The notes under the pieces were generated by a model. The model made no database searches. It saw nothing but the letters and a program-made list of their open reading frames with translations, and had not been told where the DNA came from. Below are positions 1 through 64,000 of a stretch of 64,000 nt of DNA, piece after piece. The translations under genes and the position numbers were made by a program. Location of the stretch: NCBI RefSeq assembly GCF_000687995.1, contig NZ_JIAC01000001.1, forward strand, positions 310,001-374,000, in the 5' to 3' direction. Source of the DNA: Selenomonas ruminantium AC2024 (GTDB lineage Bacteria; Bacillota; Negativicutes; Selenomonadales; Selenomonadaceae). The stretch's first letter is position 1. Every line of letters starts with the position of its first letter.

Positions 1-1392
1 GGTCATGTTGACGGAATGCTTCTTATTATACAGTTCCTTTACGTAGACATTCACATCCGTGGCTACAATCTGCTTGACGAGCTCATCACTGATGCCTTCT
101 CCTTTGAGCAAGGCCACCTTATCTTCCACGACCTGATAGAGGTTGAAGCCTTCCCGGCTGCCCTCGTCATCCACCTTGAACTTGCCGCCCGGTGGAGACA
201 CGAGCAACGGTTCGCTGACATACTGGGTCAGCTCCGCCAAAGCCTGACGGTTGGCCGAAAGGGTCAGCAGCCCATCCCGCACCCCCAAAGGCAGCATGCG
301 GAAGTCCGCCTCGATAAAACTCGGATTGTCAATGCCGTTCAAAAAAGCCTGCGCACAGAGCAATTTGATGTTGGATTTCAGCTGCCCCACATTGCCGCTG
401 CCGATACTGCCAATCAAAGCCTTGACGGCTTCCACGCTGATGCGCACCGGCTTCTTGACCCGCTGGGCTTCTTCCATAAAGAGCAGCTTCAAAATATCGA
501 GCTTTTCTTCCAAGGTGCGTTCCGACAACGGCTTAATGGTAATGATGTTGGGAATACGGCGCACAAAAGTCTTGGTCAGCGCCGAATTGGGGTCCTCGGT
601 GGTAGCCCCGATAATCAGCACCTTGGCCTTGCGGCTGCGGGTGGTTTCCCCCAAACGGTTAAAGGTGCCCGTATCCATAAAGTAGAAAATCATTTCCTGC
701 CCTTCCGGTGGCAGGCGGTGAATTTCGTCCAGGAATAGCACGCCGCCGTCCGCTTCTTCCACCAGACCGGCTTTCGCCGTATCCGCTCCCGTAAACGCAC
801 CCTTGATATGGCCGAACACATGGGAGATTAAGAGCTGCGGATTGTTGTAGTAATCCGCGCAGTTAAAAGTGATAAACGGCGCATCTTCGGAGAAGCGCTT
901 CATGGCCTTGCCATACGCAAACATCATATGGGCAAAAAGCGTCTTGCCGACACCAGTCTGGCCGACAATCAGCGTATGCAGGCCATCCGGCGGATAGAGA
1001 ATCGCCGCCTTGCCCTGCTCTACCTGCCGCTTGAGGCTCTTATCCGCACCAATCAGCCGGGCAAAAGGATTGGCTTCTTCTTCCGCATCACTGGCAAACA
1101 GCCGCTTGCACTCCTCCACATCACGGAACTGCAAAGGCCCCTGCCCCAATTCTGTCCCCAACAACTCCGCTAGTGTCTCCCTGTCAAAATACCGCACCGG
1201 CCGTCCGGTAAACTTCACAATCTTGTCCTGCCGGTGCAGTTCATTTAATTCCTTGGACACATTATTCCGCAGAATATCCAGCTCCGCCGCAATCTCCTGG
1301 GCATCAAAACCGATTTGCCCTGTCAAATCCTTGGCCTTAATCGCTGCGGAACGCTCCTGTATATAAGTCAAAATCCGCTCACTGCGTTTCAA
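1..1392 (-). CDS. LevR/ManR-type sigma-54-dependent transcriptional activator (partial, C-terminus outside window)
   Basis: The first 464 residues are visible and the frame stays open at the window edge. An N-terminal winged-helix region (about 1-75) is followed by a sigma-54 AAA+ domain: Walker A GQTGVGKT at about 144-151, the sigma-54 contact motif GAFTGA at about 198-203, and Walker B GGVLFLDE at about 216-223. The stretch around GAFTGA closely follows the LevR pattern, so PRD and EIIA domains probably lie beyond the edge. The family activates sugar PTS operons from -12/-24 promoters under PTS phosphorylation control. The start is TTG at 1390-1392 with a GAAGGGG ribosome site. The target operon is not visible. 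Confidence 0.88.
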   Translation of the reverse strand, partial: MKRSERILTYIQERSAAIKAKDLTGQIGFDAQEIAAELDILRNNVSKELNELHRQDKIVKFTGRPVRYFDRETLAELLGTELGQGPLQFRDVEECKRLFASDAEEEANPFARLIGADKSLKRQVEQGKAAILYPPDGLHTLIVGQTGVGKTLFAHMMFAYGKAMKRFSEDAPFITFNCADYYNNPQLLISHVFGHIKGAFTGADTAKAGLVEEADGGVLFLDEIHRLPPEGQEMIFYFMDTGTFNRLGETTRSRKAKVLIIGATTEDPNSALTKTFVRRIPNIITIKPLSERTLEEKLDILKLLFMEEAQRVKKPVRISVEAVKALIGSIGSGNVGQLKSNIKLLCAQAFLNGIDNPSFIEADFRMLPLGVRDGLLTLSANRQALAELTQYVSEPLLVSPPGGKFKVDDEGSREGFNLYQVVEDKVALLKGEGISDELVKQIVATDVNVYVKELYNKKHSVNMT

Positions 1393-1439
1393 CTGTATCA
1401 CACCCCTTCGATACTCTTTCTAAATCATATAACAGAGTA

Positions 1440-1485
1440 TCAAAAAAGGCAAGCAACCGATAAGCTCGTTGCTTGCCTTTTTTCT
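1440..1485. terminator. bidirectional rho-independent terminator
   Basis: The arms AAAAGGCAAGCAAC and GTTGCTTGCCTTTT enclose a short loop and are flanked by A/T tracts on both sides. It ends the smpB transcript on the minus strand and sits upstream of the levR-like gene. Confidence 0.85.
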
Positions 1486-1959
1486 TTAATAACGCTGTCT
1501 ATCTTTGAGCGCCCGTTCTACTTCGCGTTTTGCGGCTTTCTCATGCAAATCCTGCCGCTTGTCGTAGTTGTGCTTGCCCGAAGCCAAAGCCAGTTCGAGC
1601 TTGGCCTTGCCATTCTTGAAGTAAATCTTGAGCGGCACGAGGGTAAAGCCCTTTTCCCGCGTCTTGGCGAAAAGCTTGACGATTTCGCTCTTGTGCATCA
1701 GGAGCTTGCGGGGGCGCAAAGGGTCATGGTTGAAGATATTGCCCTGGTCATAGGGGGAAACGTGCATGTTTTCCACGAAAATTTCCCCGTTCTTAATCAT
1801 GGCGTAGCTGTCCTTGAGGTTGGCCTTGCCCGCCCGCAGGGATTTCACCTCCGTGCCTTGCAGGGCAAGCCCGGTTTCATATGTTTCATGAATGAAGTAG
1901 TCATGCCGTGCCTTGCGGTTTTCGCAGACCACCTTCATGCCGATATTCTTCTTGCCCAT
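1486..1959 (-). CDS. smpB: SsrA-binding protein SmpB
   Basis: This 157-residue protein has the normal length for SmpB and carries the family blocks [37 protein letters not shown] and [17 protein letters not shown], followed by a basic C-terminal tail. SmpB binds tmRNA and is needed for trans-translation, which rescues stalled ribosomes in the cytoplasm. It lies 16 bp after rnr, continuing the secG-est-rnr-smpB order known from Bacillus. The ssrA gene, often found nearby in Firmicutes, is not seen here. The ribosome site is a GAGGTGATAC-type sequence just before ATG. Confidence 0.97.
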
Positions 1960-1975
1960 TGTATCACCTCAGTTG

Positions 1976-4702
1976 TTATTTGCTATTGCCCGTGCCGCCT
2001 TCAGTCTTGCGGTGCGGACGGGGACGACGCTTGCCCTTGGATTTCTGCGCCTTTTCCTTTTCGGCCTTGGCGGCAGCAGCGGCCATTTCCCGTTCCTTCT
2101 TCTCATGGTATCCGGGAGGGTCCGGCCAGACGGCACTGTTGAGCCCCGTCACATAGACCCGATGATAACCGGCCTCTTTGTCGCTGCGGCGTTCCTCACG
2201 GTTGCGGCTGCGTCCTTCTCCGCGGAAAGAGCCTGTACCTACGCGGCTTTCCTTATCTGAGCGTTCATTACGGCCCGGACGGCGCTTGCGGTCAGCCTTG
2301 GGCTTACGGCTTTCACCCTCGCGCTTTTCGCCCTGCGGCTGGGGCAGTTTTTCCCCGGAAGCACCGCGCTTTTTGTGGCCGTGACGCTTCTTGGCAGGCT
2401 TCTGTTCCTTCTGCTTGGTTTCTTCCTCCGTCAGCATGGGTTCTGCAATCAGTTCATCTTCCAAGAGCGGCTTGGCTGCCTTCTTGGGACGAGGCCCCTT
2501 CTTCTTGTCCCCTTTGCCTTTTTTGCTGCTATTGCCCTTCTGCGCAGGGCGTTCCGGCACATACTGGCCGTTATCTTTCAACACAAAATCCAAATTCCGT
2601 TCCTCCACATTGGCCCGCGCCAGGATTACCTCTACCTCGTCGCCCAGACGGTACTGGGTGCGGGTGCGCTCGCCAATCATTGCATATTGTTCTTCCACAT
2701 ATTCGTAATAGTCATTGGTCATGGTGGAAACATGAACCAGACCTTCCACGCCGTTATCGAGCTCTACAAAGATGCCAAAAGCGGTCACACCGCTGATAAC
2801 GCCCGTGAATTCTTCGCCCACGAACTGTGCCATATACTCGATTTTCTTCATGTCCGTGGTTTCCCGTTCCGCCTCGATAGCAACACGCTCCCGCTGGGAT
2901 GTATGGTCGGCGATTTCCGGCAGAACCATCTTGAGCTTTTCCTGACGCTCAAGGGGCAGACTGCCCGTAGCAAAAGTCTCCCTGAGCAGACGGTGAACAA
3001 TCAAATCCGGATAGCGGCGAATCGGCGAAGTAAAGTGCGTATAATAGCGGGCCGCCAGACCAAAGTGGCCCAGACTCAATTCACTGTAACGGGCCTGCTG
3101 CATAGAGCGCAGGGATACCGTGCTGATAATCCGTTCCTCGGGACGGCCTTCAACCTTTTCCAAGACCTTCTGCACATCCATAGGCTTAATCTGCCCGGCC
3201 TCATCCCGCTTCACATAGAGACCAAAGGTCGCCAGCAGATTGTTGAGCCGCTCGATTTTCTCTTCGCTCGGCTGCTCGTGAACGCGGTACATAAAGGGCA
3301 GATTCTTCGTATCCATATGGCGGGCCACGGTTTCATTGGCCGCCAGCATGCATTCCTCGATAATGGACTCGGCAAGGCTGCCCTCACGCTTGATAAGTGC
3401 CACGGGATGACCATTCTCATCCAATTTGACCTTTACTTCCGGCAGGTCAAAATCAATGGAGCCGCGGCGATGGCGCTTGGCCTTCAAGGCATGGCGCAGC
3501 TCGGCCAGCGTTTCCAGCATGGGCAGGATGTCACCATTATCGGAAACAAAAGGTTCTGCCTTGTCCACGAGAACCTTGTTGACGATATTGTAAGTCAAGC
3601 GGCGGTAAACGTGTATCACCGTCGGAATAATCTCGTAGCTTGTTACCTCACCCTCTGCAGAAATCTGCATTTCGCAGGCCATGGACAGGCGGTCAACGCC
3701 GGCATTCAAACTGCAGATGCCGTTGGAAAGTTCCTTGGGCAGCATGGGAATAACACGGTCCACCAGATACACGCTCGTCCCGCGGGCATAGGCTTCCCGG
3801 TCAAGCGGCGCATGTTCCCTGACATAATGGCTCACATCGGCGATATACACGCCCAGGAAGAAGGAACCATCCGGGTTCTTGCGGGCATAGACACCATCAT
3901 CCAAGTCCTTGGAATCCTCGCCGTCCACGGTCACAATCTGCAAATCGCGTCTGTCGCGGCGGCCAGCATATTCGGCCGGATTCGGCTCCGTTTCCGTGGC
4001 CGTAGCTTCTGCCTGTACATCCTCCGGGAACGTCTCGGACAGCTCATACTGGCGCATAACGGAGAGCACATCCACACCGGGGTCGCCCACCTTGCCCAGC
4101 ACTTCAATGACCTCGCCTTCCGCACTGCGGCGGCCGCTGGGCCATTTGGTGATTTTCACGACCACCTTGCTGCCGGTCTTGGCGCCCTTGAAATACTTTT
4201 TCGCCACAAAGATATCCTGCGTGAGCTTCACGTTATCCGGCGTTACAAAGCCAAAGGTCTTGCTGCGCTCGAAGGTGCCCACAATCTTTTCATTGGCACG
4301 TTCCAGAATGCGGATGATTTCCCCTTCGCGGGAACGCCCTTCCTCCTGCGCAGGCGTGACACGGGCCACCACGCGGTCCCCATGCATAGCCGAGCCCACG
4401 GCATTGGCGGGCACAAATACGTCCGATTCATCTTCCGTTTCCCGCACGTCGGGAATGATAAAGCCAAAGCCCTTGGCGGTCATGGAAATACGCCCCACCA
4501 CCAGATGCATCCGGCTCGGCACACCGTAAAGGTCACTGCGGTTCTTGATAATGGCGCCCTCTTTTTCCAACTCTTCCAGCGCCACCGGAAAATCCACTAA
4601 TTCCTCGTCCGTCAGTCCCATAGCTTCGCCTAATTCCTCTTCGGCCAGCGGTTTATAGGCGCTTTCCTTCATATAGGCGAGGATTCTTTCTTTTAAGTCC
4701 AT
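1976..4702 (-). CDS. rnr: Ribonuclease R
   Basis: This 908-residue 3'-5' exoribonuclease degrades structured RNA and works with tmRNA-SmpB in decay of non-stop mRNAs. Domain order: winged helix (about 1-70), two cold-shock domains (about 80-230), an RNB catalytic domain (about 260-590) with the metal-binding motif DGEDSKDLDDGVY and SPIRRYPDL, and an S1 domain (about 635-715, GVISGVTAFGIFVELDNG). A long, very basic Lys/Arg-rich tail of nearly 190 residues follows, longer than in many homologues and probably RNA binding. The start ATG has AAGGAG 7 nt upstream. It is co-directional with smpB. Confidence 0.97.
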   Translation of the reverse strand: MDLKERILAYMKESAYKPLAEEELGEAMGLTDEELVDFPVALEELEKEGAIIKNRSDLYGVPSRMHLVVGRISMTAKGFGFIIPDVRETEDESDVFVPANAVGSAMHGDRVVARVTPAQEEGRSREGEIIRILERANEKIVGTFERSKTFGFVTPDNVKLTQDIFVAKKYFKGAKTGSKVVVKITKWPSGRRSAEGEVIEVLGKVGDPGVDVLSVMRQYELSETFPEDVQAEATATETEPNPAEYAGRRDRRDLQIVTVDGEDSKDLDDGVYARKNPDGSFFLGVYIADVSHYVREHAPLDREAYARGTSVYLVDRVIPMLPKELSNGICSLNAGVDRLSMACEMQISAEGEVTSYEIIPTVIHVYRRLTYNIVNKVLVDKAEPFVSDNGDILPMLETLAELRHALKAKRHRRGSIDFDLPEVKVKLDENGHPVALIKREGSLAESIIEECMLAANETVARHMDTKNLPFMYRVHEQPSEEKIERLNNLLATFGLYVKRDEAGQIKPMDVQKVLEKVEGRPEERIISTVSLRSMQQARYSELSLGHFGLAARYYTHFTSPIRRYPDLIVHRLLRETFATGSLPLERQEKLKMVLPEIADHTSQRERVAIEAERETTDMKKIEYMAQFVGEEFTGVISGVTAFGIFVELDNGVEGLVHVSTMTNDYYEYVEEQYAMIGERTRTQYRLGDEVEVILARANVEERNLDFVLKDNGQYVPERPAQKGNSSKKGKGDKKKGPRPKKAAKPLLEDELIAEPMLTEEETKQKEQKPAKKRHGHKKRGASGEKLPQPQGEKREGESRKPKADRKRRPGRNERSDKESRVGTGSFRGEGRSRNREERRSDKEAGYHRVYVTGLNSAVWPDPPGYHEKKEREMAAAAAKAEKEKAQKSKGKRRPRPHRKTEGGTGNSK

Positions 4703-4744
4703 TTGTTCTCCTTACAAATTTCGATTCTCCCACAGTCGTTCTCT

Positions 4745-5479
4745 TTAATTCTGCAGGAAGGCCACAGCCTCTTCAAAAACTCTCTCTCTTTCACTGGCCA
4801 GCGGCAGAAGATGTCCCGACTCCTCCAGCCAAATGATTCGCGCCTGTCCTTTTACATGGGACAGGATATAATCCGCACTCACCGGTGCGGCAGTATGGTC
4901 ATCACGACTATGCATGATGAGCAGCGGAGCCGTTACTTCCTCAATGGCTCCCTTGGTCTTTTCGATAACGTCCACCAATTCATGAATAGAGATTAAAGGC
5001 ATTTTCCGATAAGTACGATTAGCGGCAGGCGGTACGTTCTTCAGACGGCGGCGGGCCTTGGGCACATAGCCGCCATAGCAGGCCTCACGAGGCGGCAGCG
5101 CCGCAAGTCCCCGCTCCTCGGGGATAAAAATCGGCGCCGCCAGCGTCACCACATGGGAGACGATTTCTTCCGTGGCCAGAAGCAGGGCAAAGAGCCCGCC
5201 CATGGAATGGCCGATAACGGAAATATCCTCACAGTAGCCGGACAACAGGGCATAGCCGTCCCGCACAGAGTCCATCCAGTCTTCCCAGGTCATGTGACTC
5301 ATATCCTCTACCGTGGTGCCATGGCCTGCAAGCCGCACCCCCAGCACGGTAAAGCCCTGCTTGTTCAAAAATTCCCCCATCAGCAGAAGCTCCGCCGGCA
5401 GTCCCGTAAATCCGTGGATAAGGAGCACCCCTTTTTTCCCGCCGGGCATAAAGAAGGGCTCCGCTCCCGGTAGTATCAT
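4745..5479 (-). CDS. Alpha/beta hydrolase, Est30/YvaK-type carboxylesterase
   Basis: The 244-residue product has an oxyanion-hole segment LLIHGFTGLP (about 19-28), the nucleophile elbow GHSMGG with Ser92, a likely acid in HSRDDHTA and a C-terminal catalytic His in EESGHLL. This is the pattern of the cytoplasmic thermostable carboxylesterase/monoacylglycerol lipase family. Its place between secG and rnr matches B. subtilis secG-yvaK-rnr-smpB, which supports orthology with yvaK. The natural substrate is not known. The ribosome site is GGGGGTGAAAGG just before ATG. Confidence 0.9.
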   Translation of the reverse strand: MILPGAEPFFMPGGKKGVLLIHGFTGLPAELLLMGEFLNKQGFTVLGVRLAGHGTTVEDMSHMTWEDWMDSVRDGYALLSGYCEDISVIGHSMGGLFALLLATEEIVSHVVTLAAPIFIPEERGLAALPPREACYGGYVPKARRRLKNVPPAANRTYRKMPLISIHELVDVIEKTKGAIEEVTAPLLIMHSRDDHTAAPVSADYILSHVKGQARIIWLEESGHLLPLASERERVFEEAVAFLQN

Positions 5480-5499
5480 CCTTTCACCCCCTAAACTTA

Positions 5500-5533
5500 A
5501 ATATCCCTGTTCCGGCTAGAGAACAGGGATATT
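5500..5533 (-). terminator. perfect 13-bp hairpin between secG and est
   Basis: The arms AATATCCCTGTTC (5500-5512) and GAACAGGGATATT (5521-5533) pair perfectly around an 8-nt loop. It lacks a clear U tract, so it may be a processing site or partial attenuator rather than a full terminator. Confidence 0.5.
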
Positions 5534-5540
5534 GCCGTTA

Positions 5541-5768
5541 TTAGCTTGTCATTTTGGCAATCACCATGGTGATAATGGCAAACAAGATGGCAAGTACCAC
5601 CGTCACCCGCGCCAGCAGGGCATCCATCCCCCGGGCCTTGCCGGAGAATACGGTATCAGCACCGCCGCCCATGCCGCCCATGCCAGCGGATTTTGCTTCC
5701 TGTCCCAGTACTGATGCGATAAGGCCAATGGCCACAATAGCATCAATTATCATCAAAACGGTAAGCAT
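5541..5768 (-). CDS. secG: Preprotein translocase subunit SecG
   Basis: The 75-residue protein has two hydrophobic segments (about 3-22 and 50-72) separated by a Gly/Met-rich linker (SAGMGGMGGGAD), the usual SecG topology. SecG is a small auxiliary subunit of the SecYEG channel in the inner membrane. Synteny with est, rnr and smpB supports the call. The ribosome site AAAGGGAGG lies 8 nt before ATG. Confidence 0.93.
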   Translation of the reverse strand: MLTVLMIIDAIVAIGLIASVLGQEAKSAGMGGMGGGADTVFSGKARGMDALLARVTVVLAILFAIITMVIAKMTS

Positions 5769-5803
5769 TAGATAAGCCTCCCTTTAATTACAGTCTCCAA
5801 TCA

Positions 5804-5833
5804 ATAGTAACACAATTACAAGGGCTTGTGCAA
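5804..5833 (-). promoter_or_regulatory. probable secG operon promoter
   Basis: On the minus strand, TTGCAC and TACTAT are separated by 18 bp, about 40 bp before the secG start. Confidence 0.5.
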
Positions 5834-5878
5834 GTTTTTTCTCTATTAGTTTGCGGTGATGAGTTCGAGGCTAAAGGC

Positions 5879-6075
5879 GCGTCAGGCGGAGAATATCTGC
5901 CCTGCGCTATGACTGGGAGCTAAAATTGTTTTTTGCCCTTAACTCACTGACAGGAAAAGCCAAAACTCGCTTCGCTCAAACAGCAGCCTTTTCCAGCCAA
6001 TACAGCGGTATGGCAAAAAACAATTTCTTCACGCTCCCAGCCATACGCTCCATTCAGACATCCCCCGCCTGACGC
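5879..6075. repeat. 197-bp interrupted palindrome (MITE-like or giant hairpin)
   Basis: Nested inverted arms are visible: GCGTCAGGCGG (5879-5889) with CCGCCTGACGC (6065-6075), GGGAGC (5915-5920) with GCTCCC (6033-6038), AATTGTTTTTTGCC (5924-5937) with GGCAAAAAACAATT (6012-6025), and GGAAAAG (5953-5959) with CTTTTCC (5988-5994). It contains no convincing gene. It lies between the secG promoter and the Fst-type toxin promoter, in a 414-bp stretch without genes. Confidence 0.85.
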
Positions 6076-6138
6076 TCAATACCGTGCTTTGCACGCAATA
6101 TTGGCAGAGCATCCTGTCTTTCTTGCTTGGACATATTC

Positions 6139-6147
6139 TGTTATAAT
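6139..6147 (+). promoter_or_regulatory. extended -10 promoter of Fst-type toxin A
   Basis: TGTTATAAT is an extended -10 element. No good -35 box is seen 17 bp upstream. Transcription would begin near 6154, about 29 nt before the toxin start codon. Confidence 0.6.
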
Positions 6148-6182
6148 ATATGTGCCGCCTCGAAAAAGGAGGTGAGTCTCGG

Positions 6183-6269
6183 TTGAGTCGGAAAATCGTG
6201 GAGTTGATACTAGCTCCGCTGATAGTGGGCATTTTGGTGTCATTGTTCAACTATTGGTTGAATCACTAA
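6183..6269 (+). CDS. Fst/Ldr-family type I toxin peptide (28 aa)
   Basis: This very small ORF starts with TTG and has a strong AAAAAGGAGGTG ribosome site 10 nt upstream. The peptide has a short charged start (MSRKIVE), one membrane segment LILAPLIVGILVSLF and a polar tail NYWLNH. The LAPxxVG core with a central Pro is characteristic of the Fst/Ldr toxins. The context matches the pAD1 par locus: a hairpin downstream, a convergent promoter at 6348-6376, and a 12-nt repeat of the start region (GAGTCTCGGTTG at 6174-6185 and 6319-6330). The family inserts into the cell's own membrane when not silenced by its antisense RNA. Identification is by motif and locus layout. Confidence 0.75.
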   Translation: MSRKIVELILAPLIVGILVSLFNYWLNH

Positions 6270-6279
6270 AAGCAAAGTA

Positions 6280-6341
6280 GTAGAGAACACCCCCAGTACT
6301 GGCATACTGGGGGTGTTCGAGTCTCGGTTGTTCGTTTTCGT
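6280..6341 (-). ncRNA. putative antisense antitoxin RNA of toxin A (RNA II-like)
   Basis: A minus-strand promoter, TTGATT-N17-TATAAT (6371-6376 and 6348-6353), would start an RNA near 6341. The RNA reads through the complement of the repeat GAGTCTCGGTTG (6319-6330) into the hairpin. It would be about 60 nt long, similar to RNA II of pAD1, and could pair with the toxin mRNA around its ribosome site and at the hairpin. Confidence 0.6.
6286..6317. terminator. shared hairpin at the meeting point of toxin A mRNA and its antisense RNA
   Basis: The 13-bp arms AACACCCCCAGTA and TACTGGGGGTGTT enclose a 6-nt loop. U tracts are weak on both strands, so termination efficiency is uncertain. Its position equals that of the bidirectional terminator in par-type loci. 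Confidence 0.6.
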
Positions 6342-6403
6342 AACCTCATTATAGCACTCCACATCGGGAAAATCAATCATCCCCACCCACGTTTTATGCT
6401 CCC

Positions 6404-7372
6404 TTAAAATGAAAATGTACGTTCCAACGCATCCAGCCACACTCCAGTATTGTAGTCATAGGTACGGATGACAATGCGGTCTTTGTAGATATAAAGTGAA
6501 TTGGTATACAAATGCCGCGCATCTATTGTCGGATTGTGGATATTGACCAGATTTTCATTGATACGGTTCACGCGGATATCCGCATAGCTGTCATTGGTCG
6601 GCGGCGTATGCGTATGGCCGGATATCCAGAGGCTGCCCGGTGGAACAGCAGACAAAATTTCCAAAAGCTTCTGCGACGGCTGCGCCGTAGCTGCCACCGT
6701 ATTAATCTTCTTACTATACGTGCGCAAAGTTCCCATAATCGGGCCATGGAAAAAGAACAGTATCGGCCCGTTACGATGGGACGCAATCTCCTTCTTCAGC
6801 CAGACAAGCTGCTCGTCTGAAATCTCCACCGAACTGTGGCATCCATCCGGGGACAAATATAGCATCCGGCACCGCCCCACATCACGGGCGTAATAAGCCC
6901 CAGGCAAATGATACCGCTTTTGAAAAGCTGCCAGCTTTGCCTTTTTCTCGGCCAAAGTCCCCGCTGCTAATTTGTGCTTTTTGCCCTTCTTCGTTTCAAC
7001 CGGCTCGTCCTTATATGCATAGTCATGATTGCCCGCTACAGCATAATAAGGAAATTGCAGCTGTCCCAGATAATCATCTACCACACGGAATTCTTTCTCA
7101 TTGCCATAACGGGCAGCCAAATCGCCTAACAAGGCCACCTCATCCACATCCGCCCACGCATTTACGGTTTTTAGCAGGTTTTGTTTTTTCGCCCAAATAT
7201 CGGCCTGTGCTTCCTTGTTCGGAAATTTCTTCACCCGCACAGGCAGATGCAAATCGCTGATAAGCAGAATGTGATAATAATCCCGCCCTTCGGCAAAGCC
7301 CAAAGGCATTCCGCCCATAGCAAACCAACCTAAAAAAGCAACTGTAGATTTTAGGAAATCTCTACGTTTCAT
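6404..7372 (-). CDS. Exported metallophosphoesterase (calcineurin-like)
   Basis: The 322-residue protein begins with a Tat-like signal (MKRRDFLKSTVAFLG) without a strict twin-Arg consensus. It carries the calcineurin-fold metal motifs in order: SDLHLP (DxH), LLGDLA (GD), AGNHDYA (GNHD), FFFHGP and SGHTHTPP. It probably hydrolyses phosphomono- or diesters in the periplasm; the substrate is unknown. The start at 7372 is chosen over an upstream ATG because AAGGAG lies 11 nt before it and the signal sequence starts there. The promoter is probably TTGATT-N18-TATAAT at 7433-7462. That region resembles the toxin A antisense promoter. Confidence 0.85.
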   Translation of the reverse strand: MKRRDFLKSTVAFLGWFAMGGMPLGFAEGRDYYHILLISDLHLPVRVKKFPNKEAQADIWAKKQNLLKTVNAWADVDEVALLGDLAARYGNEKEFRVVDDYLGQLQFPYYAVAGNHDYAYKDEPVETKKGKKHKLAAGTLAEKKAKLAAFQKRYHLPGAYYARDVGRCRMLYLSPDGCHSSVEISDEQLVWLKKEIASHRNGPILFFFHGPIMGTLRTYSKKINTVAATAQPSQKLLEILSAVPPGSLWISGHTHTPPTNDSYADIRVNRINENLVNIHNPTIDARHLYTNSLYIYKDRIVIRTYDYNTGVWLDALERTFSF

Positions 7373-7432
7373 GGCAAAATCGCTCCTTATAAATACAAAA
7401 GCTTTAATTCCATGTTTGGTTTTCGTACTCCC

Positions 7433-7462
7433 ATTATAGCCCCTCCGCATCAGGAAAATCAA
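7433..7462 (-). promoter_or_regulatory. promoter of the phosphoesterase gene
   Basis: On the minus strand, TTGATT and TATAAT are separated by 18 bp. About 50 bp around this promoter is a near-copy of the region at 6329-6380 that holds the toxin A antisense promoter. Confidence 0.6.
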
Positions 7463-7518
7463 TCATATGTATCGGATGGCGTATCCACCATGCAGAGCTG
7501 TGTTATTCGCTAAAAAAG

Positions 7519-7559
7519 AACAGCTACTGCACACATCACATTTATGTGCAGTAGCTGTT
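7519..7559 (-). terminator. rho-independent terminator of the small-peptide pair
   Basis: The arms AACAGCTACTGCACA (7519-7533) and TGTGCAGTAGCTGTT (7545-7559) form a perfect 15-bp stem. A T-rich tract follows on the minus strand. Confidence 0.85.
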
Positions 7560-7572
7560 GGGAAGCTGCTAA

Positions 7573-7716
7573 TCAGGTAATATCTTTTACGAGCTCGTAA
7601 GTATCTTCAACGATGTTTTTAAGATCGTTCCACCAGCTGCCACCAGACACATTGTCCAGTTCCATAATCTCCAGTTCTTTCTTCTCCACTACGTTAAGTT
7701 CTTTCTTGTCCATCAT
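7573..7716 (-). CDS. Small peptide with double-glycine leader, bacteriocin-like (47 aa)
   Basis: The ORF has an AAAGGGGATG ribosome site and starts MMDKKELNVVEKKELEIM. The leader ends in ELDNVSGG, a double-glycine processing motif, followed by a short amphipathic mature part (SWWNDLKNIVEDTYELVKD). Its leader and ribosome site are nearly identical to those of the upstream gene at 7745-7942, so the two are tandem paralogues. Such leaders are normally cleaved by a C39-peptidase ABC exporter; none is in this window. The role could be bacteriocin, pheromone or other secreted peptide. I see no immunity gene. Confidence 0.7.
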   Translation of the reverse strand: MMDKKELNVVEKKELEIMELDNVSGGSWWNDLKNIVEDTYELVKDIT

Positions 7717-7744
7717 TTTGAACATCCCCTTTCTATTGATATTG

Positions 7745-7942
7745 TTATTGGATAGGATTTACCGTATCATACACGAGCTTCATGCCCTTCCAGGTCACTT
7801 CCACCGCTTCGTTTGTAACATCTTTAACGCCATCCCAGACATCTTCTACAACATTTTCAACCTCATCCAAAAGGTCACCAAAGAAATTACCACCAGCCAC
7901 TGTGTCCAATTCCATTAAGTTGAGTTCTTTCTTGTCCATCAT
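7745..7942 (-). CDS. Small peptide with double-glycine leader, bacteriocin-like (65 aa)
   Basis: The peptide starts MMDKKELNLMELDTVAGG, a short leader ending in Gly-Gly, followed by a 47-residue acidic, amphipathic mature part rich in Val, Asp and Glu (VENVVEDVWDGVKDV). The start is set at the tandem ATG codons by AAAGGGGTTG upstream; a longer frame to 8017 lacks a ribosome site. It is 28 bp upstream of its paralogue at 7573-7716 and probably co-transcribed. Function is inferred only from the leader type, and no exporter or immunity protein is nearby. Confidence 0.7.
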   Translation of the reverse strand: MMDKKELNLMELDTVAGGNFFGDLLDEVENVVEDVWDGVKDVTNEAVEVTWKGMKLVYDTVNPIQ

Positions 7943-8141
7943 TTTTTGACAACCCCTTTCTGTTGTGCTTAGTTGACTTTGTTTACCTTTGTCTATACTT
8001 ACGATTGATAAGGTCAAGCATTACAAAATTTTTTCCAATATCGCACACACCGGACTCGATGCTGCTATAGACAAATTCGCTAAAGCCGGCTTAGTGGCTT
8101 GGGACGCAATCAATGCACGACGGGGTGGGATTATTGACAAA

Positions 8142-8174
8142 AAACCTCTATTCTTCTTAGAAGAATAGAGGTTT
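8142..8174 (-). terminator. terminator of tRNA-Arg(ACG)
   Basis: The 14-bp arms AAACCTCTATTCTT (8142-8155) and AAGAATAGAGGTTT (8161-8174) are followed by TTTTTTG on the minus strand. Confidence 0.85.
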
Positions 8175-8186
8175 ATCATTTCATTA

Positions 8187-8264
8187 TGGTGACCCAGGAG
8201 GGACTCGAACCCCCGACCCTTTGATTCGTAGTCAAATACTCTAATCCAACTGAGCTACTGAGTC
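8187..8264 (-). tRNA. tRNA-Arg(ACG)
   Basis: A full cloverleaf reads on the minus strand: acceptor GACTCAG/CTGGGTC, anticodon loop CTACGAA giving ACG, T-loop GTTCGAGTC, and encoded CCA. The promoter TTGACA-N17-TATAAT is at 8298-8326. Confidence 0.95.
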
Positions 8265-8297
8265 ATTGGTTAACTGCTCTCGCAATCAACAGAAATC

Positions 8298-8326
8298 ATT
8301 ATAGCGTTTACGAGAGCAGGTGTCAA
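8298..8326 (-). promoter_or_regulatory. tRNA-Arg(ACG) promoter
   Basis: Perfect TTGACA and TATAAT boxes with 17-bp spacing on the minus strand, upstream of the tRNA. Confidence 0.8.
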
Positions 8327-8340
8327 TACTTTTTTTGAAA

Positions 8341-9837
8341 TTATTTTTCCAAAACTGCCTCTGCTTCCACTTCAGCTTCTGCATCATCCTGTTTATTGAT
8401 CAGGCGATTAAGCAGGGGAACTGTCAGGGCCATAACCAGCGTTACGCCCAGCGTAACCATACCAATCTGCGTGAACACGTCAGAGTAAACGCCCAGCGTC
8501 AGCACAGGGTCGGTTACATCCTTCGGCACAGCCGTGAGGCTGGCTACCCAGCCGCCGATGATAGAAGAAATAGCCGTGGTCAGGAACCATGCGCCCATCA
8601 GGAAGCCGATGAGTTTCTGCGGCACGAGTTTGGAAATCATGGAAAGGCCCAGACCGCTGATGAGAAGCTCGCCAATGGAGCTCAGGAAGTAGGAACCTAC
8701 CAACCACCAAGCCGATACAATACCTGCTTCGCTGGCAAAGTTAGCCGAGAAGCCAACCACAAGGAAGGAACCTGCCGTCAGCAGCATGCCCAGCGCAAAC
8801 TTAGCCGGCATCGAAAGGTCTTTGCCCTGGCTGCCGAAACGGGAATAGAAGTATGCCAAAACCGGGCTGGCCAGCATAATCCAGAACGGATTGAGGGTCT
8901 GGAACACCTGCGCATCAGGGATGTTAATGCCCATAATGCTGTGTTCCACGTTTTTAATCGCAAAGAAGTTGAGCGACGTCGGCATCTGATTATACAGCGT
9001 GAAGAACACGATAGCTTCCACAATCAGAATCATAGCCGCAATCATATGGCTGCGGGTAGCACCAGAAGACTGGAAAATCATCTTGATGAATACACCGTAC
9101 ACCAGAATACCAATGATAAGGAGCAGCCAGTGTGCTACGGACAGATGGCTGAGCAACCAGCTGGATATAAAGGTCATAGCCACAACGCCAGCAATCGTTG
9201 CCAGGAGTTTCGGCATGGACAGTTTTTCAGCACCTGCCGGAGAGTCAATGCCGCGTACCAGATGACGGAAACTTACGAAGCCGCCAATAGCCAGCACCAG
9301 CCCCATAGCGCAAATCATAAAGCCCAGGTCAAGGCCGTACTGCGCACCAATGATAGGCACGAGCAGCATGGAAACGAAAGAACCGATATTTACGGCCATG
9401 TAGTACATGGTAAAGGCACTGTCCAGTTCTTCCTCTGCACCTTCATAGAGTTTGGAGAGCAGGGAGGACGGGTTTGCCTTGAAGATACCATTACCGCAGG
9501 CAATAGCACCGAGTGCCAGGAACACCATATCCTTGTTGGTACCAGCCATGCCCATCATGAAGTAACCAATCATGAGCACCGCTGCGCCCAACGTAATCGT
9601 GCGCTGGGTCCCTAGCACTTTATCGCCTAAAAAGCCGCCAATGGATACATAACCATATACCATGGCGCTGAATGCACCAAATACTACGAAAGACTCTGCA
9701 TCTTCCATGCCCAGGCTCTTAACAAAGAAACCTGCCAAAACGGCCTGCAGGCCATAAAAACCAAACCGTTCCCAAAACTCCAGGAAGAAAAGCATATTAA
9801 ACGCCTTTTTACGGTTCACCGGTTGCGTTCCAACCAT
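8341..9837 (-). CDS. POT/PTR-family proton-coupled di/tripeptide transporter
   Basis: The 498-residue polytopic inner-membrane protein has the POT signature EFWERFGFYG near the N-terminus (ExxERFxYYG) and the FYxxINxG-like segment YYMAVNIGS. The length and 12-14 hydrophobic segments fit DtpT/DtpA peptide:H+ symporters. The start at 9837 is set by GGAG 9 nt upstream; the longer frame to 9912 runs over the promoter TATAAT near 9911-9916. It is monocistronic, next to tRNA-Arg. Confidence 0.9.
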   Translation of the reverse strand: MVGTQPVNRKKAFNMLFFLEFWERFGFYGLQAVLAGFFVKSLGMEDAESFVVFGAFSAMVYGYVSIGGFLGDKVLGTQRTITLGAAVLMIGYFMMGMAGTNKDMVFLALGAIACGNGIFKANPSSLLSKLYEGAEEELDSAFTMYYMAVNIGSFVSMLLVPIIGAQYGLDLGFMICAMGLVLAIGGFVSFRHLVRGIDSPAGAEKLSMPKLLATIAGVVAMTFISSWLLSHLSVAHWLLLIIGILVYGVFIKMIFQSSGATRSHMIAAMILIVEAIVFFTLYNQMPTSLNFFAIKNVEHSIMGINIPDAQVFQTLNPFWIMLASPVLAYFYSRFGSQGKDLSMPAKFALGMLLTAGSFLVVGFSANFASEAGIVSAWWLVGSYFLSSIGELLISGLGLSMISKLVPQKLIGFLMGAWFLTTAISSIIGGWVASLTAVPKDVTDPVLTLGVYSDVFTQIGMVTLGVTLVMALTVPLLNRLINKQDDAEAEVEAEAVLEK

Positions 9838-10255
9838 AAAACATTCTCCTAACTTCTTACAAATTACACATACAACAACGCATTTCCCACAATGTTTGTT
9901 ACGAGTAGACATTATAGCACAAATTTAAGTATCTGCAAACCACCCGTAAGTGTAAAAACTGTTACATGGACAACTATACATTTTTTGCCTCTGTATTTCA
10001 AAGACATTTGTCTTTATATTAAACTACTATCCAATCATCATAATGCCACATCCTCATCCAAGGAAATATATGCTATAAAAATAACACAAAAAATTTATCG
10101 TATATGTAAAGATGTATTTTTATCACTACAAGGCCATAAAATGTCCACAATCTGTATACACTACCCCCGCCTGCAAATTGACATTTGAAGGATATTTGTT
10201 ACAATAATAGCGGACATGCAGTCCATTACTTTATTGCAGAAAGAAAGGTTTTATC
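9838..10255. other. AT-rich divergent intergenic region
   Basis: This 418-bp stretch holds the transporter promoter (TATAAT at about 9911-9916, minus strand) and, at its right end, a plus-strand promoter for the next gene (TTGACA-N16-TACAAT, about 10178-10205). A 98-codon frame in it lacks a ribosome site and overlaps the promoter. I see nothing else. Confidence 0.6.
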
Positions 10256-10642
10256 ATGCTCTACATCGTTACCTGTCTTATAACAGAGGAAGCCAGTACG
10301 GAGTTTTCCATCATTGGCGCCGCCGCCGACAAAAAAAAGGCCGCCGCTATGGCCGCCGAAATTTACAAGGATTATAACAAGGTTGCATCCTTCCAGAATA
10401 TCGAAATGATTACGGAGTGGCTGGCCACCCGCAGCAGCTATTCCTTCCGCAAAGACAAAAGTCATCGCCTGCAGCTGGCCATCACTGAAGTGGATGCCGA
10501 AACGGAAACCGCCAATAAGCAGGTAATCTTCTCTGCCGCCGCTGAACAGGACGAGCTCATGCGCAAGGTCAGCCAGGCACTCTTTGAGGGCAAACACACC
10601 GCCGAGCGCGGTGGCGAAGTGCCCTCCTGCCCGATAGGTTAA
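10256..10642 (+). CDS. Conserved-looking hypothetical protein (128 aa)
   Basis: I do not recognise a family. The gene has its own promoter (TTGACA-N16-TACAAT) and a GAAAGAAAGG ribosome site. The product is soluble, Ala/Glu/Lys-rich and probably alpha/beta: a beta start (MLYIVTCLI), an Ala/Lys-rich helix (AAADKKKAAAMAAEIYK) and a mixed C-terminal half. It has no signal peptide or membrane segment. It is single, facing away from the transporter, with a long hairpin downstream. Confidence 0.65.
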   Translation: MLYIVTCLITEEASTEFSIIGAAADKKKAAAMAAEIYKDYNKVASFQNIEMITEWLATRSSYSFRKDKSHRLQLAITEVDAETETANKQVIFSAAAEQDELMRKVSQALFEGKHTAERGGEVPSCPIG

Positions 10643-10692
10643 CCAACCCACCGCCTCCACGGCCATATGTGCTAAACACATATAAAAAGCCA

Positions 10693-10774
10693 GCCCGTGT
10701 GACTGGTGATGTTTTTCCGCAGCTTTTGACAAGCCTGTCTATGGCGAAGGAAAAATATTACCAGTCACACGGGC
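10693..10774. repeat. 82-bp long-stem hairpin between convergent genes
   Basis: The outer arms GCCCGTGTGACTGGT (10693-10707) and ACCAGTCACACGGGC (10760-10774) pair perfectly. The inner parts are TTTTTCC (10712-10718) with GGAAAAA (10749-10755) and an apical GACA/TGTC. It probably ends both the plus-strand gene and tRNA-Arg(CCT). It resembles in architecture the hairpins at 27197, 31988, 32433 and 34767. Confidence 0.75.
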
Positions 10775-10855
10775 GTCTTAGTACCACAATGTAAATGATA
10801 TAAACTATGCAATATATACACTAAACCCGTCACCGGGCATCTTTTGCATATAAAC

Positions 10856-10932
10856 TGGTGCGATTGGCGCGATTCGAACGCGCGACCTGCCGCTTAGGAG
10901 GCGGACGCTCTATCCAACTGAGCTACAACCGC
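10856..10932 (-). tRNA. tRNA-Arg(CCT)
   Basis: The cloverleaf reads on the minus strand with acceptor GCGGTTG/CAATCGC, anticodon loop CTCCTAA (CCT), T-arm GTTCGAATC and encoded CCA. A weak promoter with TATACT lies just upstream. Confidence 0.93.
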
Positions 10933-10967
10933 AACATAGATTAGTATAGCAGAAATCCTGCCAAATG

Positions 10968-11000
10968 AAAAGCCTTGCCGCAAAATCGGCAAGGCCTTTC
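10968..11000 (-). terminator. murA terminator
   Basis: The arms GCCTTGCCG and CGGCAAGGC are followed by CTTTTCATTT on the minus strand, immediately after the murA stop. Confidence 0.8.
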
Positions 11001-11004
11001 TATT

Positions 11005-12270
11005 TTAGGAATCCCGGCGGCAGATATCTGCGCCCAGTCCTACTAATTTATCTACTAAGTTATCATAGCCACGGTCGATATGATGGATGTAGCCCACCTG
11101 GGTTTCCCCTTCGGCTACGAGACCAGCCAGCACCATAGCAGCACCGGCGCGCAGGTCAGTGGCTTTCACCTGACAACCCGTCAAGGTTTCCACGCCCTCC
11201 ACCACAGAGGTACGGCCATCAATCTTGATGTTGGAGCCCATGCGCTTGAGTTCATCCACATGCATAAAGCGGTTCTCGAACACCGTTTCCGTCACGAGGC
11301 CAGTGCCCTCCGAGATAGCCAGCATAGCCATAAACTGCGCCTGCATATCCGTCGGAAAGCCCGGATACGGCATGGTCTTGATATCCACGGCCTTGGTCCG
11401 CTTGTCGCAGGTCACGCGGATGCCATCCACATCTTCTTCAATGGTAACGCCAGCTTCCTTGAGCTTGGCGATAACCGGTTTCAGATGTTCGCTGATGGCG
11501 TTTTCGATATAGACATCCCCCTGCGTCATGGCAGCGGCTACCATATAGGTACCTGCTTCAATGCGGTCAGGAATGATGGTGTAATCACGGCCTGTCAGTT
11601 TGGGCACACCTTCGATCTTGATGACGTTGGTACCCGCACCGCGAATCTTAGCGCCCATCACATTGAGGTAATTGGCCAAATCCACAATTTCCGGTTCCTG
11701 CGCGGGATTTTCCAGCACCGTAACACCTTCTGCCATGGAGGCAGCCATCAGAATGTTCTCCGTAGCTCCTACGCTGGGGAAGTCCAGATAGATTTTCGCA
11801 CCTTTGAGGCCTTCCGGAGCCGTGGCTTCGATAAAGCCGTGGCCAATCTTAATCTTGGCTCCGAGGGCTTCAAAACCTTTCAAGTGCAGGTCGATGGGAC
11901 GGGTGCCAATGGCACAGCCGCCGGGCAGGGAGATTTTCGCCTGTCCGCAGCGAGCCAGAAGCGGCCCCATAATCAGGAAAGATGCCCGCATCTTGCGCAC
12001 CAAATCATACGGCGCTTCGCAGCTGCCGATTACCGTGCTGTCCACATTCAGCTGATGCTTTTCCTCATCAAATTCTGCCTTGACCCCTAATTTCTTCAAG
12101 ACCTCGGTAATGGTGTGTACATCTTCCAGAGCCGGGACTTCGTCCAAGAGGCTTGCCCGCTCCTGGCCCAAAAGGGTGGCTGCAATGATGGGCAGCACCG
12201 CATTTTTGGCCCCGCTGATTTTTACGCGCCCTTTAAGTGGACGTCCCCCATGTATAATCAACTTTTCCAT
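11005..12270 (-). CDS. murA: UDP-N-acetylglucosamine 1-carboxyvinyltransferase MurA
   Basis: The 421-residue enzyme transfers enolpyruvate from PEP to UDP-GlcNAc, the first committed step of peptidoglycan synthesis in the cytoplasm. The N-terminal [18 protein letters not shown] and the active-site loop [17 protein letters not shown] with Cys119 are present, so it should be fosfomycin-sensitive. The start at 12270 (MEKLIIHGG) fits the family and has AGGAGG upstream; the track to 12306 adds a non-homologous extension. The promoter TTGTAA-N17-TAAACT is at 12322-12350. Confidence 0.96.
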
Positions 12271-12321
12271 TAAGTTCCTTATCCTCCTAGTAGTCATGCT
12301 CTTCAAAAAGCACCAACCAAT

Positions 12322-12350
12322 AGTTTACCATTAACCGTCAGTCTTTACAA
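12322..12350 (-). promoter_or_regulatory. murA promoter
   Basis: TTGTAA and TAAACT with 17-bp spacing on the minus strand, about 50 bp before the murA start. Confidence 0.55.
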
Positions 12351-12386
12351 TAGGTTAGTTTTACTTTTGCCCAGGAACGCTTCCCC

Positions 12387-14336
12387 TTAGCGTTCCACTA
12401 TCAGCGAGGCATGAATCACATTGTCAATGATGTAGCCTGTTGCAAATTTCGTCTCGCCCGGAGTCACCGGTTTCTTGCCCAGCTTGTCGAGGTTGCTGAC
12501 CCGCTCTTTGCTCTGCTGCATAGCGGCCTGCTGCGCCTCCTGCATGGCACCCTTGCTGACCGGTTTCTGTACCTGTCCCGGAGCAATGACGATTTCATTG
12601 TTCTTGCCGGCTCTTTCCAGCTTTTTCAGTTTATCTTCCGTGGTCTGCTTGTTGTCGCCTTCGCTGACCACATCCACGCCGGACTGCTGCAGGAGCATCA
12701 GCGTGGTGACAGGCACCAGCCCGCCGCCCCGAATATCCAGATTCAGCGTACCGCTGGGCTGTGCCACGGGTACCGTGTACGGAATAATCAACGTTTCCTT
12801 GGCTTTGCGATAGGGTTTGATGGTGGTGGTGAATTTCACCGTCTCACCGGGTTTGACCTTTTTCTTGTCCGGTACGGCCGAAATCAGCGAAGCCGTTTTG
12901 CGGTCGCCGTCCACGGTAATGTCCACCTGTACATCGATGATGTCCGATTCCTTGTCGGAATTCTGGCAGATGGTGCTCATGGCCTGCATAAGCTCTGCCA
13001 TGGCAATCTGGCCTACATCCGCCGTGTTATAGAACATATTATCTCTTGCGACCACACCATCCTTCACCGCATCAGTACGAATCTTGAAGCCGACTTTGGC
13101 TGTGCTGCCGCTGAGATTATCGCTAGTCTTGGAAAGCGCCGCATAGGCAATACCCCCGGAAAGCTGCGGCAGGAAATCCTCATCATAGGCAATCCGTGCA
13201 CCGTAGTTTTCACTGCGGGAAAGGCCGTTGTCCTTGACATTGACCTTGATGGGAACCACCGATGGGAACTGTCCCAAAGTCCCGGCAATGCCCGTAGCCC
13301 GGTCCTGACTAATACGGCCGATGATATTGCCGATATTGGCCACCTTCATGCCGTTGCTCTGACCGCTGATGGTGCCCACTACAGTGGCATCGGTCATAAA
13401 ATAGTTCACATTGCCCCGATGGAGGAAGGGATGGCCAAAGGCCAGAATCCGCTTGCCGTCCACGGCCGTAACCGTGCCCGTAGCACCTACGGCAAAGTCA
13501 CCATAAGTAACCGCCACGCCCACTGCCGAGCCCGGTTCGAGCGTTGCATGGTAGTCGGTCTTATTCATATCCGCTGCACTCGGTGCGCCCATGGGCAGGA
13601 ACTTGTAACTGCCCTGCGGGTCAATCTGGCGCTTCAGAAAATCCAAGCCTGCCTGATTGAAGCCGGAAAAATACATGACATCCTTGGGTTCTGCGTTGGC
13701 ATCTGCATTCTTTTCCGCATCGGAAGCAGGCTGTTTTTCCTTGCCCTTTTCCTTATCAGCAGCTACTGCCGCCCGCGCTCTGTCCAGAAGTTCATCCCCA
13801 TAAACTTTCTTATCCTGGGATTTAGCCCGTTCTTCCTGCTTTTTCTTCTTCTCGGCCTCAGCCTTTTCCCGCGTTTCCGCCGCTTTCTTGATATTTATCG
13901 TGGAAATATGCGTCTTGTTCTTCTTGTCCGGCATGGACCAAAGGGGCAGCATCTCATCAATCGGCGTAATGAAGAAGGTATACGGCGTCATATCCTTGAT
14001 ACCTGCCGCCACGGCGCCGATAAGATAGCCATCCACATAGACCGGACTGCCGCTCATGCCCTGCAGGATGCCGCCGGTCTGCTCAATCACAGGGCCGGAA
14101 GCCTTAGCCATAATCATGGGCTGGGAGCCTTTGCCGTTGTCCATATTGCCCACGATATCCACCTGGAAATTCCGCAGCTCGCCGCTACTGTCAATCACCG
14201 TGTAGGCCGTGCCCGACATCCCTTCCGTTACCTGACTGTGGGGCAGTATCGGGTCCATAGCCATCCCTGCAGTCGGCGGCACAGCCAGCATGGCCGCCAT
14301 TCCTAAAGCAGCCACTTTCCTTATATATTTACGCAA
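12387..14336 (-). CDS. SpoIVB-type S55 peptidase domain protein
   Basis: The 649-residue protein has a signal peptide (about 1-26). The N-terminal half resembles the SpoIVB S55 serine peptidase: TEGMSGTAYTV, VIEQTGGILQGMSGSPVYVD with the GMSGSP nucleophile motif, and later ILAFGHPFLHRG. A Lys/Glu/Ala-rich charged linker (about 145-220) interrupts the region. The C-terminal half is Ig-like, without clear motifs. SpoIVB signals across the forespore membranes in Bacillus, but nothing here suggests sporulation, so an envelope role is more likely. The start is TTG with GAGGTG upstream. Confidence 0.8.
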   Translation of the reverse strand: MRKYIRKVAALGMAAMLAVPPTAGMAMDPILPHSQVTEGMSGTAYTVIDSSGELRNFQVDIVGNMDNGKGSQPMIMAKASGPVIEQTGGILQGMSGSPVYVDGYLIGAVAAGIKDMTPYTFFITPIDEMLPLWSMPDKKNKTHISTINIKKAAETREKAEAEKKKKQEERAKSQDKKVYGDELLDRARAAVAADKEKGKEKQPASDAEKNADANAEPKDVMYFSGFNQAGLDFLKRQIDPQGSYKFLPMGAPSAADMNKTDYHATLEPGSAVGVAVTYGDFAVGATGTVTAVDGKRILAFGHPFLHRGNVNYFMTDATVVGTISGQSNGMKVANIGNIIGRISQDRATGIAGTLGQFPSVVPIKVNVKDNGLSRSENYGARIAYDEDFLPQLSGGIAYAALSKTSDNLSGSTAKVGFKIRTDAVKDGVVARDNMFYNTADVGQIAMAELMQAMSTICQNSDKESDIIDVQVDITVDGDRKTASLISAVPDKKKVKPGETVKFTTTIKPYRKAKETLIIPYTVPVAQPSGTLNLDIRGGGLVPVTTLMLLQQSGVDVVSEGDNKQTTEDKLKKLERAGKNNEIVIAPGQVQKPVSKGAMQEAQQAAMQQSKERVSNLDKLGKKPVTPGETKFATGYIIDNVIHASLIVER

Positions 14337-14429
14337 AACAATTCACCTCATTTGCTCGCTTTTAATCATTATTTTTTTATTATATCGTGATTAAGACGTT
14401 TTTGCCATAGGCACAAAGTCCCATTCGGA

Positions 14430-15929
14430 TTATTTATTGGTGAGAACCAGTGCCGACCCCACGGAACGCTCATGGCCATCACTCGGCGAGTTCTGCAGTT
14501 GGCCGCCCACTACCAGAGCGCTGGAACCGCCGCCATCCAGATTCATGGCGTCCTTGGCGCCCATCTTCACCAGCAGTTTTGCCCAATCGGTGAGGGTCAG
14601 GCCCTTGCTGCTCGCCTGGCGGCCATCTACCACGCCAAAGAGGTAATTGCCGTTTTTAAGGATGGCCACTGCACTGCGGGGAGCACGCCCATAGCGAATA
14701 TCCGAGGGGAACTGTTCGGCTCCAGCCGTTACGTTCACCTGACCATTCTGCACCAGACGCGGGCCGGCGCCCATGATTTCCAAAGCCTGATTCCAGGGAG
14801 CGCCCAGTTCCTGGGAGATAACCGCCCGGTCTCCGACCTTGACTCCGGCAAAGGCATCTGCAACCTTACCATGCACCGATATCACGCAGCCATTCTTGGG
14901 AATTACGGAATTGCCCGTGTTGATGGCCGTTACCTTGCCATTTACCACGGTGTATTCGCGGCCAAACTCATTGGTTCGCGTACGGCTGCCGTACCAGTGA
15001 TTGTAAACGGTCAGATTGTCCGCACCGCGCTCCGCATCCACACCGGATATCGGCTGTGTCACTTTTCCCAGAGTTACACGGCCCGTGTAGGTGACCTGCC
15101 CCATGAAGGGCTTGCCGTCCGAGCCGATGCCCAGCGCGGTGCGCCGATAATAAGTAGTGCCTGCCATATCGCCATCAATCTTCACCATGCCGATGGCATC
15201 GCCATTGCCGGCAAAATAGGTGGCATTGACGGCCGCCACCGCATCCGTCATATCGGAGATGCCACTGGTGGTCTGCAGCCCCGGCACCCGCCCGCGAGCC
15301 AGTACCGGCTTAATCTTATAGAGATTCTTGTCCGCTTCGATAAAGTACGCGGAAATCTGCCCGGCATCATCCCAGTAGACATACTCACGGCTTGCCAGTC
15401 CCGGCGCCACCATTTCCGTATACAGGCCATCATAATGGAGATTCATCACATTGCCACCGGTAATGGTCGTGCCCGGTTTCTTATTGGTACCCGGCTTAAC
15501 CTGTCCCGCAGGTTTCTGCGCCTGCTTGCGATTGCTTCCCGCTGCCTGCGGCAGTATATCGATAAAGACGCGGGCAGGATTCGCAAGCTTTGCCACCTTA
15601 TAGGTCAGCCCGGGCTTCAGCCGCACCGACACCAGAAGATGCCCGTTCTTCTCCGTATAGGACACCTTCTCAATGCGGGAGCTGGAGAAGGATTTTTCAT
15701 CAATACTGCGCTTGTCCGCATTGTAAAAGTCCAATGTCACCGTCCGCTTGTCGCTGGAAACCGTCACATTGTAGCGGGGCATTGCTGACCAGTCAAAAAC
15801 CACCCGGTCATGTGCCGAGCCGGAATGATAGCGCACGGAATTGAGGTCCGCTGCCTCAGACCAGGCAGGAACACCTAATAAAGATACGGCCAATGTCAAA
15901 GCCGTCAAATTGCGTTTATTGAAAAACAA
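14430..15929 (-). CDS. AMIN-domain and phosphodiester glycosidase (NAGPA-like) exported protein
   Basis: The 499-residue protein has a signal peptide (cleavage after about AWSEA, 26). An AMIN-like domain (about 30-130, YNVTVSSDKRTVTLDFYN and ARVFIDILP) follows, which in other proteins binds peptidoglycan. The C-terminal NAGPA-type domain (about 170-499) has AVNATYFAGNGD, RSAVAILKNG and the end block NLDGGGSSALVVGG. The family cleaves sugar phosphodiesters or binds envelope glycans; the substrate here is unknown. The start is TTG, 7 nt after GGGAGG. It lies between the S55 protein and the flagellar operon. Confidence 0.82.
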   Translation of the reverse strand: MFFNKRNLTALTLAVSLLGVPAWSEAADLNSVRYHSGSAHDRVVFDWSAMPRYNVTVSSDKRTVTLDFYNADKRSIDEKSFSSSRIEKVSYTEKNGHLLVSVRLKPGLTYKVAKLANPARVFIDILPQAAGSNRKQAQKPAGQVKPGTNKKPGTTITGGNVMNLHYDGLYTEMVAPGLASREYVYWDDAGQISAYFIEADKNLYKIKPVLARGRVPGLQTTSGISDMTDAVAAVNATYFAGNGDAIGMVKIDGDMAGTTYYRRTALGIGSDGKPFMGQVTYTGRVTLGKVTQPISGVDAERGADNLTVYNHWYGSRTRTNEFGREYTVVNGKVTAINTGNSVIPKNGCVISVHGKVADAFAGVKVGDRAVISQELGAPWNQALEIMGAGPRLVQNGQVNVTAGAEQFPSDIRYGRAPRSAVAILKNGNYLFGVVDGRQASSKGLTLTDWAKLLVKMGAKDAMNLDGGGSSALVVGGQLQNSPSDGHERSVGSALVLTNK

Positions 15930-15954
15930 AATATGACCTCCCTAAATAGAAATC

Positions 15955-15976
15955 GGGACGGCCCTTTCACCGTCCC
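15955..15976 (-). terminator. terminator of the flagellar rod/ring operon
   Basis: A GGGACGG/CCGTCCC hairpin directly after the flgJ stop, followed by GATTTCTATTT on the minus strand. Confidence 0.65.
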
Positions 15977-15985
15977 GCCTTCCAT

Positions 15986-16438
15986 TCATTTTATCACATT
16001 TTGCGCTGCATTGCGACTCTCAACCTGCGGTTTGAGCTGTTTGTACATCATATCCGCAATACCAATGCCGCCGCCCGCCGCCACGTTCTTCATCAGTTCG
16101 TCATCCCGCATATCCTGAAAAATTTTCAGGGCATGGGACTCGCCGAAAAGTGTGTTTTCCGGCACCGTGGCCCGCATTTGGCGATACATCATATTGAGAA
16201 AGATGGCTTCAAAGCCCTCGCAGGCTTTTCTAAGTTCTTTATCCCGCTTTTCCATGGCCTTGGCTTCCTGAAGAGCCGCTGCCTCCTTGGGGTTCAAGGC
16301 TTTTTCTGCCCGGCCCTGTACCTCCTCAAGAATCTTGGAGAACTTCACCGAGTCAGCCGCGGCTTTGGCCGAATTATAACTGGTGTTGCCGCTCCCCTCC
16401 AGACCTGGCGCTGTAAGTGGTCCTATCTGCATTGCCAT
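15986..16438 (-). CDS. flgJ: FlgJ-like rod-binding protein (rod-capping domain only)
   Basis: The 150-residue protein matches the N-terminal half of FlgJ: KACEGFEAIFLNMMYRQMR, then ENTLFGESHALKIFQDM and the AAGGGIGIADMMYKQL tail. The muramidase half found in enterobacterial FlgJ is absent, as is common in other phyla. It caps the growing rod in the periplasm. The start at 16438 is preferred over GTG at 16441 because AGGAGG lies 6 nt upstream. It is the last gene of the flgF-G-A-H-I-J operon. Confidence 0.9.
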   Translation of the reverse strand: MAMQIGPLTAPGLEGSGNTSYNSAKAAADSVKFSKILEEVQGRAEKALNPKEAAALQEAKAMEKRDKELRKACEGFEAIFLNMMYRQMRATVPENTLFGESHALKIFQDMRDDELMKNVAAGGGIGIADMMYKQLKPQVESRNAAQNVIK

Positions 16439-16460
16439 CACCTGCCTCCTGCAAAGAATC

Positions 16461-17579
16461 TTAAATCAGCTGCAGGTCTGCATGAATAGCCCCAGCGGCC
16501 TTCATTGCCTGCAGGATGGAAATAATATCTCGTGGGGTTGCTCCTACTGCGTTGAGCGCCCCGACAATATCGTTGATATTGGCCGTAGCCGGCAGTACCA
16601 CGGTGCTGGCCTTATCCTCCGTCACGGTCACATCCGTATTCTTGGTCACGATGGTAGTACCATAGCTGAAGGGGTCCGGCTGATTGGCATTTTCGTTTTT
16701 CTGCACCCGGATGGAAAGGCCGCCCTGCGTGATAGCGATTTCGTCCACCGATACATCACCGCCCATGACAATGGTACCCGTGCGCTCGCTCACCACAATC
16801 TTGGCCACATTATCCGGTATAATCGGCAGTTCCTCAATGGACGCCACAAAGCCCACGACATTCCCACGGAAATAGGAAGGAATGTTTAGGTCAATACGCC
16901 CGGGGTTCACGGCATGCGCCACGTTCCCATACTGGGAGTTGATGGCTGCCGCCATGCGGGTTGCCGTGGTGAAATCCGGATGGGCGAGGGACAGCGAAAT
17001 ACGCCCGTTAGTGCCCAAATCATCCTCCACCGTCCGTTCCACGATAGCCCCATTGGGCGTCATGCCCACCGTGGGAAAGTTCTTGGTTGCCGTGGAATTA
17101 TTGCCTCCACGGCCAGCCTGAAAGCCACCGGTAGAAACAGGGCCCTGTGCCACGGCATAGACATTGCCGTTGCCCGCCTTCAGCGGCGTCTGCAGGAGCG
17201 TCCCCCCCTGGATGCTTTTCGCATCGCCCAGGGACGATATCGTCGTATCAATCGTATCCCCCTCACGCACGAAGGGCGGCAAGGTAGCCGTTACCATAAC
17301 CGCTGCCACATTGGAGGATTTCAGGGAACCCTGATTTACCGCCACGCCGTAAGTCTTCAGCATATTTACAATGGACTGTACCGTTTCCGTGGATTTATTG
17401 GAATCGCCGCTGCCGTTAAGCCCTACCACCAAACCATAGCCCATGAGCTGGTTGGAGCGGACGCCCTGCACCTTGGCAATATCCTTTATTCGTGTCACCG
17501 CATTATCTGCCGAAGCCAGCGAGGGGATTCCCCCTAAAACCAACGCTCCGGCCAATAAACAAGCCAATACTCTTTTCAT
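16461..17579 (-). CDS. flgI: Flagellar P-ring protein FlgI
   Basis: The 372-residue protein has a signal peptide (about 1-24) and FlgI signatures: TRIKDIAKVQGVRSNQLMGY, GLVVGLNGSGDSNKS, and a C-terminal GALNAVGATPRDIISILQAM. It forms the P ring around the rod in the peptidoglycan layer. P and L rings are made by bacteria with an outer membrane, so flgH/flgI are strong evidence for a diderm. The gene is 19 bp after flgH. Confidence 0.97.
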   Translation of the reverse strand: MKRVLACLLAGALVLGGIPSLASADNAVTRIKDIAKVQGVRSNQLMGYGLVVGLNGSGDSNKSTETVQSIVNMLKTYGVAVNQGSLKSSNVAAVMVTATLPPFVREGDTIDTTISSLGDAKSIQGGTLLQTPLKAGNGNVYAVAQGPVSTGGFQAGRGGNNSTATKNFPTVGMTPNGAIVERTVEDDLGTNGRISLSLAHPDFTTATRMAAAINSQYGNVAHAVNPGRIDLNIPSYFRGNVVGFVASIEELPIIPDNVAKIVVSERTGTIVMGGDVSVDEIAITQGGLSIRVQKNENANQPDPFSYGTTIVTKNTDVTVTEDKASTVVLPATANINDIVGALNAVGATPRDIISILQAMKAAGAIHADLQLI

Positions 17580-17598
17580 AAATAGCCTCCGTATCCTG

Positions 17599-18204
17599 TT
17601 AGAACAAGAAGTTGAATATCTGCGTCAAAATGCCCTGCCGCTGTTTCGCGTTCAGGGGGCCCTTGCCGTCAAACCGCACCGTGGCTCCCGCAATCTTCGT
17701 CGAGGAAATGGTATTGTTGGCGGTCACATCTTCCGGACGGCATATTCCCTTGAAGGTAATCTTGTGTTCATTCTTGTTATTCCAGATGGACTGGGTGCCT
17801 TCCAGCACCAGATTGCCGTTGGGCTGCACATCCACCACCGTCACCGTCACATTGGCACGGGTGGTATTCTTGGATGAAGCCGCCCCATCGGCATTAAAGG
17901 AATCCGAACCGCCAATGGAAGCCGCTTTGATGAAGTCAAAAATGCCAATACCAGCATTCACAGATGACTTTCCGCTCTTGCTGTTGGAAGTGGAGCGGGT
18001 ATCCGAAATGCTAGTGGACTCACTGATGACAATGGTGAGGATATCCCCCACATCCTGAGCCTTGCGGTCAGCAAAGACACTGCGAATCTTGCCTCCATCT
18101 GCCGCCCATAAAGACTGCGCATCTACCGTAGCCGGAGCCAATGCATAGAAAAGGCCTCCCGCCGCCAGAGCCAGAGCAATCTGCCGCTTATATTTATTCT
18201 TCAT
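17599..18204 (-). CDS. flgH: Flagellar L-ring protein FlgH
   Basis: The 201-residue protein carries FlgH blocks: SLWAADGGKIRSVFADRKA, VGDILTIVISESTSIS, NLVLEGTQSIWNNKNEH and the GILTQIFNFLF end. FlgH forms the L ring in the outer membrane and is usually a lipoprotein. Here the signal (about 1-29) ends in an Ala-x-Ala-type site and contains no Cys, so no lipobox is possible. ATG at 18204 (8 nt after AGG) is preferred; GTG two codons upstream is an alternative. Confidence 0.95.
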   Translation of the reverse strand: MKNKYKRQIALALAAGGLFYALAPATVDAQSLWAADGGKIRSVFADRKAQDVGDILTIVISESTSISDTRSTSNSKSGKSSVNAGIGIFDFIKAASIGGSDSFNADGAASSKNTTRANVTVTVVDVQPNGNLVLEGTQSIWNNKNEHKITFKGICRPEDVTANNTISSTKIAGATVRFDGKGPLNAKQRQGILTQIFNFLF

Positions 18205-18226
18205 AGTCACTACCTGCCTTTTTCTG

Positions 18227-19009
18227 TCACTCTATCTCCACGGTCGCAGCATCCACTACCTTGCCCTGCAGAATCCGGGAGGAATTGGCATTGCGTACCT
18301 TTATCCTGCCCCCCACACGGCCCTTCTGCATGGCAATGCCATTGGCACTGACCTCTATGCCCTTATATTTGGTCACGAGTTTTACAGGCGTGCCCGCCTG
18401 AATCACCACGGGATTTTGCAGCATATTCTGCTCCAAGGGCTGTCCCATATGGATATAACGCACAGGAACCCGCCCGGCAATTTCCTCAAAGGAGGAAAGA
18501 TAGCGGCCCTGTCCGCCATGGACTTCCCGCTCCTCCAACCGCACAGCATTCGGCGCGATGGCTTTTTCTAAAGCCAAATCCGCCCCCGCCACCAGCACCT
18601 TATCAAACACCTGTACCCGGTAATAGCAGACTACCTGACGGTAGAGTTTTTCATCCAGTAACAGGCGAATATGAACCGGCTGAACATTGCCGTAACGCAA
18701 AGGCCCGGGAAGTTCTGCCTCATAGCGCAGTTTCCCGGCCGGCAGCCGCAAATCACTGGGTGCATTGGTCAGCGTCAGCACATGCCGCCGCTTCTCCCCG
18801 GCTTTATAAAATTCCAGTTCCAGCTGCTGCCGCGCAATCCCTGCCAGCTTCTGGGAACTTATCATCTGCGGGAAGACTTCCGCCTGCATATGGCCGCCAT
18901 AAACAGCTTCTGCCTGCGGCGAAAAAGCAAGGGCTAACAGACAGAAGAAGCCACTCCATAGCATACAGAGTATGCTGCGAATGGCTGGGCGGCTCCTCTT
19001 AATATTCAT
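18227..19009 (-). CDS. flgA: Flagella basal body P-ring formation protein FlgA
   Basis: The 260-residue protein has a signal peptide/membrane anchor (about 12-35) and a C-terminal SAF-type domain with FlgA-like segments (YRVQVFDKVLVAGADLAL, YIHMGQPLEQNML, VIQAGTPVKLVTKYKGIEVS, GKVVDAATVEI). It is the periplasmic chaperone for FlgI assembly. The N-terminal half is weakly conserved, as is usual. Its ATG overlaps the flgG stop by one base (TGATG), indicating translational coupling. Confidence 0.88.
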   Translation of the reverse strand: MNIKRSRPAIRSILCMLWSGFFCLLALAFSPQAEAVYGGHMQAEVFPQMISSQKLAGIARQQLELEFYKAGEKRRHVLTLTNAPSDLRLPAGKLRYEAELPGPLRYGNVQPVHIRLLLDEKLYRQVVCYYRVQVFDKVLVAGADLALEKAIAPNAVRLEEREVHGGQGRYLSSFEEIAGRVPVRYIHMGQPLEQNMLQNPVVIQAGTPVKLVTKYKGIEVSANGIAMQKGRVGGRIKVRNANSSRILQGKVVDAATVEIE

Positions 19010-19800
19010 CAGCGTTTAAGCCCGTTGGCAATTTCCAGCATGGAATCGGAAGTGGTGATAGCCTTGGAATTGGACTCATATGCACGCTGGGAAACAATCA
19101 TATTGACCATTTCCTCCACAATCTGCACATTGCTCATTTCCAACGTGCCCTGGGTAAGCGTTCCTGCCCCGTCCTCACCAGGATTGCCTTCAATAGGCTG
19201 ACCGGATGCTTCCGATACGATAAAGAGATTCTTGCCAATGGCCGTCAGCCCCGCAGGATTGACAAAACGAGCCAGCATAATACGCCCCACATTCTGCTGC
19301 GTACCGCCTGCCGGCGTTTCCGAAACCTGACCATCGCCAGCAATAACAATGGAGTCCACTGGCGAATTTTCATTAAAGGTAATACCGTCTGCCAGCAGAT
19401 AGCCGTCAGAGGTCACAAGGCGCCGCTGGGAGTCCAGCTTAAAAGAGCCATCACGGGTATAGCCCGTGGTGCCATCCGGCAAAGTCACGCGGAAATAACC
19501 TTCCCCCTGAATGCCCACATCCGTAGGATTCTCCGTCGTCTGCAGTGGCCCCTGGGTGATTACGCGCTGCGTAGCCGCAACACGGGTACCCAAGCCAATC
19601 TGCAAGCCGGTAGGATACTGATTATCCTGCCCGCTCTGTGCCCCGGCATCCCGCAGGGTCTGATAAATCAAATCCTGAAACTCCGCCCGAACCTTCTTGC
19701 CGCCATATGTATTTACATTGGCAATATTATTGGCAATAACATCCATATTAGTCTGCTGCCCCTTCATCCCCGAAGCTGCCGACCAAAGTGCTCTCATCAT
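19009..19800 (-). CDS. flgG: Flagellar distal rod protein FlgG (FlhP-like)
   Basis: The 263-residue protein has the rod/hook N-terminal motif MDVIANNIANVNTYGGKK, the central DGTTGYTRDGSFKLDSQR and the C-terminal VQIVEEMVNMIVSQRAYESN. This is full-length FlgG of the distal rod. Synteny mbl-flgF-flgG parallels mbl-flhO-flhP of B. subtilis. ATG has GGAGG 9 nt upstream. Confidence 0.95.
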   Translation of the reverse strand: MMRALWSAASGMKGQQTNMDVIANNIANVNTYGGKKVRAEFQDLIYQTLRDAGAQSGQDNQYPTGLQIGLGTRVAATQRVITQGPLQTTENPTDVGIQGEGYFRVTLPDGTTGYTRDGSFKLDSQRRLVTSDGYLLADGITFNENSPVDSIVIAGDGQVSETPAGGTQQNVGRIMLARFVNPAGLTAIGKNLFIVSEASGQPIEGNPGEDGAGTLTQGTLEMSNVQIVEEMVNMIVSQRAYESNSKAITTSDSMLEIANGLKR

Positions 19801-19923
19801 AACGAGCTACCTCCTTACACCACAAAACGATAATGCTATATCGTTGCCCAGCGCCCAAGAAAAGTCACACCTCGAACCTCTCCAATATATATCGAACAAA
19901 TCATCAAAAAACTTAAATAAAAA

Positions 19924-20724
19924 TCAGGTTAAACGACCTACATCATTAACCGATTTATCCAGCATCGCATCCTGGGTCGTAACCGCTTTGGAGCCGGCTT
20001 CATACATGCGGTAATTATTGATGAGTTCCACCATCTCCGACACCACATTGGTATTGGAGCGCTCCAACAGTCCCTGCTGAATCTCCCCTGTCGCAGGTGC
20101 AGGCCGCGCGCCTTCCTGCGGATAATAGAGGTTATTTCCCTGTTTGAGCACCGCCCGCCGATTGTCGAACTGCACGAACTGCAGCTGCCCAATCTGCACA
20201 TTGTCGGCATAGACTTCCCCTTTGCTGCCCACCATGATGCTGACCGTGTCCTGCGGGATAGTGATGCCGCGCCCGTTGCGCCCGAGCACCGTCTGACCAT
20301 TCACGGTCTGAATCTCGCCTCGGGCCGATTTATAGAAGTTGCCGTCACGGGTATAACGCACCCCGTTTTCCGTCTGAATGGCAAAATAGCCGTTGCCGGA
20401 AATGGCCAAATCCAAAGGATTTCCCGTGGTTTCAAAAGCCCCCTGGCTGTGCTCGGTGGCAATTTCGTCAATATAAGACCCCAGCCCCAAAGTCCCCACC
20501 ACAGGATACTGCTCCCCGACATGGAACTGCTTGAAACTGGTTACATCATTATGATTAATTCCGTCGTTGATGCGTTTAATCAGCATGGGATGGAACTCCC
20601 GGCTGATGGCTTCATCCCGTTTGAAGCCGGTGGTATTGGCATTGGCAAGGTTGTTTGCCAGCGTATCTGTGCGCTTGCTCTCGGTAATCATGCCCGTGCC
20701 TGCAGTATATAGGCCACGCCACAT
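19924..20724 (-). CDS. flgF: Flagellar rod protein FlgF (FlhO-like)
   Basis: The 266-residue protein begins MWRGLYTAGTGM and has the rod motif DTLANNLANANTTGFKRDEA, NGVRYTRDGNFYKSARG and the C-terminal VVSEMVELINNYRMYEAGSK. The start at 20724 is fixed by GGGAGG 8 nt upstream; a frame to 20799 adds a non-homologous extension. It is the first gene of the rod/ring operon and lies 123 bp before flgG. Confidence 0.93.
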   Translation of the reverse strand: MWRGLYTAGTGMITESKRTDTLANNLANANTTGFKRDEAISREFHPMLIKRINDGINHNDVTSFKQFHVGEQYPVVGTLGLGSYIDEIATEHSQGAFETTGNPLDLAISGNGYFAIQTENGVRYTRDGNFYKSARGEIQTVNGQTVLGRNGRGITIPQDTVSIMVGSKGEVYADNVQIGQLQFVQFDNRRAVLKQGNNLYYPQEGARPAPATGEIQQGLLERSNTNVVSEMVELINNYRMYEAGSKAVTTQDAMLDKSVNDVGRLT

Positions 20725-20827
20725 AGTATAATCCTCCCTTAAAACCTCATCCGTCTCGCATATGCTCGACACCGTCCCCATAGAGGAAGACATTTCCATA
20801 CTTCTTCTTGCCTGTATATTTCGCGCA

Positions 20828-20858
20828 AAAAGGCGAAACTCCTTTCGAGTTTCGCCTT
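20828..20858 (-). terminator. mbl terminator
   Basis: The arms AAAGGCGAAACTC (20828-20840) and GAGTTTCGCCTTT (20846-20858) are followed by TTTTTG-type sequence on the minus strand. The hairpin separates mbl from flgF. Confidence 0.85.
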
Positions 20859-20878
20859 TGTCAAAAAAATATATTTTT

Positions 20879-21901
20879 TTATCGTCCAGTCTTTACATTG
20901 CGGGCTTTGCCGTCAAACTTATTAAAGCTGTCCAGAGCCATGCCGCAGCCGATAGCCACGCAGCTCATGGCATCTTCTGCCAGGGCCGTGGGAATATCCG
21001 TTTCGCGGCGAATCAGCTCGTCCAGACCATAGAGCATAGCGCCGCCGCCCGTGAGCACAATACCGCAGTTCATCACGTCTGCCGACAATTCCGGCGGCGT
21101 GTCCTCCAGCACCTTCTTGACGCAGTTGACGATTTTCGTCACGCTGTCATGGGTGGCTTCTGCTGCCTGTGCCGTGGTAATCTGCACATTCTTCGGCAGA
21201 CCGGAAAGCATATCGCGGCCGCGCACATCCATGATTTCATTGCGTGCACCGGCAAAAGCCGCGCCTACACGCATTTTGATTTCCTCAGCGGTACGCTCGC
21301 CAATCATGATGTTGAATTCCTTCTTCACGAAAGCGGTGATATCCTCATCGAACTTGTCACCGGCCACACGGAGGGAGGCACTCGTCACAATGCCGCCCAA
21401 GGAAATCACGGCGATATCCGTAGTGCCGCCGCCGATATCCACGACCATGGAACCACGCGGTTCTACGATATCAAGCCCGGCGCCCAAAGCAGCGGCCAGC
21501 GGTTCTTCAATGAGCTGGGTATGACGCGCACCAGCCTGCTCAGCAGCTTCCTGCACCGCACGCTGTTCCACCATGGTGCAGCCTGAAGGAATGCAAATCA
21601 TGATGCGGGGACGGAATACGAAACGGCGGCCCACCACCTTTTCAATGAAGTGGCGCAGCATGCTCTCCGTGATGTCGTAGTCGGCGATAACACCTTCCCT
21701 CAGAGGGCGGATAGCCACGATATTGCCCGGCGTACGGCCAATCATCTGGCGTGCTTCCTCACCGATAGCCAGCACCCGGTTCGTATCGCGGTCCACAGCC
21801 ACAACCGAGGGTTCCCGCAGCACAATGCCCTTGCCCTTTACATATACCAGCACGTTAGCCGTGCCCAAGTCAATACCAATATCTAAAGACATGCCAAACA
21901 T
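20879..21901 (-). CDS. mbl: MreB/Mbl rod-shape-determining actin homologue
   Basis: The 340-residue protein has the MreB nucleotide motifs DIGIDLGTANVLVYVKGKG, VVDIGGGTTDIAVISLGG and GIVLTGGGAMLYGLDELI. It forms membrane-associated filaments that direct cell-wall elongation. The start MFGMSLDIGIDLG, lack of mreC/mreD partners and adjacency to flgF/flgG match Mbl of Bacillus rather than the mreBCD operon. An AGGAG site lies about 12 nt before ATG. Confidence 0.93.
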   Translation of the reverse strand: MFGMSLDIGIDLGTANVLVYVKGKGIVLREPSVVAVDRDTNRVLAIGEEARQMIGRTPGNIVAIRPLREGVIADYDITESMLRHFIEKVVGRRFVFRPRIMICIPSGCTMVEQRAVQEAAEQAGARHTQLIEEPLAAALGAGLDIVEPRGSMVVDIGGGTTDIAVISLGGIVTSASLRVAGDKFDEDITAFVKKEFNIMIGERTAEEIKMRVGAAFAGARNEIMDVRGRDMLSGLPKNVQITTAQAAEATHDSVTKIVNCVKKVLEDTPPELSADVMNCGIVLTGGGAMLYGLDELIRRETDIPTALAEDAMSCVAIGCGMALDSFNKFDGKARNVKTGR

Positions 21902-22094
21902 ATGTCAAACAATCTCCTTCCGAAGTCAGCCAATCAAAGTAACAATCTATAATATATAATAAATAACCTGCAAATACAACCGCCTCTTATAAAAAATCTA
22001 CGGCTTTCCCGCAGGTCTGACGAATTTACACATTTTCCCGTCATTTTTGACAGTTACACTAATTTTGCGAAAAATATTGCTTTTGTTTCTTTGC

Positions 22095-22123
22095 AAATAC
22101 TTATTGACACCAGGTATTAATAG
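22095..22123 (+). promoter_or_regulatory. ldh promoter
   Basis: TTGACA and TACCAT are separated by 17 bp, about 65 bp before the ldh start. The AT-rich region just upstream shows no clear Rex palindrome. Confidence 0.6.
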
Positions 22124-22184
22124 TGCTACCATTAACACGACTTAGGGATATATTTCACAATTTGATTCAGGGGGTAATAACAAA

Positions 22185-23141
22185 ATGAACAACAGAAGAA
22201 AAATCGTCGTCATCGGCGCCAGCAACGTTGGCTCCGCAGTTGCCAACAAAATCGCTGACTTCCAGCTTGCTACGGAAGTAGTCCTCATCGACCTCAACGA
22301 AGACAAGGCTTGGGGCGAAGCTAAGGACTCCAGCCATGCAACGAGCTGCATCTACAGCACGAACATCAAGTTCCATCTCGGTGACTATGAAGACTGCAAA
22401 GATGCAAACATCATCGTTATCACGGCAGGCCCGTCCATCCGCCCGGGTGAAACTCCGGACCGCCTGAAGCTGGCTGGCACCAACGCTAAGATCATGAGCT
22501 CCGTAATGGGCGAAATCGTTAAGCGCACGAAGGAAGCTATGATCATCATGATCACCAACCCGCTTGACGTTGCTACTTATGTTGTTTCCACGCAGTTCGA
22601 TTATCCGCGCAACCTCATCCTCGGTACCGGTACGATGCTCGAAACCTATCGTTTCCGTCGCATCCTGGCTGACAAGTACCAGGTTGACCCGAAGAACATC
22701 AACGGTTATGTTCTCGGTGAACACGGCAACGCTGCTTTCGTTGCTTGGTCCACGACTGGCTGCGCTGGTTTCCCCATTGATGATCTGGATGAATATTTCC
22801 ATCGTACGGAAAAACTCAGCCACGAAGCTGTTGAACAGGAACTCGTTCAGGTTGCTTACGATGTTATCAACAAGAAGGGCTTCACGAACACCGGTATCGC
22901 TATGGCTGCTTGCCGCTTCATCAAGTCCGTTCTCTATGATGAACACACCATCCTGCCCTGCTCCGCAGTTCTCGAAGGCGAATATGGCATCAAGGATGTG
23001 GCTCTGTCCATTCCTCGTATGGTTTGCGCTGATGGTATCATGCGCTCCTTCGAAGTTCACCTCACTGACGATGAACTCGAAAAGATGCACAAAGCTGCTC
23101 AGAGCGTTCGTTCCGCTCTCGATGGCGCTGGCATCAAATAA
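22185..23141 (+). CDS. ldh: L-lactate dehydrogenase (LDH/MDH family)
   Basis: The 318-residue enzyme has a Rossmann start (VVIGASNVGSAVANKIAD), active-site GEHGN with His180, and NPLDVATYV. It should interconvert pyruvate and lactate with NADH in the cytoplasm. Two features are unusual. The substrate loop reads RPGETPDRLKLAGTN, with the catalytic Arg (Arg93) displaced by two extra residues relative to the usual GETR. The partner acid in the LDxxRFR block is Glu (MLETYRFRR). Codon use is strongly biased (GCT, AAG, GTT), suggesting high expression. The ribosome site is CAGGGGG. A malate or other 2-hydroxyacid substrate cannot be excluded. Confidence 0.85.
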   Translation: MNNRRKIVVIGASNVGSAVANKIADFQLATEVVLIDLNEDKAWGEAKDSSHATSCIYSTNIKFHLGDYEDCKDANIIVITAGPSIRPGETPDRLKLAGTNAKIMSSVMGEIVKRTKEAMIIMITNPLDVATYVVSTQFDYPRNLILGTGTMLETYRFRRILADKYQVDPKNINGYVLGEHGNAAFVAWSTTGCAGFPIDDLDEYFHRTEKLSHEAVEQELVQVAYDVINKKGFTNTGIAMAACRFIKSVLYDEHTILPCSAVLEGEYGIKDVALSIPRMVCADGIMRSFEVHLTDDELEKMHKAAQSVRSALDGAGIK

Positions 23142-23170
23142 TTTCATTTGTTGCTTATATGCAGACAATA

Positions 23171-23203
23171 AAAATCGCTGGACTTTCGTCCAGCGATTTT
23201 TTA
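23171..23203. terminator. bidirectional terminator between ldh and sucD
   Basis: The arms AAAATCGCTGGAC (23171-23183) and GTCCAGCGATTTT (23188-23200) have T/A tracts on both sides. It serves the two convergent genes. Confidence 0.9.
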
Positions 23204-23216
23204 TTGTCCTTATTTA

Positions 23217-24122
23217 TCAGCAAGTATGGCACTCGTCGTAAATGCCCGCTTTTTTCAGCGTATCGACAACGGTTGCGCCGATATGGGCAACGGTGTCGGC
23301 TACTTCAATACCAACGCCGTTGAGGGCCTTAATCTTATCGGCAGCTGTACCTTTGCCGCCGGAGATAATTGCACCGGCATGGCCCATGCGTTTTCCCGGA
23401 GGCGCCTGACGGCCGGAGATAAAGGCAGCTACCGGTTTGTCCGGCATGTTTTCCTTAATCCATTTGGCGGCGTCTTCTTCAGCCGTACCGCCGATTTCAC
23501 CAATCATCAGCACAGCCTTGGTTTCGGGGTCATTCTTGAAGAGTTCCAAGGCATCGATAAAGTCCGTGCCCTTGACCGGGTCACCGCCGATACCGATAGC
23601 AGTCGTCACACCAATTCCGGCATTCATAAGCTGAAAAGCTGCTTCATAAGTCAAGGTTCCGGAGCGGGAAACGAGGCCTACATGACCTTTTTTCTGGATA
23701 TTGCCCGGAATGATACCGAGTTTGCATTCATCCGTGGTCAGAATGCCCGGGCAGTTCGGCCCAATCAGGCGGGTCTTCTTGCCTTCCATATAGCGGCGGA
23801 CTTTGACCATATCCTGTACGGGAATATGCTCCGTAATGCAGACTACCAAATCAAGACCGGCATCCACACCTTCCATGATGGAGTCAGCGGCGAACCTTGC
23901 GGGTACATAGACCACGGAGGCCGTAGCCCCTGTTGCGTCCACTGCGTCCTTAACGGTGTTGAATACGGGAACTCCTTCTACAACTTGTCCGGCTTTGCCC
24001 GGCGTTACACCAGCGACAATCTTCGTGCCATAGGCCAGCATCTGCTTCGTATGGAAGGTAGCCTGTTTGCCCGTAATGCCCTGTACGATTACCTTTGTAT
24101 CTTTATTTACTAAAACACCCAT
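23217..24122 (-). CDS. sucD: Succinate-CoA ligase (ADP-forming), alpha subunit
   Basis: The 301-residue protein has the CoA-binding start ([19 protein letters not shown]), [17 protein letters not shown], and the phosphohistidine motif [15 protein letters not shown]. It makes succinyl-CoA or, in reverse, ATP from succinyl-CoA. In Selenomonas-like organisms this fits succinate/propionate metabolism. The tail ends DECHTC, two cysteines not typical of the family. It lies 14 bp after sucC. Confidence 0.96.
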
Positions 24123-24136
24123 TTAGATGGCCTCCC

Positions 24137-25324
24137 TTACTTTGCTGCCTTGACACGTTTTACGATTTCTTCCGCGCCGCCCTCCATGGTCGGTGCCATG
24201 ATGACGTTGGCAATCGGAGAATCCTGCAAAATCTTACGGCCCTGTTCCACATTGGTGCCCTCTAAGCGCACAACTACAGGAACCGGCAGGGACTTGCCAT
24301 CATCCGAGATAATCTTGGCTGCTTCGACAATACCGGCTGCTACTGCATCACAGCGATTGATGCCGCCGAAGATGTTGACGAAAATGCCCTTGGCCTGACC
24401 GCCGTCCAGCATAATCTGGAAGGCTTCGGCAATCTTTTCCGGCGAGGAATCGCCGCCCACATCGAGGAAGTTGGCCGGCTCGCCGCCATAGTGTTTGATG
24501 ATATCGACTGTAGCCATTGCCAGACCTGCGCCGTTAACCATGCAGGCAACATCGCCGCCGAGGTTGACGTAGTTGAGGCCAGCTTCTGCTGCACGGCGTT
24601 CCTTGGGATCTTCCTCGCTCTCATCACGGAGTTCTTCGATATCCGGATGACGGAACAGGGCGCTGTCGTCAAAGTTCAGCTTGGCATCAAGGGCAATCAC
24701 ATCATCTTCCGCCGTAACTACGAGCGGATTGATTTCCGCCAGCGAGCAGTCCTTGCCAACAAAGGCATTGTACAGGCAGGTCATGAGCTTCGTAGCCTTG
24801 CGGATGGCCGGCTGTGGAATGTTGATATTGTAGGCCATGCGGGTAGCCTGGAACGGTGCCAGACCAACCACCGGGTCAATGTATTCCTTGAAAATCTTTT
24901 CCGGCATTTCAGCGGCCACTTTTTCGATTTCCATACCGCCTTCTTCGGAGCCCATCATGACCACGCGGGCCGTCTGACGGTCAATGACGAAGGACAGGTA
25001 ATATTCTTTCTTGATATTGGAACCAGCTTCGATGAGGAGGCGTCCCACCTTCTTGCCTTCCGGCCCCGTCTGATGGGTCACAAGCGTTTTGCCCAGCAAC
25101 TCGCTTGCATAATTTTTCACTTCATCAAGATTCTTGGCCAGCTTGACACCGCCAGCTTTGCCGCGGCCGCCAGCATGAATCTGGGCCTTCACTACGACTA
25201 CAGGAGTGCCGATTTTCTTGGCATTTTCCACAGCTTCATCCACCGTGAATGCAGGCAGCCCCTCAGGAACTGCTACCCCATAGGCTTTCAATACGGCCTT
25301 GCTCTGGTACTCATGAATATTCAT
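24137..25324 (-). CDS. sucC: Succinate-CoA ligase (ADP-forming), beta subunit
   Basis: The 395-residue protein starts [17 protein letters not shown], has the ATP-grasp features [20 protein letters not shown] and ends with the ligase domain ([36 protein letters not shown]). It binds nucleotide and succinate, partnering SucD. ATG at 25324 is preferred over TTG one codon earlier because GGGAGG lies 8 nt upstream. Promoter TAGACA-N17-TACAAT is at 25399-25427. Confidence 0.96.
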
Positions 25325-25398
25325 CAAACATGCCTCCCTGAAATTGGTATGACCTTTTCGAGAATGATAAAATGCTTTATGTTCTCGTTCATGTTTAT

Positions 25399-25427
25399 AT
25401 TGTATGCTTTTTTCGTGTTTTTGTCTA
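25399..25427 (-). promoter_or_regulatory. sucCD promoter
   Basis: TAGACA and TACAAT with 17-bp spacing on the minus strand, about 75 bp before sucC. Confidence 0.6.
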
Positions 25428-25542
25428 CTATTTATTATTCATTGCATGTATTCGCTAAAATTATCGTTATTAATGTTTTTATATTTCCCCATCATTTACG
25501 ACACTAATGAATAAAGAATACATATTGGTATTATAAATTTAA

Positions 25543-26670
25543 TTAATCTTTCGGCCAGAGCACGAAAATCGTCTGGGATTCCCATTTTTCTCCGGCTTTG
25601 ATGATGGGCTGCGGGAAGTTCGGATTAGCCAGCGAATTCGGGAAATACTGCGTTTCGAGGCAGAAGCCAGAACGATACTGGAATTCCACGCCCTTCTTGC
25701 CCGGCAGACCGCCTTCAAGGAAATTTCCCGTATAGAACTGTACGCCCGGCAGGTCGCTGTAACAGGTCAGCGTCAGACCGCTGTTATCCGATTCGGCATA
25801 GGCCACTTTCTTGAGCCCGCCCTTGAGGTAATCAATCGGGCAATGCGGGTCATAACCGAACATCCCCGGCTTCATTTCCACACTGACCGGTTCCTCGCGG
25901 ATAACCCAGTTGTGGTCATAGCCCTTGCCCATGACGAGCTCATCAAAATCATCATCAATATGAGCGCCAATTTTCGTCGGCTGGCGCAAATCCATCGGCG
26001 TGCCCTCTACATCAAGAATACGCCCATCCGGCAGGGATTCGCTATCTGCCCAGGTATACTTGTCGGCAAAAATCTGGATTTTCTGGTCGAGGATGGACGG
26101 GGATGCAAAGCCATCCAAATTGAAGTAGCTGTGGTTGGTCAGGTTGCAGATGGTATCCTTGTCACTGACCGCCTCATACTTAATGGACAGCTCATTGTCG
26201 TTAGACAGCGAATAGATAACGGCTACATCCATATTTCCTGGATAACCTGCGTCCCCATCCTTGCTGTGATAGGTCAGACGCACACCTTCATAGACTTCCT
26301 CTGCCTCCCAAAGTTCATTATGGAATCCCTTGCTGCCGCCGTGGATATGGTTCTGATTCTTGGAACCGGTATTCAAATCCAGTTGGTATTCCTGCCCATT
26401 GATGACGGCCTTGCCGCCGGCAATGCGGTTGGCATGACGGCCCACCACGCCGCCCATGCTGGTATCGTCTTTCTCATAAGTCAGTGCATCCGCATAGCCC
26501 AGCACGATATCTATTTTCTGATAATCTTTGGCATAGGTACTCCAGCTCACGAGCCGGGCACCATAGTTGGTGACTTTTACTTCCGTCCCCTTGGTGTTGC
26601 GCAGGGTATAGAGAAACGCCTCACGACCATCGCTTAATTTGCCAAAGGATTCTTTCTTGATGATTGCCAT
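25543..26670 (-). CDS. galM: Aldose 1-epimerase (mutarotase)
   Basis: The 375-residue enzyme interconverts alpha and beta anomers of hexoses. Catalytic features are visible: NQNHIHGGSKGFHNELWEA, the second His in NLTNHSYFNLDG, YDHNWVI, and the C-terminal acid in GVQFYTGNFLEGG. It has no signal peptide. It stands alone, without other Leloir genes. Promoter TTGACA-N17-TAAAGT is at 26736-26764. Confidence 0.93.
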   Translation of the reverse strand: MAIIKKESFGKLSDGREAFLYTLRNTKGTEVKVTNYGARLVSWSTYAKDYQKIDIVLGYADALTYEKDDTSMGGVVGRHANRIAGGKAVINGQEYQLDLNTGSKNQNHIHGGSKGFHNELWEAEEVYEGVRLTYHSKDGDAGYPGNMDVAVIYSLSNDNELSIKYEAVSDKDTICNLTNHSYFNLDGFASPSILDQKIQIFADKYTWADSESLPDGRILDVEGTPMDLRQPTKIGAHIDDDFDELVMGKGYDHNWVIREEPVSVEMKPGMFGYDPHCPIDYLKGGLKKVAYAESDNSGLTLTCYSDLPGVQFYTGNFLEGGLPGKKGVEFQYRSGFCLETQYFPNSLANPNFPQPIIKAGEKWESQTIFVLWPKD

Positions 26671-26735
26671 GAAAATACCTCCCGGTCATTCAACTCTGAA
26701 TTGACTACGATTTCTTACAATTCTATACAAGTTTC

Positions 26736-26764
26736 ACTTTACTCTTTCTTGTTTTATTTGTCAA
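26736..26764 (-). promoter_or_regulatory. galM promoter
   Basis: TTGACA and TAAAGT with 17-bp spacing on the minus strand. Confidence 0.5.
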
Positions 26765-26882
26765 CCACCTGTGAAGATTCAATTTAATTTATCATTTTTG
26801 ACAGAATGTGTTATAATGTCATTATTGGTTACATATTTATAAATGGAATAATATTATATGTATTTCAAGGGGGATTATCATT

Positions 26883-27158
26883 ATGGCAACCGAAAAGAAA
26901 GTTTATGTCTTCTTCAACTGTGATGAAGAGAAGACAGAGAAATCCATGAACATCTTCTACAACAAGACCATCTACAACGACACGAAGAAAGCCCGCAAGG
27001 AACTTCTGGCCAAGGTAGAAGAAGAAGTCGCAGCCGGCCGCGTGAATATCGCCGAAGGCAAGGACGCTTCCGTCAACAAGGCCATTCTGGAAGGCGACCC
27101 GACCAAAGCAGACAAATATCTGCAGTATGCCACGATTAAGGCATTCAGCTTCATCTAA
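26883..27158 (+). CDS. Hypothetical protein (91 aa)
   Basis: I do not recognise this protein. It is small, soluble and charged (Lys/Glu-rich), with a beta-like start (KVYVFFNCDEEKTEKSMN), a central helix (DTKKARKELLAKVEEEVAAG) and a helical C-terminus (KADKYLQYATIKAFSFI). The ribosome site CAAGGGGGAT is strong, and codon use (AAG, GAA, ATC) suggests good expression. It is monocistronic, with a TATAAT box about 70 bp upstream and a long hairpin downstream. Confidence 0.75.
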   Translation: MATEKKVYVFFNCDEEKTEKSMNIFYNKTIYNDTKKARKELLAKVEEEVAAGRVNIAEGKDASVNKAILEGDPTKADKYLQYATIKAFSFI

Positions 27159-27196
27159 TACCCCGCCAACAGGACTGCGTTGACAATACGCAATAA

Positions 27197-27272
27197 AAAA
27201 GCCCGTATATACTGTTTCTTTCACTGAGACGCTGCGCGTCAAACGTTACAGAAACAGTATATACGGGCTTTT
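27197..27272. repeat. 76-bp long-stem hairpin between convergent genes
   Basis: Perfect 23-bp arms at 27197-27219 and 27250-27272 (beginning AAAAGCCCGTATATACTG) surround a 30-nt loop carrying an inner hairpin GACGC-tgc-GCGTC (27228-27240). A and T tracts flank it, so it probably terminates both neighbours. The architecture matches the family at 31988, 32433 and 34767. Confidence 0.85.
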
Positions 27273-27303
27273 ATTGATTGTTTTCGTCTTGTCCTGCTGG
27301 AAG

Positions 27304-27969
27304 TTACTTTACGTTAACCGCCAGCTTATTCACATCAATTTCCTTCAGGCTGTCCACCACTCTGTCGGCCAGGGTTAAATCCTGCTTGCCAGAGTGAGGA
27401 TTGCGGTAAGCAGTGCAGAACATACCGGCCCTTTTCGCGGCCAGAATGCCGTTTTCCGTATCCTCGATTACCATACAGTCAGCAGGCTCAACGGCTAAGC
27501 GTTGCGCGCTAATCAAATAGATGGCAGGATTCGGCTTGCTCTCGGGCAGTTCCCCGCCGGAGAGTATCGAAGTGAAATACTTGCGAATGTCGAAGCTATC
27601 CAGCACCGTATTCATCACCCGCACATTGGAGGATGTGGCAAGCGCCAGAGGAATGCCTGCCTCATGCAGGGATTTTATCAGCTCCACGCTGCCCTCCACT
27701 GGGGCAATTTCCCCGCTTTGCAGGATTTCCAGATAGTGAGCATGCTTATAATCTGCCATATCCTGCGGGTTGATATCCGTGCGGCCATGTTTGGCCAAAG
27801 TCTCGCGGAAGATAGCACCACTTGTGCGCCCCATATAATGAACCAAATCCGCTTCATTGAAGGGAATACCAAAATGCGCGAAGGTATCCATTTTCACCCG
27901 GCTGTGGATGGGTTCGCTGTCGATGATGACCCCATCCATATCGAAAATTACTGCTTTTACTTGTTTCAA
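27304..27969 (-). CDS. HAD-superfamily phosphatase, beta-phosphoglucomutase-like
   Basis: The 221-residue protein has HAD motif I FDMDGVIIDSEP, motif II LALATSSN, motif III Lys in ESKPNPAIYL and motif IV VIEDTENGILAAKRAGM. A helical cap between motifs I and II places it in subfamily IA with beta-phosphoglucomutase and sugar-phosphate phosphatases. Substrate not predictable. Its ATG overlaps the stop of the upstream REC-GGDEF-EAL gene by 4 bp (ATGA), so the two are translationally coupled. Confidence 0.88.
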   Translation of the reverse strand: MKQVKAVIFDMDGVIIDSEPIHSRVKMDTFAHFGIPFNEADLVHYMGRTSGAIFRETLAKHGRTDINPQDMADYKHAHYLEILQSGEIAPVEGSVELIKSLHEAGIPLALATSSNVRVMNTVLDSFDIRKYFTSILSGGELPESKPNPAIYLISAQRLAVEPADCMVIEDTENGILAAKRAGMFCTAYRNPHSGKQDLTLADRVVDSLKEIDVNKLAVNVK

Positions 27970-29666
27970 ATATCCTGACTCCTCTGCACCAATCCCATAA
28001 AGGTTTCCTTATCCATGGGCTTGGCAAAATAATATCCCTGAATCTCCCGACAGCCAATCTTGCTCAAGAAATCCAGCTGTTCCTGGGTTTCCACACCTTC
28101 CACCACGACATCCATGTTCAGGTGCTTGCCCAGTTCCACAATACTTTCCATAATGGCTCCGGCACGGCTTGACTTGTCCACTTCCTGCACAAAGGCCATA
28201 TCGATTTTGAGCACATCCACCGGCAAATCCTTCAGCATGGACAGCGAGGAAAATCCGCTGCCAAAATCGTCCATAAGTACGGAAAAACCATTGCCGCGGA
28301 AGGCCCGCACCATGGCAATCAGCTGATGCGGATTTTCCATATAGGCGCTTTCCGTGATTTCCAATTTCAGCATCTTGGGCTGCAAATCGTATTTTTTAAT
28401 CAGGGACTGCAAGTAATCCAGCAAATCCTGACTGTAGAAATTCAGCCGCGAAATGTTCACCGAAATCGGCAGCGGATTGTAGCCTGCGTCAATCTGCGCC
28501 CGCAGTACCTTGCAGGCCTCCTCCCAAACAAAACGGTCCAGCCGCACAATAAAGCCGTTGTTCTCAAAAATCGGAATGAACTTCGACGGCGGAATCGGCC
28601 CCTTGGGATAACGCCAGCGCACCAGAGCCTCCGCTCCGATGATTTTTTTGGACGGAATCTCATACACCGGCTGCAGATTGATGACGAACTGCCCCTCATG
28701 CAGGGCATATTCCATATTGCGGACAATCATCTGCTCCTCAATCATCTGGTCCCGCATAGCCTTGTCATAGAAGGCATAACGGGTCATATAACGGCCTTTG
28801 ATGCGATTGAGAGCCATATGCGCGCGGTCACACATCTGATCCACCGGCAGAAAGACATTTTCCACCGGATAAACCCCTGCATAGAACAGAATATTGTGGC
28901 TGATTCCCAAGGACTGAATGGTGCTGTCCAGCCCCGCAATAAGGTTATCCATATCCAGTTTTTCCGTAGGCTGGCACAGGGCAAAATGGTCGGCCTCAAT
29001 ACGGGCACACAGACCGCCGTCCCCCGTCAGCACATTGAAATAAAACGCTGCCGTCTTCAAAATGAGGTTACCCGTCTCGATGCGGAACAGGTCATTGACC
29101 ACCTTGAAGCAGCTGATGTCCAGATACACGATGCTGTACCCGGTCTGATGATGCTCCTGCATCAGTTCTGCCGCCTTGCGGTAGAACGCCTCCCGGTTGT
29201 AAATCCCCGTCAGGCTGTCCTTTTCCACATGCTGATGCATCTCGACCAGCTGGCGGTTCTGCGCCATCTGCGCCACCTTGCGCCACTCATTTTCCTCACG
29301 GGCCATAACGTTGCGGATGCGGCAGCGCACAATGGTAGGATTGTAGGGCTTTGTTATAAAATCCGCCGCCCCCATCTCCATGGCCCGGGCCTCGCTGTCC
29401 CCATCGTTATTGGCCGTCATGACCACCACAGGAATCCCCGCGAGCTGGTCATTCCGCTTCATCATGGCTAGCACCTGAAAACCATCCATCACCGGCATAA
29501 CCAAATCCACCAATACGATATTCACCGATTGGCCTTCGATGATTTCCATGGCTTCCTGGCCGTTCTCGGCCTCCATGATTTGATATTCTTCCTGGAAAAA
29601 CTGGGTCAGCACCACCCGGTTGATTTCCACGTCATCCACAATTAACATTACTGGTTTATCGTCCAC
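27966..29666 (-). CDS. Response regulator with degenerate GGDEF and EAL domains (c-di-GMP phosphodiesterase)
   Basis: The 566-residue protein has an N-terminal receiver domain (about 5-125; DD11-12, phospho-acceptor Asp54 in VLVDLVMPVMDG, Lys in TKPYN). A GGDEF-like domain (about 150-300) follows, whose signature is degraded to RIEADHFAL. The EAL domain (about 315-560) keeps EALVRW, ITESAYMEN, DDFGSGFSSLSML, KIDMAFV and VVEGVETQEQ. It is therefore predicted to hydrolyse c-di-GMP, with the GGDEF part regulatory, under control of an unlinked histidine kinase. It is cytoplasmic and coupled to the HAD gene. Confidence 0.9.
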   Translation of the reverse strand: MDDKPVMLIVDDVEINRVVLTQFFQEEYQIMEAENGQEAMEIIEGQSVNIVLVDLVMPVMDGFQVLAMMKRNDQLAGIPVVVMTANNDGDSEARAMEMGAADFITKPYNPTIVRCRIRNVMAREENEWRKVAQMAQNRQLVEMHQHVEKDSLTGIYNREAFYRKAAELMQEHHQTGYSIVYLDISCFKVVNDLFRIETGNLILKTAAFYFNVLTGDGGLCARIEADHFALCQPTEKLDMDNLIAGLDSTIQSLGISHNILFYAGVYPVENVFLPVDQMCDRAHMALNRIKGRYMTRYAFYDKAMRDQMIEEQMIVRNMEYALHEGQFVINLQPVYEIPSKKIIGAEALVRWRYPKGPIPPSKFIPIFENNGFIVRLDRFVWEEACKVLRAQIDAGYNPLPISVNISRLNFYSQDLLDYLQSLIKKYDLQPKMLKLEITESAYMENPHQLIAMVRAFRGNGFSVLMDDFGSGFSSLSMLKDLPVDVLKIDMAFVQEVDKSSRAGAIMESIVELGKHLNMDVVVEGVETQEQLDFLSKIGCREIQGYYFAKPMDKETFMGLVQRSQDI

Positions 29667-29806
29667 AATATCACCCTCTTTTGTGTGATTTTTGAATCAC
29701 GCCCATAGGTATACTAACTATATTATACTACAGAGCCTATGAAAAATCCTTCCACGCCAGAAATAAAAGCCGTCCCTTTGCGCTGACGAATTCGTCCATA
29801 TACGAC

Positions 29807-29847
29807 AAAAGGCGTATTCGATCTTGCAGGAATCAAACACGCCTTTT
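29807..29847 (-). terminator. terminator after the purine permease gene
   Basis: AAAAGGCGT...ATTCGAT pairs imperfectly with ATCAAACACGCCTTTT, with a TTTTGTCG end on the minus strand. Confidence 0.6.
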
Positions 29848-29878
29848 ATCAAAGCTTTATGTAAATTCTTCTTTTTAA

Positions 29879-31162
29879 TTAGAACCTTGCCTGGAAAACA
29901 AGATTCAAGAGGAAAAGAAAGCCCAGTACGTAGCTCAGCGCATGAACATTGCGCCAGCCGCCGTTCAGGATTTTGAGCAGCGGATACGCGGTGAACCCGA
30001 AGGCCAGCCCCGTCGAAATACTGCCCGATAAAGGAATCAGCACCACCACCAAGAAGGCGGGGAACCACTCCGAAAAATCCTTGAACTCCATGTATTGAAG
30101 CTGCTGCATCATCATTGCTCCCGTGATGATGATAACCGGAGCAATCGCCGCCGCCGACACATAAGCCAGCAGGGGAATGAAAAACAGCGACAGAATAAAT
30201 AATATGGAAGCCGTCAAGGCCATAAGCCCAGTGCGTCCGCCGCTGGCAATACCAGCCGCACTTTCCGCCGCCGCCACCGTCGGACTGGTGCCCAGCATGC
30301 TGGAAACCATGGTGGTAAAGGCCGAACCCTTGAAGGTCTTGGGGAACTTCGCCTGGTTGGGCAGGATACCTTCCAAAAGTCCCATGGTCTCAAAGACCAT
30401 AATCATGGACATGGAAAACACCGCCAGCAAAAAGGGGATGGAAAGCATTCGCGAAAAATCCGCCTGCAGCAAAAGCTGCGGATAAAGACCGATGTCTGCC
30501 AGATTCACGCTGACCTGACTCCCCTGCCCCACACCCATAAAGTAACCAAGCACGCTGGTCACCACAATGGCGATGAAAAAACTGCCCATCACATTGCGCA
30601 GGTAAAGAGCCAAACTCAGAACCAAGCCGAAGATGGCGAGCAGCGCCGCCGGATTCGTCAGCGAGCCCAGCTCGATAATCGAACTCGTGCCGCGGCGGAT
30701 AAGTTCCGCCTTCTCCAGACCAATCTCCACGAGAAAGAGTCCAATGCCTGCCGTAATCGCACATTTCAGCGACGGGGCCACAGCACCGCTAAGACGGGCC
30801 GCCCATTTCGAGCAGGCCACAAAGGCAAAAATCAAGCCCGAAACCAGTGAAATCGCCAGCGCCTCATGCCAGCTAAGTCCCATCTGCACGCAGATGGTGT
30901 AAGTAAAGAAGGCATTAATCCCCATGCCGGGGGTCAGCACAATGGGCGCATTGGCCACAAAAGCCATCAAGAGGCAGCCAATCACCGACGAAAAAATCGT
31001 CGCAAACACGGACAGTTCCACTGGAATCCCCGCGTCAGCCAAAATCAAAGGATTGACTATTATAATGTAGGAAATCGCAAAAAATGCTGTGATACCTGCT
31101 ACGATCTCCCGCTGCCAAATCTTTGGATGACTCAGTGCATGACCAAACAAATTCCGCATCAT
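29879..31162 (-). CDS. NCS2-family (AzgA/PbuG-like) hypoxanthine/guanine permease
   Basis: The 427-residue inner-membrane protein has about 12 hydrophobic segments and the AzgA-subfamily blocks EIVAGITAFFAISYIIIVNP, VLTPGMGINAFFTYT, SSMLGTSPTVAAAESAAGI and GGRTGLMAL. It should import purine bases with protons. No purine riboswitch aptamer is visible upstream; the hairpin at 31225-31260 lies in its leader and could be an attenuator. ATG has GGGGAG 5 nt upstream. Confidence 0.9.
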   Translation of the reverse strand: MMRNLFGHALSHPKIWQREIVAGITAFFAISYIIIVNPLILADAGIPVELSVFATIFSSVIGCLLMAFVANAPIVLTPGMGINAFFTYTICVQMGLSWHEALAISLVSGLIFAFVACSKWAARLSGAVAPSLKCAITAGIGLFLVEIGLEKAELIRRGTSSIIELGSLTNPAALLAIFGLVLSLALYLRNVMGSFFIAIVVTSVLGYFMGVGQGSQVSVNLADIGLYPQLLLQADFSRMLSIPFLLAVFSMSMIMVFETMGLLEGILPNQAKFPKTFKGSAFTTMVSSMLGTSPTVAAAESAAGIASGGRTGLMALTASILFILSLFFIPLLAYVSAAAIAPVIIITGAMMMQQLQYMEFKDFSEWFPAFLVVVLIPLSGSISTGLAFGFTAYPLLKILNGGWRNVHALSYVLGFLFLLNLVFQARF

Positions 31163-31224
31163 TCGCGCTCCCCTTCCATTTTATCTCATTATCACTGTTA
31201 GTTTATCCTTTTTTCGGCAATAAA

Positions 31225-31260
31225 AAAAGGACATTCGTCCAAATTAATGTCCTTTTTTAT
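31225..31260. terminator. hairpin in the divergent permease/crp intergenic region
   Basis: AAAAAAGGACATT and AATGTCCTTTTTT form a terminator-like hairpin with T/A tracts on both strands. It lies upstream of both divergent genes, so it may be a leader attenuator for one of them or a terminator of antisense transcripts. Confidence 0.6.
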
Positions 31261-31318
31261 TTTGTAAAAATCATATATAATGAAAGAAAAGTATTTTTAT
31301 CGGAAAGGAACCGCCTCT

Positions 31319-31969
31319 ATGAAACTCCAATACATTCTCGACCATATGCCTGCCGACATCAAACGACAGACCACCCATAAAGTCTACCTGCCCGGCGAGT
31401 CCATTGTCCGCAAGGGCGAGGAAGCGAAGCATGTCTACCTGCTGACCAAGGGCGAAACCCGGGTCAGCAACGAATTTGCCAGCGGGCAGCGCTATACCTT
31501 CGGCTCCCTTGATGTGCCCGATTTGATTGGCGATTTGGAGGTACTCGCCGGCCAGCAGCTTTACGCCGCCTCCAACGAAGCCAGCTCCACCTGCGAAGTC
31601 ATCGCCATGCGGGCCGAAACCTTTCTGCAGTGGATGCGCATTGACAACGACTTCGCCGTAGCTGTCGCTCAGCTCTTGGCCGCCAAGATGTACCCAACCT
31701 CCAACGAAGCAGGCCGCGTAAAATTCCTGCCCAGCCTTGACCGCCTCCATGGCTATCTCTTAAAACGCCTCGGCGATATTGAAACCGACCTCTTCATCCT
31801 CCACACCAGCCGCCAGCAGATTGCCGACGACATCGGCACCAGCGTAAAAACTGTCAACCGCGGCGTGGTCAAACTAAAAGAAGCAGGGCTTATCTCCCTG
31901 CTTCACGGAAAGATTACCATTAACAAAGAGCAGCAGCAGATGCTGAAAGAAACATTTACAGAAGAGTAA
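31319..31969 (+). CDS. Crp/Fnr-family transcriptional regulator
   Basis: The 216-residue protein has an N-terminal cyclic-nucleotide-type beta-roll (about 15-125; VYLPGESIVRKGEEAKHVYL) and a C-terminal winged helix (about 150-210; HTSRQQIADDIGTSVKTVNR). No cysteine cluster is seen, so an FNR iron-sulphur sensor is unlikely. It resembles Crp-like regulators of the YeiL type. Start at 31319 is chosen for AAAGGAA 8 nt upstream. Its targets are unknown. A hairpin element begins 18 bp after its stop. Confidence 0.85.
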   Translation: MKLQYILDHMPADIKRQTTHKVYLPGESIVRKGEEAKHVYLLTKGETRVSNEFASGQRYTFGSLDVPDLIGDLEVLAGQQLYAASNEASSTCEVIAMRAETFLQWMRIDNDFAVAVAQLLAAKMYPTSNEAGRVKFLPSLDRLHGYLLKRLGDIETDLFILHTSRQQIADDIGTSVKTVNRGVVKLKEAGLISLLHGKITINKEQQQMLKETFTEE

Positions 31970-31987
31970 AAGTTAAGTTCTATGCCT

Positions 31988-32067
31988 GAAAGCCCTTGAT
32001 GACTTATTCCTGCGCTAGTACACGCTTCGCGTGTAAATCGCTTAGGAACAAGTCATCAAGGGCTTTC
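31988..32067. repeat. hairpin element copy 1 (core-conserved family)
   Basis: A perfect 17-bp outer stem, GAAAGCCCTTGATGACT (31988-32004) with AGTCATCAAGGGCTTTC (32051-32067), encloses the shared core TTCCTGCGCTAGTAC ... GTAAATCGCTTAGGAA with apical ACACGC-ttc-GCGTGT. Outer stems differ between copies but stay paired, so the structure is conserved rather than the sequence. It ends 14 bp before the -35 box of the toxin module at 32210. Confidence 0.9.
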
Positions 32068-32080
32068 ATTGATAATTGAC

Positions 32081-32108
32081 TTGTCAAAAACATTAAATCT
32101 GATATACT
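32081..32108 (+). promoter_or_regulatory. promoter of small toxin H1
   Basis: TTGTCA and TATACT with 16-bp spacing. The -35 box lies inside the palindrome TTGACTTGTCAA. The same promoter is repeated at 32526-32553. Confidence 0.75.
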
Positions 32109-32209
32109 ATATCTAGCGCACATCCTGTGTGCTGGCCACCATAACGGTAGGCGGCGTATTTTCCTCGCAGAAAGGGTCGTAATCCCTTAGAGAAAGCGGG
32201 GTCATAATG

Positions 32210-32275
32210 GTGAGTGATATGTCATTTCAGCTTTTAATGCTGTTGCTTATTATCATCGTTCTGAAAAAGAAATAA
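32210..32275 (+). CDS. TxpA/BsrG-like small hydrophobic type I toxin H1 (21 aa)
   Basis: A minute ORF: short polar start (VSDMS), a membrane segment FQLLMLLLIIIVL and the basic end KKK. GTG at 32210 aligns with the TTG start of the downstream paralogue and lies 8 nt after a GCGGGG site; ATG at 32207 is an alternative. Its mRNA has a 5' hairpin, a second hairpin before the ribosome site, and a 5' segment (32134-32155) complementary to the 3' end (32349-32365). An antisense promoter faces it at 32382-32410. This layout is that of TxpA/BsrG-type toxins. Function not tested. Confidence 0.65.
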   Translation: MSDMSFQLLMLLLIIIVLKKK

Positions 32276-32376
32276 CCGCCTGAGCTCCTACACTTGACGG
32301 TTATTCGCAACTTATATGCCGATATTAACCAACGAGCTGGGAAAGCACGCCGTCTATCGGTGGTCTTTTTTATCTG
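32268..32376 (-). ncRNA. putative antisense antitoxin RNA of toxin H1
   Basis: A minus-strand promoter TTGCCT-N17-TAGACT (32405-32410 and 32382-32387) would start an RNA near 32376. It ends at the hairpin AATAACCGTC/GGCGGTTATT (complement of 32271-32305) followed by TCTTTTTC. It would be about 110 nt long and complementary to the toxin mRNA 3' end. Confidence 0.55.
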
Positions 32377-32432
32377 TCTTTAGTCTAGCACAGTTGACCG
32401 GAAAAGGCAAATGAAAAGTTCTTGCCATCGCT

Positions 32433-32512
32433 GAAAGCCCATGGTGGCTTATTCCTGCGCTAGTACACGCTGCGCGTGTAAATCGCTTAGGAACCAGTCA
32501 CCATGGGCTTTC
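32433..32512. repeat. hairpin element copy 2 (core-conserved family)
   Basis: The outer stem GAAAGCCCATGGTGGCT (32433-32449) pairs with AGTCACCATGGGCTTTC (32496-32512) with one G-T wobble. The core is almost identical to copy 1, with apical ACACGC-tgc-GCGTGT. The outer stem differs from copy 1 at several paired positions. It ends 14 bp before the next toxin promoter. Confidence 0.9.
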
Positions 32513-32525
32513 ATAGTTAATTGAC

Positions 32526-32553
32526 TTGTCAAAAACATTAAATCTGATATACT
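32526..32553 (+). promoter_or_regulatory. promoter of small toxin H2
   Basis: TTGTCA and TATACT with 16-bp spacing, in a block of about 45 bp identical to the H1 promoter region. Confidence 0.75.
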
Positions 32554-32655
32554 ATATCTAGCGCACAACATGTGCGCCGACCACCATAACGGTAGGCGGC
32601 TTGTTTCCCTCGCACAGAAAGGTCGAAATACCTTACAGAAAGCGAGGTCATAGTT

Positions 32656-32721
32656 TTGAGTGACGCAACTATGCAGCTTTTGCTGATTTTGTTGATTATT
32701 CTTGCCATGAAACAGAAATAA
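32656..32721 (+). CDS. TxpA/BsrG-like small hydrophobic type I toxin H2 (21 aa)
   Basis: Tandem paralogue of H1. The start is TTG, 8 nt after GCGAGG. The peptide has a polar start (MSDAT), a membrane segment MQLLLILLIILAM and the end KQK. The 5' hairpin GCGCAC-aaca-TGTGCGC and the pre-ribosome-site hairpin AAGGT/ACCTT are both kept by compensating changes relative to H1. The 5' segment GACCACC...GTAGGCGGCT is complementary to AGCCGTCTATCGGTGGTC at the 3' end. Hairpin, promoter and ORF repeat as one unit of about 445 bp. Confidence 0.65.
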   Translation: MSDATMQLLLILLIILAMKQK

Positions 32722-32822
32722 CCGCCCCAGTGTCCTAAGCTCTGGCGGTTACTTCTAAAGTTTTGAAGTTACTAACCATCGAGTGCGGGAACTAGCCGTC
32801 TATCGGTGGTCTTTTTTATCTG
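32716..32822 (-). ncRNA. putative antisense antitoxin RNA of toxin H2
   Basis: The promoter TTGCAT-N17-TAAACT (32851-32856 and 32828-32833, minus strand) would drive an RNA of about 105 nt. It ends at the TAACCGCC/GGCGGTTA hairpin (32719-32751) and TTTCTGTTTC. It overlaps the 3' part of the H2 mRNA. Confidence 0.55.
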
Positions 32823-32889
32823 CCTTTAGTTTAGCATAAGGCAGGGTAAAATGCAAGAAAAAGACCTGCCCTGCATTTTCCAAACAAAA

Positions 32890-32992
32890 ACGTAGGGAGT
32901 TTTGTAGCATATACGTACAAAACTCCCCTGCTTTAAGTGTAGTGACAAACTACAGTGTCCTAATTTTAAGTGCGGGTGACCCGCGTGTTTAT
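32890..32992 (-). ncRNA. candidate structured small RNA
   Basis: A good minus-strand promoter, TTGACA-N17-TAATAT (33022-33027 and 32999-33004), is followed by three hairpins: GCGGGT-CACCCGC, a GTAGT/ACTAC stem, and the terminator GGGAGTTTTGTA/TACAAAACTCCC with TTTTTG. The product would be about 100 nt. No known RNA family is recognised. Confidence 0.5.
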
Positions 32993-33051
32993 GGGTTAAT
33001 ATTACATCATTACCTAATTGTTGTCAATAGTTTTAAGATACAACTCCCGAA

Positions 33052-33111
33052 TTACAGATTTGATGTACGCTTTTTCAATTCATCCTTGTTCGTAATATCT
33101 TTTAAGTCCAT
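33052..33111 (-). CDS. Possible 19-residue small ORF upstream of the RNA candidate
   Basis: The ORF (MDLKDITNKDELKKRTSNL) is hydrophilic and has a strong ribosome site (AGGAGAGG, 6 nt before ATG). A promoter TTGCAC-N18-TAAAAT lies at 33143-33172. It could be a leader peptide, a truncated gene start or an expressed microprotein. It shares a transcription direction and probably a terminator with the small RNA at 32890-32992. I recognise no family. Confidence 0.4.
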   Translation of the reverse strand: MDLKDITNKDELKKRTSNL

Positions 33112-33175
33112 TCTTGGCCTCTCCTCTAATGTGTTTAGAATTATTTTATCATAAATACATAGAGAAGTGCAAGAA

Positions 33176-33203
33176 AAAGACCTCCACCGAAGTGGAGGTC
33201 TTT
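33176..33203 (-). terminator. ompM-like gene terminator
   Basis: The arms AAAGACCTCCAC and GTGGAGGTCTTT enclose a CGAA tetraloop and are followed by a T-rich tract on the minus strand. Confidence 0.9.
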
Positions 33204-33234
33204 GTTAGTTGCGTATAATCTGCTAATCGTTAGA

Positions 33235-34530
33235 TTAGAACAGGAATTCAACACGGCCGAACAGCGTGTTGTATTTCTGGTTGTCAGAAATGCGCTTGCC
33301 AGTGCCGTACTGAACCTGGGTAACGATGTTCTTCCAGGGAACATACTTAACACCGAGTTCGAGGCCCTTGAAACCACTTTTTACAACATCATAAGTCGGA
33401 TCAAGAGCTACCATCGTACCGAGGTAACGGTAACCAACCCATGCACCCCAAGTGCCCTTGTTGGCAGCTTCAGCGCCCTTGTAGGATACGCCATAAGCGA
33501 AAGCAGTCTTTTCGTTGGTCACAGGAACACCTGCAACTTCGCTGAAGTTAGAACGAGCGTAAGTAGCATCAATAGCAAAGTTCTTATCGAATCTGTAACC
33601 AGCACCGATAGACCAAATGCCATCAGAATCGCGACCATTAAGAGCATTTAAGCCAGTAAGGGTACCCCAGTCATCAAACTTGAAGTGCTGATAGCCAGCG
33701 CGAGCGCTCAGCTTGCTAGCATCATAGTTCAGACCAATGCCCCAATAAGTGGAAGTGCTGCCGAAGTTGATGTTATCACGTTCACGACCGAAGTTTACAG
33801 TAGCCTTCAGGTCTTTGCCGCCAAATACTACGCCGATACCAGAGAACGGATCATCAAATACGAGGTCGTTAGCAATGGTGTTAGCGAACTTACCAGCTTT
33901 AACCGTGAAGTTCTTGTAGTCACCCTGAGCCCAGATGCGCTTCAGTTCAACTTTGCTGCTGTCATTACGAGTAGCTGCATTAGTATTTAAATCGTCAGAA
34001 GCATCCCACTCAGCATCGAGACGTGCATTTACATGCCAGTTTTCATTTACTTCAGCGCTGGGTTCGAGACGGAACAGGAATTTGTGCGTGTTGGTGTCGC
34101 GATCTTCCGTGGCAGTGCGAGCCGGTTCACCTTCATAGTGATTACGAGTGAAGGTGTACTCAGCCTTGCCATTCCATTTCACCATGTCAGCGTTGCGTTC
34201 GAGCTTAGCTACGCGAACACCGAGGTTGTTGAGTTCTTCAGCGAATTCAGCAGCCAGTTTGTCAACCAGAGCTTTGTCAGCGCCGGAAGTGTTCTTAGCC
34301 ATAGCTTTAGCTACCATCTGAGCCATTTCGTAACGGGTGATGTTACGGTTGCCCTTGAAGGTGCTGTCGCCATAGCCTTCGATAACGCCATCAGCAGCGA
34401 GCTGGCTTACAGCGTCATAAGCCCAATGATCAGCAGGAACATCGGAGAACGGATTTGCAGCAGCAAAAGTCGTGCTAGCTGCACCAACAACCAGAGCGGT
34501 CGTCAGAGCGGATACGAGAGTCTTCTTCAT
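33235..34530 (-). CDS. OmpM/Mep45-type outer-membrane porin with SLH domain
   Basis: The 431-residue protein has a signal peptide (MKKTLVSALTTALVVGAAST). One SLH domain follows (about 26-80: FSDVPADHWAYDAVSQLA, GDSTFKGNRNITRYEMAQM), then a short coiled linker (EFAEELNNLGVRVAKLE) and a beta-barrel with alternating strands ending in Phe (RVEFLF), the usual BAM signal. In Negativicutes the SLH domain binds polyamine-modified peptidoglycan and tethers the outer membrane. The start at 34530 has GAAGGAGGAG upstream. Codon use is that of a highly expressed gene. Confidence 0.9.
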   Translation of the reverse strand: MKKTLVSALTTALVVGAASTTFAAANPFSDVPADHWAYDAVSQLAADGVIEGYGDSTFKGNRNITRYEMAQMVAKAMAKNTSGADKALVDKLAAEFAEELNNLGVRVAKLERNADMVKWNGKAEYTFTRNHYEGEPARTATEDRDTNTHKFLFRLEPSAEVNENWHVNARLDAEWDASDDLNTNAATRNDSSKVELKRIWAQGDYKNFTVKAGKFANTIANDLVFDDPFSGIGVVFGGKDLKATVNFGRERDNINFGSTSTYWGIGLNYDASKLSARAGYQHFKFDDWGTLTGLNALNGRDSDGIWSIGAGYRFDKNFAIDATYARSNFSEVAGVPVTNEKTAFAYGVSYKGAEAANKGTWGAWVGYRYLGTMVALDPTYDVVKSGFKGLELGVKYVPWKNIVTQVQYGTGKRISDNQKYNTLFGRVEFLF

Positions 34531-34766
34531 GAGAAACTCCTCCTTCTGTAAAATAGAATTAATATTCGTTCTGAAGGCGGAATAGAAGACTTTGCGAGTG
34601 TCCATGTTTCCTCAGCAATTTTCCATTCGTTTTTCAGAACCTAAGTTATCTTAACATAATATAAAACGATTTGCAATAGGAAACTAATTAAATTTCGATT
34701 AAATTTCCATTAAAAATTCAGAATCAAGACAATACTTTGTGAGCGTTGCTAGATAAGTTCGCGACC

Positions 34767-34845
34767 GAAAAGCCCGTGGCAGTATATTCCTGCGCTAGTA
34801 CGCGCAAGCGCGTAAATCGCTTAGGAATACACCGCCACGGGCTTT
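34767..34845. repeat. hairpin element copy 3 (core-conserved family)
   Basis: GAAAAGCCCGTGGC (34767-34780) pairs with GCCACGGGCTTTTC (34832-34845). The core TTCCTGCGCTAGTAC ... GTAAATCGCTTAGGAA is identical to copies 1 and 2, and the apical stem has changed compensatorily to ACGCGC/GCGCGT. It lies between divergent genes, downstream of no gene, and about 30 bp before the promoter of the toxin at 34961. Confidence 0.9.
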
Positions 34846-34893
34846 TCTATGGGTAACTGTTGTCCATTAAAAGTTTTATTCACTGTAGGAATA

Positions 34894-34902
34894 TGTTATA
34901 AT
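34894..34902 (+). promoter_or_regulatory. extended -10 promoter of Fst-like toxin B
   Basis: TGTTATAAT, with only a weak -35 (TTTTAT). Transcription would begin near 34908, at the start of the conserved 45-nt leader. Confidence 0.6.
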
Positions 34903-34960
34903 GCGTGTGTTGCCACAGCCTTCGTCAAAGGTTAATCCGGCGAGGAAGGAGGTTATACAT

Positions 34961-35050
34961 ATGTCTTTTCACGAATTCTGGCTCTCTGTGCTGGCAAGTA
35001 TAATCGGCAGCGTTGCTGTTGAGCTTACTATGCACTGGCTAGGCATGTAG
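34961..35050 (+). CDS. Fst-like type I toxin B (29 aa)
   Basis: The start ATG lies 8 nt after AAGGAGG. The peptide has an aromatic start (MSFHEFW), the membrane core LSVLASIIGSVAVEL and the end TMHWLGM. It aligns with toxin C (FWLSVLASxIGxxxVEL) and more loosely with toxin A, with Ser in place of the Fst Pro. A 45-nt leader (34908-34952) is identical to that of toxin C. The start region (34951-34973) is repeated at 35161-35182 inside a convergent antisense transcript, the hallmark of par/fst loci. Confidence 0.7.
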   Translation: MSFHEFWLSVLASIIGSVAVELTMHWLGM

Positions 35051-35107
35051 CCAATGCCAATGGTGGTAATTAGCCAATTGTTCCCCCTGCCCGTCAGCAG
35101 AAGAACA

Positions 35108-35186
35108 TAAGAAAAAGCCCCTTATGTTGGTTCGTCAGGCCAACGGGGCTTTTTCTTTTTGGTTATAAAATGTCTCTTCACGTTAT
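35108..35186 (-). ncRNA. putative antisense antitoxin RNA of toxin B
   Basis: A perfect minus-strand promoter, TTGACA-N17-TATAAT (35216-35221 and 35193-35198), starts an RNA near 35186. The RNA contains the complement of the toxin start region (repeat at 35161-35182) and ends at the shared terminator. Length about 75-80 nt. Confidence 0.7.
35111..35155. terminator. bidirectional terminator of module B
   Basis: GAAAAAGCCCC (35111-35121) pairs with GGGGCTTTTTC (35145-35155), with an inner GTTGG/CCAAC stem. U tracts are good in both directions. Toxin mRNA and antisense RNA should both end here. Confidence 0.85.
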
Positions 35187-35290
35187 GGGCTTATTATAAC
35201 ATTCGCCATTTTTCCTGTCAATCTGACGACAAACACAAAAGACTATCATGGATATTGACAAACCATGATAGTCTTTACTAAATTCTTAAT

Positions 35291-35376
35291 TGGTGCGGTC
35301 GATGGGACTTGAACCCATACGTCTTGTGAACACTACCCCCTCAAAGTAGCGCGTCTGCCAATTCCGCCACGACCGC
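35291..35376 (-). tRNA. tRNA-Leu(GAG)
   Basis: Class II tRNA with a long variable arm, anticodon loop TTGAGGG (GAG) and encoded CCA. Last of a four-tRNA minus-strand cluster. Confidence 0.94.
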
Positions 35377-35411
35377 AATATATTCAATTAAAAGGTTTTA
35401 CACATAAAAAA

Positions 35412-35498
35412 TGGTGCGGACGAGAGGACTTGAACCTCCACGATGTCACCACCACTAGTACCTGAAACTAGCGCGTCTGCCGATTCCGCCACGTCCGC
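35412..35498 (-). tRNA. tRNA-Leu(CAG)
   Basis: Class II tRNA with a long variable arm, anticodon stem CTAGT/ACTAG with loop TTCAGGT (CAG), and encoded CCA. Confidence 0.94.
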
Positions 35499-35625
35499 AT
35501 TAAGGTGTCGTCGGTGTAAGCACCGAACCAACACAAACGATTATACGGGATAATTCTGAATGTGTCAATAGTTTTTTGAAAAAAATCAAAAAGGAAGCCG
35601 TTTCCAGCTTCCTCATAATTCAATA

Positions 35626-35702
35626 TGGTGCTCGCCGAGGGATTCGAACCCCCGACCCCCTCCATGTGACGGAGATGCTCTAGCCAACTGAGCTAGGCGA
35701 GC
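35626..35702 (-). tRNA. tRNA-Val(CAC)
   Basis: Acceptor GCTCGCC/GGCGAGC, anticodon stem TCTCC/GGAGG with loop GTCACAT, read as CAC, and encoded CCA. The purine at position 32 is unusual. Confidence 0.88.
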
Positions 35703-35705
35703 TTA

Positions 35706-35782
35706 TGGTGGGGTTAACAGAATTCGAATCTGTGACCTCCTCGATGTCAACGAGACACTCTAACCAACTGAGCTATAACCCC
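35706..35782 (-). tRNA. tRNA-Val(GAC)
   Basis: Acceptor GGGGTTA/TAACCCC, anticodon loop TTGACAT (GAC), and encoded CCA. First tRNA of the cluster. Confidence 0.92.
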
Positions 35783-35802
35783 ATGTCGTAAGGACAAGAC
35801 TC

Positions 35803-35831
35803 ATTATAGCCAATGTTTATTGTTCTGTCAA
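35803..35831 (-). promoter_or_regulatory. promoter of the Val-Val-Leu-Leu tRNA cluster
   Basis: Perfect TTGACA and TATAAT with 17-bp spacing on the minus strand, just upstream of tRNA-Val(GAC). Confidence 0.8.
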
Positions 35832-35838
35832 GGAATTA

Positions 35839-35867
35839 TTGTGATTTCATCATACAGGCGCTATAAT
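35839..35867 (+). promoter_or_regulatory. promoter of Fst-like toxin C
   Basis: TTGTGA and TATAAT with 17-bp spacing. The transcript would begin at the conserved leader (35873-35917). Confidence 0.7.
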
Positions 35868-35924
35868 ATTGTTGTTGCCACAGCCTTCGTCAAAGGTTAA
35901 TCCGGCGAGGAAGGAGGGCTGTTT

Positions 35925-36014
35925 ATGAATTTCTCTCAATTTTGGTTATCGGTACTTGCAAGTTTTATCGGCGGTATTATCGTTGAGCTTGCACTCTACC
36001 TGCTGGGCCGCTGA
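35925..36014 (+). CDS. Fst-like type I toxin C (29 aa)
   Basis: Paralogue of toxin B: aromatic start (MNFSQFW), membrane core LSVLASFIGGIIVELAL and basic end (LLGR). The leader at 35873-35917 is identical to that of toxin B over 45 nt, with AAGGAGG before ATG. The start region (35925-35941) is repeated with one change at 36132-36148 within a convergent antisense transcript. The two paralogues lie about 0.9 kb apart, separated by the tRNA cluster. Its role as a membrane toxin is inferred from layout and peptide type. Confidence 0.7.
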   Translation: MNFSQFWLSVLASFIGGIIVELALYLLGR

Positions 36015-36071
36015 CCAGTGGCAATGTGGTAATCCAGCATAATGCACTCCCTGCAAGCATCAGCAGATGAA

Positions 36072-36155
36072 CAAGAAAATCCCCCGCACAGGCATCACTC
36101 TGGCGGGGGATTTTCTTTGTTTAGTACTGTAATGAACTTCTCTCAATTCATTTGT
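36072..36155 (-). ncRNA. putative antisense antitoxin RNA of toxin C
   Basis: The promoter TTGACA-N17-TAGACT (36185-36190 and 36162-36167, minus strand) would start an RNA near 36155. It contains the complement of the start-region repeat (36132-36148) and ends at the shared hairpin. Confidence 0.65.
36074..36116. terminator. bidirectional terminator of module C
   Basis: The 14-bp arms AGAAAATCCCCCGC (36074-36087) and GCGGGGGATTTTCT (36103-36116). Confidence 0.8.
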
Positions 36156-36218
36156 AATTTTAGTCTAGCATCGACGTCTTTTTTTGTCAATGATATTTTA
36201 CGGCCAGTAAGTGCAATA

Positions 36219-36986
36219 CTAGAACTTTCCTCCCCCGCCGCCGTGGCTGCTGTCGCTGGAGGATGATGAGCTGCCACTGCTCTTGGATTTTTGCCGGCGG
36301 GTTACGGTGGTATAAAGGTATCTATCCTGCCGCTGGAAGATGTCAACGCTATCCTGTTTCAGGTAGGCGCTGGCTTCTACGGCAGGAGTAACATTACTCA
36401 TGCCGCAGATGAGGTAATAGGCAAAGAAAAAGCCGCTTGCAGCTGCCACTGCTGCCGCAATAATCGCTGCCCAAATGTCAAATTCATCACCAGGGTCATA
36501 GGGCACGCCCTCTTTTTCGTAATAACTCAAATAGCGGTCTATACCGTCCACGAAATGATTAAAGCCGTCGCTGTAATCGCCATTGGACAAATCATCCAAA
36601 AAGAGATTTTTGAGGCCGTGTATCCCCGCTTCGTCGGTGATTTTCATCCGCATTTTATTATCGGTGGAGATATACCAGTCGCGGCTGCCCATAGCCAGCA
36701 CGAGGACAATACTGCCGTTTTCCCCATTGGCAAAGTTTTTGTCCAGAATGTTGTTGGCGTATTTGCCAATGCTGATGCCCCCCGGCACCTCCTGCATGGT
36801 GCAGATGCCGATTTTGATTTTATGGGCAGCCTCTACCTGCTGGATTTTTGCCGTAAGCGCTTCACGCTGGCTGTTATTCAAAAGTTTTGCCTGGTCCACC
36901 ACGGGCGCAGCCGCCAAGGCCGCTGTCTGGCAGATAAGCAGGAATGCGAGGCAGGCGCCCTGCAGGATTCTTAAGATTTTTTTCAT
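36219..36986 (-). CDS. TPM-domain membrane protein (YdjH/YgcG-like)
   Basis: The 255-residue protein has a signal peptide (about 1-26), a TPM domain (about 27-165; VVDQAKLLNNSQREALTAKI, NGENGSIVLVLAMGSRDWYIS), a membrane segment (about 175-198) and a Ser-rich tail ending HGGGGGKF, typical of YgcG proteins. The start at 36986 has GAGGAGGGA upstream at proper spacing. With the next two genes it matches B. subtilis ydjI-ydjG-ydjH, in which YdjG and YdjH form an inner-membrane stress complex. Confidence 0.85.
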   Translation of the reverse strand: MKKILRILQGACLAFLLICQTAALAAAPVVDQAKLLNNSQREALTAKIQQVEAAHKIKIGICTMQEVPGGISIGKYANNILDKNFANGENGSIVLVLAMGSRDWYISTDNKMRMKITDEAGIHGLKNLFLDDLSNGDYSDGFNHFVDGIDRYLSYYEKEGVPYDPGDEFDIWAAIIAAAVAAASGFFFAYYLICGMSNVTPAVEASAYLKQDSVDIFQRQDRYLYTTVTRRQKSKSSGSSSSSSDSSHGGGGGKF

Positions 36987-36999
36987 CGCCATTCCCTCC

Positions 37000-38106
37000 T
37001 CAATCTGCCAGCAGCCACTTGGCTGCATAGTACACAATGGGCAGGACTACAGCAAAGACCGCCAGCCCATAGGCCACGGCTTTTTTCATGTCGTAGGGAA
37101 GGCTGCCGACCACCTTGCCGGACTGGCCGTTCATCATAAAGGTATAGGGCTTGTCCTGATAGCGGGTGGTGACAATCCAGACGGGTGCCATACAGTAAGC
37201 CACAACGCCTGCCTGTTTCTTCACATCAGATTCGGTGCAGTGAACACTGTCATACCCTTCCACGGTATCCGACAGAACATCAATGGCACTCTGCTGTACC
37301 CGCTTATCCGCCCGCGGCACGGAAGCCTCAGCATCCACATCGTATTTATCCGCGAGAAAACCTGTCATATAGGCGTTGGAAAAGGGCACCATTTCGCTGT
37401 AGTCAAAGGGTTCAATGCTCTCCATATAGGTGTCGTCCATCTTTTCACTGCCGTCCACCGGAATGCGGGAAAAAGCCATACTGCCGGAGCGCAAACACTC
37501 ATAATGGCTGGTCTCCGTGACCTCCTCGTCACTTGTTTCGTAGATATGAATTTTCTCCGCCCGAAAATGAGCATAAGCATCCACCTCGGAATCAAAGAGC
37601 CAGAACGGCACATAAAGCGCCTGAATGGCCTCAATACGATTCTGAGACTTAAAGAGACTGGGCAACAGCCACTTGTTTTCATAGAATGCCTTTAGCGCCG
37701 CCTTGGCATCGTCCTTGGTCTTTTTGAACGGAATGATGTAGTCGGGCTTGAGCATGCCCTCAAAACGGCTGGGCAGCATCACCGCATGACCACAGTAACA
37801 GCATTCTGTGGCCATGGTATTGCCATCGGCCACGATTTCCGCACCGCAGGACTCGCAGGTGTAGGACTTAAACGCCTCTGCTTCTTCGGCTGTCCACTCG
37901 CCCCCCGCTACTGCCGTATCCCATTTTTCATCTTCTCGTTCGGCTGCTTCTGCCGCCATGGCCTCTTTGGCCTGAAACAGTGCTTCAATAGATTCCGCAT
38001 CAAGCTCCGTACCGCAGTATTCACAGGTTATCTTCTGCGTGCCAGGCTTAAAATCCAGTGGCGCACTGCAGTTAGGGCATTTATAAGCTACGGAAGAACT
38101 TGCCAT
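37000..38106 (-). CDS. Zinc-ribbon membrane protein (YdjG-like)
   Basis: The 368-residue protein has two N-terminal Cys4 zinc ribbons (YKCPNCSAPLDF...CEYCG at about 9-33; YTCESCGAEI...CCYCGHA at about 82-106), a large soluble middle domain and one membrane segment near the C-terminus (AVAYGLAVFAVVLPIVYYAA). This is the YdjG architecture. It lies 13 bp before the TPM gene and 31 bp after the SPFH gene. Role in membrane stress is known for the Bacillus relatives only. Confidence 0.82.
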   Translation of the reverse strand: MASSSVAYKCPNCSAPLDFKPGTQKITCEYCGTELDAESIEALFQAKEAMAAEAAEREDEKWDTAVAGGEWTAEEAEAFKSYTCESCGAEIVADGNTMATECCYCGHAVMLPSRFEGMLKPDYIIPFKKTKDDAKAALKAFYENKWLLPSLFKSQNRIEAIQALYVPFWLFDSEVDAYAHFRAEKIHIYETSDEEVTETSHYECLRSGSMAFSRIPVDGSEKMDDTYMESIEPFDYSEMVPFSNAYMTGFLADKYDVDAEASVPRADKRVQQSAIDVLSDTVEGYDSVHCTESDVKKQAGVVAYCMAPVWIVTTRYQDKPYTFMMNGQSGKVVGSLPYDMKKAVAYGLAVFAVVLPIVYYAAKWLLAD

Positions 38107-38137
38107 ACCGCCACCTCCTTATCCAATGTCAATTTCA

Positions 38138-39433
38138 TCACGGACGCGGGCTCCCGCATTCAGCGCAGAACTTGCCGCTGTTTTTGGCCCCGCAGGCACA
38201 AACCCAATCACCAGCAGGACGGGGTTTGCCACATTCCGAGCAGAATTTGCCCGTATTCTTGGCACCACATGCACAGGTCCAGCCGTCCTCCGGTTTGGCA
38301 GCACCGCATTCGGAACAGAACTTGCCCGTGTTGCCGCTATGGCCACAGGCACAAGTCCAGTCGCCCGCAGGTGCCGCCTGACGGGCAGCGGTCTGCTGTA
38401 CCTGGGCAGCTCTTTGCGCCTGCCCCTGTGCCATCATATCACCGACATTGATGCCATTTGCATTGCCAGCCATGTTCATGCCCATAAAACCGATAGCTGC
38501 GCCGCCTTCGTTGTTCGCCGCATCACGCAGAGCGTCCGCCTGCGCAGCACCATAGAATCCTGCCATCAAGGACGGGTCACGGCCCAGGACAGCAGCTTCC
38601 TGCATCTTCTGCAGTTTTTCGAGCACTGCCTGACTCTCATCCGTGAGGCTGACACTGGCCACGGCAACAGATACGACTTCGATACCGCGCAGATTGCCCC
38701 ATTTCTGGCTGAGGCTTTCGTTCAGGGCATCGGCAATATCCTGCGAATGTGCCTCCAATTCGTCATAGCCCACCCGCATAGCCGAAACTTTGGCCATAGC
38801 CGGTTTGAGTGCCATCATGAGCTCGGATTTGAGCTGACTGTCGATTTCCTCACGGCTGAACGTATCACTGACATTGCTGGCAATATTGGTGTAGAACAGA
38901 ACCGGATTGGTAATGCGATAGCTGTACTCACCGAAGCAGCGAATCTGGATGGTCTGCTCATAGTTCAGCGTATCGTCCCGCACCTTGAAGGCAATCGGCG
39001 ACGGCGTGCCGAACTTGTTGCCGTAGATTTCCTTGGTATTGATGTAGTACACCCGCTGGTCACGGCCTGTATCCCCACCAAAGGAGAAACGGCGGCCGAT
39101 TTCTGCAAAGACCTTCGGAATTGTATCGGAAAGGTCGCCTGTGAAAAGCGACGGCTCCGTTTCCCGGTCATAGGTGTATTCCCCCGGTTCGGCGCAAATG
39201 TCCACCACCTCACCATTTTCCACAATGATGAGACACTGGCCATTGTTGACCGCTACTCTTGAACCCTGAGAGATAATGTTGTCGTCCCCCTTGTTGGAAG
39301 AACCGCTGCCGGTCTTGCGGTGCCCCTTGGCCATAAGTACGTCTGGCGGCAGACTGTCACAGTAGATATATTCTTTCCACTGGTCGCCCAGCACACCGCC
39401 CACGGCACCAATTCCTGCTTGCAAAAGTCCCAT
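38138..39433 (-). CDS. SPFH-domain protein with three C-terminal zinc ribbons (YdjI-like)
   Basis: The 431-residue protein has an SPFH/virion-core-like domain (about 30-310) and a Gly/Ala/Gln-rich linker. Three near-identical short zinc ribbons follow (about 358-431), each of the form CACG...GKFCxECG. B. subtilis YdjI is needed to recruit PspA to YdjGH at damaged membranes. No pspA homologue is in the window. ATG has AGGAGG 8 nt upstream. First gene of the operon. Confidence 0.87.
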   Translation of the reverse strand: MGLLQAGIGAVGGVLGDQWKEYIYCDSLPPDVLMAKGHRKTGSGSSNKGDDNIISQGSRVAVNNGQCLIIVENGEVVDICAEPGEYTYDRETEPSLFTGDLSDTIPKVFAEIGRRFSFGGDTGRDQRVYYINTKEIYGNKFGTPSPIAFKVRDDTLNYEQTIQIRCFGEYSYRITNPVLFYTNIASNVSDTFSREEIDSQLKSELMMALKPAMAKVSAMRVGYDELEAHSQDIADALNESLSQKWGNLRGIEVVSVAVASVSLTDESQAVLEKLQKMQEAAVLGRDPSLMAGFYGAAQADALRDAANNEGGAAIGFMGMNMAGNANGINVGDMMAQGQAQRAAQVQQTAARQAAPAGDWTCACGHSGNTGKFCSECGAAKPEDGWTCACGAKNTGKFCSECGKPRPAGDWVCACGAKNSGKFCAECGSPRP

Positions 39434-39511
39434 AATTTTACCTCCTATGTAAATCCACTAAAGACAATTTTATCTGTATTAAGATTCGCCATGCCGCAGA
39501 CAAATTCCCCC

Positions 39512-39540
39512 TTGCAATACAATAACAAAAATGATATACT
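39512..39540 (+). promoter_or_regulatory. tRNA-Gly promoter
   Basis: TTGCAA and TATACT with 17-bp spacing, 12 bp before the tRNA. Confidence 0.7.
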
Positions 39541-39552
39541 GAAAAAGTCGTT

Positions 39553-39626
39553 GCGGGCATAGTTCATCGGTAGAATGAAAGCTTCCCAAGCTTTAGAGGT
39601 GGGTTCGACTCCCATTGCCCGCTCCA
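39553..39626 (+). tRNA. tRNA-Gly(CCC)
   Basis: Acceptor GCGGGCA/TGCCCGC, anticodon stem AAAGC/GCTTT with loop TTCCCAA (CCC), and encoded CCA. Confidence 0.94.
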
Positions 39627-39636
39627 TTGATTATTC

Positions 39637-39665
39637 AGTCACTACTTTGGGTAGTGGCTTTTTTC
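39637..39665 (+). terminator. tRNA-Gly terminator
   Basis: AGTCACTAC pairs with GTAGTGGCT, followed by TTTTTT. Confidence 0.8.
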
Positions 39666-39678
39666 GTATGCAAAAATA

Positions 39679-39710
39679 AGAACGTACCTACATTCGCAGA
39701 GGTACGTTCT
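39679..39710 (-). terminator. terminator of the wecA-wecB-atpZ operon
   Basis: AGAACGTACCT pairs with AGGTACGTTCT, followed by TTATTTTTG on the minus strand. Confidence 0.85.
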
Positions 39711-39711
39711 G

Positions 39712-39942
39712 TCAAATAAGCTCGTTATTCTTAAGCTGTCTGTACAGTGTATAAAAGGCTGCGGGAAAGCCCAGGATAATGCCACCGATTATCCCTGCTT
39801 TCCCCAACTGGAGAAAATCTCCGATAAGACTGCCAATGTAACCGCATATGCCTACGAATACCACTAGGTAGATGCCAACTCCGCCCAGTATCGAAAAGGC
39901 TTTGACGGCCTGTTTGAGGCCGCTTGGTTCCTGTCCGGCCAT
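39712..39942 (-). CDS. atpZ: AtpZ/AtpI-family membrane protein
   Basis: The 76-residue protein has two membrane segments (about 15-38 and 45-65) with GVGIYLVVFVGICGYIGSLI and a second helix containing GIIGGIILGFPAAFYTLYR, the AtpZ/AtpI pattern. Members are usually encoded at the head of the F1Fo ATP synthase operon and help assembly of the c-ring or magnesium uptake. Here it ends the wec operon directly, one base after wecB, and the next genes to the left are tRNA-Gly and the ydj-like set, not atp genes. Confidence 0.8.
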   Translation of the reverse strand: MAGQEPSGLKQAVKAFSILGGVGIYLVVFVGICGYIGSLIGDFLQLGKAGIIGGIILGFPAAFYTLYRQLKNNELI

Positions 39943-39943
39943 C

Positions 39944-41107
39944 TTATTTGCCTACGAAAATATCGGGGCGGTTATCAGCCAGGCCATAATAGTAGAGAAT
40001 GGCCTGAATGATGCGCGGGGAGGCCTTGCCGTCACCGTAGGGGTTTACGGATTCTGCCATGCGGCTATAGGCGGCTTCATCCGTCAGCAAGGTCTTGGCT
40101 TCGTTATAAACCACATCCCGGTCGGTGCCGATGAGTTTTACCGTGCCCGCAGCAACTGCTTCGGGACGTTCCGTGGTATCGCGGAGCACGAGAACCGGCT
40201 TGCCGAGGGCAGGAGCTTCTTCCTGCACGCCGCCGGAATCGGTGAGAATCAAATGCGCACGGCTCATCAAATTGGCAAACGGTTCATAGTCCAGCGGGTC
40301 AATGAGGTGAACCTTCTCCAAGCCGCCCAATTCTTCCTGCACGACTTCACGGACTTTCGGGTTCTTATGCACCGGGAAGACCACTTCCACATCGGCAAAT
40401 TCTTCCGTCAGCTGGCGCAGAGCCTTGTAGACATGGCGCATGGGCTCACCCAGATTTTCCCGGCGATGGGTGGTCACGAGGATGATGCGCTTGTTCTCAA
40501 AGTCGATATTCTGCAGCAGTTCATCTTCGAACTGGAAATCATCCTTTACCGTATGATGCAGGGCATCGATAACGGTGTTGCCCGTGATGAAGATGCTTTC
40601 GGGCTTCACATTTTCCGCCAGCAGATTGCTCTCGGAGGTTTCCGTGGGGGCAAAGTTCAAGTCAGCAATGCAGCCCGTGAGCTTGCGGTTCATTTCTTCC
40701 GGGAAGGGGCTGTACTTGTCATGGGTTCTGAGACCTGCTTCCACATGGCCTACCGTCGTCTGATGGTAATAAGCGGCCAAAGCACCGGCAAAGGTGGTCG
40801 TGGTATCACCGTGTACCAGCACGATATCCGGCTTTTCTTCTGCCAGTACCTTATCCAGGCCCATCATGGCCTTGGAGGTGATGTCAAAGAGGGTCTGGCC
40901 CTGTGCCATGATATCAAGGTCATGGTCCGGCGTGATGTTAAAGAGTCCCAGAACCTGGTCCAGCATTTCGCGGTGCTGAGCCGTTACCGCCACCACCGGG
41001 GTGATTTTGTCCGGGTGCTTCTGCAGTTCCAGCACGATAGGTGCCATCTTTATCGCCTCAGGCCGGGTGCCAAACACCGTCATAACCTTGATTTTCTTTT
41101 GTTCCAT
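39944..41107 (-). CDS. wecB: UDP-N-acetylglucosamine 2-epimerase (non-hydrolysing)
   Basis: The 387-residue enzyme has FGTRPEAIKMAPIVLEL at the start, VHGDTTTTFAGALAAYY, GHVEAGLRTHDKYSPFPEE and LTDSGGVQEEAPALGKP. It converts UDP-GlcNAc to UDP-ManNAc for surface polysaccharide synthesis. With WecA upstream it suggests polymer assembly on undecaprenyl phosphate. The WecA-WecB gap holds a repeat element. Confidence 0.95.
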   Translation of the reverse strand: MEQKKIKVMTVFGTRPEAIKMAPIVLELQKHPDKITPVVAVTAQHREMLDQVLGLFNITPDHDLDIMAQGQTLFDITSKAMMGLDKVLAEEKPDIVLVHGDTTTTFAGALAAYYHQTTVGHVEAGLRTHDKYSPFPEEMNRKLTGCIADLNFAPTETSESNLLAENVKPESIFITGNTVIDALHHTVKDDFQFEDELLQNIDFENKRIILVTTHRRENLGEPMRHVYKALRQLTEEFADVEVVFPVHKNPKVREVVQEELGGLEKVHLIDPLDYEPFANLMSRAHLILTDSGGVQEEAPALGKPVLVLRDTTERPEAVAAGTVKLIGTDRDVVYNEAKTLLTDEAAYSRMAESVNPYGDGKASPRIIQAILYYYGLADNRPDIFVGK

Positions 41108-41129
41108 TAATAGTCCCCTCTCTATATAA

Positions 41130-41242
41130 GCCTTCCCCTATGGGGAAGGTGGCAGCCGCAGGCTGACGGATGAGGTTTCAGGCAATCTCTGACATGAACC
41201 TCATCCACCGCAAGGCGGTCCCCCTTCCCCAGAGGGGAAGGC
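41130..41242. repeat. 113-bp palindromic repeat element between wecA and wecB
   Basis: Ends are GCCTTCCCC-tat-GGGGAAGG and CCTTCCCC-aga-GGGGAAGGC. Inside are GCAGGCTGACGGATGAGG and AACCTCATCCACCGC, which pair. This type of repeat occurs in many gut Firmicutes genomes. It is inside an apparent operon. Confidence 0.85.
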
Positions 41243-41262
41243 AATCATTGCGAATATTTCTT

Positions 41263-42315
41263 TTAATGCTGCTGGGCTGAATCATTCATGCGAAAGATGC
41301 CGATGCGTTTTGCACCGTAGAGCACCAAAGCCACGACCATGCAGACGATGGCAATGGCGAACTGCGAGCTGACTTCCGTCAGCGCCACAGCGCTAAGCCC
41401 CAGCAGGGCGCTGATGACGTACATCAGCAGTACGGCCTGCCGCTGGCTGAAGCCCAAATCCATCAGACGGTGGTGGAGATGACCTCTGTCCGGCTTGAAG
41501 ATGGGCACACCGCCACGGTAGCGGCGCACGATGGCAAAGGTCGTGTCCAGAATGGGCAGCCCCAAAGCCAGAATCGGTACAATCAGCGCAATGGTAGCCG
41601 CGCATTTCACAGCACCGATAACGGAGATACCTGCGAGCATATAGCCCAGGAACATACTCCCCGAGTCGCCCATGAAAATCCGGGCAGGATTGAAGTTGTA
41701 GTAAAGGAAGCCAATCGCAGAACCAGCCAGTGCTGCCGTCAGAACAGCCACGAGCAGAATGTTCTGCTGCAAAGCCACTAAGAAGATGGTGACGGACGCG
41801 ATGGTAGCCACACCAGCCGCCAGGCCGTCAAGTCCATCAATGAGGTTTACCGTATTGGTAAGACCTACAATCCAGAAGATGGTCACGGGAATGGCCAGCC
41901 ACTCCGTGTAGAAGAAATCGCCGAATGGGTCTGTGATGAAGTCAATGCGCACATCAAAGGCAATGACCAGCACAGCTGCCGCGACAATCTGCCCAACCAG
42001 TTTGACTTTGGCCGGCAGGTTCTTGTAATCGTCGATAACACCCACGAGCACAATCAAGGAACCGCCCACCAAGAGGCCGGTGACCTCGAAGAGCACATCC
42101 GGCTCCACGTCGATGAACTGCATAATCCCAATAATCGCCACCATAAAGGCTGCGTAAATACCCAGACCGCCGATACGGGGAATAGGTTTTTTATGTACTT
42201 TTCTCGCATCAGGAGCATCCATGGCTCCCGTCTTGGCCGCCAGGAAAATCACACCAGGCGTAATGAGCAGAGCCACACCTGCGGCAATGACAAACGCCAA
42301 CATATAATCCGGCAT
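41263..42315 (-). CDS. wecA: Undecaprenyl-phosphate N-acetylglucosaminyl-1-phosphate transferase (WecA/TagO)
   Basis: The 350-residue inner-membrane enzyme has about 11 hydrophobic segments and family motifs DAPDARKVHKKPIPRIGG, NLIDGLDGLAAG, FMGDSGSMFLGY and HLHHRLMDLG. It transfers GlcNAc-1-P to undecaprenyl phosphate, starting O-antigen, enterobacterial common antigen or teichoic-type polymers. The start at 42315 (GAGGTG 8 nt upstream) is preferred over 42339. Promoter TTGACA-N17-TAAAAT at 42368-42396. Confidence 0.93.
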   Translation of the reverse strand: MPDYMLAFVIAAGVALLITPGVIFLAAKTGAMDAPDARKVHKKPIPRIGGLGIYAAFMVAIIGIMQFIDVEPDVLFEVTGLLVGGSLIVLVGVIDDYKNLPAKVKLVGQIVAAAVLVIAFDVRIDFITDPFGDFFYTEWLAIPVTIFWIVGLTNTVNLIDGLDGLAAGVATIASVTIFLVALQQNILLVAVLTAALAGSAIGFLYYNFNPARIFMGDSGSMFLGYMLAGISVIGAVKCAATIALIVPILALGLPILDTTFAIVRRYRGGVPIFKPDRGHLHHRLMDLGFSQRQAVLLMYVISALLGLSAVALTEVSSQFAIAIVCMVVALVLYGAKRIGIFRMNDSAQQH

Positions 42316-42367
42316 ACAAGTAGCACCTCTTTTTCTCAAATAATTACTAGAAATTCATAACAAGCCT

Positions 42368-42396
42368 ATTTTAGCGCAGAGGGCCTATAGTGTCAA
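42368..42396 (-). promoter_or_regulatory. wecA operon promoter
   Basis: TTGACA and TAAAAT with 17-bp spacing on the minus strand. Confidence 0.75.
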
Positions 42397-42433
42397 TGAA
42401 AATAAGCTGAAAGCGCAATTTTTTAAGAGAATT

Positions 42434-42904
42434 TTAATCATGAATTTCATCGGGGCGGCAGGTAACAATCGTACCATCGGTTTCGTAATAAATCACCTGC
42501 CCGAGCTTGGCATTGCGCAGCATGCGGCGGCACAGCAGGCAGGGTTTGCCGGAGGCCAGCGTGCCGTCTGCATTGATGCCCACAATGTAGATAGTAGCTC
42601 CCTCCATGGCGGCAGGGTCAGCGTTGATGATAGCGTTCTGCTCGGCATGAACGGCCACGCAGAGCTCGTAGTTCTGCCCTTTGGGCACATGGAGCCGTTC
42701 CCGCTCGCAGATGCCCGTGTCGATGCAGTTAGCTTCCCCACGCGGAGCGCCGTTGTAGCCGGTGCTGATGATGATATGGTCCTTGACGATAATCGCACCA
42801 TAGCGGCGGCGCAGGCAGGTAGCCCGGCGGCCCACCGCCCGGGCAATATCGAGGAAATACTCCGTCCAATCGGGACGCGGCTGGGAATTCTTGTTCTGCT
42901 CCAT
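42434..42904 (-). CDS. comEB: Deoxycytidylate deaminase (ComEB-like)
   Basis: The 156-residue enzyme has zinc-binding CHAE/PCxxC motifs: VAVHAEQNAIINAD and GKPCLLCRRMLRNA, plus STGYNGAPRGEANC. It deaminates dCMP to dUMP for thymidylate synthesis. It is 4 bp after the YqgF-like gene and is probably the last gene of the long LPS-containing transcript. Confidence 0.93.
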   Translation of the reverse strand: MEQNKNSQPRPDWTEYFLDIARAVGRRATCLRRRYGAIIVKDHIIISTGYNGAPRGEANCIDTGICERERLHVPKGQNYELCVAVHAEQNAIINADPAAMEGATIYIVGINADGTLASGKPCLLCRRMLRNAKLGQVIYYETDGTIVTCRPDEIHD

Positions 42905-42908
42905 TTCG

Positions 42909-43319
42909 TTACTCTCCTTTGCTCTGCTGTTCTTCCTGTAAAAAGCGGCGTGCTAAGATGACCGCCACAAAATCATCCACAGGCACCGGCGGCACCTGCA
43001 TGGTGACGGGGATAAGACGGCGCCAGCCCTTGGGCGGATTAGCCTTCCAGTATTCTCCCTTGGCTAGTTCCGTGGTGCGGTATTCATCCCGCACCAGTAC
43101 CACCAGCTCCGGCACTTCTTTCAGCCGCCCTTGGGCGATTTTGCTGGTGGTGCCGTTGCCGATAACGAGACGGCTAAAGCCGTAGTCAGCTTTAGCCGCA
43201 GTTACTTCTTCTATGAGTTTGTCTGTCTCGATGACCCGCTGGGTCAGGACCTTGCCCTCACCGTCAAGGACGGCGAAACCGCATTTATCCCGCCCGGGGT
43301 CGAGGGCTGCGATAGTCAT
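42909..43319 (-). CDS. YqgF/RuvX-like RNase H-fold protein
   Basis: The 136-residue protein begins MTIAALDPGRDKCGFAVLD, the first RNase H-like acidic motif of YqgF proteins, with LVIGNGTTS and a C-terminal Asp in PVDDFVAVILARR. True YqgF/RuvX matures 16S rRNA, but this is a divergent relative and may have another nucleic-acid role. Its ATG overlaps the DUF3084 gene stop by 4 bp. Confidence 0.72.
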   Translation of the reverse strand: MTIAALDPGRDKCGFAVLDGEGKVLTQRVIETDKLIEEVTAAKADYGFSRLVIGNGTTSKIAQGRLKEVPELVVLVRDEYRTTELAKGEYWKANPPKGWRRLIPVTMQVPPVPVDDFVAVILARRFLQEEQQSKGE

Positions 43320-44506
43320 TGCGTGTTTTTCTCCACATTTATCTTCAGACGCAAGGGCCCGGAAGCATCGGTGTTGCCGTTGGCATATGCCGAAAGAATC
43401 ACCGGCCCCCGCTGGCCGCGGAGCTGCGCTACAATCTCGTAGAACTGAGCTCCTTCCATTACCCCCACAGTCCCCCGCAAGGGGTCAGGCAGAATGCCCT
43501 TGGAGGTAGCGGCAAAGTTTACATCCTTCAAGAAGTTCATAATGGTCTGTTCTGCTTCCGCATCCGAACCATCCATCATGTCATAGGGGCGGGCAATGAT
43601 GAATTCCTTATCCCGGAAAATCACACTGTTGGGATAAAGCTCCAGATTGGTGCGGACTTCCTCGCCCCGCACCAAATTGCCGGCTGCCACAATGCGTACC
43701 ACCATATCCCGTGAGCTCTTGGCAATGTTTTCTACCGCCGTGTCATATTCGGGCTGGTAAATCCAGATTTCCTTGTCGGAACGGTCACTGCCGAAACGGG
43801 CCGATACATTGCGATTGGCCAGAGCCGCCAGCGTCTGCATGTCTGCGGCCACATCCTCCACGGAGCGATTGCCCCGGATTACGCCGCTGGCGATGATTTC
43901 TCCAGCGCGGAAGGCGATATCGCCTTCGCGAATGGTAATCAGGCCATCGCGTAGCTGCTGCGTGCGCTGCTCCAAGGATTTGTTATCGTTGGTCAGCTTG
44001 TCATTGGCCGCCAGGAGCTTCTCATTGGAGCCGGACAGTTCCTCATTCTTTGCCGTCAGCTGTGCCTTGGCACTTTCCAATTCGGTAATGCCGGACTGCA
44101 GCTTAGCAGCCTCTTCCTCCAAGGTTTTCTGCTGCTTGTTGAGCCTGTCTACGTCCGCTTTGGACTGCTGCAAAGCTGCATCCGTCTTTTCCTGCTCGGA
44201 CTTAGCCATAGCCAAATCCGCCTGCGTATTCTCCAGATTGTTTTTCGTCTCCTGCATGGTGCGGTTCAGCTTCTCCATGCCGAAGAGTGCAGTGCGCACG
44301 TTATCCGAAGCCGCTGCCATTACGCCAAACGTCAGAGTGGTAATGACAATACCGGTGAATATCGTAATGATTATGGATGTATGCCGGGGACGCAGGCCGA
44401 AAATCGACAGGCGTTTCTTGCCGATTTTCGTGCCGAGCCTATCCCCGATAAAGGCGATTACCCCACCGGTAATAACCAGCACGGTAATCAAGGATATTCC
44501 TGACAT
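43316..44506 (-). CDS. DUF3084 membrane coiled-coil protein
   Basis: The 396-residue protein has two N-terminal membrane segments (about 5-22 and 44-68), then a long coiled coil (about 70-190, repeated Leu-Glu-Lys-Gln heptads) and a C-terminal globular domain. The start (FIGDRLGTKIGKKRLSIFGL) is typical of DUF3084. The function is unknown; its constant place after lptF/G in this cluster hints at an envelope role. Confidence 0.82.
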   Translation of the reverse strand: MSGISLITVLVITGGVIAFIGDRLGTKIGKKRLSIFGLRPRHTSIIITIFTGIVITTLTFGVMAAASDNVRTALFGMEKLNRTMQETKNNLENTQADLAMAKSEQEKTDAALQQSKADVDRLNKQQKTLEEEAAKLQSGITELESAKAQLTAKNEELSGSNEKLLAANDKLTNDNKSLEQRTQQLRDGLITIREGDIAFRAGEIIASGVIRGNRSVEDVAADMQTLAALANRNVSARFGSDRSDKEIWIYQPEYDTAVENIAKSSRDMVVRIVAAGNLVRGEEVRTNLELYPNSVIFRDKEFIIARPYDMMDGSDAEAEQTIMNFLKDVNFAATSKGILPDPLRGTVGVMEGAQFYEIVAQLRGQRGPVILSAYANGNTDASGPLRLKINVEKNTQ

Positions 44507-44529
44507 CTGTCAACCACCTTTCCTAAAAT

Positions 44530-45630
44530 TTAGCGGGCCGCCCGCCTGATGAGTAAACCGCCTGCGATAAGACCGATAATGTTAGGCAGCCAAACAGCCA
44601 GCAGCGGCGGCAAGGCCTCACTGCGTGCCAAAGCGCTGCCCATGGTCATCAGCGCATAGTAAGCAAAGATAATGATAACACTCATCGCAAAACCTGCCGA
44701 TGAGCTGTTGCGGGTCGGCTGCAGACCCAAGGGCACACCGACCAGCGCAAATATCAGACTGGCCAAAGGAACCGTCACACGCTGATAAAGTTCTGCCTCA
44801 ATCGCACTCGTATTGACATACTGGGTCTTCATGATTTCAATCTGCGCCCGCAGTTCCTTCATGGTCATCTCTTCCAGTTCCTTCTGCTCCCGGACAATCT
44901 GCTGGGGATTCGAAGCAATCGGAAGCACCTGGGTCTTAAAGCGAATCATATGTTCGCTCTGGTCTTCATTCTCGGAAATATCGTAGATGACACCGTTATG
45001 CATAACCCATTTCTTGCCATCCCAGTCTGCAAAATCTGCATTTTCTACATGCTTTACTTTGCCGTCCGGGCCAAATTCCTGCAGTGTCACGCCCTGCAGC
45101 TGCTGTGTCTCGGCATTAAAGAGACGCGCATAAGCCAGACGCTGCATCTTGCCCTCGGAAATCTCCTTGAGGATGATGTGCTCCTGACTCTTCATGGTCG
45201 TGTTGCCCTGAATCTCGTAATAGAGCACATTGCGGTAGGCAGTATTTGCCCAAGGAACCACGTATTCATTGAAGGCAATCGCCCCAATGCTGACAATGAA
45301 GCCAAGGACAAGGGCGGGCATGGCAATACGGGAAAAGCTGATGCCGCAGGACTTCATGGCCGTTATCTCACTGTTGCTGGACAAGCGGCCAAAGGTCAGC
45401 AATGTAGCCAGCAGCATGGACATGGGAAAGGTCCACATAACGACACCGGGCAGACCAAAGATGAAGATTTTGATGACCGCCTGCAGGGAAGCGCCATAAT
45501 CCGTTATGTACTGAGCAATCCGGAATAATGTCCCCGAACCGATGAACACCGCAGAGAACGCGCAAATGCCAAAGACGAAGGTCATGAAAACCTCGCGGAA
45601 TATATATTTGTCCAAAATTCGCAATCGCAT
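44530..45630 (-). CDS. LPS export permease, LptF/LptG family
   Basis: The 366-residue protein has the YjgP/YjgQ layout: three membrane segments, a large periplasmic jellyroll (about 130-265) and three C-terminal segments (VPLASLIFALVGVPLGLQPT). It begins RILDKYIFREVFMTF. It forms the membrane part of the LptB2FG ATP-driven LPS extractor. Only one such gene is here; the second subunit may be elsewhere, or the protein may act as a homodimer. Confidence 0.9.
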   Translation of the reverse strand: MRLRILDKYIFREVFMTFVFGICAFSAVFIGSGTLFRIAQYITDYGASLQAVIKIFIFGLPGVVMWTFPMSMLLATLLTFGRLSSNSEITAMKSCGISFSRIAMPALVLGFIVSIGAIAFNEYVVPWANTAYRNVLYYEIQGNTTMKSQEHIILKEISEGKMQRLAYARLFNAETQQLQGVTLQEFGPDGKVKHVENADFADWDGKKWVMHNGVIYDISENEDQSEHMIRFKTQVLPIASNPQQIVREQKELEEMTMKELRAQIEIMKTQYVNTSAIEAELYQRVTVPLASLIFALVGVPLGLQPTRNSSSAGFAMSVIIIFAYYALMTMGSALARSEALPPLLAVWLPNIIGLIAGGLLIRRAAR

Positions 45631-45641
45631 ATCTGTTCTCC

Positions 45642-46361
45642 TTACAAGGTAAAGTTCTCGCCGAGATAAAATTTCCGCGCGATGGGGCTCTCCGCAATCG
45701 TGCGGCTATCGCCCTCCAGCAGAATTTTACCTTCACTCAGTATATAGGCCCTGTCCACAATCTGCAAGGTCTCGCGCACATTGTGGTCCGTAATCAGGAT
45801 GCCCATGCCCCGCTGACGCAGGTACTGGATAATCTCCTGAATGTCTGCCACAGCCAGCGGGTCAACGCCGGCAAAGGGTTCATCCAACAGGATGAACTGC
45901 GGTTCCAGCGCCAGACAGCGGGCAATTTCCACCCGGCGGCGCTCACCACCGGAAAGCTCTGTGCCCTTGCGTTTACGCACATGGGTGATATGAAACTCCT
46001 CTAAAAGCTCCTCGAACTTGTTTCTCTGTTCAGCTTTGGAAAGTTCCGTGGTCTCCAAAATGGCCATGATATTTTCTTCCACTGTGAGTTTGCGGAAAAT
46101 GGAGGACTCCTGGGTCAAATAGCTGATTCCCAAAGAAGCCCGGCGATACATGGGCATTTTGGTGATATTCACATCGGACAGAAACACCTCACCGGAGGTC
46201 GGCTGCTCCAAGCCCACAATCATGTAGAAGGATGTGGTCTTACCGGCACCGTTAGGGCCTAAGAGGCCTACGATTTCCCCCTTTTCTACACGCAGGGACA
46301 CCCGGTCCACCGCGGTGTGTTCCTTAAACTTTTTTACCAGATTTTTTGCCTCAATATGCAA
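45642..46361 (-). CDS. lptB: LPS export ABC transporter ATP-binding protein LptB
   Basis: The 239-residue ATPase has Walker [12 protein letters not shown], signature [16 protein letters not shown], Walker [14 protein letters not shown] and the switch His in ITDHNV. It powers LPS extraction by LptFG. I set the start at TTG 46361 (then [11 protein letters not shown]), 7 nt after GGAGGG; the longer frame to 46376 would put the ribosome site inside the gene. Confidence 0.94.
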
Positions 46362-46394
46362 AGCTCTGCCCTCCAAATTTATCGTTACAGCCCC

Positions 46395-47078
46395 TTACTT
46401 GACCTTGGCTCTGCCATTGGGGTCAAGATAAAGGGTAAGTCTATTGCTCTTCATGGTATTGTTTTCCTGAATGGCCCAGGCATTGCCGGTCATGATGACA
46501 CGGCCCTGTTCCTTGCCCACGTAATCTGCGTGGTCGCCGCCGGCTTCCATCTTACGGGACGGGCTGTTGACATGGACATTGCCCTTGCCGATGTAATGTT
46601 CATCATCCAGCCAGCCTTCCATATAATCAGCCGTAAAGGTGTCGCCGCCATCCGTAATGGTGCCGCCCGTAGGGATTTTCACATATTTATTCTGATTGGG
46701 ATAGTAGTCCACATGTTCACCCGTAAAGGTCTTCTGGCCCTGAACACCATGCACATTCCCCGTGGCACTCATATGGCCCTGACCATCGGAGACAACCTTG
46801 TCACAGGTAACACGCAAGTCGTCACGCACAGCGATAACATTGCCTTCCACGGTCCCCTCCTGAGTCTTGGAATTGTAGGTAGCTTTGGCACCAGTAACCT
46901 TAGCATTGCCCTGCTTCATCAGCACATCACCGGTGGCTATAGCCAAACCGCTTTTCATATCGTATTCCACCGTGTCCGCATCCAGGCTGGCCGGTTCATT
47001 TGCGGCGAGCAGTGTACCCACAGGCAGAGCTGCGGTCAAGCAAAGGGTCAATAAAAGCTTTCTCATCTTATTTTGCAT
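46395..47078 (-). CDS. lptA: LptA/OstA-like periplasmic LPS transport protein
   Basis: The 227-residue protein has a signal peptide (about 1-25) and an OstA beta-jellyroll (LDADTVEYDMKSGLAIATGD, VTGAKATYNSKTQEGTVEGN). It bridges inner and outer membranes for LPS. The start at 47078 (AAAGGAGG upstream) gives an 11-bp overlap with lptC. Confidence 0.9.
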   Translation of the reverse strand: MQNKMRKLLLTLCLTAALPVGTLLAANEPASLDADTVEYDMKSGLAIATGDVLMKQGNAKVTGAKATYNSKTQEGTVEGNVIAVRDDLRVTCDKVVSDGQGHMSATGNVHGVQGQKTFTGEHVDYYPNQNKYVKIPTGGTITDGGDTFTADYMEGWLDDEHYIGKGNVHVNSPSRKMEAGGDHADYVGKEQGRVIMTGNAWAIQENNTMKSNRLTLYLDPNGRAKVK

Positions 47079-47625
47079 TTGTATTTCCTCCTTTGGCCAG
47101 ATGGGCTTTGCCAATCACCTTGACTTTGTTGAAGCCGTCACTGCTTTCAATCCGCTCACCCGTAGCCAGCATATCTTCTTTCGTGACCTTGGCACTGCCC
47201 ACAGCAGCCAGCAGCTGCTTGGCAGCCTCCCAGCGCAGTTCATCACTAGTCAACCTGGCACCATCGCTGTTTTTCACATCCACATTGCCAGCAATGACAA
47301 TGTTCTTGGTCTTATCCTCATAAGTACCCTTATCAGCGGTTACTTCCACCACCCGGCCATCCTCGGCATAAAAATGACCTTTCAGTTTTTCCAGTTTGGC
47401 GTCGCGGGTCTTCACATCCACATCGATATGTTCAGCCGTCAAATCCCAGATTTTCCGGCCGTTCTTTTCCTCGCTGAGTACATTGCCATCATAACTCATA
47501 AACCGCCCACTATTGGGGTCAGCATCCGGCGAAGGTGTATCCGGAACGGTAACCACCGCCCAAACAATCGCAGCGATAAAAACTGCCAGTCCTGCGCCAA
47601 GCCATAACTTGCGCTTCTTGTCCAT
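47068..47625 (-). CDS. lptC: LPS export protein LptC
   Basis: The 185-residue protein has one N-terminal membrane anchor (about 7-26) and a periplasmic LptC jellyroll (GRKIWDLTAEHIDVDVKTRD, LEKLKGHFYAEDGRVVEVTA, VIAGNVDVKNSDG). It receives LPS from LptFG and passes it to LptA. It overlaps the acyltransferase stop by one base and lptA by 11 bp. Confidence 0.9.
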   Translation of the reverse strand: MDKKRKLWLGAGLAVFIAAIVWAVVTVPDTPSPDADPNSGRFMSYDGNVLSEEKNGRKIWDLTAEHIDVDVKTRDAKLEKLKGHFYAEDGRVVEVTADKGTYEDKTKNIVIAGNVDVKNSDGARLTSDELRWEAAKQLLAAVGSAKVTKEDMLATGERIESSDGFNKVKVIGKAHLAKGGNTNAK

Positions 47626-48536
47626 CAGGCTTCCTCCTGTGCTTTAACCGTGTGGTGCTTGCCCACATTCTGCTGTTCCGGGGGCGTATTCCACCGCTTC
47701 TGGAACCACAGCCACTGGGTGGGGTTTTCCCGGATAATATCTTCGATTATTTTCGTCATCTTCACGGTGAAGTCAAACAAATCCTTGTCCGTATCGCCGG
47801 TGTCCTCGTACCGCATGACCTCGCCAATCACCACTTTATGCTTGCCATTCTTCTGGCGCAGGATGAAGGCGGGCAGCACCGGCGCCTTGAACTTGCAGGA
47901 AAAGACTGCCGGGCCCATGGGCGTAGCTGCCAGCTTGCCAAAGAAGGGCAGGAATGCACCATTGGGGCCGCCGTCCTGATCCGCCAGGAAGCCAAGGATT
48001 TTTCCTTTTTTGAGTGCCTTGGCTGCCGCTAACAGCTCACTGGTGCCCCGGGAAAAAATCTCCACATTGATGGTCTTACGCAAATCATTCAGGGCATTGG
48101 TATACTGCATATTGGGCTGTGGCTTGGCAATGGCCGTTACCGGCAGGCCGTTCATGGTAAAAGCCGCCGACAGCCATTCCCAGGTGCCGATATGACCGGT
48201 GAGCACCACGACCCCATGGCCTTCTGCCAAGGCATCCGTCATGCGCTCCAAATGGTCAATTTCGATATACTCGTGAAAGTTCTTGGGGGTCAGCTTGGGC
48301 ATATAGAGGATTTCGAGCACATTGCGTGCCAGATTCACAAAGGAATCCCGCACGGTTCTGCGCGCCTCAGCCTCATTAAGCCCCAAGGCAGGCATAATCT
48401 GTGCCACTGCCAGCTCCCGCTGCTTCTTAATCAGAAGATAGTATAGCTGTCCCAGTACCCAGCCGGCAGCCATTACGAGTTTATAGGGGGTATGACGCAC
48501 CACCCAGCTCATAAACATCACAAATTTATACTGCAT
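47625..48536 (-). CDS. LpxL/HtrB-family lipid A acyltransferase (copy 1)
   Basis: The 303-residue membrane protein has the HX4E catalytic motif in TGHIGTWEW and LGFLADQDGGPNGAFLPFFG. It adds secondary acyl chains to Kdo-lipid IVA. A second, quite different member is encoded at 60434-61327, so the two may act at different positions. The C-terminus (about 280-303) is polar and not conserved. Confidence 0.9.
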   Translation of the reverse strand: MQYKFVMFMSWVVRHTPYKLVMAAGWVLGQLYYLLIKKQRELAVAQIMPALGLNEAEARRTVRDSFVNLARNVLEILYMPKLTPKNFHEYIEIDHLERMTDALAEGHGVVVLTGHIGTWEWLSAAFTMNGLPVTAIAKPQPNMQYTNALNDLRKTINVEIFSRGTSELLAAAKALKKGKILGFLADQDGGPNGAFLPFFGKLAATPMGPAVFSCKFKAPVLPAFILRQKNGKHKVVIGEVMRYEDTGDTDKDLFDFTVKMTKIIEDIIRENPTQWLWFQKRWNTPPEQQNVGKHHTVKAQEEA

Positions 48537-48569
48537 TAATCTTCTTCCCCCACAATTACATTACTTGCT

Positions 48570-49139
48570 TTACTGAATCAGTCCGGCATTTTCCTCAGAT
48601 TTCACCGGAATCAAAAAGCTGGCCATCAAATCTTCCCATTCGCCCTGAGCCTTGAAGATGAATTCCAACAGTTCCCGAACAGCACCTCTGCCGCCGGGGC
48701 AGCAGGAAACCACCAGAGAATGCATGCGCACATCGGGAATGGCATCGGCCACAGCCATGGGCAGGCCAACCTGCAGCATGATGGGCAAGTCGATGAGGTC
48801 GTCACCAATGTAGGCGATTTCTTCATCGCGGAGACCAGTGCGCTTCTTGAGCTCATCATAAGCCTCCCGCTTGTCGGAATTGCCCTGGAAGACCTCGCTG
48901 ATATTCAGTTCTTTGGCCCGAAACTCCACTTGCTTGGACTTCCGGCCGGTGATGATGGCAGTCTTAAGCCCCACCTTATGTGCTAAGGTTATGCCCAAGC
49001 CATCCCGGCAATAAAAGGGCTTATAAAGCTCCCCCTTCTCGCCAATATAAATCCCACCATCTGTCAACACGCCATCCACGTCAAAAATAATCAGCTTTAT
49101 CTTCTTGGCAGCTTCAATTGCTTTGCTGTGAATCTCCAT
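48570..49139 (-). CDS. kdsC: 3-deoxy-D-manno-octulosonate 8-phosphate phosphatase KdsC
   Basis: The 189-residue HAD-type enzyme has IIFDVDGVLTDGGIYIG (motif I), AIITGRKSKQVEFRAKEL, and AYIGDDLIDLPIM. It removes phosphate from Kdo-8-P. It overlaps the kdsD stop by one base. The 20-residue C-terminal tail is longer than in E. coli KdsC. Confidence 0.94.
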   Translation of the reverse strand: MEIHSKAIEAAKKIKLIIFDVDGVLTDGGIYIGEKGELYKPFYCRDGLGITLAHKVGLKTAIITGRKSKQVEFRAKELNISEVFQGNSDKREAYDELKKRTGLRDEEIAYIGDDLIDLPIMLQVGLPMAVADAIPDVRMHSLVVSCCPGGRGAVRELLEFIFKAQGEWEDLMASFLIPVKSEENAGLIQ

Positions 49140-50116
49140 TATACCACTCCTTGACGCAAAAGGTCAGTCAAATGAATAATACCCACAGGAATTTTATTGT
49201 CATCAATAACCGGCAGCACCGTAACGGGGCGCGGTTTGTGTTTTTCCATAACCGAGAGGGCCGCCGAAGCCATGGCTTCCTGCTTGATGGTCAGCGGCGT
49301 TTCGAACATGATATTGCCCACGGCTTCATCAAGGAATTTATAATCCTTGGCCAGCGCCCGGCGGATGATACCATCGGTGATGATGCCTACAAGCTTGCCG
49401 CTGTCATCAACAACAGAAGCGGCGCCCAAGCCCTTATCCGTCATGATAAAGAGGGCATCCTTAGCCGTCTTATCCTTATGCACCAAGGGATTTTCTTCGC
49501 CCGTGTGCATGACGTTTTTGACGGTGAGCAAGAGTTTACGGCCCAAAGCTCCGCCCGGATGGAACAGGGCAAAATCCTGACTTGTGAAGTCCCGAACACT
49601 CATGAGGGCGATAGCCAGAGCATCGCCCATGGCCAACGTGGCCGTGGTGCTGGCGGTAGGTGCCAGTCCTAACGGGCAGGCTTCTTTTTCCACGCCGATA
49701 TCGACAAAATGGTCAGCGGCCTTGCCGAGCTGCGAATCACGGCGTCCGCACATGGCAATGATGCGGGCGCCAATACGGCGGATAATCGGCAGGATGTTGA
49801 CCACTTCTGCCGACTCACCACTGTTGGAAATGGCAATCACCACATCATTTTCCGTCACCATGCCCAAATCGCCATGGAACGCTTCACCGGGATGCATGAA
49901 GAAGGCCGGCGTGCCGGTGCTGGCAAAGGTAGCGGCCATCTTGCGGCCCACATGACCGGATTTGCCCATGCCGGTTACAACCACACGGGCCTTGCAGTCC
50001 AGAATGCACTGCACAGCAGCCACAAATTCCTCGTCAATGCGTTCCTTGAGTTTTTCTACGGCAGACGCCTCAATGGTGAGAGTTTCCAGTGCCGCTTCTT
50101 TTATCTTGTTGATCAA
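49139..50116 (-). CDS. kdsD: D-arabinose 5-phosphate isomerase KdsD/KpsF
   Basis: The 325-residue protein has an N-terminal SIS domain (about 35-175; VVTGMGKSGHVGRKMAATFA, GEAFHGDLGMV, ISNSGESAEVVNI) and two CBS domains (about 205-325). It supplies arabinose-5-P for Kdo synthesis. The kdsB-kdsA-kdsD-kdsC order makes the full Kdo module contiguous. Confidence 0.95.
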   Translation of the reverse strand: MINKIKEAALETLTIEASAVEKLKERIDEEFVAAVQCILDCKARVVVTGMGKSGHVGRKMAATFASTGTPAFFMHPGEAFHGDLGMVTENDVVIAISNSGESAEVVNILPIIRRIGARIIAMCGRRDSQLGKAADHFVDIGVEKEACPLGLAPTASTTATLAMGDALAIALMSVRDFTSQDFALFHPGGALGRKLLLTVKNVMHTGEENPLVHKDKTAKDALFIMTDKGLGAASVVDDSGKLVGIITDGIIRRALAKDYKFLDEAVGNIMFETPLTIKQEAMASAALSVMEKHKPRPVTVLPVIDDNKIPVGIIHLTDLLRQGVV

Positions 50117-50146
50117 TCTTATCCCCTCGATTTACTAAAGCTTAAA

Positions 50147-50980
50147 TCATTTCTGCTTATGACGGACGATTTCGTGAATGGCAACAGCATCCTTCAAGAG
50201 GTCTTCCAGCTTGTCCAGGTAAACCATGTTGGCACCATCAGACAGGGCCTCTTCCGGATTGTCGTGAACTTCCAGGAACAGTGCATCCACACCGGCAGCC
50301 ACAGCAGCCCGCACCAGATATTCCACATACTCACGGTTGCCGGCAGAAGTAGTGCCATTGCCACCCGGAAGCTGTACACTGTGCGTGCCATCCATTACCA
50401 CGGGATAACCGAAGGAGCGCATGATGGGCAGGGAACGCATATCCACCACCAGATTGTGGTAGCCAAAAGAAGCACCGCGCTCGGTGAGCATCATCTGGTC
50501 ACAGCCGCTTTCATGGAGCTTGTCCACCACATTGCGCATGTCCTCAGGCGCCAGAAACTGCCCCTTCTTCACGTTGACCACACGCCCCGTCTGAGCAGCG
50601 GCATGCAGAAGATCCGTCTGACGGCAGAGGAACGCCGGAATCTGCAGGATATCGGCCACTTCAGCCACAGGCTTAGCCTGCGCGGACTCATGGATATCCG
50701 TAACCACAGGAACCTGCAGTTCTTCCTTGATTTTCTTGAGCATCTCAATGCCCTTTTTCATGCCAGGGCCACGGAAGCTATGATAGGAAGAACGGTTCGC
50801 CTTATCGAAGGAAGCCTTAAATACATAGTTGATGTCCAAACGCTGGCAGATTTCCTTGATGGTACGACCAATCAGCAGGCAACGATCCAGACCTTCCAAC
50901 ACACAGGGACCAGCCAGCAAAGTCAGCTTTTCTCCGCCACCAATCACATAATTACCAACTTTAACCTGATTCATATTCAA
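50147..50980 (-). CDS. kdsA: 2-dehydro-3-deoxyphosphooctonate aldolase KdsA
   Basis: The 277-residue enzyme condenses PEP with arabinose-5-P. Motifs: [39 protein letters not shown], and [14 protein letters not shown]. Its start overlaps kdsB by 4 bp. Confidence 0.96.
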
Positions 50981-51708
50981 GCTCCTTTCGATTTATATAT
51001 CTCGTTGACCTTCGCCAAATCCTCGGCAGTATCAACACCAACAAACTTCGCTTTTGTCTCGACGACCTTGATGCGGTAGCCATTTTCCAGTGCACGCAGC
51101 TGCTCCAAAGACTCCGACTGCTCCAGCGGGGTAGATTCCATCTTCGCATAGCTGAGCAGGAAATCCCGCTTGTAGGCATAAATGCCGATATGCTTATACA
51201 CTGGACAGCCTTCATTGCGCGGATACGGCATTACCGAACGGGAGAAGTAAAGGGCATAACCATTTTTGTCGGTTACAACTTTTACATTATTGGGGTTCTC
51301 GATTTCCGCCCGCTCCGTCATCTTTGTCTTGACGGTAGCCATCTTGAGTTCACTGTCCATCTCAAAAACAGCGGCCAGTTCATCAATGAGTCCCGGTTCA
51401 ATCAGCGGCTCATCCCCCTGCACGTTGATGATCAAATCCACATCCGGAAATGCCTCAGCTACCTCGGCCAGACGGTCGGTGCCAGTGGGATGGTCGTCCC
51501 TAGTCATCATGGCCTTGCCACCATTTGCTTCCACGGCCGTTACGATGCGTTCATCATCGGTCGCCACAATGGTATCCGAAACTTTTTTGGCCTGTATCGC
51601 CCGGTCGTAAACCCGGCAAATCATGGGCTTGCCCGCAATGTCCTTCAATGGTTTGCCCGGCAGGCGGGTGGATGCATAACGGGCGGGAATAACACAAAGT
51701 ACCTTCAT
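50977..51708 (-). CDS. kdsB: CMP-Kdo synthetase KdsB
   Basis: The 243-residue nucleotidyltransferase has [45 protein letters not shown] and a [13 protein letters not shown] block. It activates Kdo as CMP-Kdo for WaaA, which is encoded just upstream. Confidence 0.96.
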
Positions 51709-51726
51709 AATGGTCCCTCTTACTTT

Positions 51727-54225
51727 TTATTTTGCAGTCCGCGGCCCCAGTTTGTCTGCCAAACGCTGGGCCAGCAGTGATTTGAATTCTTCTTTGCCCT
51801 GCTGGAAGGTCACTTCCACGCAGATGACGTAAACGGGAATCTTGATGCCGGCATGGATGACTTCCATGGGAATTTTCACCGCATCTTTTTCCGTAATGAC
51901 AATGGCTTCTGCTCCCATGCGTTCAGCCTGATGGAGAATGTCAGCCATTTCCTGCATACTGTAGTCGTGATGGTCGGGATAGCGCAGACTTTCCAAAATC
52001 ACCGTGCCCAAATCCGACAGGGTCTGTTCAAAGGAGGCAGGATTGCCGATGGCGGATACCGCCATAATCTGCTTACCCCGCATCTGATTCACATCGATGC
52101 CATCACCGGCAATGTCCACATACCAGTCAGCCAGGGGGATAAAACGCCGTGGCTGATGGATGCTTTCCACAATCTGCGCCTCTTCGTTGTAGCGATGTAC
52201 CGTATCGCGAATAAAGTCACGCGAACCCTCGGCCGCCTGGTCCACTTTGGTCAGCAGGCATACATCAGCACGGCTGATATGGGTGATGGGTTCGCGCAGT
52301 GTGCCGCGTGGCAGCATATAGCCGTTGCCAAAGACATTGACGGCATCCACCAGCAAAATATCCATATCGCGTTCAAGCTGCCAATGCTGGAAACCATCAT
52401 CCAGAATGGCTACCTCGGCACCAAAGTTTTCAATGGCGTACTGCCCCGTAACAGAACGGTCTGCGCCAATAAGGACCGGCACTTCCGGCAGGTGCTTGGC
52501 CAGCATGAAGGCCTCGTCACCGGCATCAGCAGCCGTCATATGAAGGCGCTCACCATCGGAAACAATACCGACCTTGCCATGCCATTTAGCCCGGTAACCA
52601 CGGTTCAAAATGACCACCTTGTAGCCCATATCGCGAATATCGCTGGCCAAGCGCTGAGCAGTCGGCGTCTTGCCTGTACCGCCTACGGTCACATTGCCCA
52701 GACTGATGACAAAGCAGTCCAGCTTTTTGCGGCTGAACATACCATGGCGATAGCCCCAAAGTTTGAAATCCACCAGCAGCGCATAGATTTTCGACAGGAT
52801 GTAGAGCAGCGCCGTCAGGATATGCTCCCCAAAGCCGTTTACTTCCTTCAGATGTACCAGCTCGATAAAGTAGGTCTGGAAGTTGTCAATCTTCTGGGTA
52901 AAGCGGGCCCGCTGACGGTTCTCAGGAATACTCTCATAGGATTCCAGCATTTCCCGCAGGATAATCGCCGACTTGCGGGATGCGCCCTTATTTTCGCCCA
53001 CAATAGCCAAGGTTTCCGCTTCCAGCTGATGGCGGTGTGCTGCATCATCAAAGAGCTGCACAGTCTCTGCCGCCAGTTCCTGTTCGTTATTCACCGTGAT
53101 GCAGGCATTGCGCTTCTTGAACAAGGCATGGGTATCCTTGAAGTTGAACATGTAATGGCCCACGATAATGGCCTTGCCATGGGCTGCAGGCTCCAGAATA
53201 TTGTGCCCGCCATGAGGAATCAGACTGCCCCCGACATAGACCACATCACCAACACTGTAAACCTTGCCCAGTTCGCCAATGGTATCGAGAATCACGATAT
53301 CCGCATCCTGCGGCCCCTGTTCCTGCTGCTTGGTGCGGGTGGTTACCGTAAAACCGGCCCGCTTGCAGATATGAATGACCTCCTGGGTACGCAGCAATTC
53401 TCTGGGCGCAATGACCAACTTGGCCTTGCCATGCTTCTCCCGCACAGCCTTAAAGGCTTTGAGGACGAAATCTTCTTCGCCGCGATGGGTGGAACCGGCC
53501 AGCAAAATACCTTCGGCCTTTTCCAGCCCCATCTCACGGACAATGGCTGCCTTTTCTTCCGGGCTGACATCGGTGTAGGTCTGGTCAAACTTGGTGTTGC
53601 CCGTCACCGTCACGAGTTCCGGGGAAGCCCCCAGCCGCATAATATAATCCGCATCAATATCAGACTGCATGGCAAACTTGGTCACCGTGCCAATCATGTC
53701 ACTGAGCAGGCTTCTAAGATAGCGGTACTGCTTCACACTGCGGTCGCTGATACGGCCATTAACCATCATGACCGGAATATGCAGCTTGCGAGCCGTCTTC
53801 AAGAAGTTCGGCCAGAGCTCCGTTTCCACAGGCAGGAATACCCGGGGATGGATGCGCCGCAGGACACTGCCTGCCAAAAACGGCAGGTCAAGCGGGAAGT
53901 AGATAATGGCATCCGCATCTTTGATGATGCGGTTGGCCATTTCATAACCGCTCGTAGTAACTACAGACACCAGAATTGGCGTCTTGGGAAATTCCTTATG
54001 AAATTCCTTAATCAGGGGACTCGTGGCTACGATTTCACCTACAGAAGCCGCGTGCACCCAGATACAGTGTTTTTTGGCCACCTTTTCCAAAGTCTCTACC
54101 GGGTAGAACCCCAGACTCTGGCGGATACGCTCCACAAAACCTTTTTCCCTGACCGAGCGTATCATAAACACCGGTATAATCAATATGACGACCAGAATCG
54201 CCGCTAAGTTGTAGAGGATTTGCAT
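51727..54225 (-). CDS. Fused Kdo transferase / tetraacyldisaccharide 4'-kinase (WaaA-LpxK)
   Basis: An 832-residue single frame joins two Raetz-pathway enzymes. The N-terminal part (about 1-425) is WaaA/KdtA: membrane anchor, WVHAASVGEIVATSPLIKEF, PVETELWPNFLKTARK, and VGGSLIPHGGHNILEPAAHG. The C-terminal part (about 460-832) is LpxK: Walker A NVTVGGTGKTPTAQRLAS, LNRGYRAKW, DDGFQHWQLERDMDILLVDA. No internal stop or frameshift is seen, and the linker (about 425-460) is helical. The order of action is LpxK then WaaA, so the fusion would couple consecutive steps. Confidence 0.93.
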   Translation of the reverse strand: MQILYNLAAILVVILIIPVFMIRSVREKGFVERIRQSLGFYPVETLEKVAKKHCIWVHAASVGEIVATSPLIKEFHKEFPKTPILVSVVTTSGYEMANRIIKDADAIIYFPLDLPFLAGSVLRRIHPRVFLPVETELWPNFLKTARKLHIPVMMVNGRISDRSVKQYRYLRSLLSDMIGTVTKFAMQSDIDADYIMRLGASPELVTVTGNTKFDQTYTDVSPEEKAAIVREMGLEKAEGILLAGSTHRGEEDFVLKAFKAVREKHGKAKLVIAPRELLRTQEVIHICKRAGFTVTTRTKQQEQGPQDADIVILDTIGELGKVYSVGDVVYVGGSLIPHGGHNILEPAAHGKAIIVGHYMFNFKDTHALFKKRNACITVNNEQELAAETVQLFDDAAHRHQLEAETLAIVGENKGASRKSAIILREMLESYESIPENRQRARFTQKIDNFQTYFIELVHLKEVNGFGEHILTALLYILSKIYALLVDFKLWGYRHGMFSRKKLDCFVISLGNVTVGGTGKTPTAQRLASDIRDMGYKVVILNRGYRAKWHGKVGIVSDGERLHMTAADAGDEAFMLAKHLPEVPVLIGADRSVTGQYAIENFGAEVAILDDGFQHWQLERDMDILLVDAVNVFGNGYMLPRGTLREPITHISRADVCLLTKVDQAAEGSRDFIRDTVHRYNEEAQIVESIHQPRRFIPLADWYVDIAGDGIDVNQMRGKQIMAVSAIGNPASFEQTLSDLGTVILESLRYPDHHDYSMQEMADILHQAERMGAEAIVITEKDAVKIPMEVIHAGIKIPVYVICVEVTFQQGKEEFKSLLAQRLADKLGPRTAK

Positions 54226-54230
54226 TACTA

Positions 54231-55976
54231 TTATGCCCCTTCTGCTGCCACGTTACCGCCGCCGAACTGAATGTTGTAGAGGTGGCTGTACAAGCCGCCC
54301 TGCTGCAAGAGTTCCTCGTGAGTACCGTGTTCTTTTATCCTGCCGCCATCAATAACATAAATCTGGTCGGCGTTGAATATCGTAGACAGGCGATGAGCGA
54401 TAACAAAGGAAGTTCTGCCCACCATCAGGCTGTCCAAAGCCGCCTGTACGATTTTTTCGCTTTCCGTATCCAAAGCCGAAGTGGCTTCGTCCAAAATCAG
54501 AATCTGCGGATTCTTGAGGATTGCCCGGGCGATGGCCATGCGCTGGCGCTGGCCGCCGGAAAGATTCAGCCCCCGCTCCCCAATGGTTGTATCATACCCC
54601 TGGGGCAGTTCCCGAATGAAGCTGTCGGCATTCGCCGCCTTGGCTGCCTCAATGACTTCTTCGTCCGTGGCGTCCAGCCGCCCGTAACGAATATTTTCCA
54701 TGACCGTTGTAGAGAACAGCATGGTTTCCTGCGGCACAATGCCAATCTGCTCCCGCAGGGAATCCAGCTTCACATCCCGGATATCGTAACCGTCAATGGA
54801 GATGGAACCGCCGTTAATCTCATAGAAGCGGGGAATCAGGTTGGCGATGGTAGACTTACCTGCACCGCTGGGCCCCACAAAGGCAATCATCTGCCCCGGC
54901 TTCACATCCAGAGATACATCTTCCAGCGCATTAACCCCTTCCTTATAGCCAAAGGTCACATTCTTGACCTCCACATGGCCCTGAATCTTCGGCAGGGATT
55001 TCGCATCTTCCTTATCGCTGATGGGTTCCGGCAGGTCGATTACCGCAAATACGCGGTCCACAGCGGCCATTGCCCGCTGCAGATTGCCGTAAACACGGGC
55101 CAGACGCTTTACGGGGTTCGCCAGATTGACCGCATAAGTTAAGAAAGCCACCAAAGCACCGGCCGTCATCTGGCCGTTGACCACTTCATAACCACCAAAG
55201 CCTACAATGAAAGTAACGGAAACCGCCGCCAAAAATTCCACAGTCGGTGTCAAGAGGCTGGTGAGCTGCACATTCTTCATGGCCGCCTGGAAGTTCAGGA
55301 TGTTCTGATTGATGAACCGCTTGATTTCATAATCCTCACGGACAAAGGATTTCACCACCCGAATGGAGGAAATACTTTCCTGTAAGAGAGACGTGATATC
55401 CGCGGCCCGTTCCTGAATCACCGTACCATTGCGCTTGAGCTTGCGGCCAAAAATCTTCATTGCTTGACCTACCAGGGGGATAACCACCAAGGTCAGCAGG
55501 GAGAGTTTCCAGTCCAGATAAATCATCATGGCAATGGAACCAATCAGAATGGAACCTTCCGTGACCATTTCAATCAGCTGGTCCACCAAGGCTGATTGGA
55601 TAGCCGCCACATCGTTGGTGATATAGCTCATGGTTTCGCCTGTCTGATGCTTGTCAAAATAGGCCATGGGCATGCGCTGGAACTTGCGGAACATCACTTC
55701 CCGCACGTCGATAACCACTTTTTGTCCAATATAAGACACCAGATAGGACTGGCCGTAGTAGAATATCCCGCGAATCAGGAAAACCACCACAATGCTGACG
55801 CAGATGACGTACAGCATGACCATATCCTTTTCAGCCAGCACCTTATCCACCATGTCCTTGATAATCCAAGGCAGGTAGAGGTTACAGGCTGCTGCCACCA
55901 CAATGCAGACAATGGCCAGTGCCAGGCGTTTCAGATAGGGCCTGATATATTGCAGAAGCCGCTTATAATTCTTCAT
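54231..55976 (-). CDS. msbA: Lipid A export ABC transporter MsbA
   Basis: The 581-residue half-transporter has six membrane segments (about 1-310) and an ATPase domain with GPSGAGKSTIANLIPRFYE, LSGGQRQRMAIARAIL and ILILDEATSALDTESE. It flips Kdo-lipid A across the inner membrane. Position between lpxB and waaA-lpxK supports MsbA over other exporters. The gene starts 5 bp from its downstream neighbour. Confidence 0.92.
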   Translation of the reverse strand: MKNYKRLLQYIRPYLKRLALAIVCIVVAAACNLYLPWIIKDMVDKVLAEKDMVMLYVICVSIVVVFLIRGIFYYGQSYLVSYIGQKVVIDVREVMFRKFQRMPMAYFDKHQTGETMSYITNDVAAIQSALVDQLIEMVTEGSILIGSIAMMIYLDWKLSLLTLVVIPLVGQAMKIFGRKLKRNGTVIQERAADITSLLQESISSIRVVKSFVREDYEIKRFINQNILNFQAAMKNVQLTSLLTPTVEFLAAVSVTFIVGFGGYEVVNGQMTAGALVAFLTYAVNLANPVKRLARVYGNLQRAMAAVDRVFAVIDLPEPISDKEDAKSLPKIQGHVEVKNVTFGYKEGVNALEDVSLDVKPGQMIAFVGPSGAGKSTIANLIPRFYEINGGSISIDGYDIRDVKLDSLREQIGIVPQETMLFSTTVMENIRYGRLDATDEEVIEAAKAANADSFIRELPQGYDTTIGERGLNLSGGQRQRMAIARAILKNPQILILDEATSALDTESEKIVQAALDSLMVGRTSFVIAHRLSTIFNADQIYVIDGGRIKEHGTHEELLQQGGLYSHLYNIQFGGGNVAAEGA

Positions 55977-55993
55977 GTATTTCCCTCACTAAT

Positions 55994-57136
55994 TTATTCA
56001 GCGGTAAATTCCCGCACTGCATTCAAAATCCGTTCCGCTACCCGCTGAGAAGCTCCGGGAGCTCCCAACTTCCGACAAGCCAGTTTCAGCTTCTCAACCA
56101 CTTCCTGCCGATGGGCCTCACCGGGATAGAGCTTCATGAGCTCACCGGCAATATTTTCCGGCGTGACTTCATCCTGCAGCAGTTCCCGCTGGAAGCTTTC
56201 ATTCAAGAGAATATTGGGCAGACTGAAATTATCAACATGCACCAATAGCTTCCCGATAGCATAGGACACGGGTGACAAACGGTAGAGCACCACGCAGGGA
56301 AGCCCTAAAAGTGCCGCCTCCATCACCACGGTACCAGAAGTAGCCATGGCCGCATCCGCTGCCGCCATAAGGCTGTAGTGCTTTTCGTCGGTCAACGTAA
56401 CCGCTACGCCGGATGCGGCAATCATCTCTTCAATCCGCTCACGACTCACAGTATCGGCCACCGGCAGATAGAATACCGTATCCGGCTTCTCGGTCAAAAG
56501 TTTTTTAGCCCCCGCCAGCATGGATGGCAGCAGAAGTTCAATCTCCTGCTTGCGGCTGCCGGGCAGCAGCAGAATCACCGTCTTATCCTCCGGCATCTGA
56601 AAGAACCGACGGGCCTTCTCCCGGGGCATTTCTGCCCGTACGGCATCTACCAGCGGATTGCCCACAAAGGAAATCTTTGCCCCGGCCGCCTCATACACCG
56701 GCAGTTCATGGGGGAAGATGGCGATAAATTCATCGGCAATCTTCGCACAATCCCTGGCCCTACCCTTCCGCCAGGCCCAGGCCGAAGGCGGAATATAGGA
56801 GAACACGGGTATCCCCAAAGACTTGGCCCGTTTGGCCAGCCGCCAGTTGAAATCGGGATAATCGATAAGCACCAGCATGTCGGGCTTTTCTTCCCGCATA
56901 AACTCCGTCAAATCATTCAAGAGTTTCCAGATGCGGCGGATATTCACCAGGACTTCCCATACGCCCATTACGCTGTAATCGGCAAAATTTCGGCACAGGC
57001 GCACGCCGGCATCTTCCATGCGGCTGCCGCCGAAGCCAATAAGCTCCGTGGCTGGTGACATCGCCAGAATTGCCCGGGCAATATTTTCGCCGTGCACATC
57101 CCCAGATGCCTCACCAGCGGAAAGCATAATCTTCAT
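55994..57136 (-). CDS. lpxB: Lipid-A-disaccharide synthase LpxB
   Basis: The 380-residue glycosyltransferase starts KIMLSAGEASGDVHGENIAR and has SYIPPSAWAWRKGRARD, LPGSRKQEIELLLPSMLA and MATSGTVVMEAALLGLPCVV. It joins lipid X and UDP-diacylglucosamine. It lies 150 bp after the lpxI stop with a terminator between. Confidence 0.95.
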   Translation of the reverse strand: MKIMLSAGEASGDVHGENIARAILAMSPATELIGFGGSRMEDAGVRLCRNFADYSVMGVWEVLVNIRRIWKLLNDLTEFMREEKPDMLVLIDYPDFNWRLAKRAKSLGIPVFSYIPPSAWAWRKGRARDCAKIADEFIAIFPHELPVYEAAGAKISFVGNPLVDAVRAEMPREKARRFFQMPEDKTVILLLPGSRKQEIELLLPSMLAGAKKLLTEKPDTVFYLPVADTVSRERIEEMIAASGVAVTLTDEKHYSLMAAADAAMATSGTVVMEAALLGLPCVVLYRLSPVSYAIGKLLVHVDNFSLPNILLNESFQRELLQDEVTPENIAGELMKLYPGEAHRQEVVEKLKLACRKLGAPGASQRVAERILNAVREFTAE

Positions 57137-57235
57137 GGGTCGTCCTCCTCAATTCAATACTAAGCCAAATTATATTATAACGCAAAGAGGGAAGTTTTAC
57201 CAGCGGCAAAACCATCACTTATCTATCATAACAAG

Positions 57236-57277
57236 CAAAAAAGACGCTGGGCATACATATTTGCATCCCCAACGTCT
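57236..57277 (-). terminator. terminator-like hairpin between lpxI and lpxB
   Basis: AGACG..GGG (57242-57251) pairs with CCC..CGTCT (57268-57277), followed by TTTTTT on the minus strand. It divides the LPS gene run into two segments. Confidence 0.7.
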
Positions 57278-57286
57278 CTGTATCGC

Positions 57287-58090
57287 TTACATAGCCATAA
57301 TGGTGATATCATTGGCTTCGGCCAGAGCGATAACTTCTGCCCGCTCCACCAACAAAGTAGCATCAGCTTCGATAGCCAGTGCCTTAGCGCCGGTTTCCAC
57401 CATCATCTGCAGGGTCTTGAGCCCCACCGTGGGCACATCAAAGCGGCTGTCCTGCTGAGGTTTGGCCACCTTGGCCACCACAGCATTGCCGCCAGCCAGT
57501 TTGCCGCCCCGCAGGATGCAGGCATCTGTTCCCTCGATCGCTTCCAGCGCCATCACAGCCATATCCTTGACCACCACAGTCTGTCCCACATCCATTCGGC
57601 CAATTTCCTTAGCCATCTGAAAGCCGAACTCCATATCCTTTCGCTCGGCTTCCGTAGGCTGGCGTTTGGTGAGAACACCTTTGCCTGGCATCAGCTTGCG
57701 GATGAGTTCCGTCTGGTCAAAGGTTTCTACATCAATCTTCCTGAGCTCATCAATGATGGCCAGCATGATGGTATCGTCCTTCCGATCCGGCACCCGCATA
57801 AGAATCTGCATGGCCTTTAAGTCCGGCAAAGTTTTCTTGGCGAACAGAACTTCCTTGGTAACCTTGCCAATCATAGTCACCTTATGGATGTCATTCTTCT
57901 TGAGATACTTGAGAATCTTGCCCACCTTCAGGACATTGATTTCCTGATAGTCATCGGCATAGTCGCGCAGACGCTGGTCGGTATCGGGCAAGAGTGCCAC
58001 AGCATAGACCTCATAGCCCAGCTCCTTGGCCGCCCTGGCAATCTCCACCGGCAGGGCGCCAATGCCTGCCAAAAGTCCAATCCGCTCCAT
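57287..58090 (-). CDS. lpxI: UDP-2,3-diacylglucosamine pyrophosphatase LpxI
   Basis: The 267-residue protein starts MERIGLLAGIGALPVEIARA and has VTMIGKVTKEVLFA, DDTIMLAIIDEL, and VVAKVAKPQQDSRFDVPTVG, the LpxI pattern. It makes lipid X from UDP-diacylglucosamine, replacing LpxH. The start at 58090 has GGAGG 6 nt upstream; 58105 is an alternative. Confidence 0.93.
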   Translation of the reverse strand: MERIGLLAGIGALPVEIARAAKELGYEVYAVALLPDTDQRLRDYADDYQEINVLKVGKILKYLKKNDIHKVTMIGKVTKEVLFAKKTLPDLKAMQILMRVPDRKDDTIMLAIIDELRKIDVETFDQTELIRKLMPGKGVLTKRQPTEAERKDMEFGFQMAKEIGRMDVGQTVVVKDMAVMALEAIEGTDACILRGGKLAGGNAVVAKVAKPQQDSRFDVPTVGLKTLQMMVETGAKALAIEADATLLVERAEVIALAEANDITIMAM

Positions 58091-58118
58091 TACAAACCTC
58101 CGCAACTACAAACAATCC

Positions 58119-58934
58119 TCATTTATCGTCCCGGCGTTCCCGGCAAATGCCCCGATCGGCATTGCGCAGGAAGCGCAAGAGATGATCCACTTCTTCACAG
58201 GGAGCAACTTCCTGTTCAATAATCTCCACCGCTTTCTGCAGGCTCAGACCGGAACGGTACAGAATCCGGTATGCCTGTTTCAGACTGCGACGGGCAGACA
58301 ACTCAATGCCAGCCCGGGAAATGCCCACACTGTTAAGCCCGGCCACTTTGGCAGGCTGACCAGCCACAATGGTGTAAGGCACTACATCCTGCGTCAGACG
58401 GCTCATACCGCCAATCATGGCATTACGGCCAATCTTGACGAACTGATGTACACCGGTCATGCCACCCACAACAGCCCGGTCTTCCACAATGGCGTGACCA
58501 GCCAGGCTGGCCAAATTGGACATGATTACCCGGTTGCCAATCACGCAGTTATGGGCAACATGGGTCAGAGCCATCAGCAGACAGTCATTGCCAATGCGGG
58601 TTTCCTCGCCTTCACCGGTAGCCCGATGTACCGTAGCGCCCTCACGGATAACGGTGCGGTCGCCGATATAAGTAAAGCTTTTTTCGCCCTTGAATTTCAA
58701 ATCCTGCGGCACTTCACCGATGGAAGCGCCCTGAAAGATATGACATTCCTTACCGATTTTCGTCCAGCCTGTGACTACTACATGAGGTCCGATAATGGTG
58801 CCCTCACCAATTTCCACATCGCTGCCGATTACGCTATAGGGGCCAATCTGGGCCCCAGCGGCGACTTTGGCTCCTTCTTCCACAATCGCCGTGGGATGTA
58901 TCTGTGCTTCTGCACTAATATTTTCCGTGCTCAT
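58119..58934 (-). CDS. lpxA: UDP-N-acetylglucosamine acyltransferase LpxA
   Basis: The 271-residue left-handed beta-helix enzyme has hexapeptide repeats ([20 protein letters not shown]), the catalytic His in [10 protein letters not shown] and a helical C-terminus. It adds the first acyl chain to UDP-GlcNAc. A 171-bp gap without a recognisable gene separates it from fabZ. Confidence 0.96.
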
Positions 58935-59105
58935 CTCTACAACTCCTTATAACCAATCTGCCGACTCCCCACAATATCAGCAGCCTCTTTGCTCTGTCTT
59001 TTTTATATACTCCCAAACTGACCTCTAATTCTCTCATTCTATCTGACAGCAAATTCAGGCGTTATCCGAGCTGAACAAAGATTATCATCAGTTTATCAGT
59101 AAAAA

Positions 59106-59546
59106 TCACATGTTTTCTTCTTTTCTCATAGCAAACTTAAAGTCAGCAGAGGCAACCAATTTGTCATCTACATAACCATCGCAATGGAGCACACCGAATT
59201 CGCCGCGAACCTTTACGATATGTGCCTTAGTTACCAGCTGGTCGCCGGGTACTACCGGACGCTTGAACTTGATGTTTTCCATGCCGCCAAACATGGCAAT
59301 CTTGCCCCGGTTTTCTTCCGGATAGAGCATGGCTACGCCGCCTACCTGCGCCATAGCTTCCAAAATCAGCACACCGGGCATAATGGGATGTCCCGGAAAA
59401 TGGCCTACAAAAAACGGCTCGTTCATGGTCACATTCTTAATCCCCGTAGCCGATTTGAACGGATCGATCTCCACAATGCGATCCACCAGCAGCATAGGCG
59501 GGCGATGCGGCAAAATCTTCATAATATCCGTAATTTCCAAAACCAT
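59106..59546 (-). CDS. fabZ: 3-hydroxyacyl-ACP dehydratase FabZ
   Basis: The 146-residue hot-dog enzyme has ILPHRPPMLLVDRI and the active-site block VGHFPGHPIMPGVLILEAMA. It competes with LpxA/LpxD for 3-hydroxyacyl-ACP, and its place between lpxC and lpxA is common in diderms. GAGGG lies 7 nt before ATG. Confidence 0.96.
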   Translation of the reverse strand: MVLEITDIMKILPHRPPMLLVDRIVEIDPFKSATGIKNVTMNEPFFVGHFPGHPIMPGVLILEAMAQVGGVAMLYPEENRGKIAMFGGMENIKFKRPVVPGDQLVTKAHIVKVRGEFGVLHCDGYVDDKLVASADFKFAMRKEENM

Positions 59547-59585
59547 TGTAATTCCCTCTTTCTAATAGATTTCTCTATCCAAATA

Positions 59586-60413
59586 TCAACCCAAATTTTC
59601 CACAAGTTTTTTCGCCAAATTCGTATTCAGCGCATGTCCCGAGGCCACCGCTATAACATGGCCGCGAATAGGGCCTGCCAGACGCAGGTCGCCGATAACA
59701 TCCAGGATTTTATGACGAACCAGCTCGTCCTCAAAGTGAAGCGGATTGAGCCAGCCTGCATCATTGTAAACGATAACGCTCTCCAGCGTACCGCCAAGCC
59801 CCAGTCCCATACTGCGCAGGGCTTCAATCTCCTGCTCATACGCAATCGTGCGGGCCGGTGCAATCTCCCGTTCGTAAAGCTCCGGACTGATTTCGAAGTT
59901 TTCATACTGCACGCCGATAAGCTTATGGGGATTTACAGAAGTAAAGCTCACCCGGAAGCCGTCATAGGGCAGCACCATGACAAAGCGGTTAGACTCCTCA
60001 TCATCAATGCGGTAAACTTTATCAATGACGATTTCCTTACGCTCGGCCGCAAGTTCCTTAACACCTGCATCCTTCATCTTCTGGAAGAATGCCAGCGAAG
60101 AACCATCTGCCACCGGCGGTTCTTCGGCATCTATTTCAATATAGCAGTTGTCAATACGCAGGGCATGAAAGGCACTCATCAAATGCTCGATGGTGAACAC
60201 CTTGCAGCCATTTTCCTCCACAGTAGTTGCCCGCATGGTGGAAGTGACATTAGATGCCGTTGCATGAATTCGGGGCTGCCCCTCTAAATCCGTGCGCACA
60301 AAAACCAGCCCGGTATCCGCCGGAGCCGGCTTGAGCACCATGTGTACCTCACGGCCGGAATGCAGGCCGATACCAGTATAGCTGGCCTCTGCCGCTAATG
60401 TAGTCTGTTGCAA
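59586..60413 (-). CDS. lpxC: UDP-3-O-acyl-N-acetylglucosamine deacetylase LpxC
   Basis: The 275-residue zinc hydrolase has YTGIGLHSGREVHMVLKPA, zinc ligand His in FTIEHLMSAFHALRIDN and KILDVIGDLRLAGPIRGHV. It commits the pathway to lipid A. I place the start at TTG 60413 (then QQTTLAAEASYTGIGLHSG), 7 nt after AGGAGG. ATG at 60437, overlapping the upstream stop, is possible but has a weak ribosome site. Confidence 0.94.
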   Translation of the reverse strand: MQQTTLAAEASYTGIGLHSGREVHMVLKPAPADTGLVFVRTDLEGQPRIHATASNVTSTMRATTVEENGCKVFTIEHLMSAFHALRIDNCYIEIDAEEPPVADGSSLAFFQKMKDAGVKELAAERKEIVIDKVYRIDDEESNRFVMVLPYDGFRVSFTSVNPHKLIGVQYENFEISPELYEREIAPARTIAYEQEIEALRSMGLGLGGTLESVIVYNDAGWLNPLHFEDELVRHKILDVIGDLRLAGPIRGHVIAVASGHALNTNLAKKLVENLG

Positions 60414-60433
60414 ATCTATTCCTCCTGATAGCT

Positions 60434-61327
60434 TCATACGCTCTTCGAAAAATCCGTATCGCGATATTCCTCCCGAATGGATTTCCAACGATCATGAAGC
60501 CAGAACCATTCCTCCGGATATTTCCTTATATGTGCCTCAATGGCATTGTTGATAAGCTGCGTGGTCCGATTGATATCTTCACGCTTATCCGCCGTCTTCT
60601 CCACATAAAAAGGCCCTTCCACAATCAACGTATGGAAGCCTGCCTTATCCCGATGCATAAAGGATGTAAAGATCGGCACTCCCTGAAAGCGCGCCATGGA
60701 GGCCGCTCCCGGAGTCGTATTGGTCGGCTTGCCGAAAAAATCCAGAACAATGCCGTCATGACGGTTGGTGTCCTGATCCATAATCAGGCCAATAGCCCAG
60801 CCCTTCTTCAGCATGGCAAACATTTCCCGCACGCCGGTCTTGTAAGTGATATGCATGCCAATCAGCGTACGATATTCATTGATAAATTTATCCGCAGCCG
60901 AATCCTTCTGCTTCATGGCCACTCCCACCAAAGGAATGCCCGCCATCGCAAAAGCGCCGCCCATGAGCTCCCAGTTGCCGCTATGGGACGCCGCAATCAC
61001 AGCCCCTTTGCCTGCCGCCATTCCCTGCTGAAGTTTTTCCAAGCCTTCAATGCGCACATAATTTTCCGGCTGCTTCTTGATGAGAGGAAAGCGCAGAACT
61101 TCAAAGAGCATGGGGCCAAAGCGCACGGTACTTTCCTTGGCAATACGGCAAGCCTCATCATCGTCGGCACCCAGGCACATCTTTATCTGTCCTATGGCCA
61201 GCAGTTTGCGCTTGCGTGGAATCACCAGCCATGCCAAATTTCCCAGACCGCGGCCCATTTTCTCACAGAGCCCGCGGGGCAGGGCACAGACCAAAGCACT
61301 TATGCCCTTTAATATATAGTACAACAA
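60434..61327 (-). CDS. LpxL/HtrB-family lipid A acyltransferase (copy 2)
   Basis: The 297-residue protein has an N-terminal membrane segment, the HX4E motif in ASHSGNWELMGG and IGLIMDQDTNRHDGIVLDFFG. It ends in EEWFWLHDRWKS, typical of lauroyl/myristoyl transferases. It lies 4 bp after lpxD, inside the early lipid A genes, unlike copy 1 beside lptC. Confidence 0.9.
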   Translation of the reverse strand: MLYYILKGISALVCALPRGLCEKMGRGLGNLAWLVIPRKRKLLAIGQIKMCLGADDDEACRIAKESTVRFGPMLFEVLRFPLIKKQPENYVRIEGLEKLQQGMAAGKGAVIAASHSGNWELMGGAFAMAGIPLVGVAMKQKDSAADKFINEYRTLIGMHITYKTGVREMFAMLKKGWAIGLIMDQDTNRHDGIVLDFFGKPTNTTPGAASMARFQGVPIFTSFMHRDKAGFHTLIVEGPFYVEKTADKREDINRTTQLINNAIEAHIRKYPEEWFWLHDRWKSIREEYRDTDFSKSV

Positions 61328-61331
61328 CTTC

Positions 61332-62348
61332 TTAGCCCTCGTACTTTGCTAATTTCTTTTCCAGCTGGCTGATTTTCTTCCGCATTTCCGGCAGTTTCTT
61401 CATCGCCGCCTGCATGCGCAGCCATTCCGTATGGCTCTGCACCGGGAAGCCAGCACAGAATACACCTTCCGGCATATCACCGATAATACCGGAGCGGGCC
61501 GCATAGACAGAGTTTGCTCCGATATTGATATGGCCTACAGTGCCCACCTGACCGCCGAACGTAACATTATGACCTACGGTAGTCGAGCCAGAAATGCCCG
61601 TCTGAGCTACAATCAGGCAGTTAGCGCCAATTTTACAGTTATGGCCAATATGCACGAGATTGTCAATCTTCGTGCCCTTGCCGATAACCGTAGCGCCCAT
61701 AGCAGCGCGGTCGATGCCGTCATGAGCACCGATTTCCACATCGTCCTCTAAAACTACGATGCCTACCTGCGGCACCTTGGTATGCACGCCGTCTTTCGTG
61801 GTAAAGCCAAAGCCGTCGGAGCCAATAACTGCCGAGCTATGAACCACACAACGTTTGCCCACCCGGCAGTGTTCGCGAACAGTGGCATTGGAATATATGA
61901 CACTGTCATCACCAATTTCTGCATACTGGCCAATATAGGTATGAGGATAGAGCACCACATTGTCACCGATAACCGCATGGTCATCCACCATGGCAAAGGG
62001 CATAATGGTAACATTCTGGCCCAGCTTCACATCCTTGCCCACATGGGCCTTGGCGCTTACTTCCGCGGGACGCTCCAATTTCGGCGTGAAAATCTCCAGT
62101 AGTTTGGCAAAAGCTGCTCTGGGGTCATCCACATAAAGGGCCGTCTTGGGGAAGTCCTCTATCCCTTCCGGCAGCATTACAGCCGCGGCCTTGCAGGTCT
62201 TAGCCTCCTCGATATGAGGCTCCACTGCAAAGGTCAGGTCACCGGCACCTGCTCCGGCAATATTGTCCAGGCCATCTATTTCAATCGCTTCATCGCCGGC
62301 GACGCGGCCGCCCACAATGGCTGCAATTTCCTGCAAAGTCTTCTTCAT
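61332..62348 (-). CDS. lpxD: UDP-3-O-(3-hydroxyacyl)glucosamine N-acyltransferase LpxD
   Basis: The 338-residue protein has an N-terminal uridine-binding domain (about 1-100), hexapeptide repeats, the catalytic His in [15 protein letters not shown], and a C-terminal coiled helix ([19 protein letters not shown]). It adds the N-linked acyl chain. Confidence 0.96.
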
Positions 62349-62363
62349 GCTGGTACTCCCATC

Positions 62364-62813
62364 TTACTGCAACTGGGCAATGACATCATCCGTAACATCT
62401 ACAGCTCCGGTAACAGCCACCGGCTGATCCGTGCTGTTATTCACAACTGCATCCAGTTTCTTATTCTTGCTGACAGCCGCCAAAGCTACATCCATCTTCT
62501 GACGAAGCTGCAGCGAATAGGACTGATTTAAGCCCTGAATCTTGCGCTGACCATCCATCTGAGCCTTCTGCAAATCTTCCTGGCTCATGTTAGGATTCTC
62601 CTGCATTTTCTTCTGCAAATCCTGGCTGGCCTGCGTCTGCGCTTCTTCAATCTTCTGATTGCCTTCTTCGATAAGGCTGTTTATCTGCGGAGCTTCTTTG
62701 GAAACCCGCTCACCATCTATATAGCCGATTTTCGTCTGGCCGCAGCCGCTGGCCAAAGTGGCACAGAGCAAGGCCATAATCATAGCAGCTGCTGTTTTCT
62801 TGCGTAATTTCAT
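62364..62813 (-). CDS. OmpH/Skp-like periplasmic lipoprotein
   Basis: The 149-residue protein has a lipoprotein signal (CATLASGC, lipobox Cys at about 24), then KIGYIDGERVSKEAPQINSL, a charged coiled-coil body and a small beta end (AVDVTDDVIAQL). It resembles Skp/OmpH chaperones, which escort outer-membrane proteins and often precede lpxD. Skp is usually soluble, so the lipid anchor is a variation. The ribosome site is weak. Confidence 0.82.
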   Translation of the reverse strand: MKLRKKTAAAMIMALLCATLASGCGQTKIGYIDGERVSKEAPQINSLIEEGNQKIEEAQTQASQDLQKKMQENPNMSQEDLQKAQMDGQRKIQGLNQSYSLQLRQKMDVALAAVSKNKKLDAVVNNSTDQPVAVTGAVDVTDDVIAQLQ

Positions 62814-62843
62814 CCTATCTTCGCTTCTTTCTTTATAAGTCAA

Positions 62844-63932
62844 TTACAGATTTTTCATCTCTTGCACAATTTCCCCGGTCACATCCTGCGTGCGTATACC
62901 AATGGCCACACCAGCTTTGCGCAGCAAGGGATTAAACTCAGCTGCACCAGGCATAAAACTTGCCAATGTCTGGGGATGGTGCACCAAAATCAAGGTGAAG
63001 TGGTGCATAATGGCAATCTTAGCGGCTTTGCCGGCCACATCATTGAGAACATGGGCCTGCAGAGCAGCAAACTCCGTTTTTTTCTCCGCCAGAAGCTGTC
63101 GCTTTTCCAGCCTGGCCTGCACCTTTTGCGCCAGCTCCTGCTGTTTGGACAATGCTTCGGCATTGCGTTTATCGTCCTCGCTTTTGGTCTTCAATGCTGC
63201 AGCCATTTCCTGCTCACGCAGATTGGGCAGATTGGCCTGCCACTGGGCTAGTTCAGGCCCCAGTTCCTTTTGGACATAGGCTTCAATCTCGGCCTTATAG
63301 GACTGCCAAAGCTCATACTGACGCCTTCCGCGCTCTGCCTGCAGCTGGCTGCGCTGAGCCAGCCAGTCAGCCCGCTCCTGTGCAATGCTTTCCTTGGAAT
63401 CCAGCGGATTGTGCATGGACTCCTGATTGTCCAGCCGGATATTGAGATTCAGGATGGCGTTCAGGAATTCCTCATCGACAACCTGCCGCCGGGCATTATA
63501 TTCTGCCTCGGTACGCTGCCTGTACTCCTCACGAAGTTTTTTTGCCTTGCGCTCCAGCTCTGCCCGGCCGCCGATTACATCCGCTGCATTTTTCTGCCAG
63601 ACAGACTCCTTGAAGGTTTCTGCCAATAGCTGCGGAGGCTGCATGGTCAGCAGATCACCCACATCACTAACTTCCATCTCCAATAGTTCGCACTGCGCCT
63701 GCAAATCCGTCAGTTTCGCATAATCGGGATGCGCCTCCAGCACCTGCTGCCAGTCAATCAGTCCCGCATCGGGAATCTCTGCGAGGCTTTCCGGAGCCTG
63801 CCGGGGAATGATAAATTCTCTTGCCAGCCATGCCCCTAGCAGGACAAAGAGCAGTGCTACTAACGCACCTGCAAGAATATGGCGGCCTCGCTGCCTCTTT
63901 TTTTCCTGCTCGTCCTTGCTTGCTTCTGCCAT
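62844..63932 (-). CDS. Membrane-anchored coiled-coil protein, OmpH-like
   Basis: The 362-residue protein has one membrane anchor (about 22-42), then a long charged coiled coil (about 65-300: repeated Glu/Gln/Lys/Arg/Leu). A C-terminal globular part (about 300-362) follows, of the same type as the end of the next gene (GVAIGIRTQDVTGEIVQEM versus AVTGAVDVTDDVIAQL). It is probably a diverged, enlarged OmpH/Skp relative. ATG at 63932 (GAGGTG 6 nt upstream) is preferred over GTG at 63941. Confidence 0.7.
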   Translation of the reverse strand: MAEASKDEQEKKRQRGRHILAGALVALLFVLLGAWLAREFIIPRQAPESLAEIPDAGLIDWQQVLEAHPDYAKLTDLQAQCELLEMEVSDVGDLLTMQPPQLLAETFKESVWQKNAADVIGGRAELERKAKKLREEYRQRTEAEYNARRQVVDEEFLNAILNLNIRLDNQESMHNPLDSKESIAQERADWLAQRSQLQAERGRRQYELWQSYKAEIEAYVQKELGPELAQWQANLPNLREQEMAAALKTKSEDDKRNAEALSKQQELAQKVQARLEKRQLLAEKKTEFAALQAHVLNDVAGKAAKIAIMHHFTLILVHHPQTLASFMPGAAEFNPLLRKAGVAIGIRTQDVTGEIVQEMKNL

Positions 63933-63963
63933 GGCCGACACCTCAACTTTTAAGCTTAAAAGT

Positions 63964-63991
63964 AGTACCGAGCATATCTTTGCTCGGTACT
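63964..63991. terminator. hairpin at the head of the LPS run
   Basis: AGTACCGAGCA pairs with TGCTCGGTACT. It probably ends a gene beyond the window or lies in the leader of the LPS transcript. Next to it is the palindrome CTTTTAAGCTTAAAAG (63948-63963). Confidence 0.5.
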
Positions 63992-64000
63992 GCCTTTTAT

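Follow-up and report, generated by a model that had tools for sequence, protein, structure and literature searches.

Between a porin gene (33235-34605, minus strand) and a crp-like regulator gene (31280-31969, plus strand) of Selenomonas ruminantium AC2024 lies a flagged segment with promoters, hairpins and a short ORF of its own. What does this segment encode, and does it have anything to do with its neighbours? We analyzed it within the window, the whole 64-kb stretch of DNA considered here (bases 310001-374000 of the 2.83-Mb single-contig genome). The names porin and crp-like regulator are our assumption, taken from the look of the proteins; the porin is 78% identical to that of a Selenomonas ruminantium MAG (L005), the nearest named relative found. 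We tentatively favour the answer that the segment encodes a free-standing RNA of about 107 nt, which would act in trans as a second antitoxin for T2, one of two adjoining toxin-antitoxin-like units, and not for the other, T1.

The segment, its doubled junction and the predicted small RNA

The features of the segment are as follows.

32852-32867, plus strand: left copy of the 16-bp direct repeat TGCAAGAAAAAGACCT, overlapping the -35 box of the T2 antisense promoter
33168-33183, plus strand: right copy of the 16-bp direct repeat TGCAAGAAAAAGACCT, in the porin terminator junction, as in relatives
32868-33183, no strand: extra 316-bp segment (insert plus one repeat copy), absent from four related junctions
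33143-33172, minus strand: weak upstream promoter-like site TTGCAC-N18-TAAAAT (TTGCAC 33172-33167, TAAAAT 33148-33143), from the sequence
33052-33111, minus strand: 19-aa ORF MDLKDITNKDELKKRTSNL with its stop codon, from the sequence, function putative
32999-33027, minus strand: small-RNA promoter TTGACA-N17-TAATAT (TTGACA 33027-33022, TAATAT 33004-32999), from the sequence and the promoter scan
32885-32991, minus strand: predicted small RNA of about 107 nt, from promoter and fold, starting about 7 nt past the -10 box and ending in the terminator U-run
32895-32928, minus strand: terminator hairpin core of the small RNA, with the U-run at about 32890-32882, from fold and sequence

The original prediction had noticed that a 16-bp direct repeat bounds the segment and had proposed an insertion. 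The repeat is real, and its origin, which had been missed, is visible when the junction is compared among six related units (L086, L087, L088, L089, L090 and L106). In four of them (L086 and L106 from one genome, L087 and L090), which come from three other species, the antisense promoter is joined straight to a porin-type terminator via TGCAAGAAAAGACCTCC and the 316-bp segment is missing; L088 and L089 are not in a porin-terminator setting. The window carries two copies of the junction at a distance of 316 bp, and these enclose the flagged segment. Since the TGCAAGAAAAGACCTCC junction is single in the relatives and doubled in the window, the direct repeat is the doubled porin-terminator/antisense-promoter junction. 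With four related junctions lacking the segment, the proposal of an insertion is borne out: the simplest reading of the aligned junctions is a lineage-specific insertion, which looks recent, while loss of the segment in the relatives is the formally possible alternative.

The original prediction had also looked to conservation of the hairpins in relatives; this is not supported, so that one half of its own refuting condition applies. Nine of the 21 other genus genomes have only short, weak matches to the segment (E up to 1), five of the 188 other family genomes have further short ones (E 0.0009-0.005; the one in L066 was inspected), and the 60 porin loci (L005-L064) gave no match at E 0.01. 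Eleven match loci in genus genomes were inspected and set aside, being mainly DELKK-like coding stretches, promoter-like AT-rich DNA and other chance matches. The one match among 99 other relatives, 27 nt long (L004), is promoter DNA before another gene. An origin from a mobile element or phage was likewise rejected: the segment has no match in phages, two exact-pattern scans of viral contigs also returned none, and three plasmid matches (E 0.3-0.9) were dismissed as weak.

Both minus-strand promoters, with the 19-aa ORF between them, are present as predicted; they are unequal in strength. The TTGACA/TAATAT promoter is good, matching ten of the 12 consensus positions. The upstream TTGCAC box is poor (three of six consensus matches), and the TTGCAC-N18-TAAAAT site is not among the promoter-scan results for 32000-33400, a region where eight promoter-like sites (overlapping alternatives counted) compare with 3.3 ± 1.8 in shuffles.

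For the predicted small RNA the computed folding energy is -34.1 kcal/mol, whereas 200 shuffles average -20.2 ± 3.1 (z -4.44, 0/200). Its first 54 nt, taken without the terminator, reach a z of only -1.75 (12 of 200 shuffles as stable), so the stability of the fold comes mostly from the terminator. Three hairpins including the terminator had been proposed. The first hairpin (32972-32984) and the terminator occur in the minimum-energy fold and the centroid alike; the middle one (32938-32954) appears in the centroid only, the minimum-energy fold pairing this stretch otherwise. The T-run of the terminator begins a few bases past the stem, and the terminator is absent from the pattern-scan list, in which loops are limited to 8. 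The compact unit of promoter, hairpins and terminator, about 107 nt long, is thus supported, and these features make a real transcript plausible. At the gathering threshold, Rfam finds only seven tRNAs across the 64-kb window and none of them at the segment, in agreement with the earlier remark that it fits no known RNA family; sub-threshold Rfam matches in the region (e.g. mir-3047) were rejected as hairpin resemblance.

The tandem units T1 and T2 and their family

The original prediction had missed the tandem units T1 and T2 that adjoin the segment, as well as the matches of the small RNA to the antisense RNA of T2. The features of the two units are listed below.

32526-32553, plus strand: T2 mRNA promoter TTGTCA-N16-TATACT, with TG before the second box (promoter scan)
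32560-32818, plus strand: toxin-like mRNA of T2 with a terminator and a 5'-3' main helix, ends approximate (scan, alignment, fold)
32656-32721, plus strand: T2 toxin-like ORF with TTG start, 21 aa, hydrophobic with a basic C-terminus (sequence, alignment)
32728-32738, plus strand: T2 mRNA recognition loop CAGUGUCCUAA, predicted target of the small RNA (genome pattern search, accessibility scan, shuffles)
32782-32789, plus strand: second complementary stretch AGUGCGGG of the T2 mRNA, in the 3' strand of the main helix (run comparison, fold)
32705-32856, minus strand: predicted T2 cis antisense RNA gene (sequence, conserved 3' module)
32081-32372, plus strand: T1 unit, with promoter at 32081-32108 and toxin-like mRNA at about 32115-32372 (own-genome search, scan, covariance model)
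32207-32275, plus strand: T1 toxin-like ORF, 22 aa, hydrophobic, ending in KKK (alignment)
32260-32410, minus strand: predicted T1 cis antisense RNA gene, promoter TTGCCT-N17-TAGACT at 32410-32382 (sequence, conserved 3' module)

T1 and T2 show 79% identity over 334 nt in an own-genome search with the intergenic region. Each comprises, on the plus strand, a promoter, a 5' UTR and a hydrophobic ORF of 21-22 aa with a basic end, followed by a hairpin that starts from the stop codon, a terminator and then a promoter on the opposite strand. For T2 this antisense promoter is TTGCAT-N17-TAAACT at 32856-32828; the RNA predicted from about 32820 has a terminator-type hairpin that overlaps the toxin stop codon. 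Opposite-strand promoter and terminator-type hairpin are conserved along with the 3' module of the T units.

We compared these features with those expected of type I toxin-antitoxin systems. The peptides are far below 60 aa and carry a charged C-terminus (22 and 21 aa, ending in KKK and KQK), and the mRNA is closed, as a predicted structure, by 5'-3' pairing (28 pairs in two helices), with 8 of the 28 pairs changed on both sides. Folding nine units to a consensus gives a long 5'-3' helix, and of the 44 pairs in the structure 9 are changed on both sides, compared with 0-3 in slid controls and 5.1 ± 1.5 in column shuffles (4 of 500 reach the observed number); the fold was derived from the same nine sequences, so its paired-cell percentage is no independent evidence. 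T1 and T2 look like type I toxin-antitoxin units with an architecture resembling that of bsrG/SR4, and their peptides would be toxic by this likeness. An imperfect inverted repeat, about 80-90 nt long, lies before each unit (31985-32075 and 32431-32520). Eight matches to it are listed in the own genome, two of which are the query itself on either strand; among the others are one at 34785-34845 of the window and, elsewhere in the genome, ones near 194, 704 and 707 kb, and from this distribution we read it as a dispersed hairpin element.

The surrounding type I toxin-antitoxin-like family is the firmest result of the analysis. A DNA search found matches in 20 of 100 genomes, the own genome included. 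Outside the own genome it gave 30 places, and for 15 of these we made an alignment together with T1 and T2. From 13 of the 15 related units a similar hydrophobic peptide was obtained; L096 and L106 gave none. With a covariance model built from 13 sequences of the 3' module, 61 of the 189 family genomes yield matches at E 0.001, many of which score about 40 bits and may be ordinary terminators; at 60 bits or more, 38 matches are left in 21 of the 189 genomes (stricter filters; the model-building sequences are counted). At the gathering threshold Rfam has no match to the units, only sub-threshold matches in the region, and Pfam has none to the T peptides, a search that is insensitive at 21-22 aa. 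Annotation based on Rfam and Pfam therefore likely misses the family.

The literature on type I toxin-antitoxin systems in Selenomonas, Negativicutes, Selenomonadaceae and Veillonella, taken from a collection with few subscription papers, yielded nothing on the topic, and that on small RNAs of Selenomonas ruminantium nothing on topic by title. The one mention of a "second antitoxin" concerned a type II system. As far as this literature search reached, the T-unit family of Selenomonadaceae was not found described.

Several units lie directly downstream of porin genes, and the link between porin loci and the family may be more than chance. L058, which covers the same units as L086 and L106, holds two toxin-antitoxin-like units, each directly downstream of a porin gene. 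Further, L093, L095, L107, L108 and L113 form a subfamily in which the 5' UTR is longer, the peptides, about 22-26 aa in length, start with GTG, and the surroundings of the ribosome-binding site differ. The T2 peptide (32656-32721) is letter-identical to that of L086 save for its TTG instead of ATG start, whereas the loops after the stop codon differ; thus the loops seem to change faster than the peptides.

Complementarity between the small RNA and T2

Two stretches of the small RNA recur in the antisense RNA of T2.

32953-32963, minus strand: module 1, UUAGGACACUG, same sequence as the terminator loop of the T2 antisense RNA; complement of the T2 mRNA loop
32969-32976, minus strand: module 2, CCCGCACU, same sequence as part of the T2 antisense RNA; complement of a stretch in the 3' strand of the T2 main helix

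Modules 1 (11 nt) and 2 (8 nt) stand in the same order in the small RNA and in the T2 antisense RNA, with CCCGCACU upstream. The complementary stretches are separated by 43 nt in the T2 mRNA and by 5 nt in the small RNA. The T1 antisense RNA, by comparison, has no common run of 6 or more with the small RNA. The 11-mer CAGTGTCCTAA occurs exactly twice in the 2.83-Mb genome, on the same strand, in the T2 loop and in the small-RNA gene. A reversed control 11-mer also occurs twice, so it is not the count but the positions that are unusual.

We then weighed the pairing by accessibility, scanning both strands of the 64 kb for complementary runs of at least 7 and excluding sites on the RNA's own complement. 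Among the 9687 runs, the T2 loop ranks first at -9.2 kcal/mol, followed by sites at -9.0, -8.4 and -8.0. Module 2 alone ranks 425; it is buried in both RNAs, each of which would need about 7 kcal/mol to expose it. Only two of 600 shuffled RNAs bind T2 as well as the real one, while 547 of 600 bind T1 as well or better; by these predictions T1 is not a target of the small RNA. Whole-length duplex energy is equalled in 4 of 500 cases after shuffling of the RNA and in 7 of 500 after shuffling of the target, but since 17 of 508 windows equal or outdo T2, this measure is not discriminating despite the shuffle result.

T1 and T2 have different recognition loops, as do most of the units, and a match to the loop is therefore nearly unit-specific. 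Among the other loops listed, a second 10-nt copy was found only for L009 and L036; these copies lie at a distance of 2.3-2.9 kb and do not convince, so an extra RNA of this kind is seen with no other unit. Separately, an 8-nt stretch of the small RNA (32935-32942, minus strand) is identical to part of the T1 mRNA loop (32288-32295). Being complementary to the T1 antisense RNA, it may reflect chance or titration of the T1 antitoxin.

The pairing could nevertheless be fortuitous, the small RNA being an unrelated orphan with other targets or none and a chance similarity to the T2 antisense RNA. We consider this unlikely, though it has to be taken seriously. The segment is not conserved in genus or family genomes, and no relative found carries the small RNA, which also speaks against a second antitoxin. 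The next sites of the accessibility scan are close to that of T2, and the 11-nt match to the T2 antisense RNA is, on its own, reached by 44 of 23107 background tiles with the toxin-antitoxin units masked and by 13 of the 3914 tiles of low GC. Moreover, T2 was picked for comparison once the sequence was known, which makes each single figure look stronger than it is, that of the undirected scan least so. However, the 11-nt match together with a collinear run of at least 7 occurs in just three of the 23107 tiles (one of the 3914 low-GC tiles), the T2 loop tops a scan that was not directed at it, the shuffled RNAs rarely equal the binding to T2, and the two matches coincide with the two types of contact site important in bsrG/SR4, according to the accessible part of PMC6562991.

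A functionless remnant, either a decayed third unit or recombination debris copied from the T2 antisense strand, is improbable. The tandem duplication of T1 and T2 and the junction repeat at the borders of the insert together indicate that the site recombines. Yet the 3'-module model (R1) finds only T1 and T2 in the window at E <0.01; the conserved parts of a unit are thus absent from the segment, and a simple third decayed unit was rejected on this ground. Decay should spare conserved parts, whereas here it is pieces of the variable loop that persist, and the promoter and terminator of the small RNA look intact.

It is very unlikely that the segment is a small-protein gene or leader, in which the 19-aa ORF is read from the upstream promoter and the hairpins serve as 3' UTR or attenuator. 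The ORF does have a good ribosome-binding site, AGGAGAGG at 33125-33118, 6 nt ahead of its ATG. However, 80 of 2000 shuffles of the segment give an ORF of at least 19 aa behind such a site, so it is merely mildly unusual, and no relative of it was found at E 0.1 in the 188 other family genomes; with the weak -35 box in addition, the ORF is weakly supported as a real gene. As for a leader, the next elements in the same direction are the predicted T2 and T1 antisense RNAs and not a protein gene. Finally, enterobacterial small RNAs target outer-membrane protein mRNAs and the small-RNA gene adjoins the porin gene, but a porin-regulating RNA was dismissed as the least credible explanation, as there is no good pairing near the porin start (best around it: rank 330 of 9687, -2.4 kcal/mol).

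Known antitoxins and the proposed role of the small RNA

In the bsrG/SR4 system of Bacillus subtilis, as given in the available part of PMC6562991, the terminator loop of the antitoxin first touches a loop of the toxin mRNA, and the second contact is between another loop and the 3' part of the main helix. SR4 reduced to its terminator stem-loop and the 3' arm of the preceding one retains binding (PMC6562991, same part). The two stretches of the small RNA match these first two SR4/bsrG contacts, to the extent that the excerpt of PMC6562991 describes them. T1 and T2 themselves resemble bsrG/SR4, bsrE/SR5 and txpA/RatA, as these appear in partial sources, in having a short hydrophobic peptide, a predicted antisense RNA over the 3' part of the mRNA, a long main helix and an antitoxin terminator loop opposite an mRNA loop. 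Unlike the Bacillus systems, the peptides have 21-22 aa and no Pfam or Rfam match is found. The small RNA in turn differs from SR4-type antitoxins, going by the same partial sources, in that its gene stands apart and its complementarity is 19 nt, divided into two stretches, versus 100-140 bp.

Antitoxins encoded apart from their toxins offer a second comparison. For dinQ/agrAB of Escherichia coli, the accessible portion of PMC3567139 gives a complementarity of 30 of 31 nt for agrB, with small RNAs in the same intergenic region as the toxin, opposite to it and of limited complementarity, much as here. Unlike AgrB, our small RNA has its complementarity split into 11 + 8 nt, and unlike dinQ, for which that portion of PMC3567139 describes none, T2 has a predicted, fully complementary 3'-end antisense RNA. 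In zorO/orzO and zorP/orzP of E. coli O157:H7, tandem toxins have antitoxins encoded apart with 18-19 nt of complementarity, as far as the available text of PMC3919570 goes; T1 and T2 are similarly tandem toxin-like copies with a small RNA encoded apart. The pairing is predicted in the 3' part of the T2 mRNA, whereas OrzO pairs with the 5' UTR (PMC3919570, same text), and, in contrast to zorO/orzO as presented in the partial source, T1 and T2 each also have their own predicted cis antisense RNA. By its sequence features, the small RNA is, like trans-acting antitoxins, a separate gene near the toxin with its own promoter and terminator; it lacks their complementarity of about 18-31 nt in one stretch. 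Since its split 11 + 8 nt fall short of AgrB and OrzO, we liken its proposed action to theirs without classing it with them.

The proposed mechanism builds on what can be read off the DNA directly, namely the modules and their order, the match to T2 and not T1, the toxin-antitoxin-like architecture and the empty junctions. Once transcribed, the small RNA would contact, through its accessible UUAGGACACUG, the loop of the hairpin just past the T2 stop codon. In the main 5'-3' helix of the T2 mRNA, the 3' strand would next pair with the upstream CCCGCACU, and the resulting duplex, if formed in the cell, would lower the translation or stability of T2.

A second antitoxin looks redundant, because a fully complementary cis antisense RNA is already predicted for T2. 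The two stretches match in T2 the kinds of contact site used by bsrG/SR4, which suggests a reduced antitoxin acting in trans. Possibly, and we say this with more reserve than for the antitoxin role as such, the newly inserted RNA is a minimal second antitoxin that keeps the two essential contacts and provides private extra control of one toxin duplicate. If true, the untouched cis copy and the untargeted sister toxin would form an internal control, and the locus would be a snapshot of trans-acting antitoxins arising from cis antisense ones.
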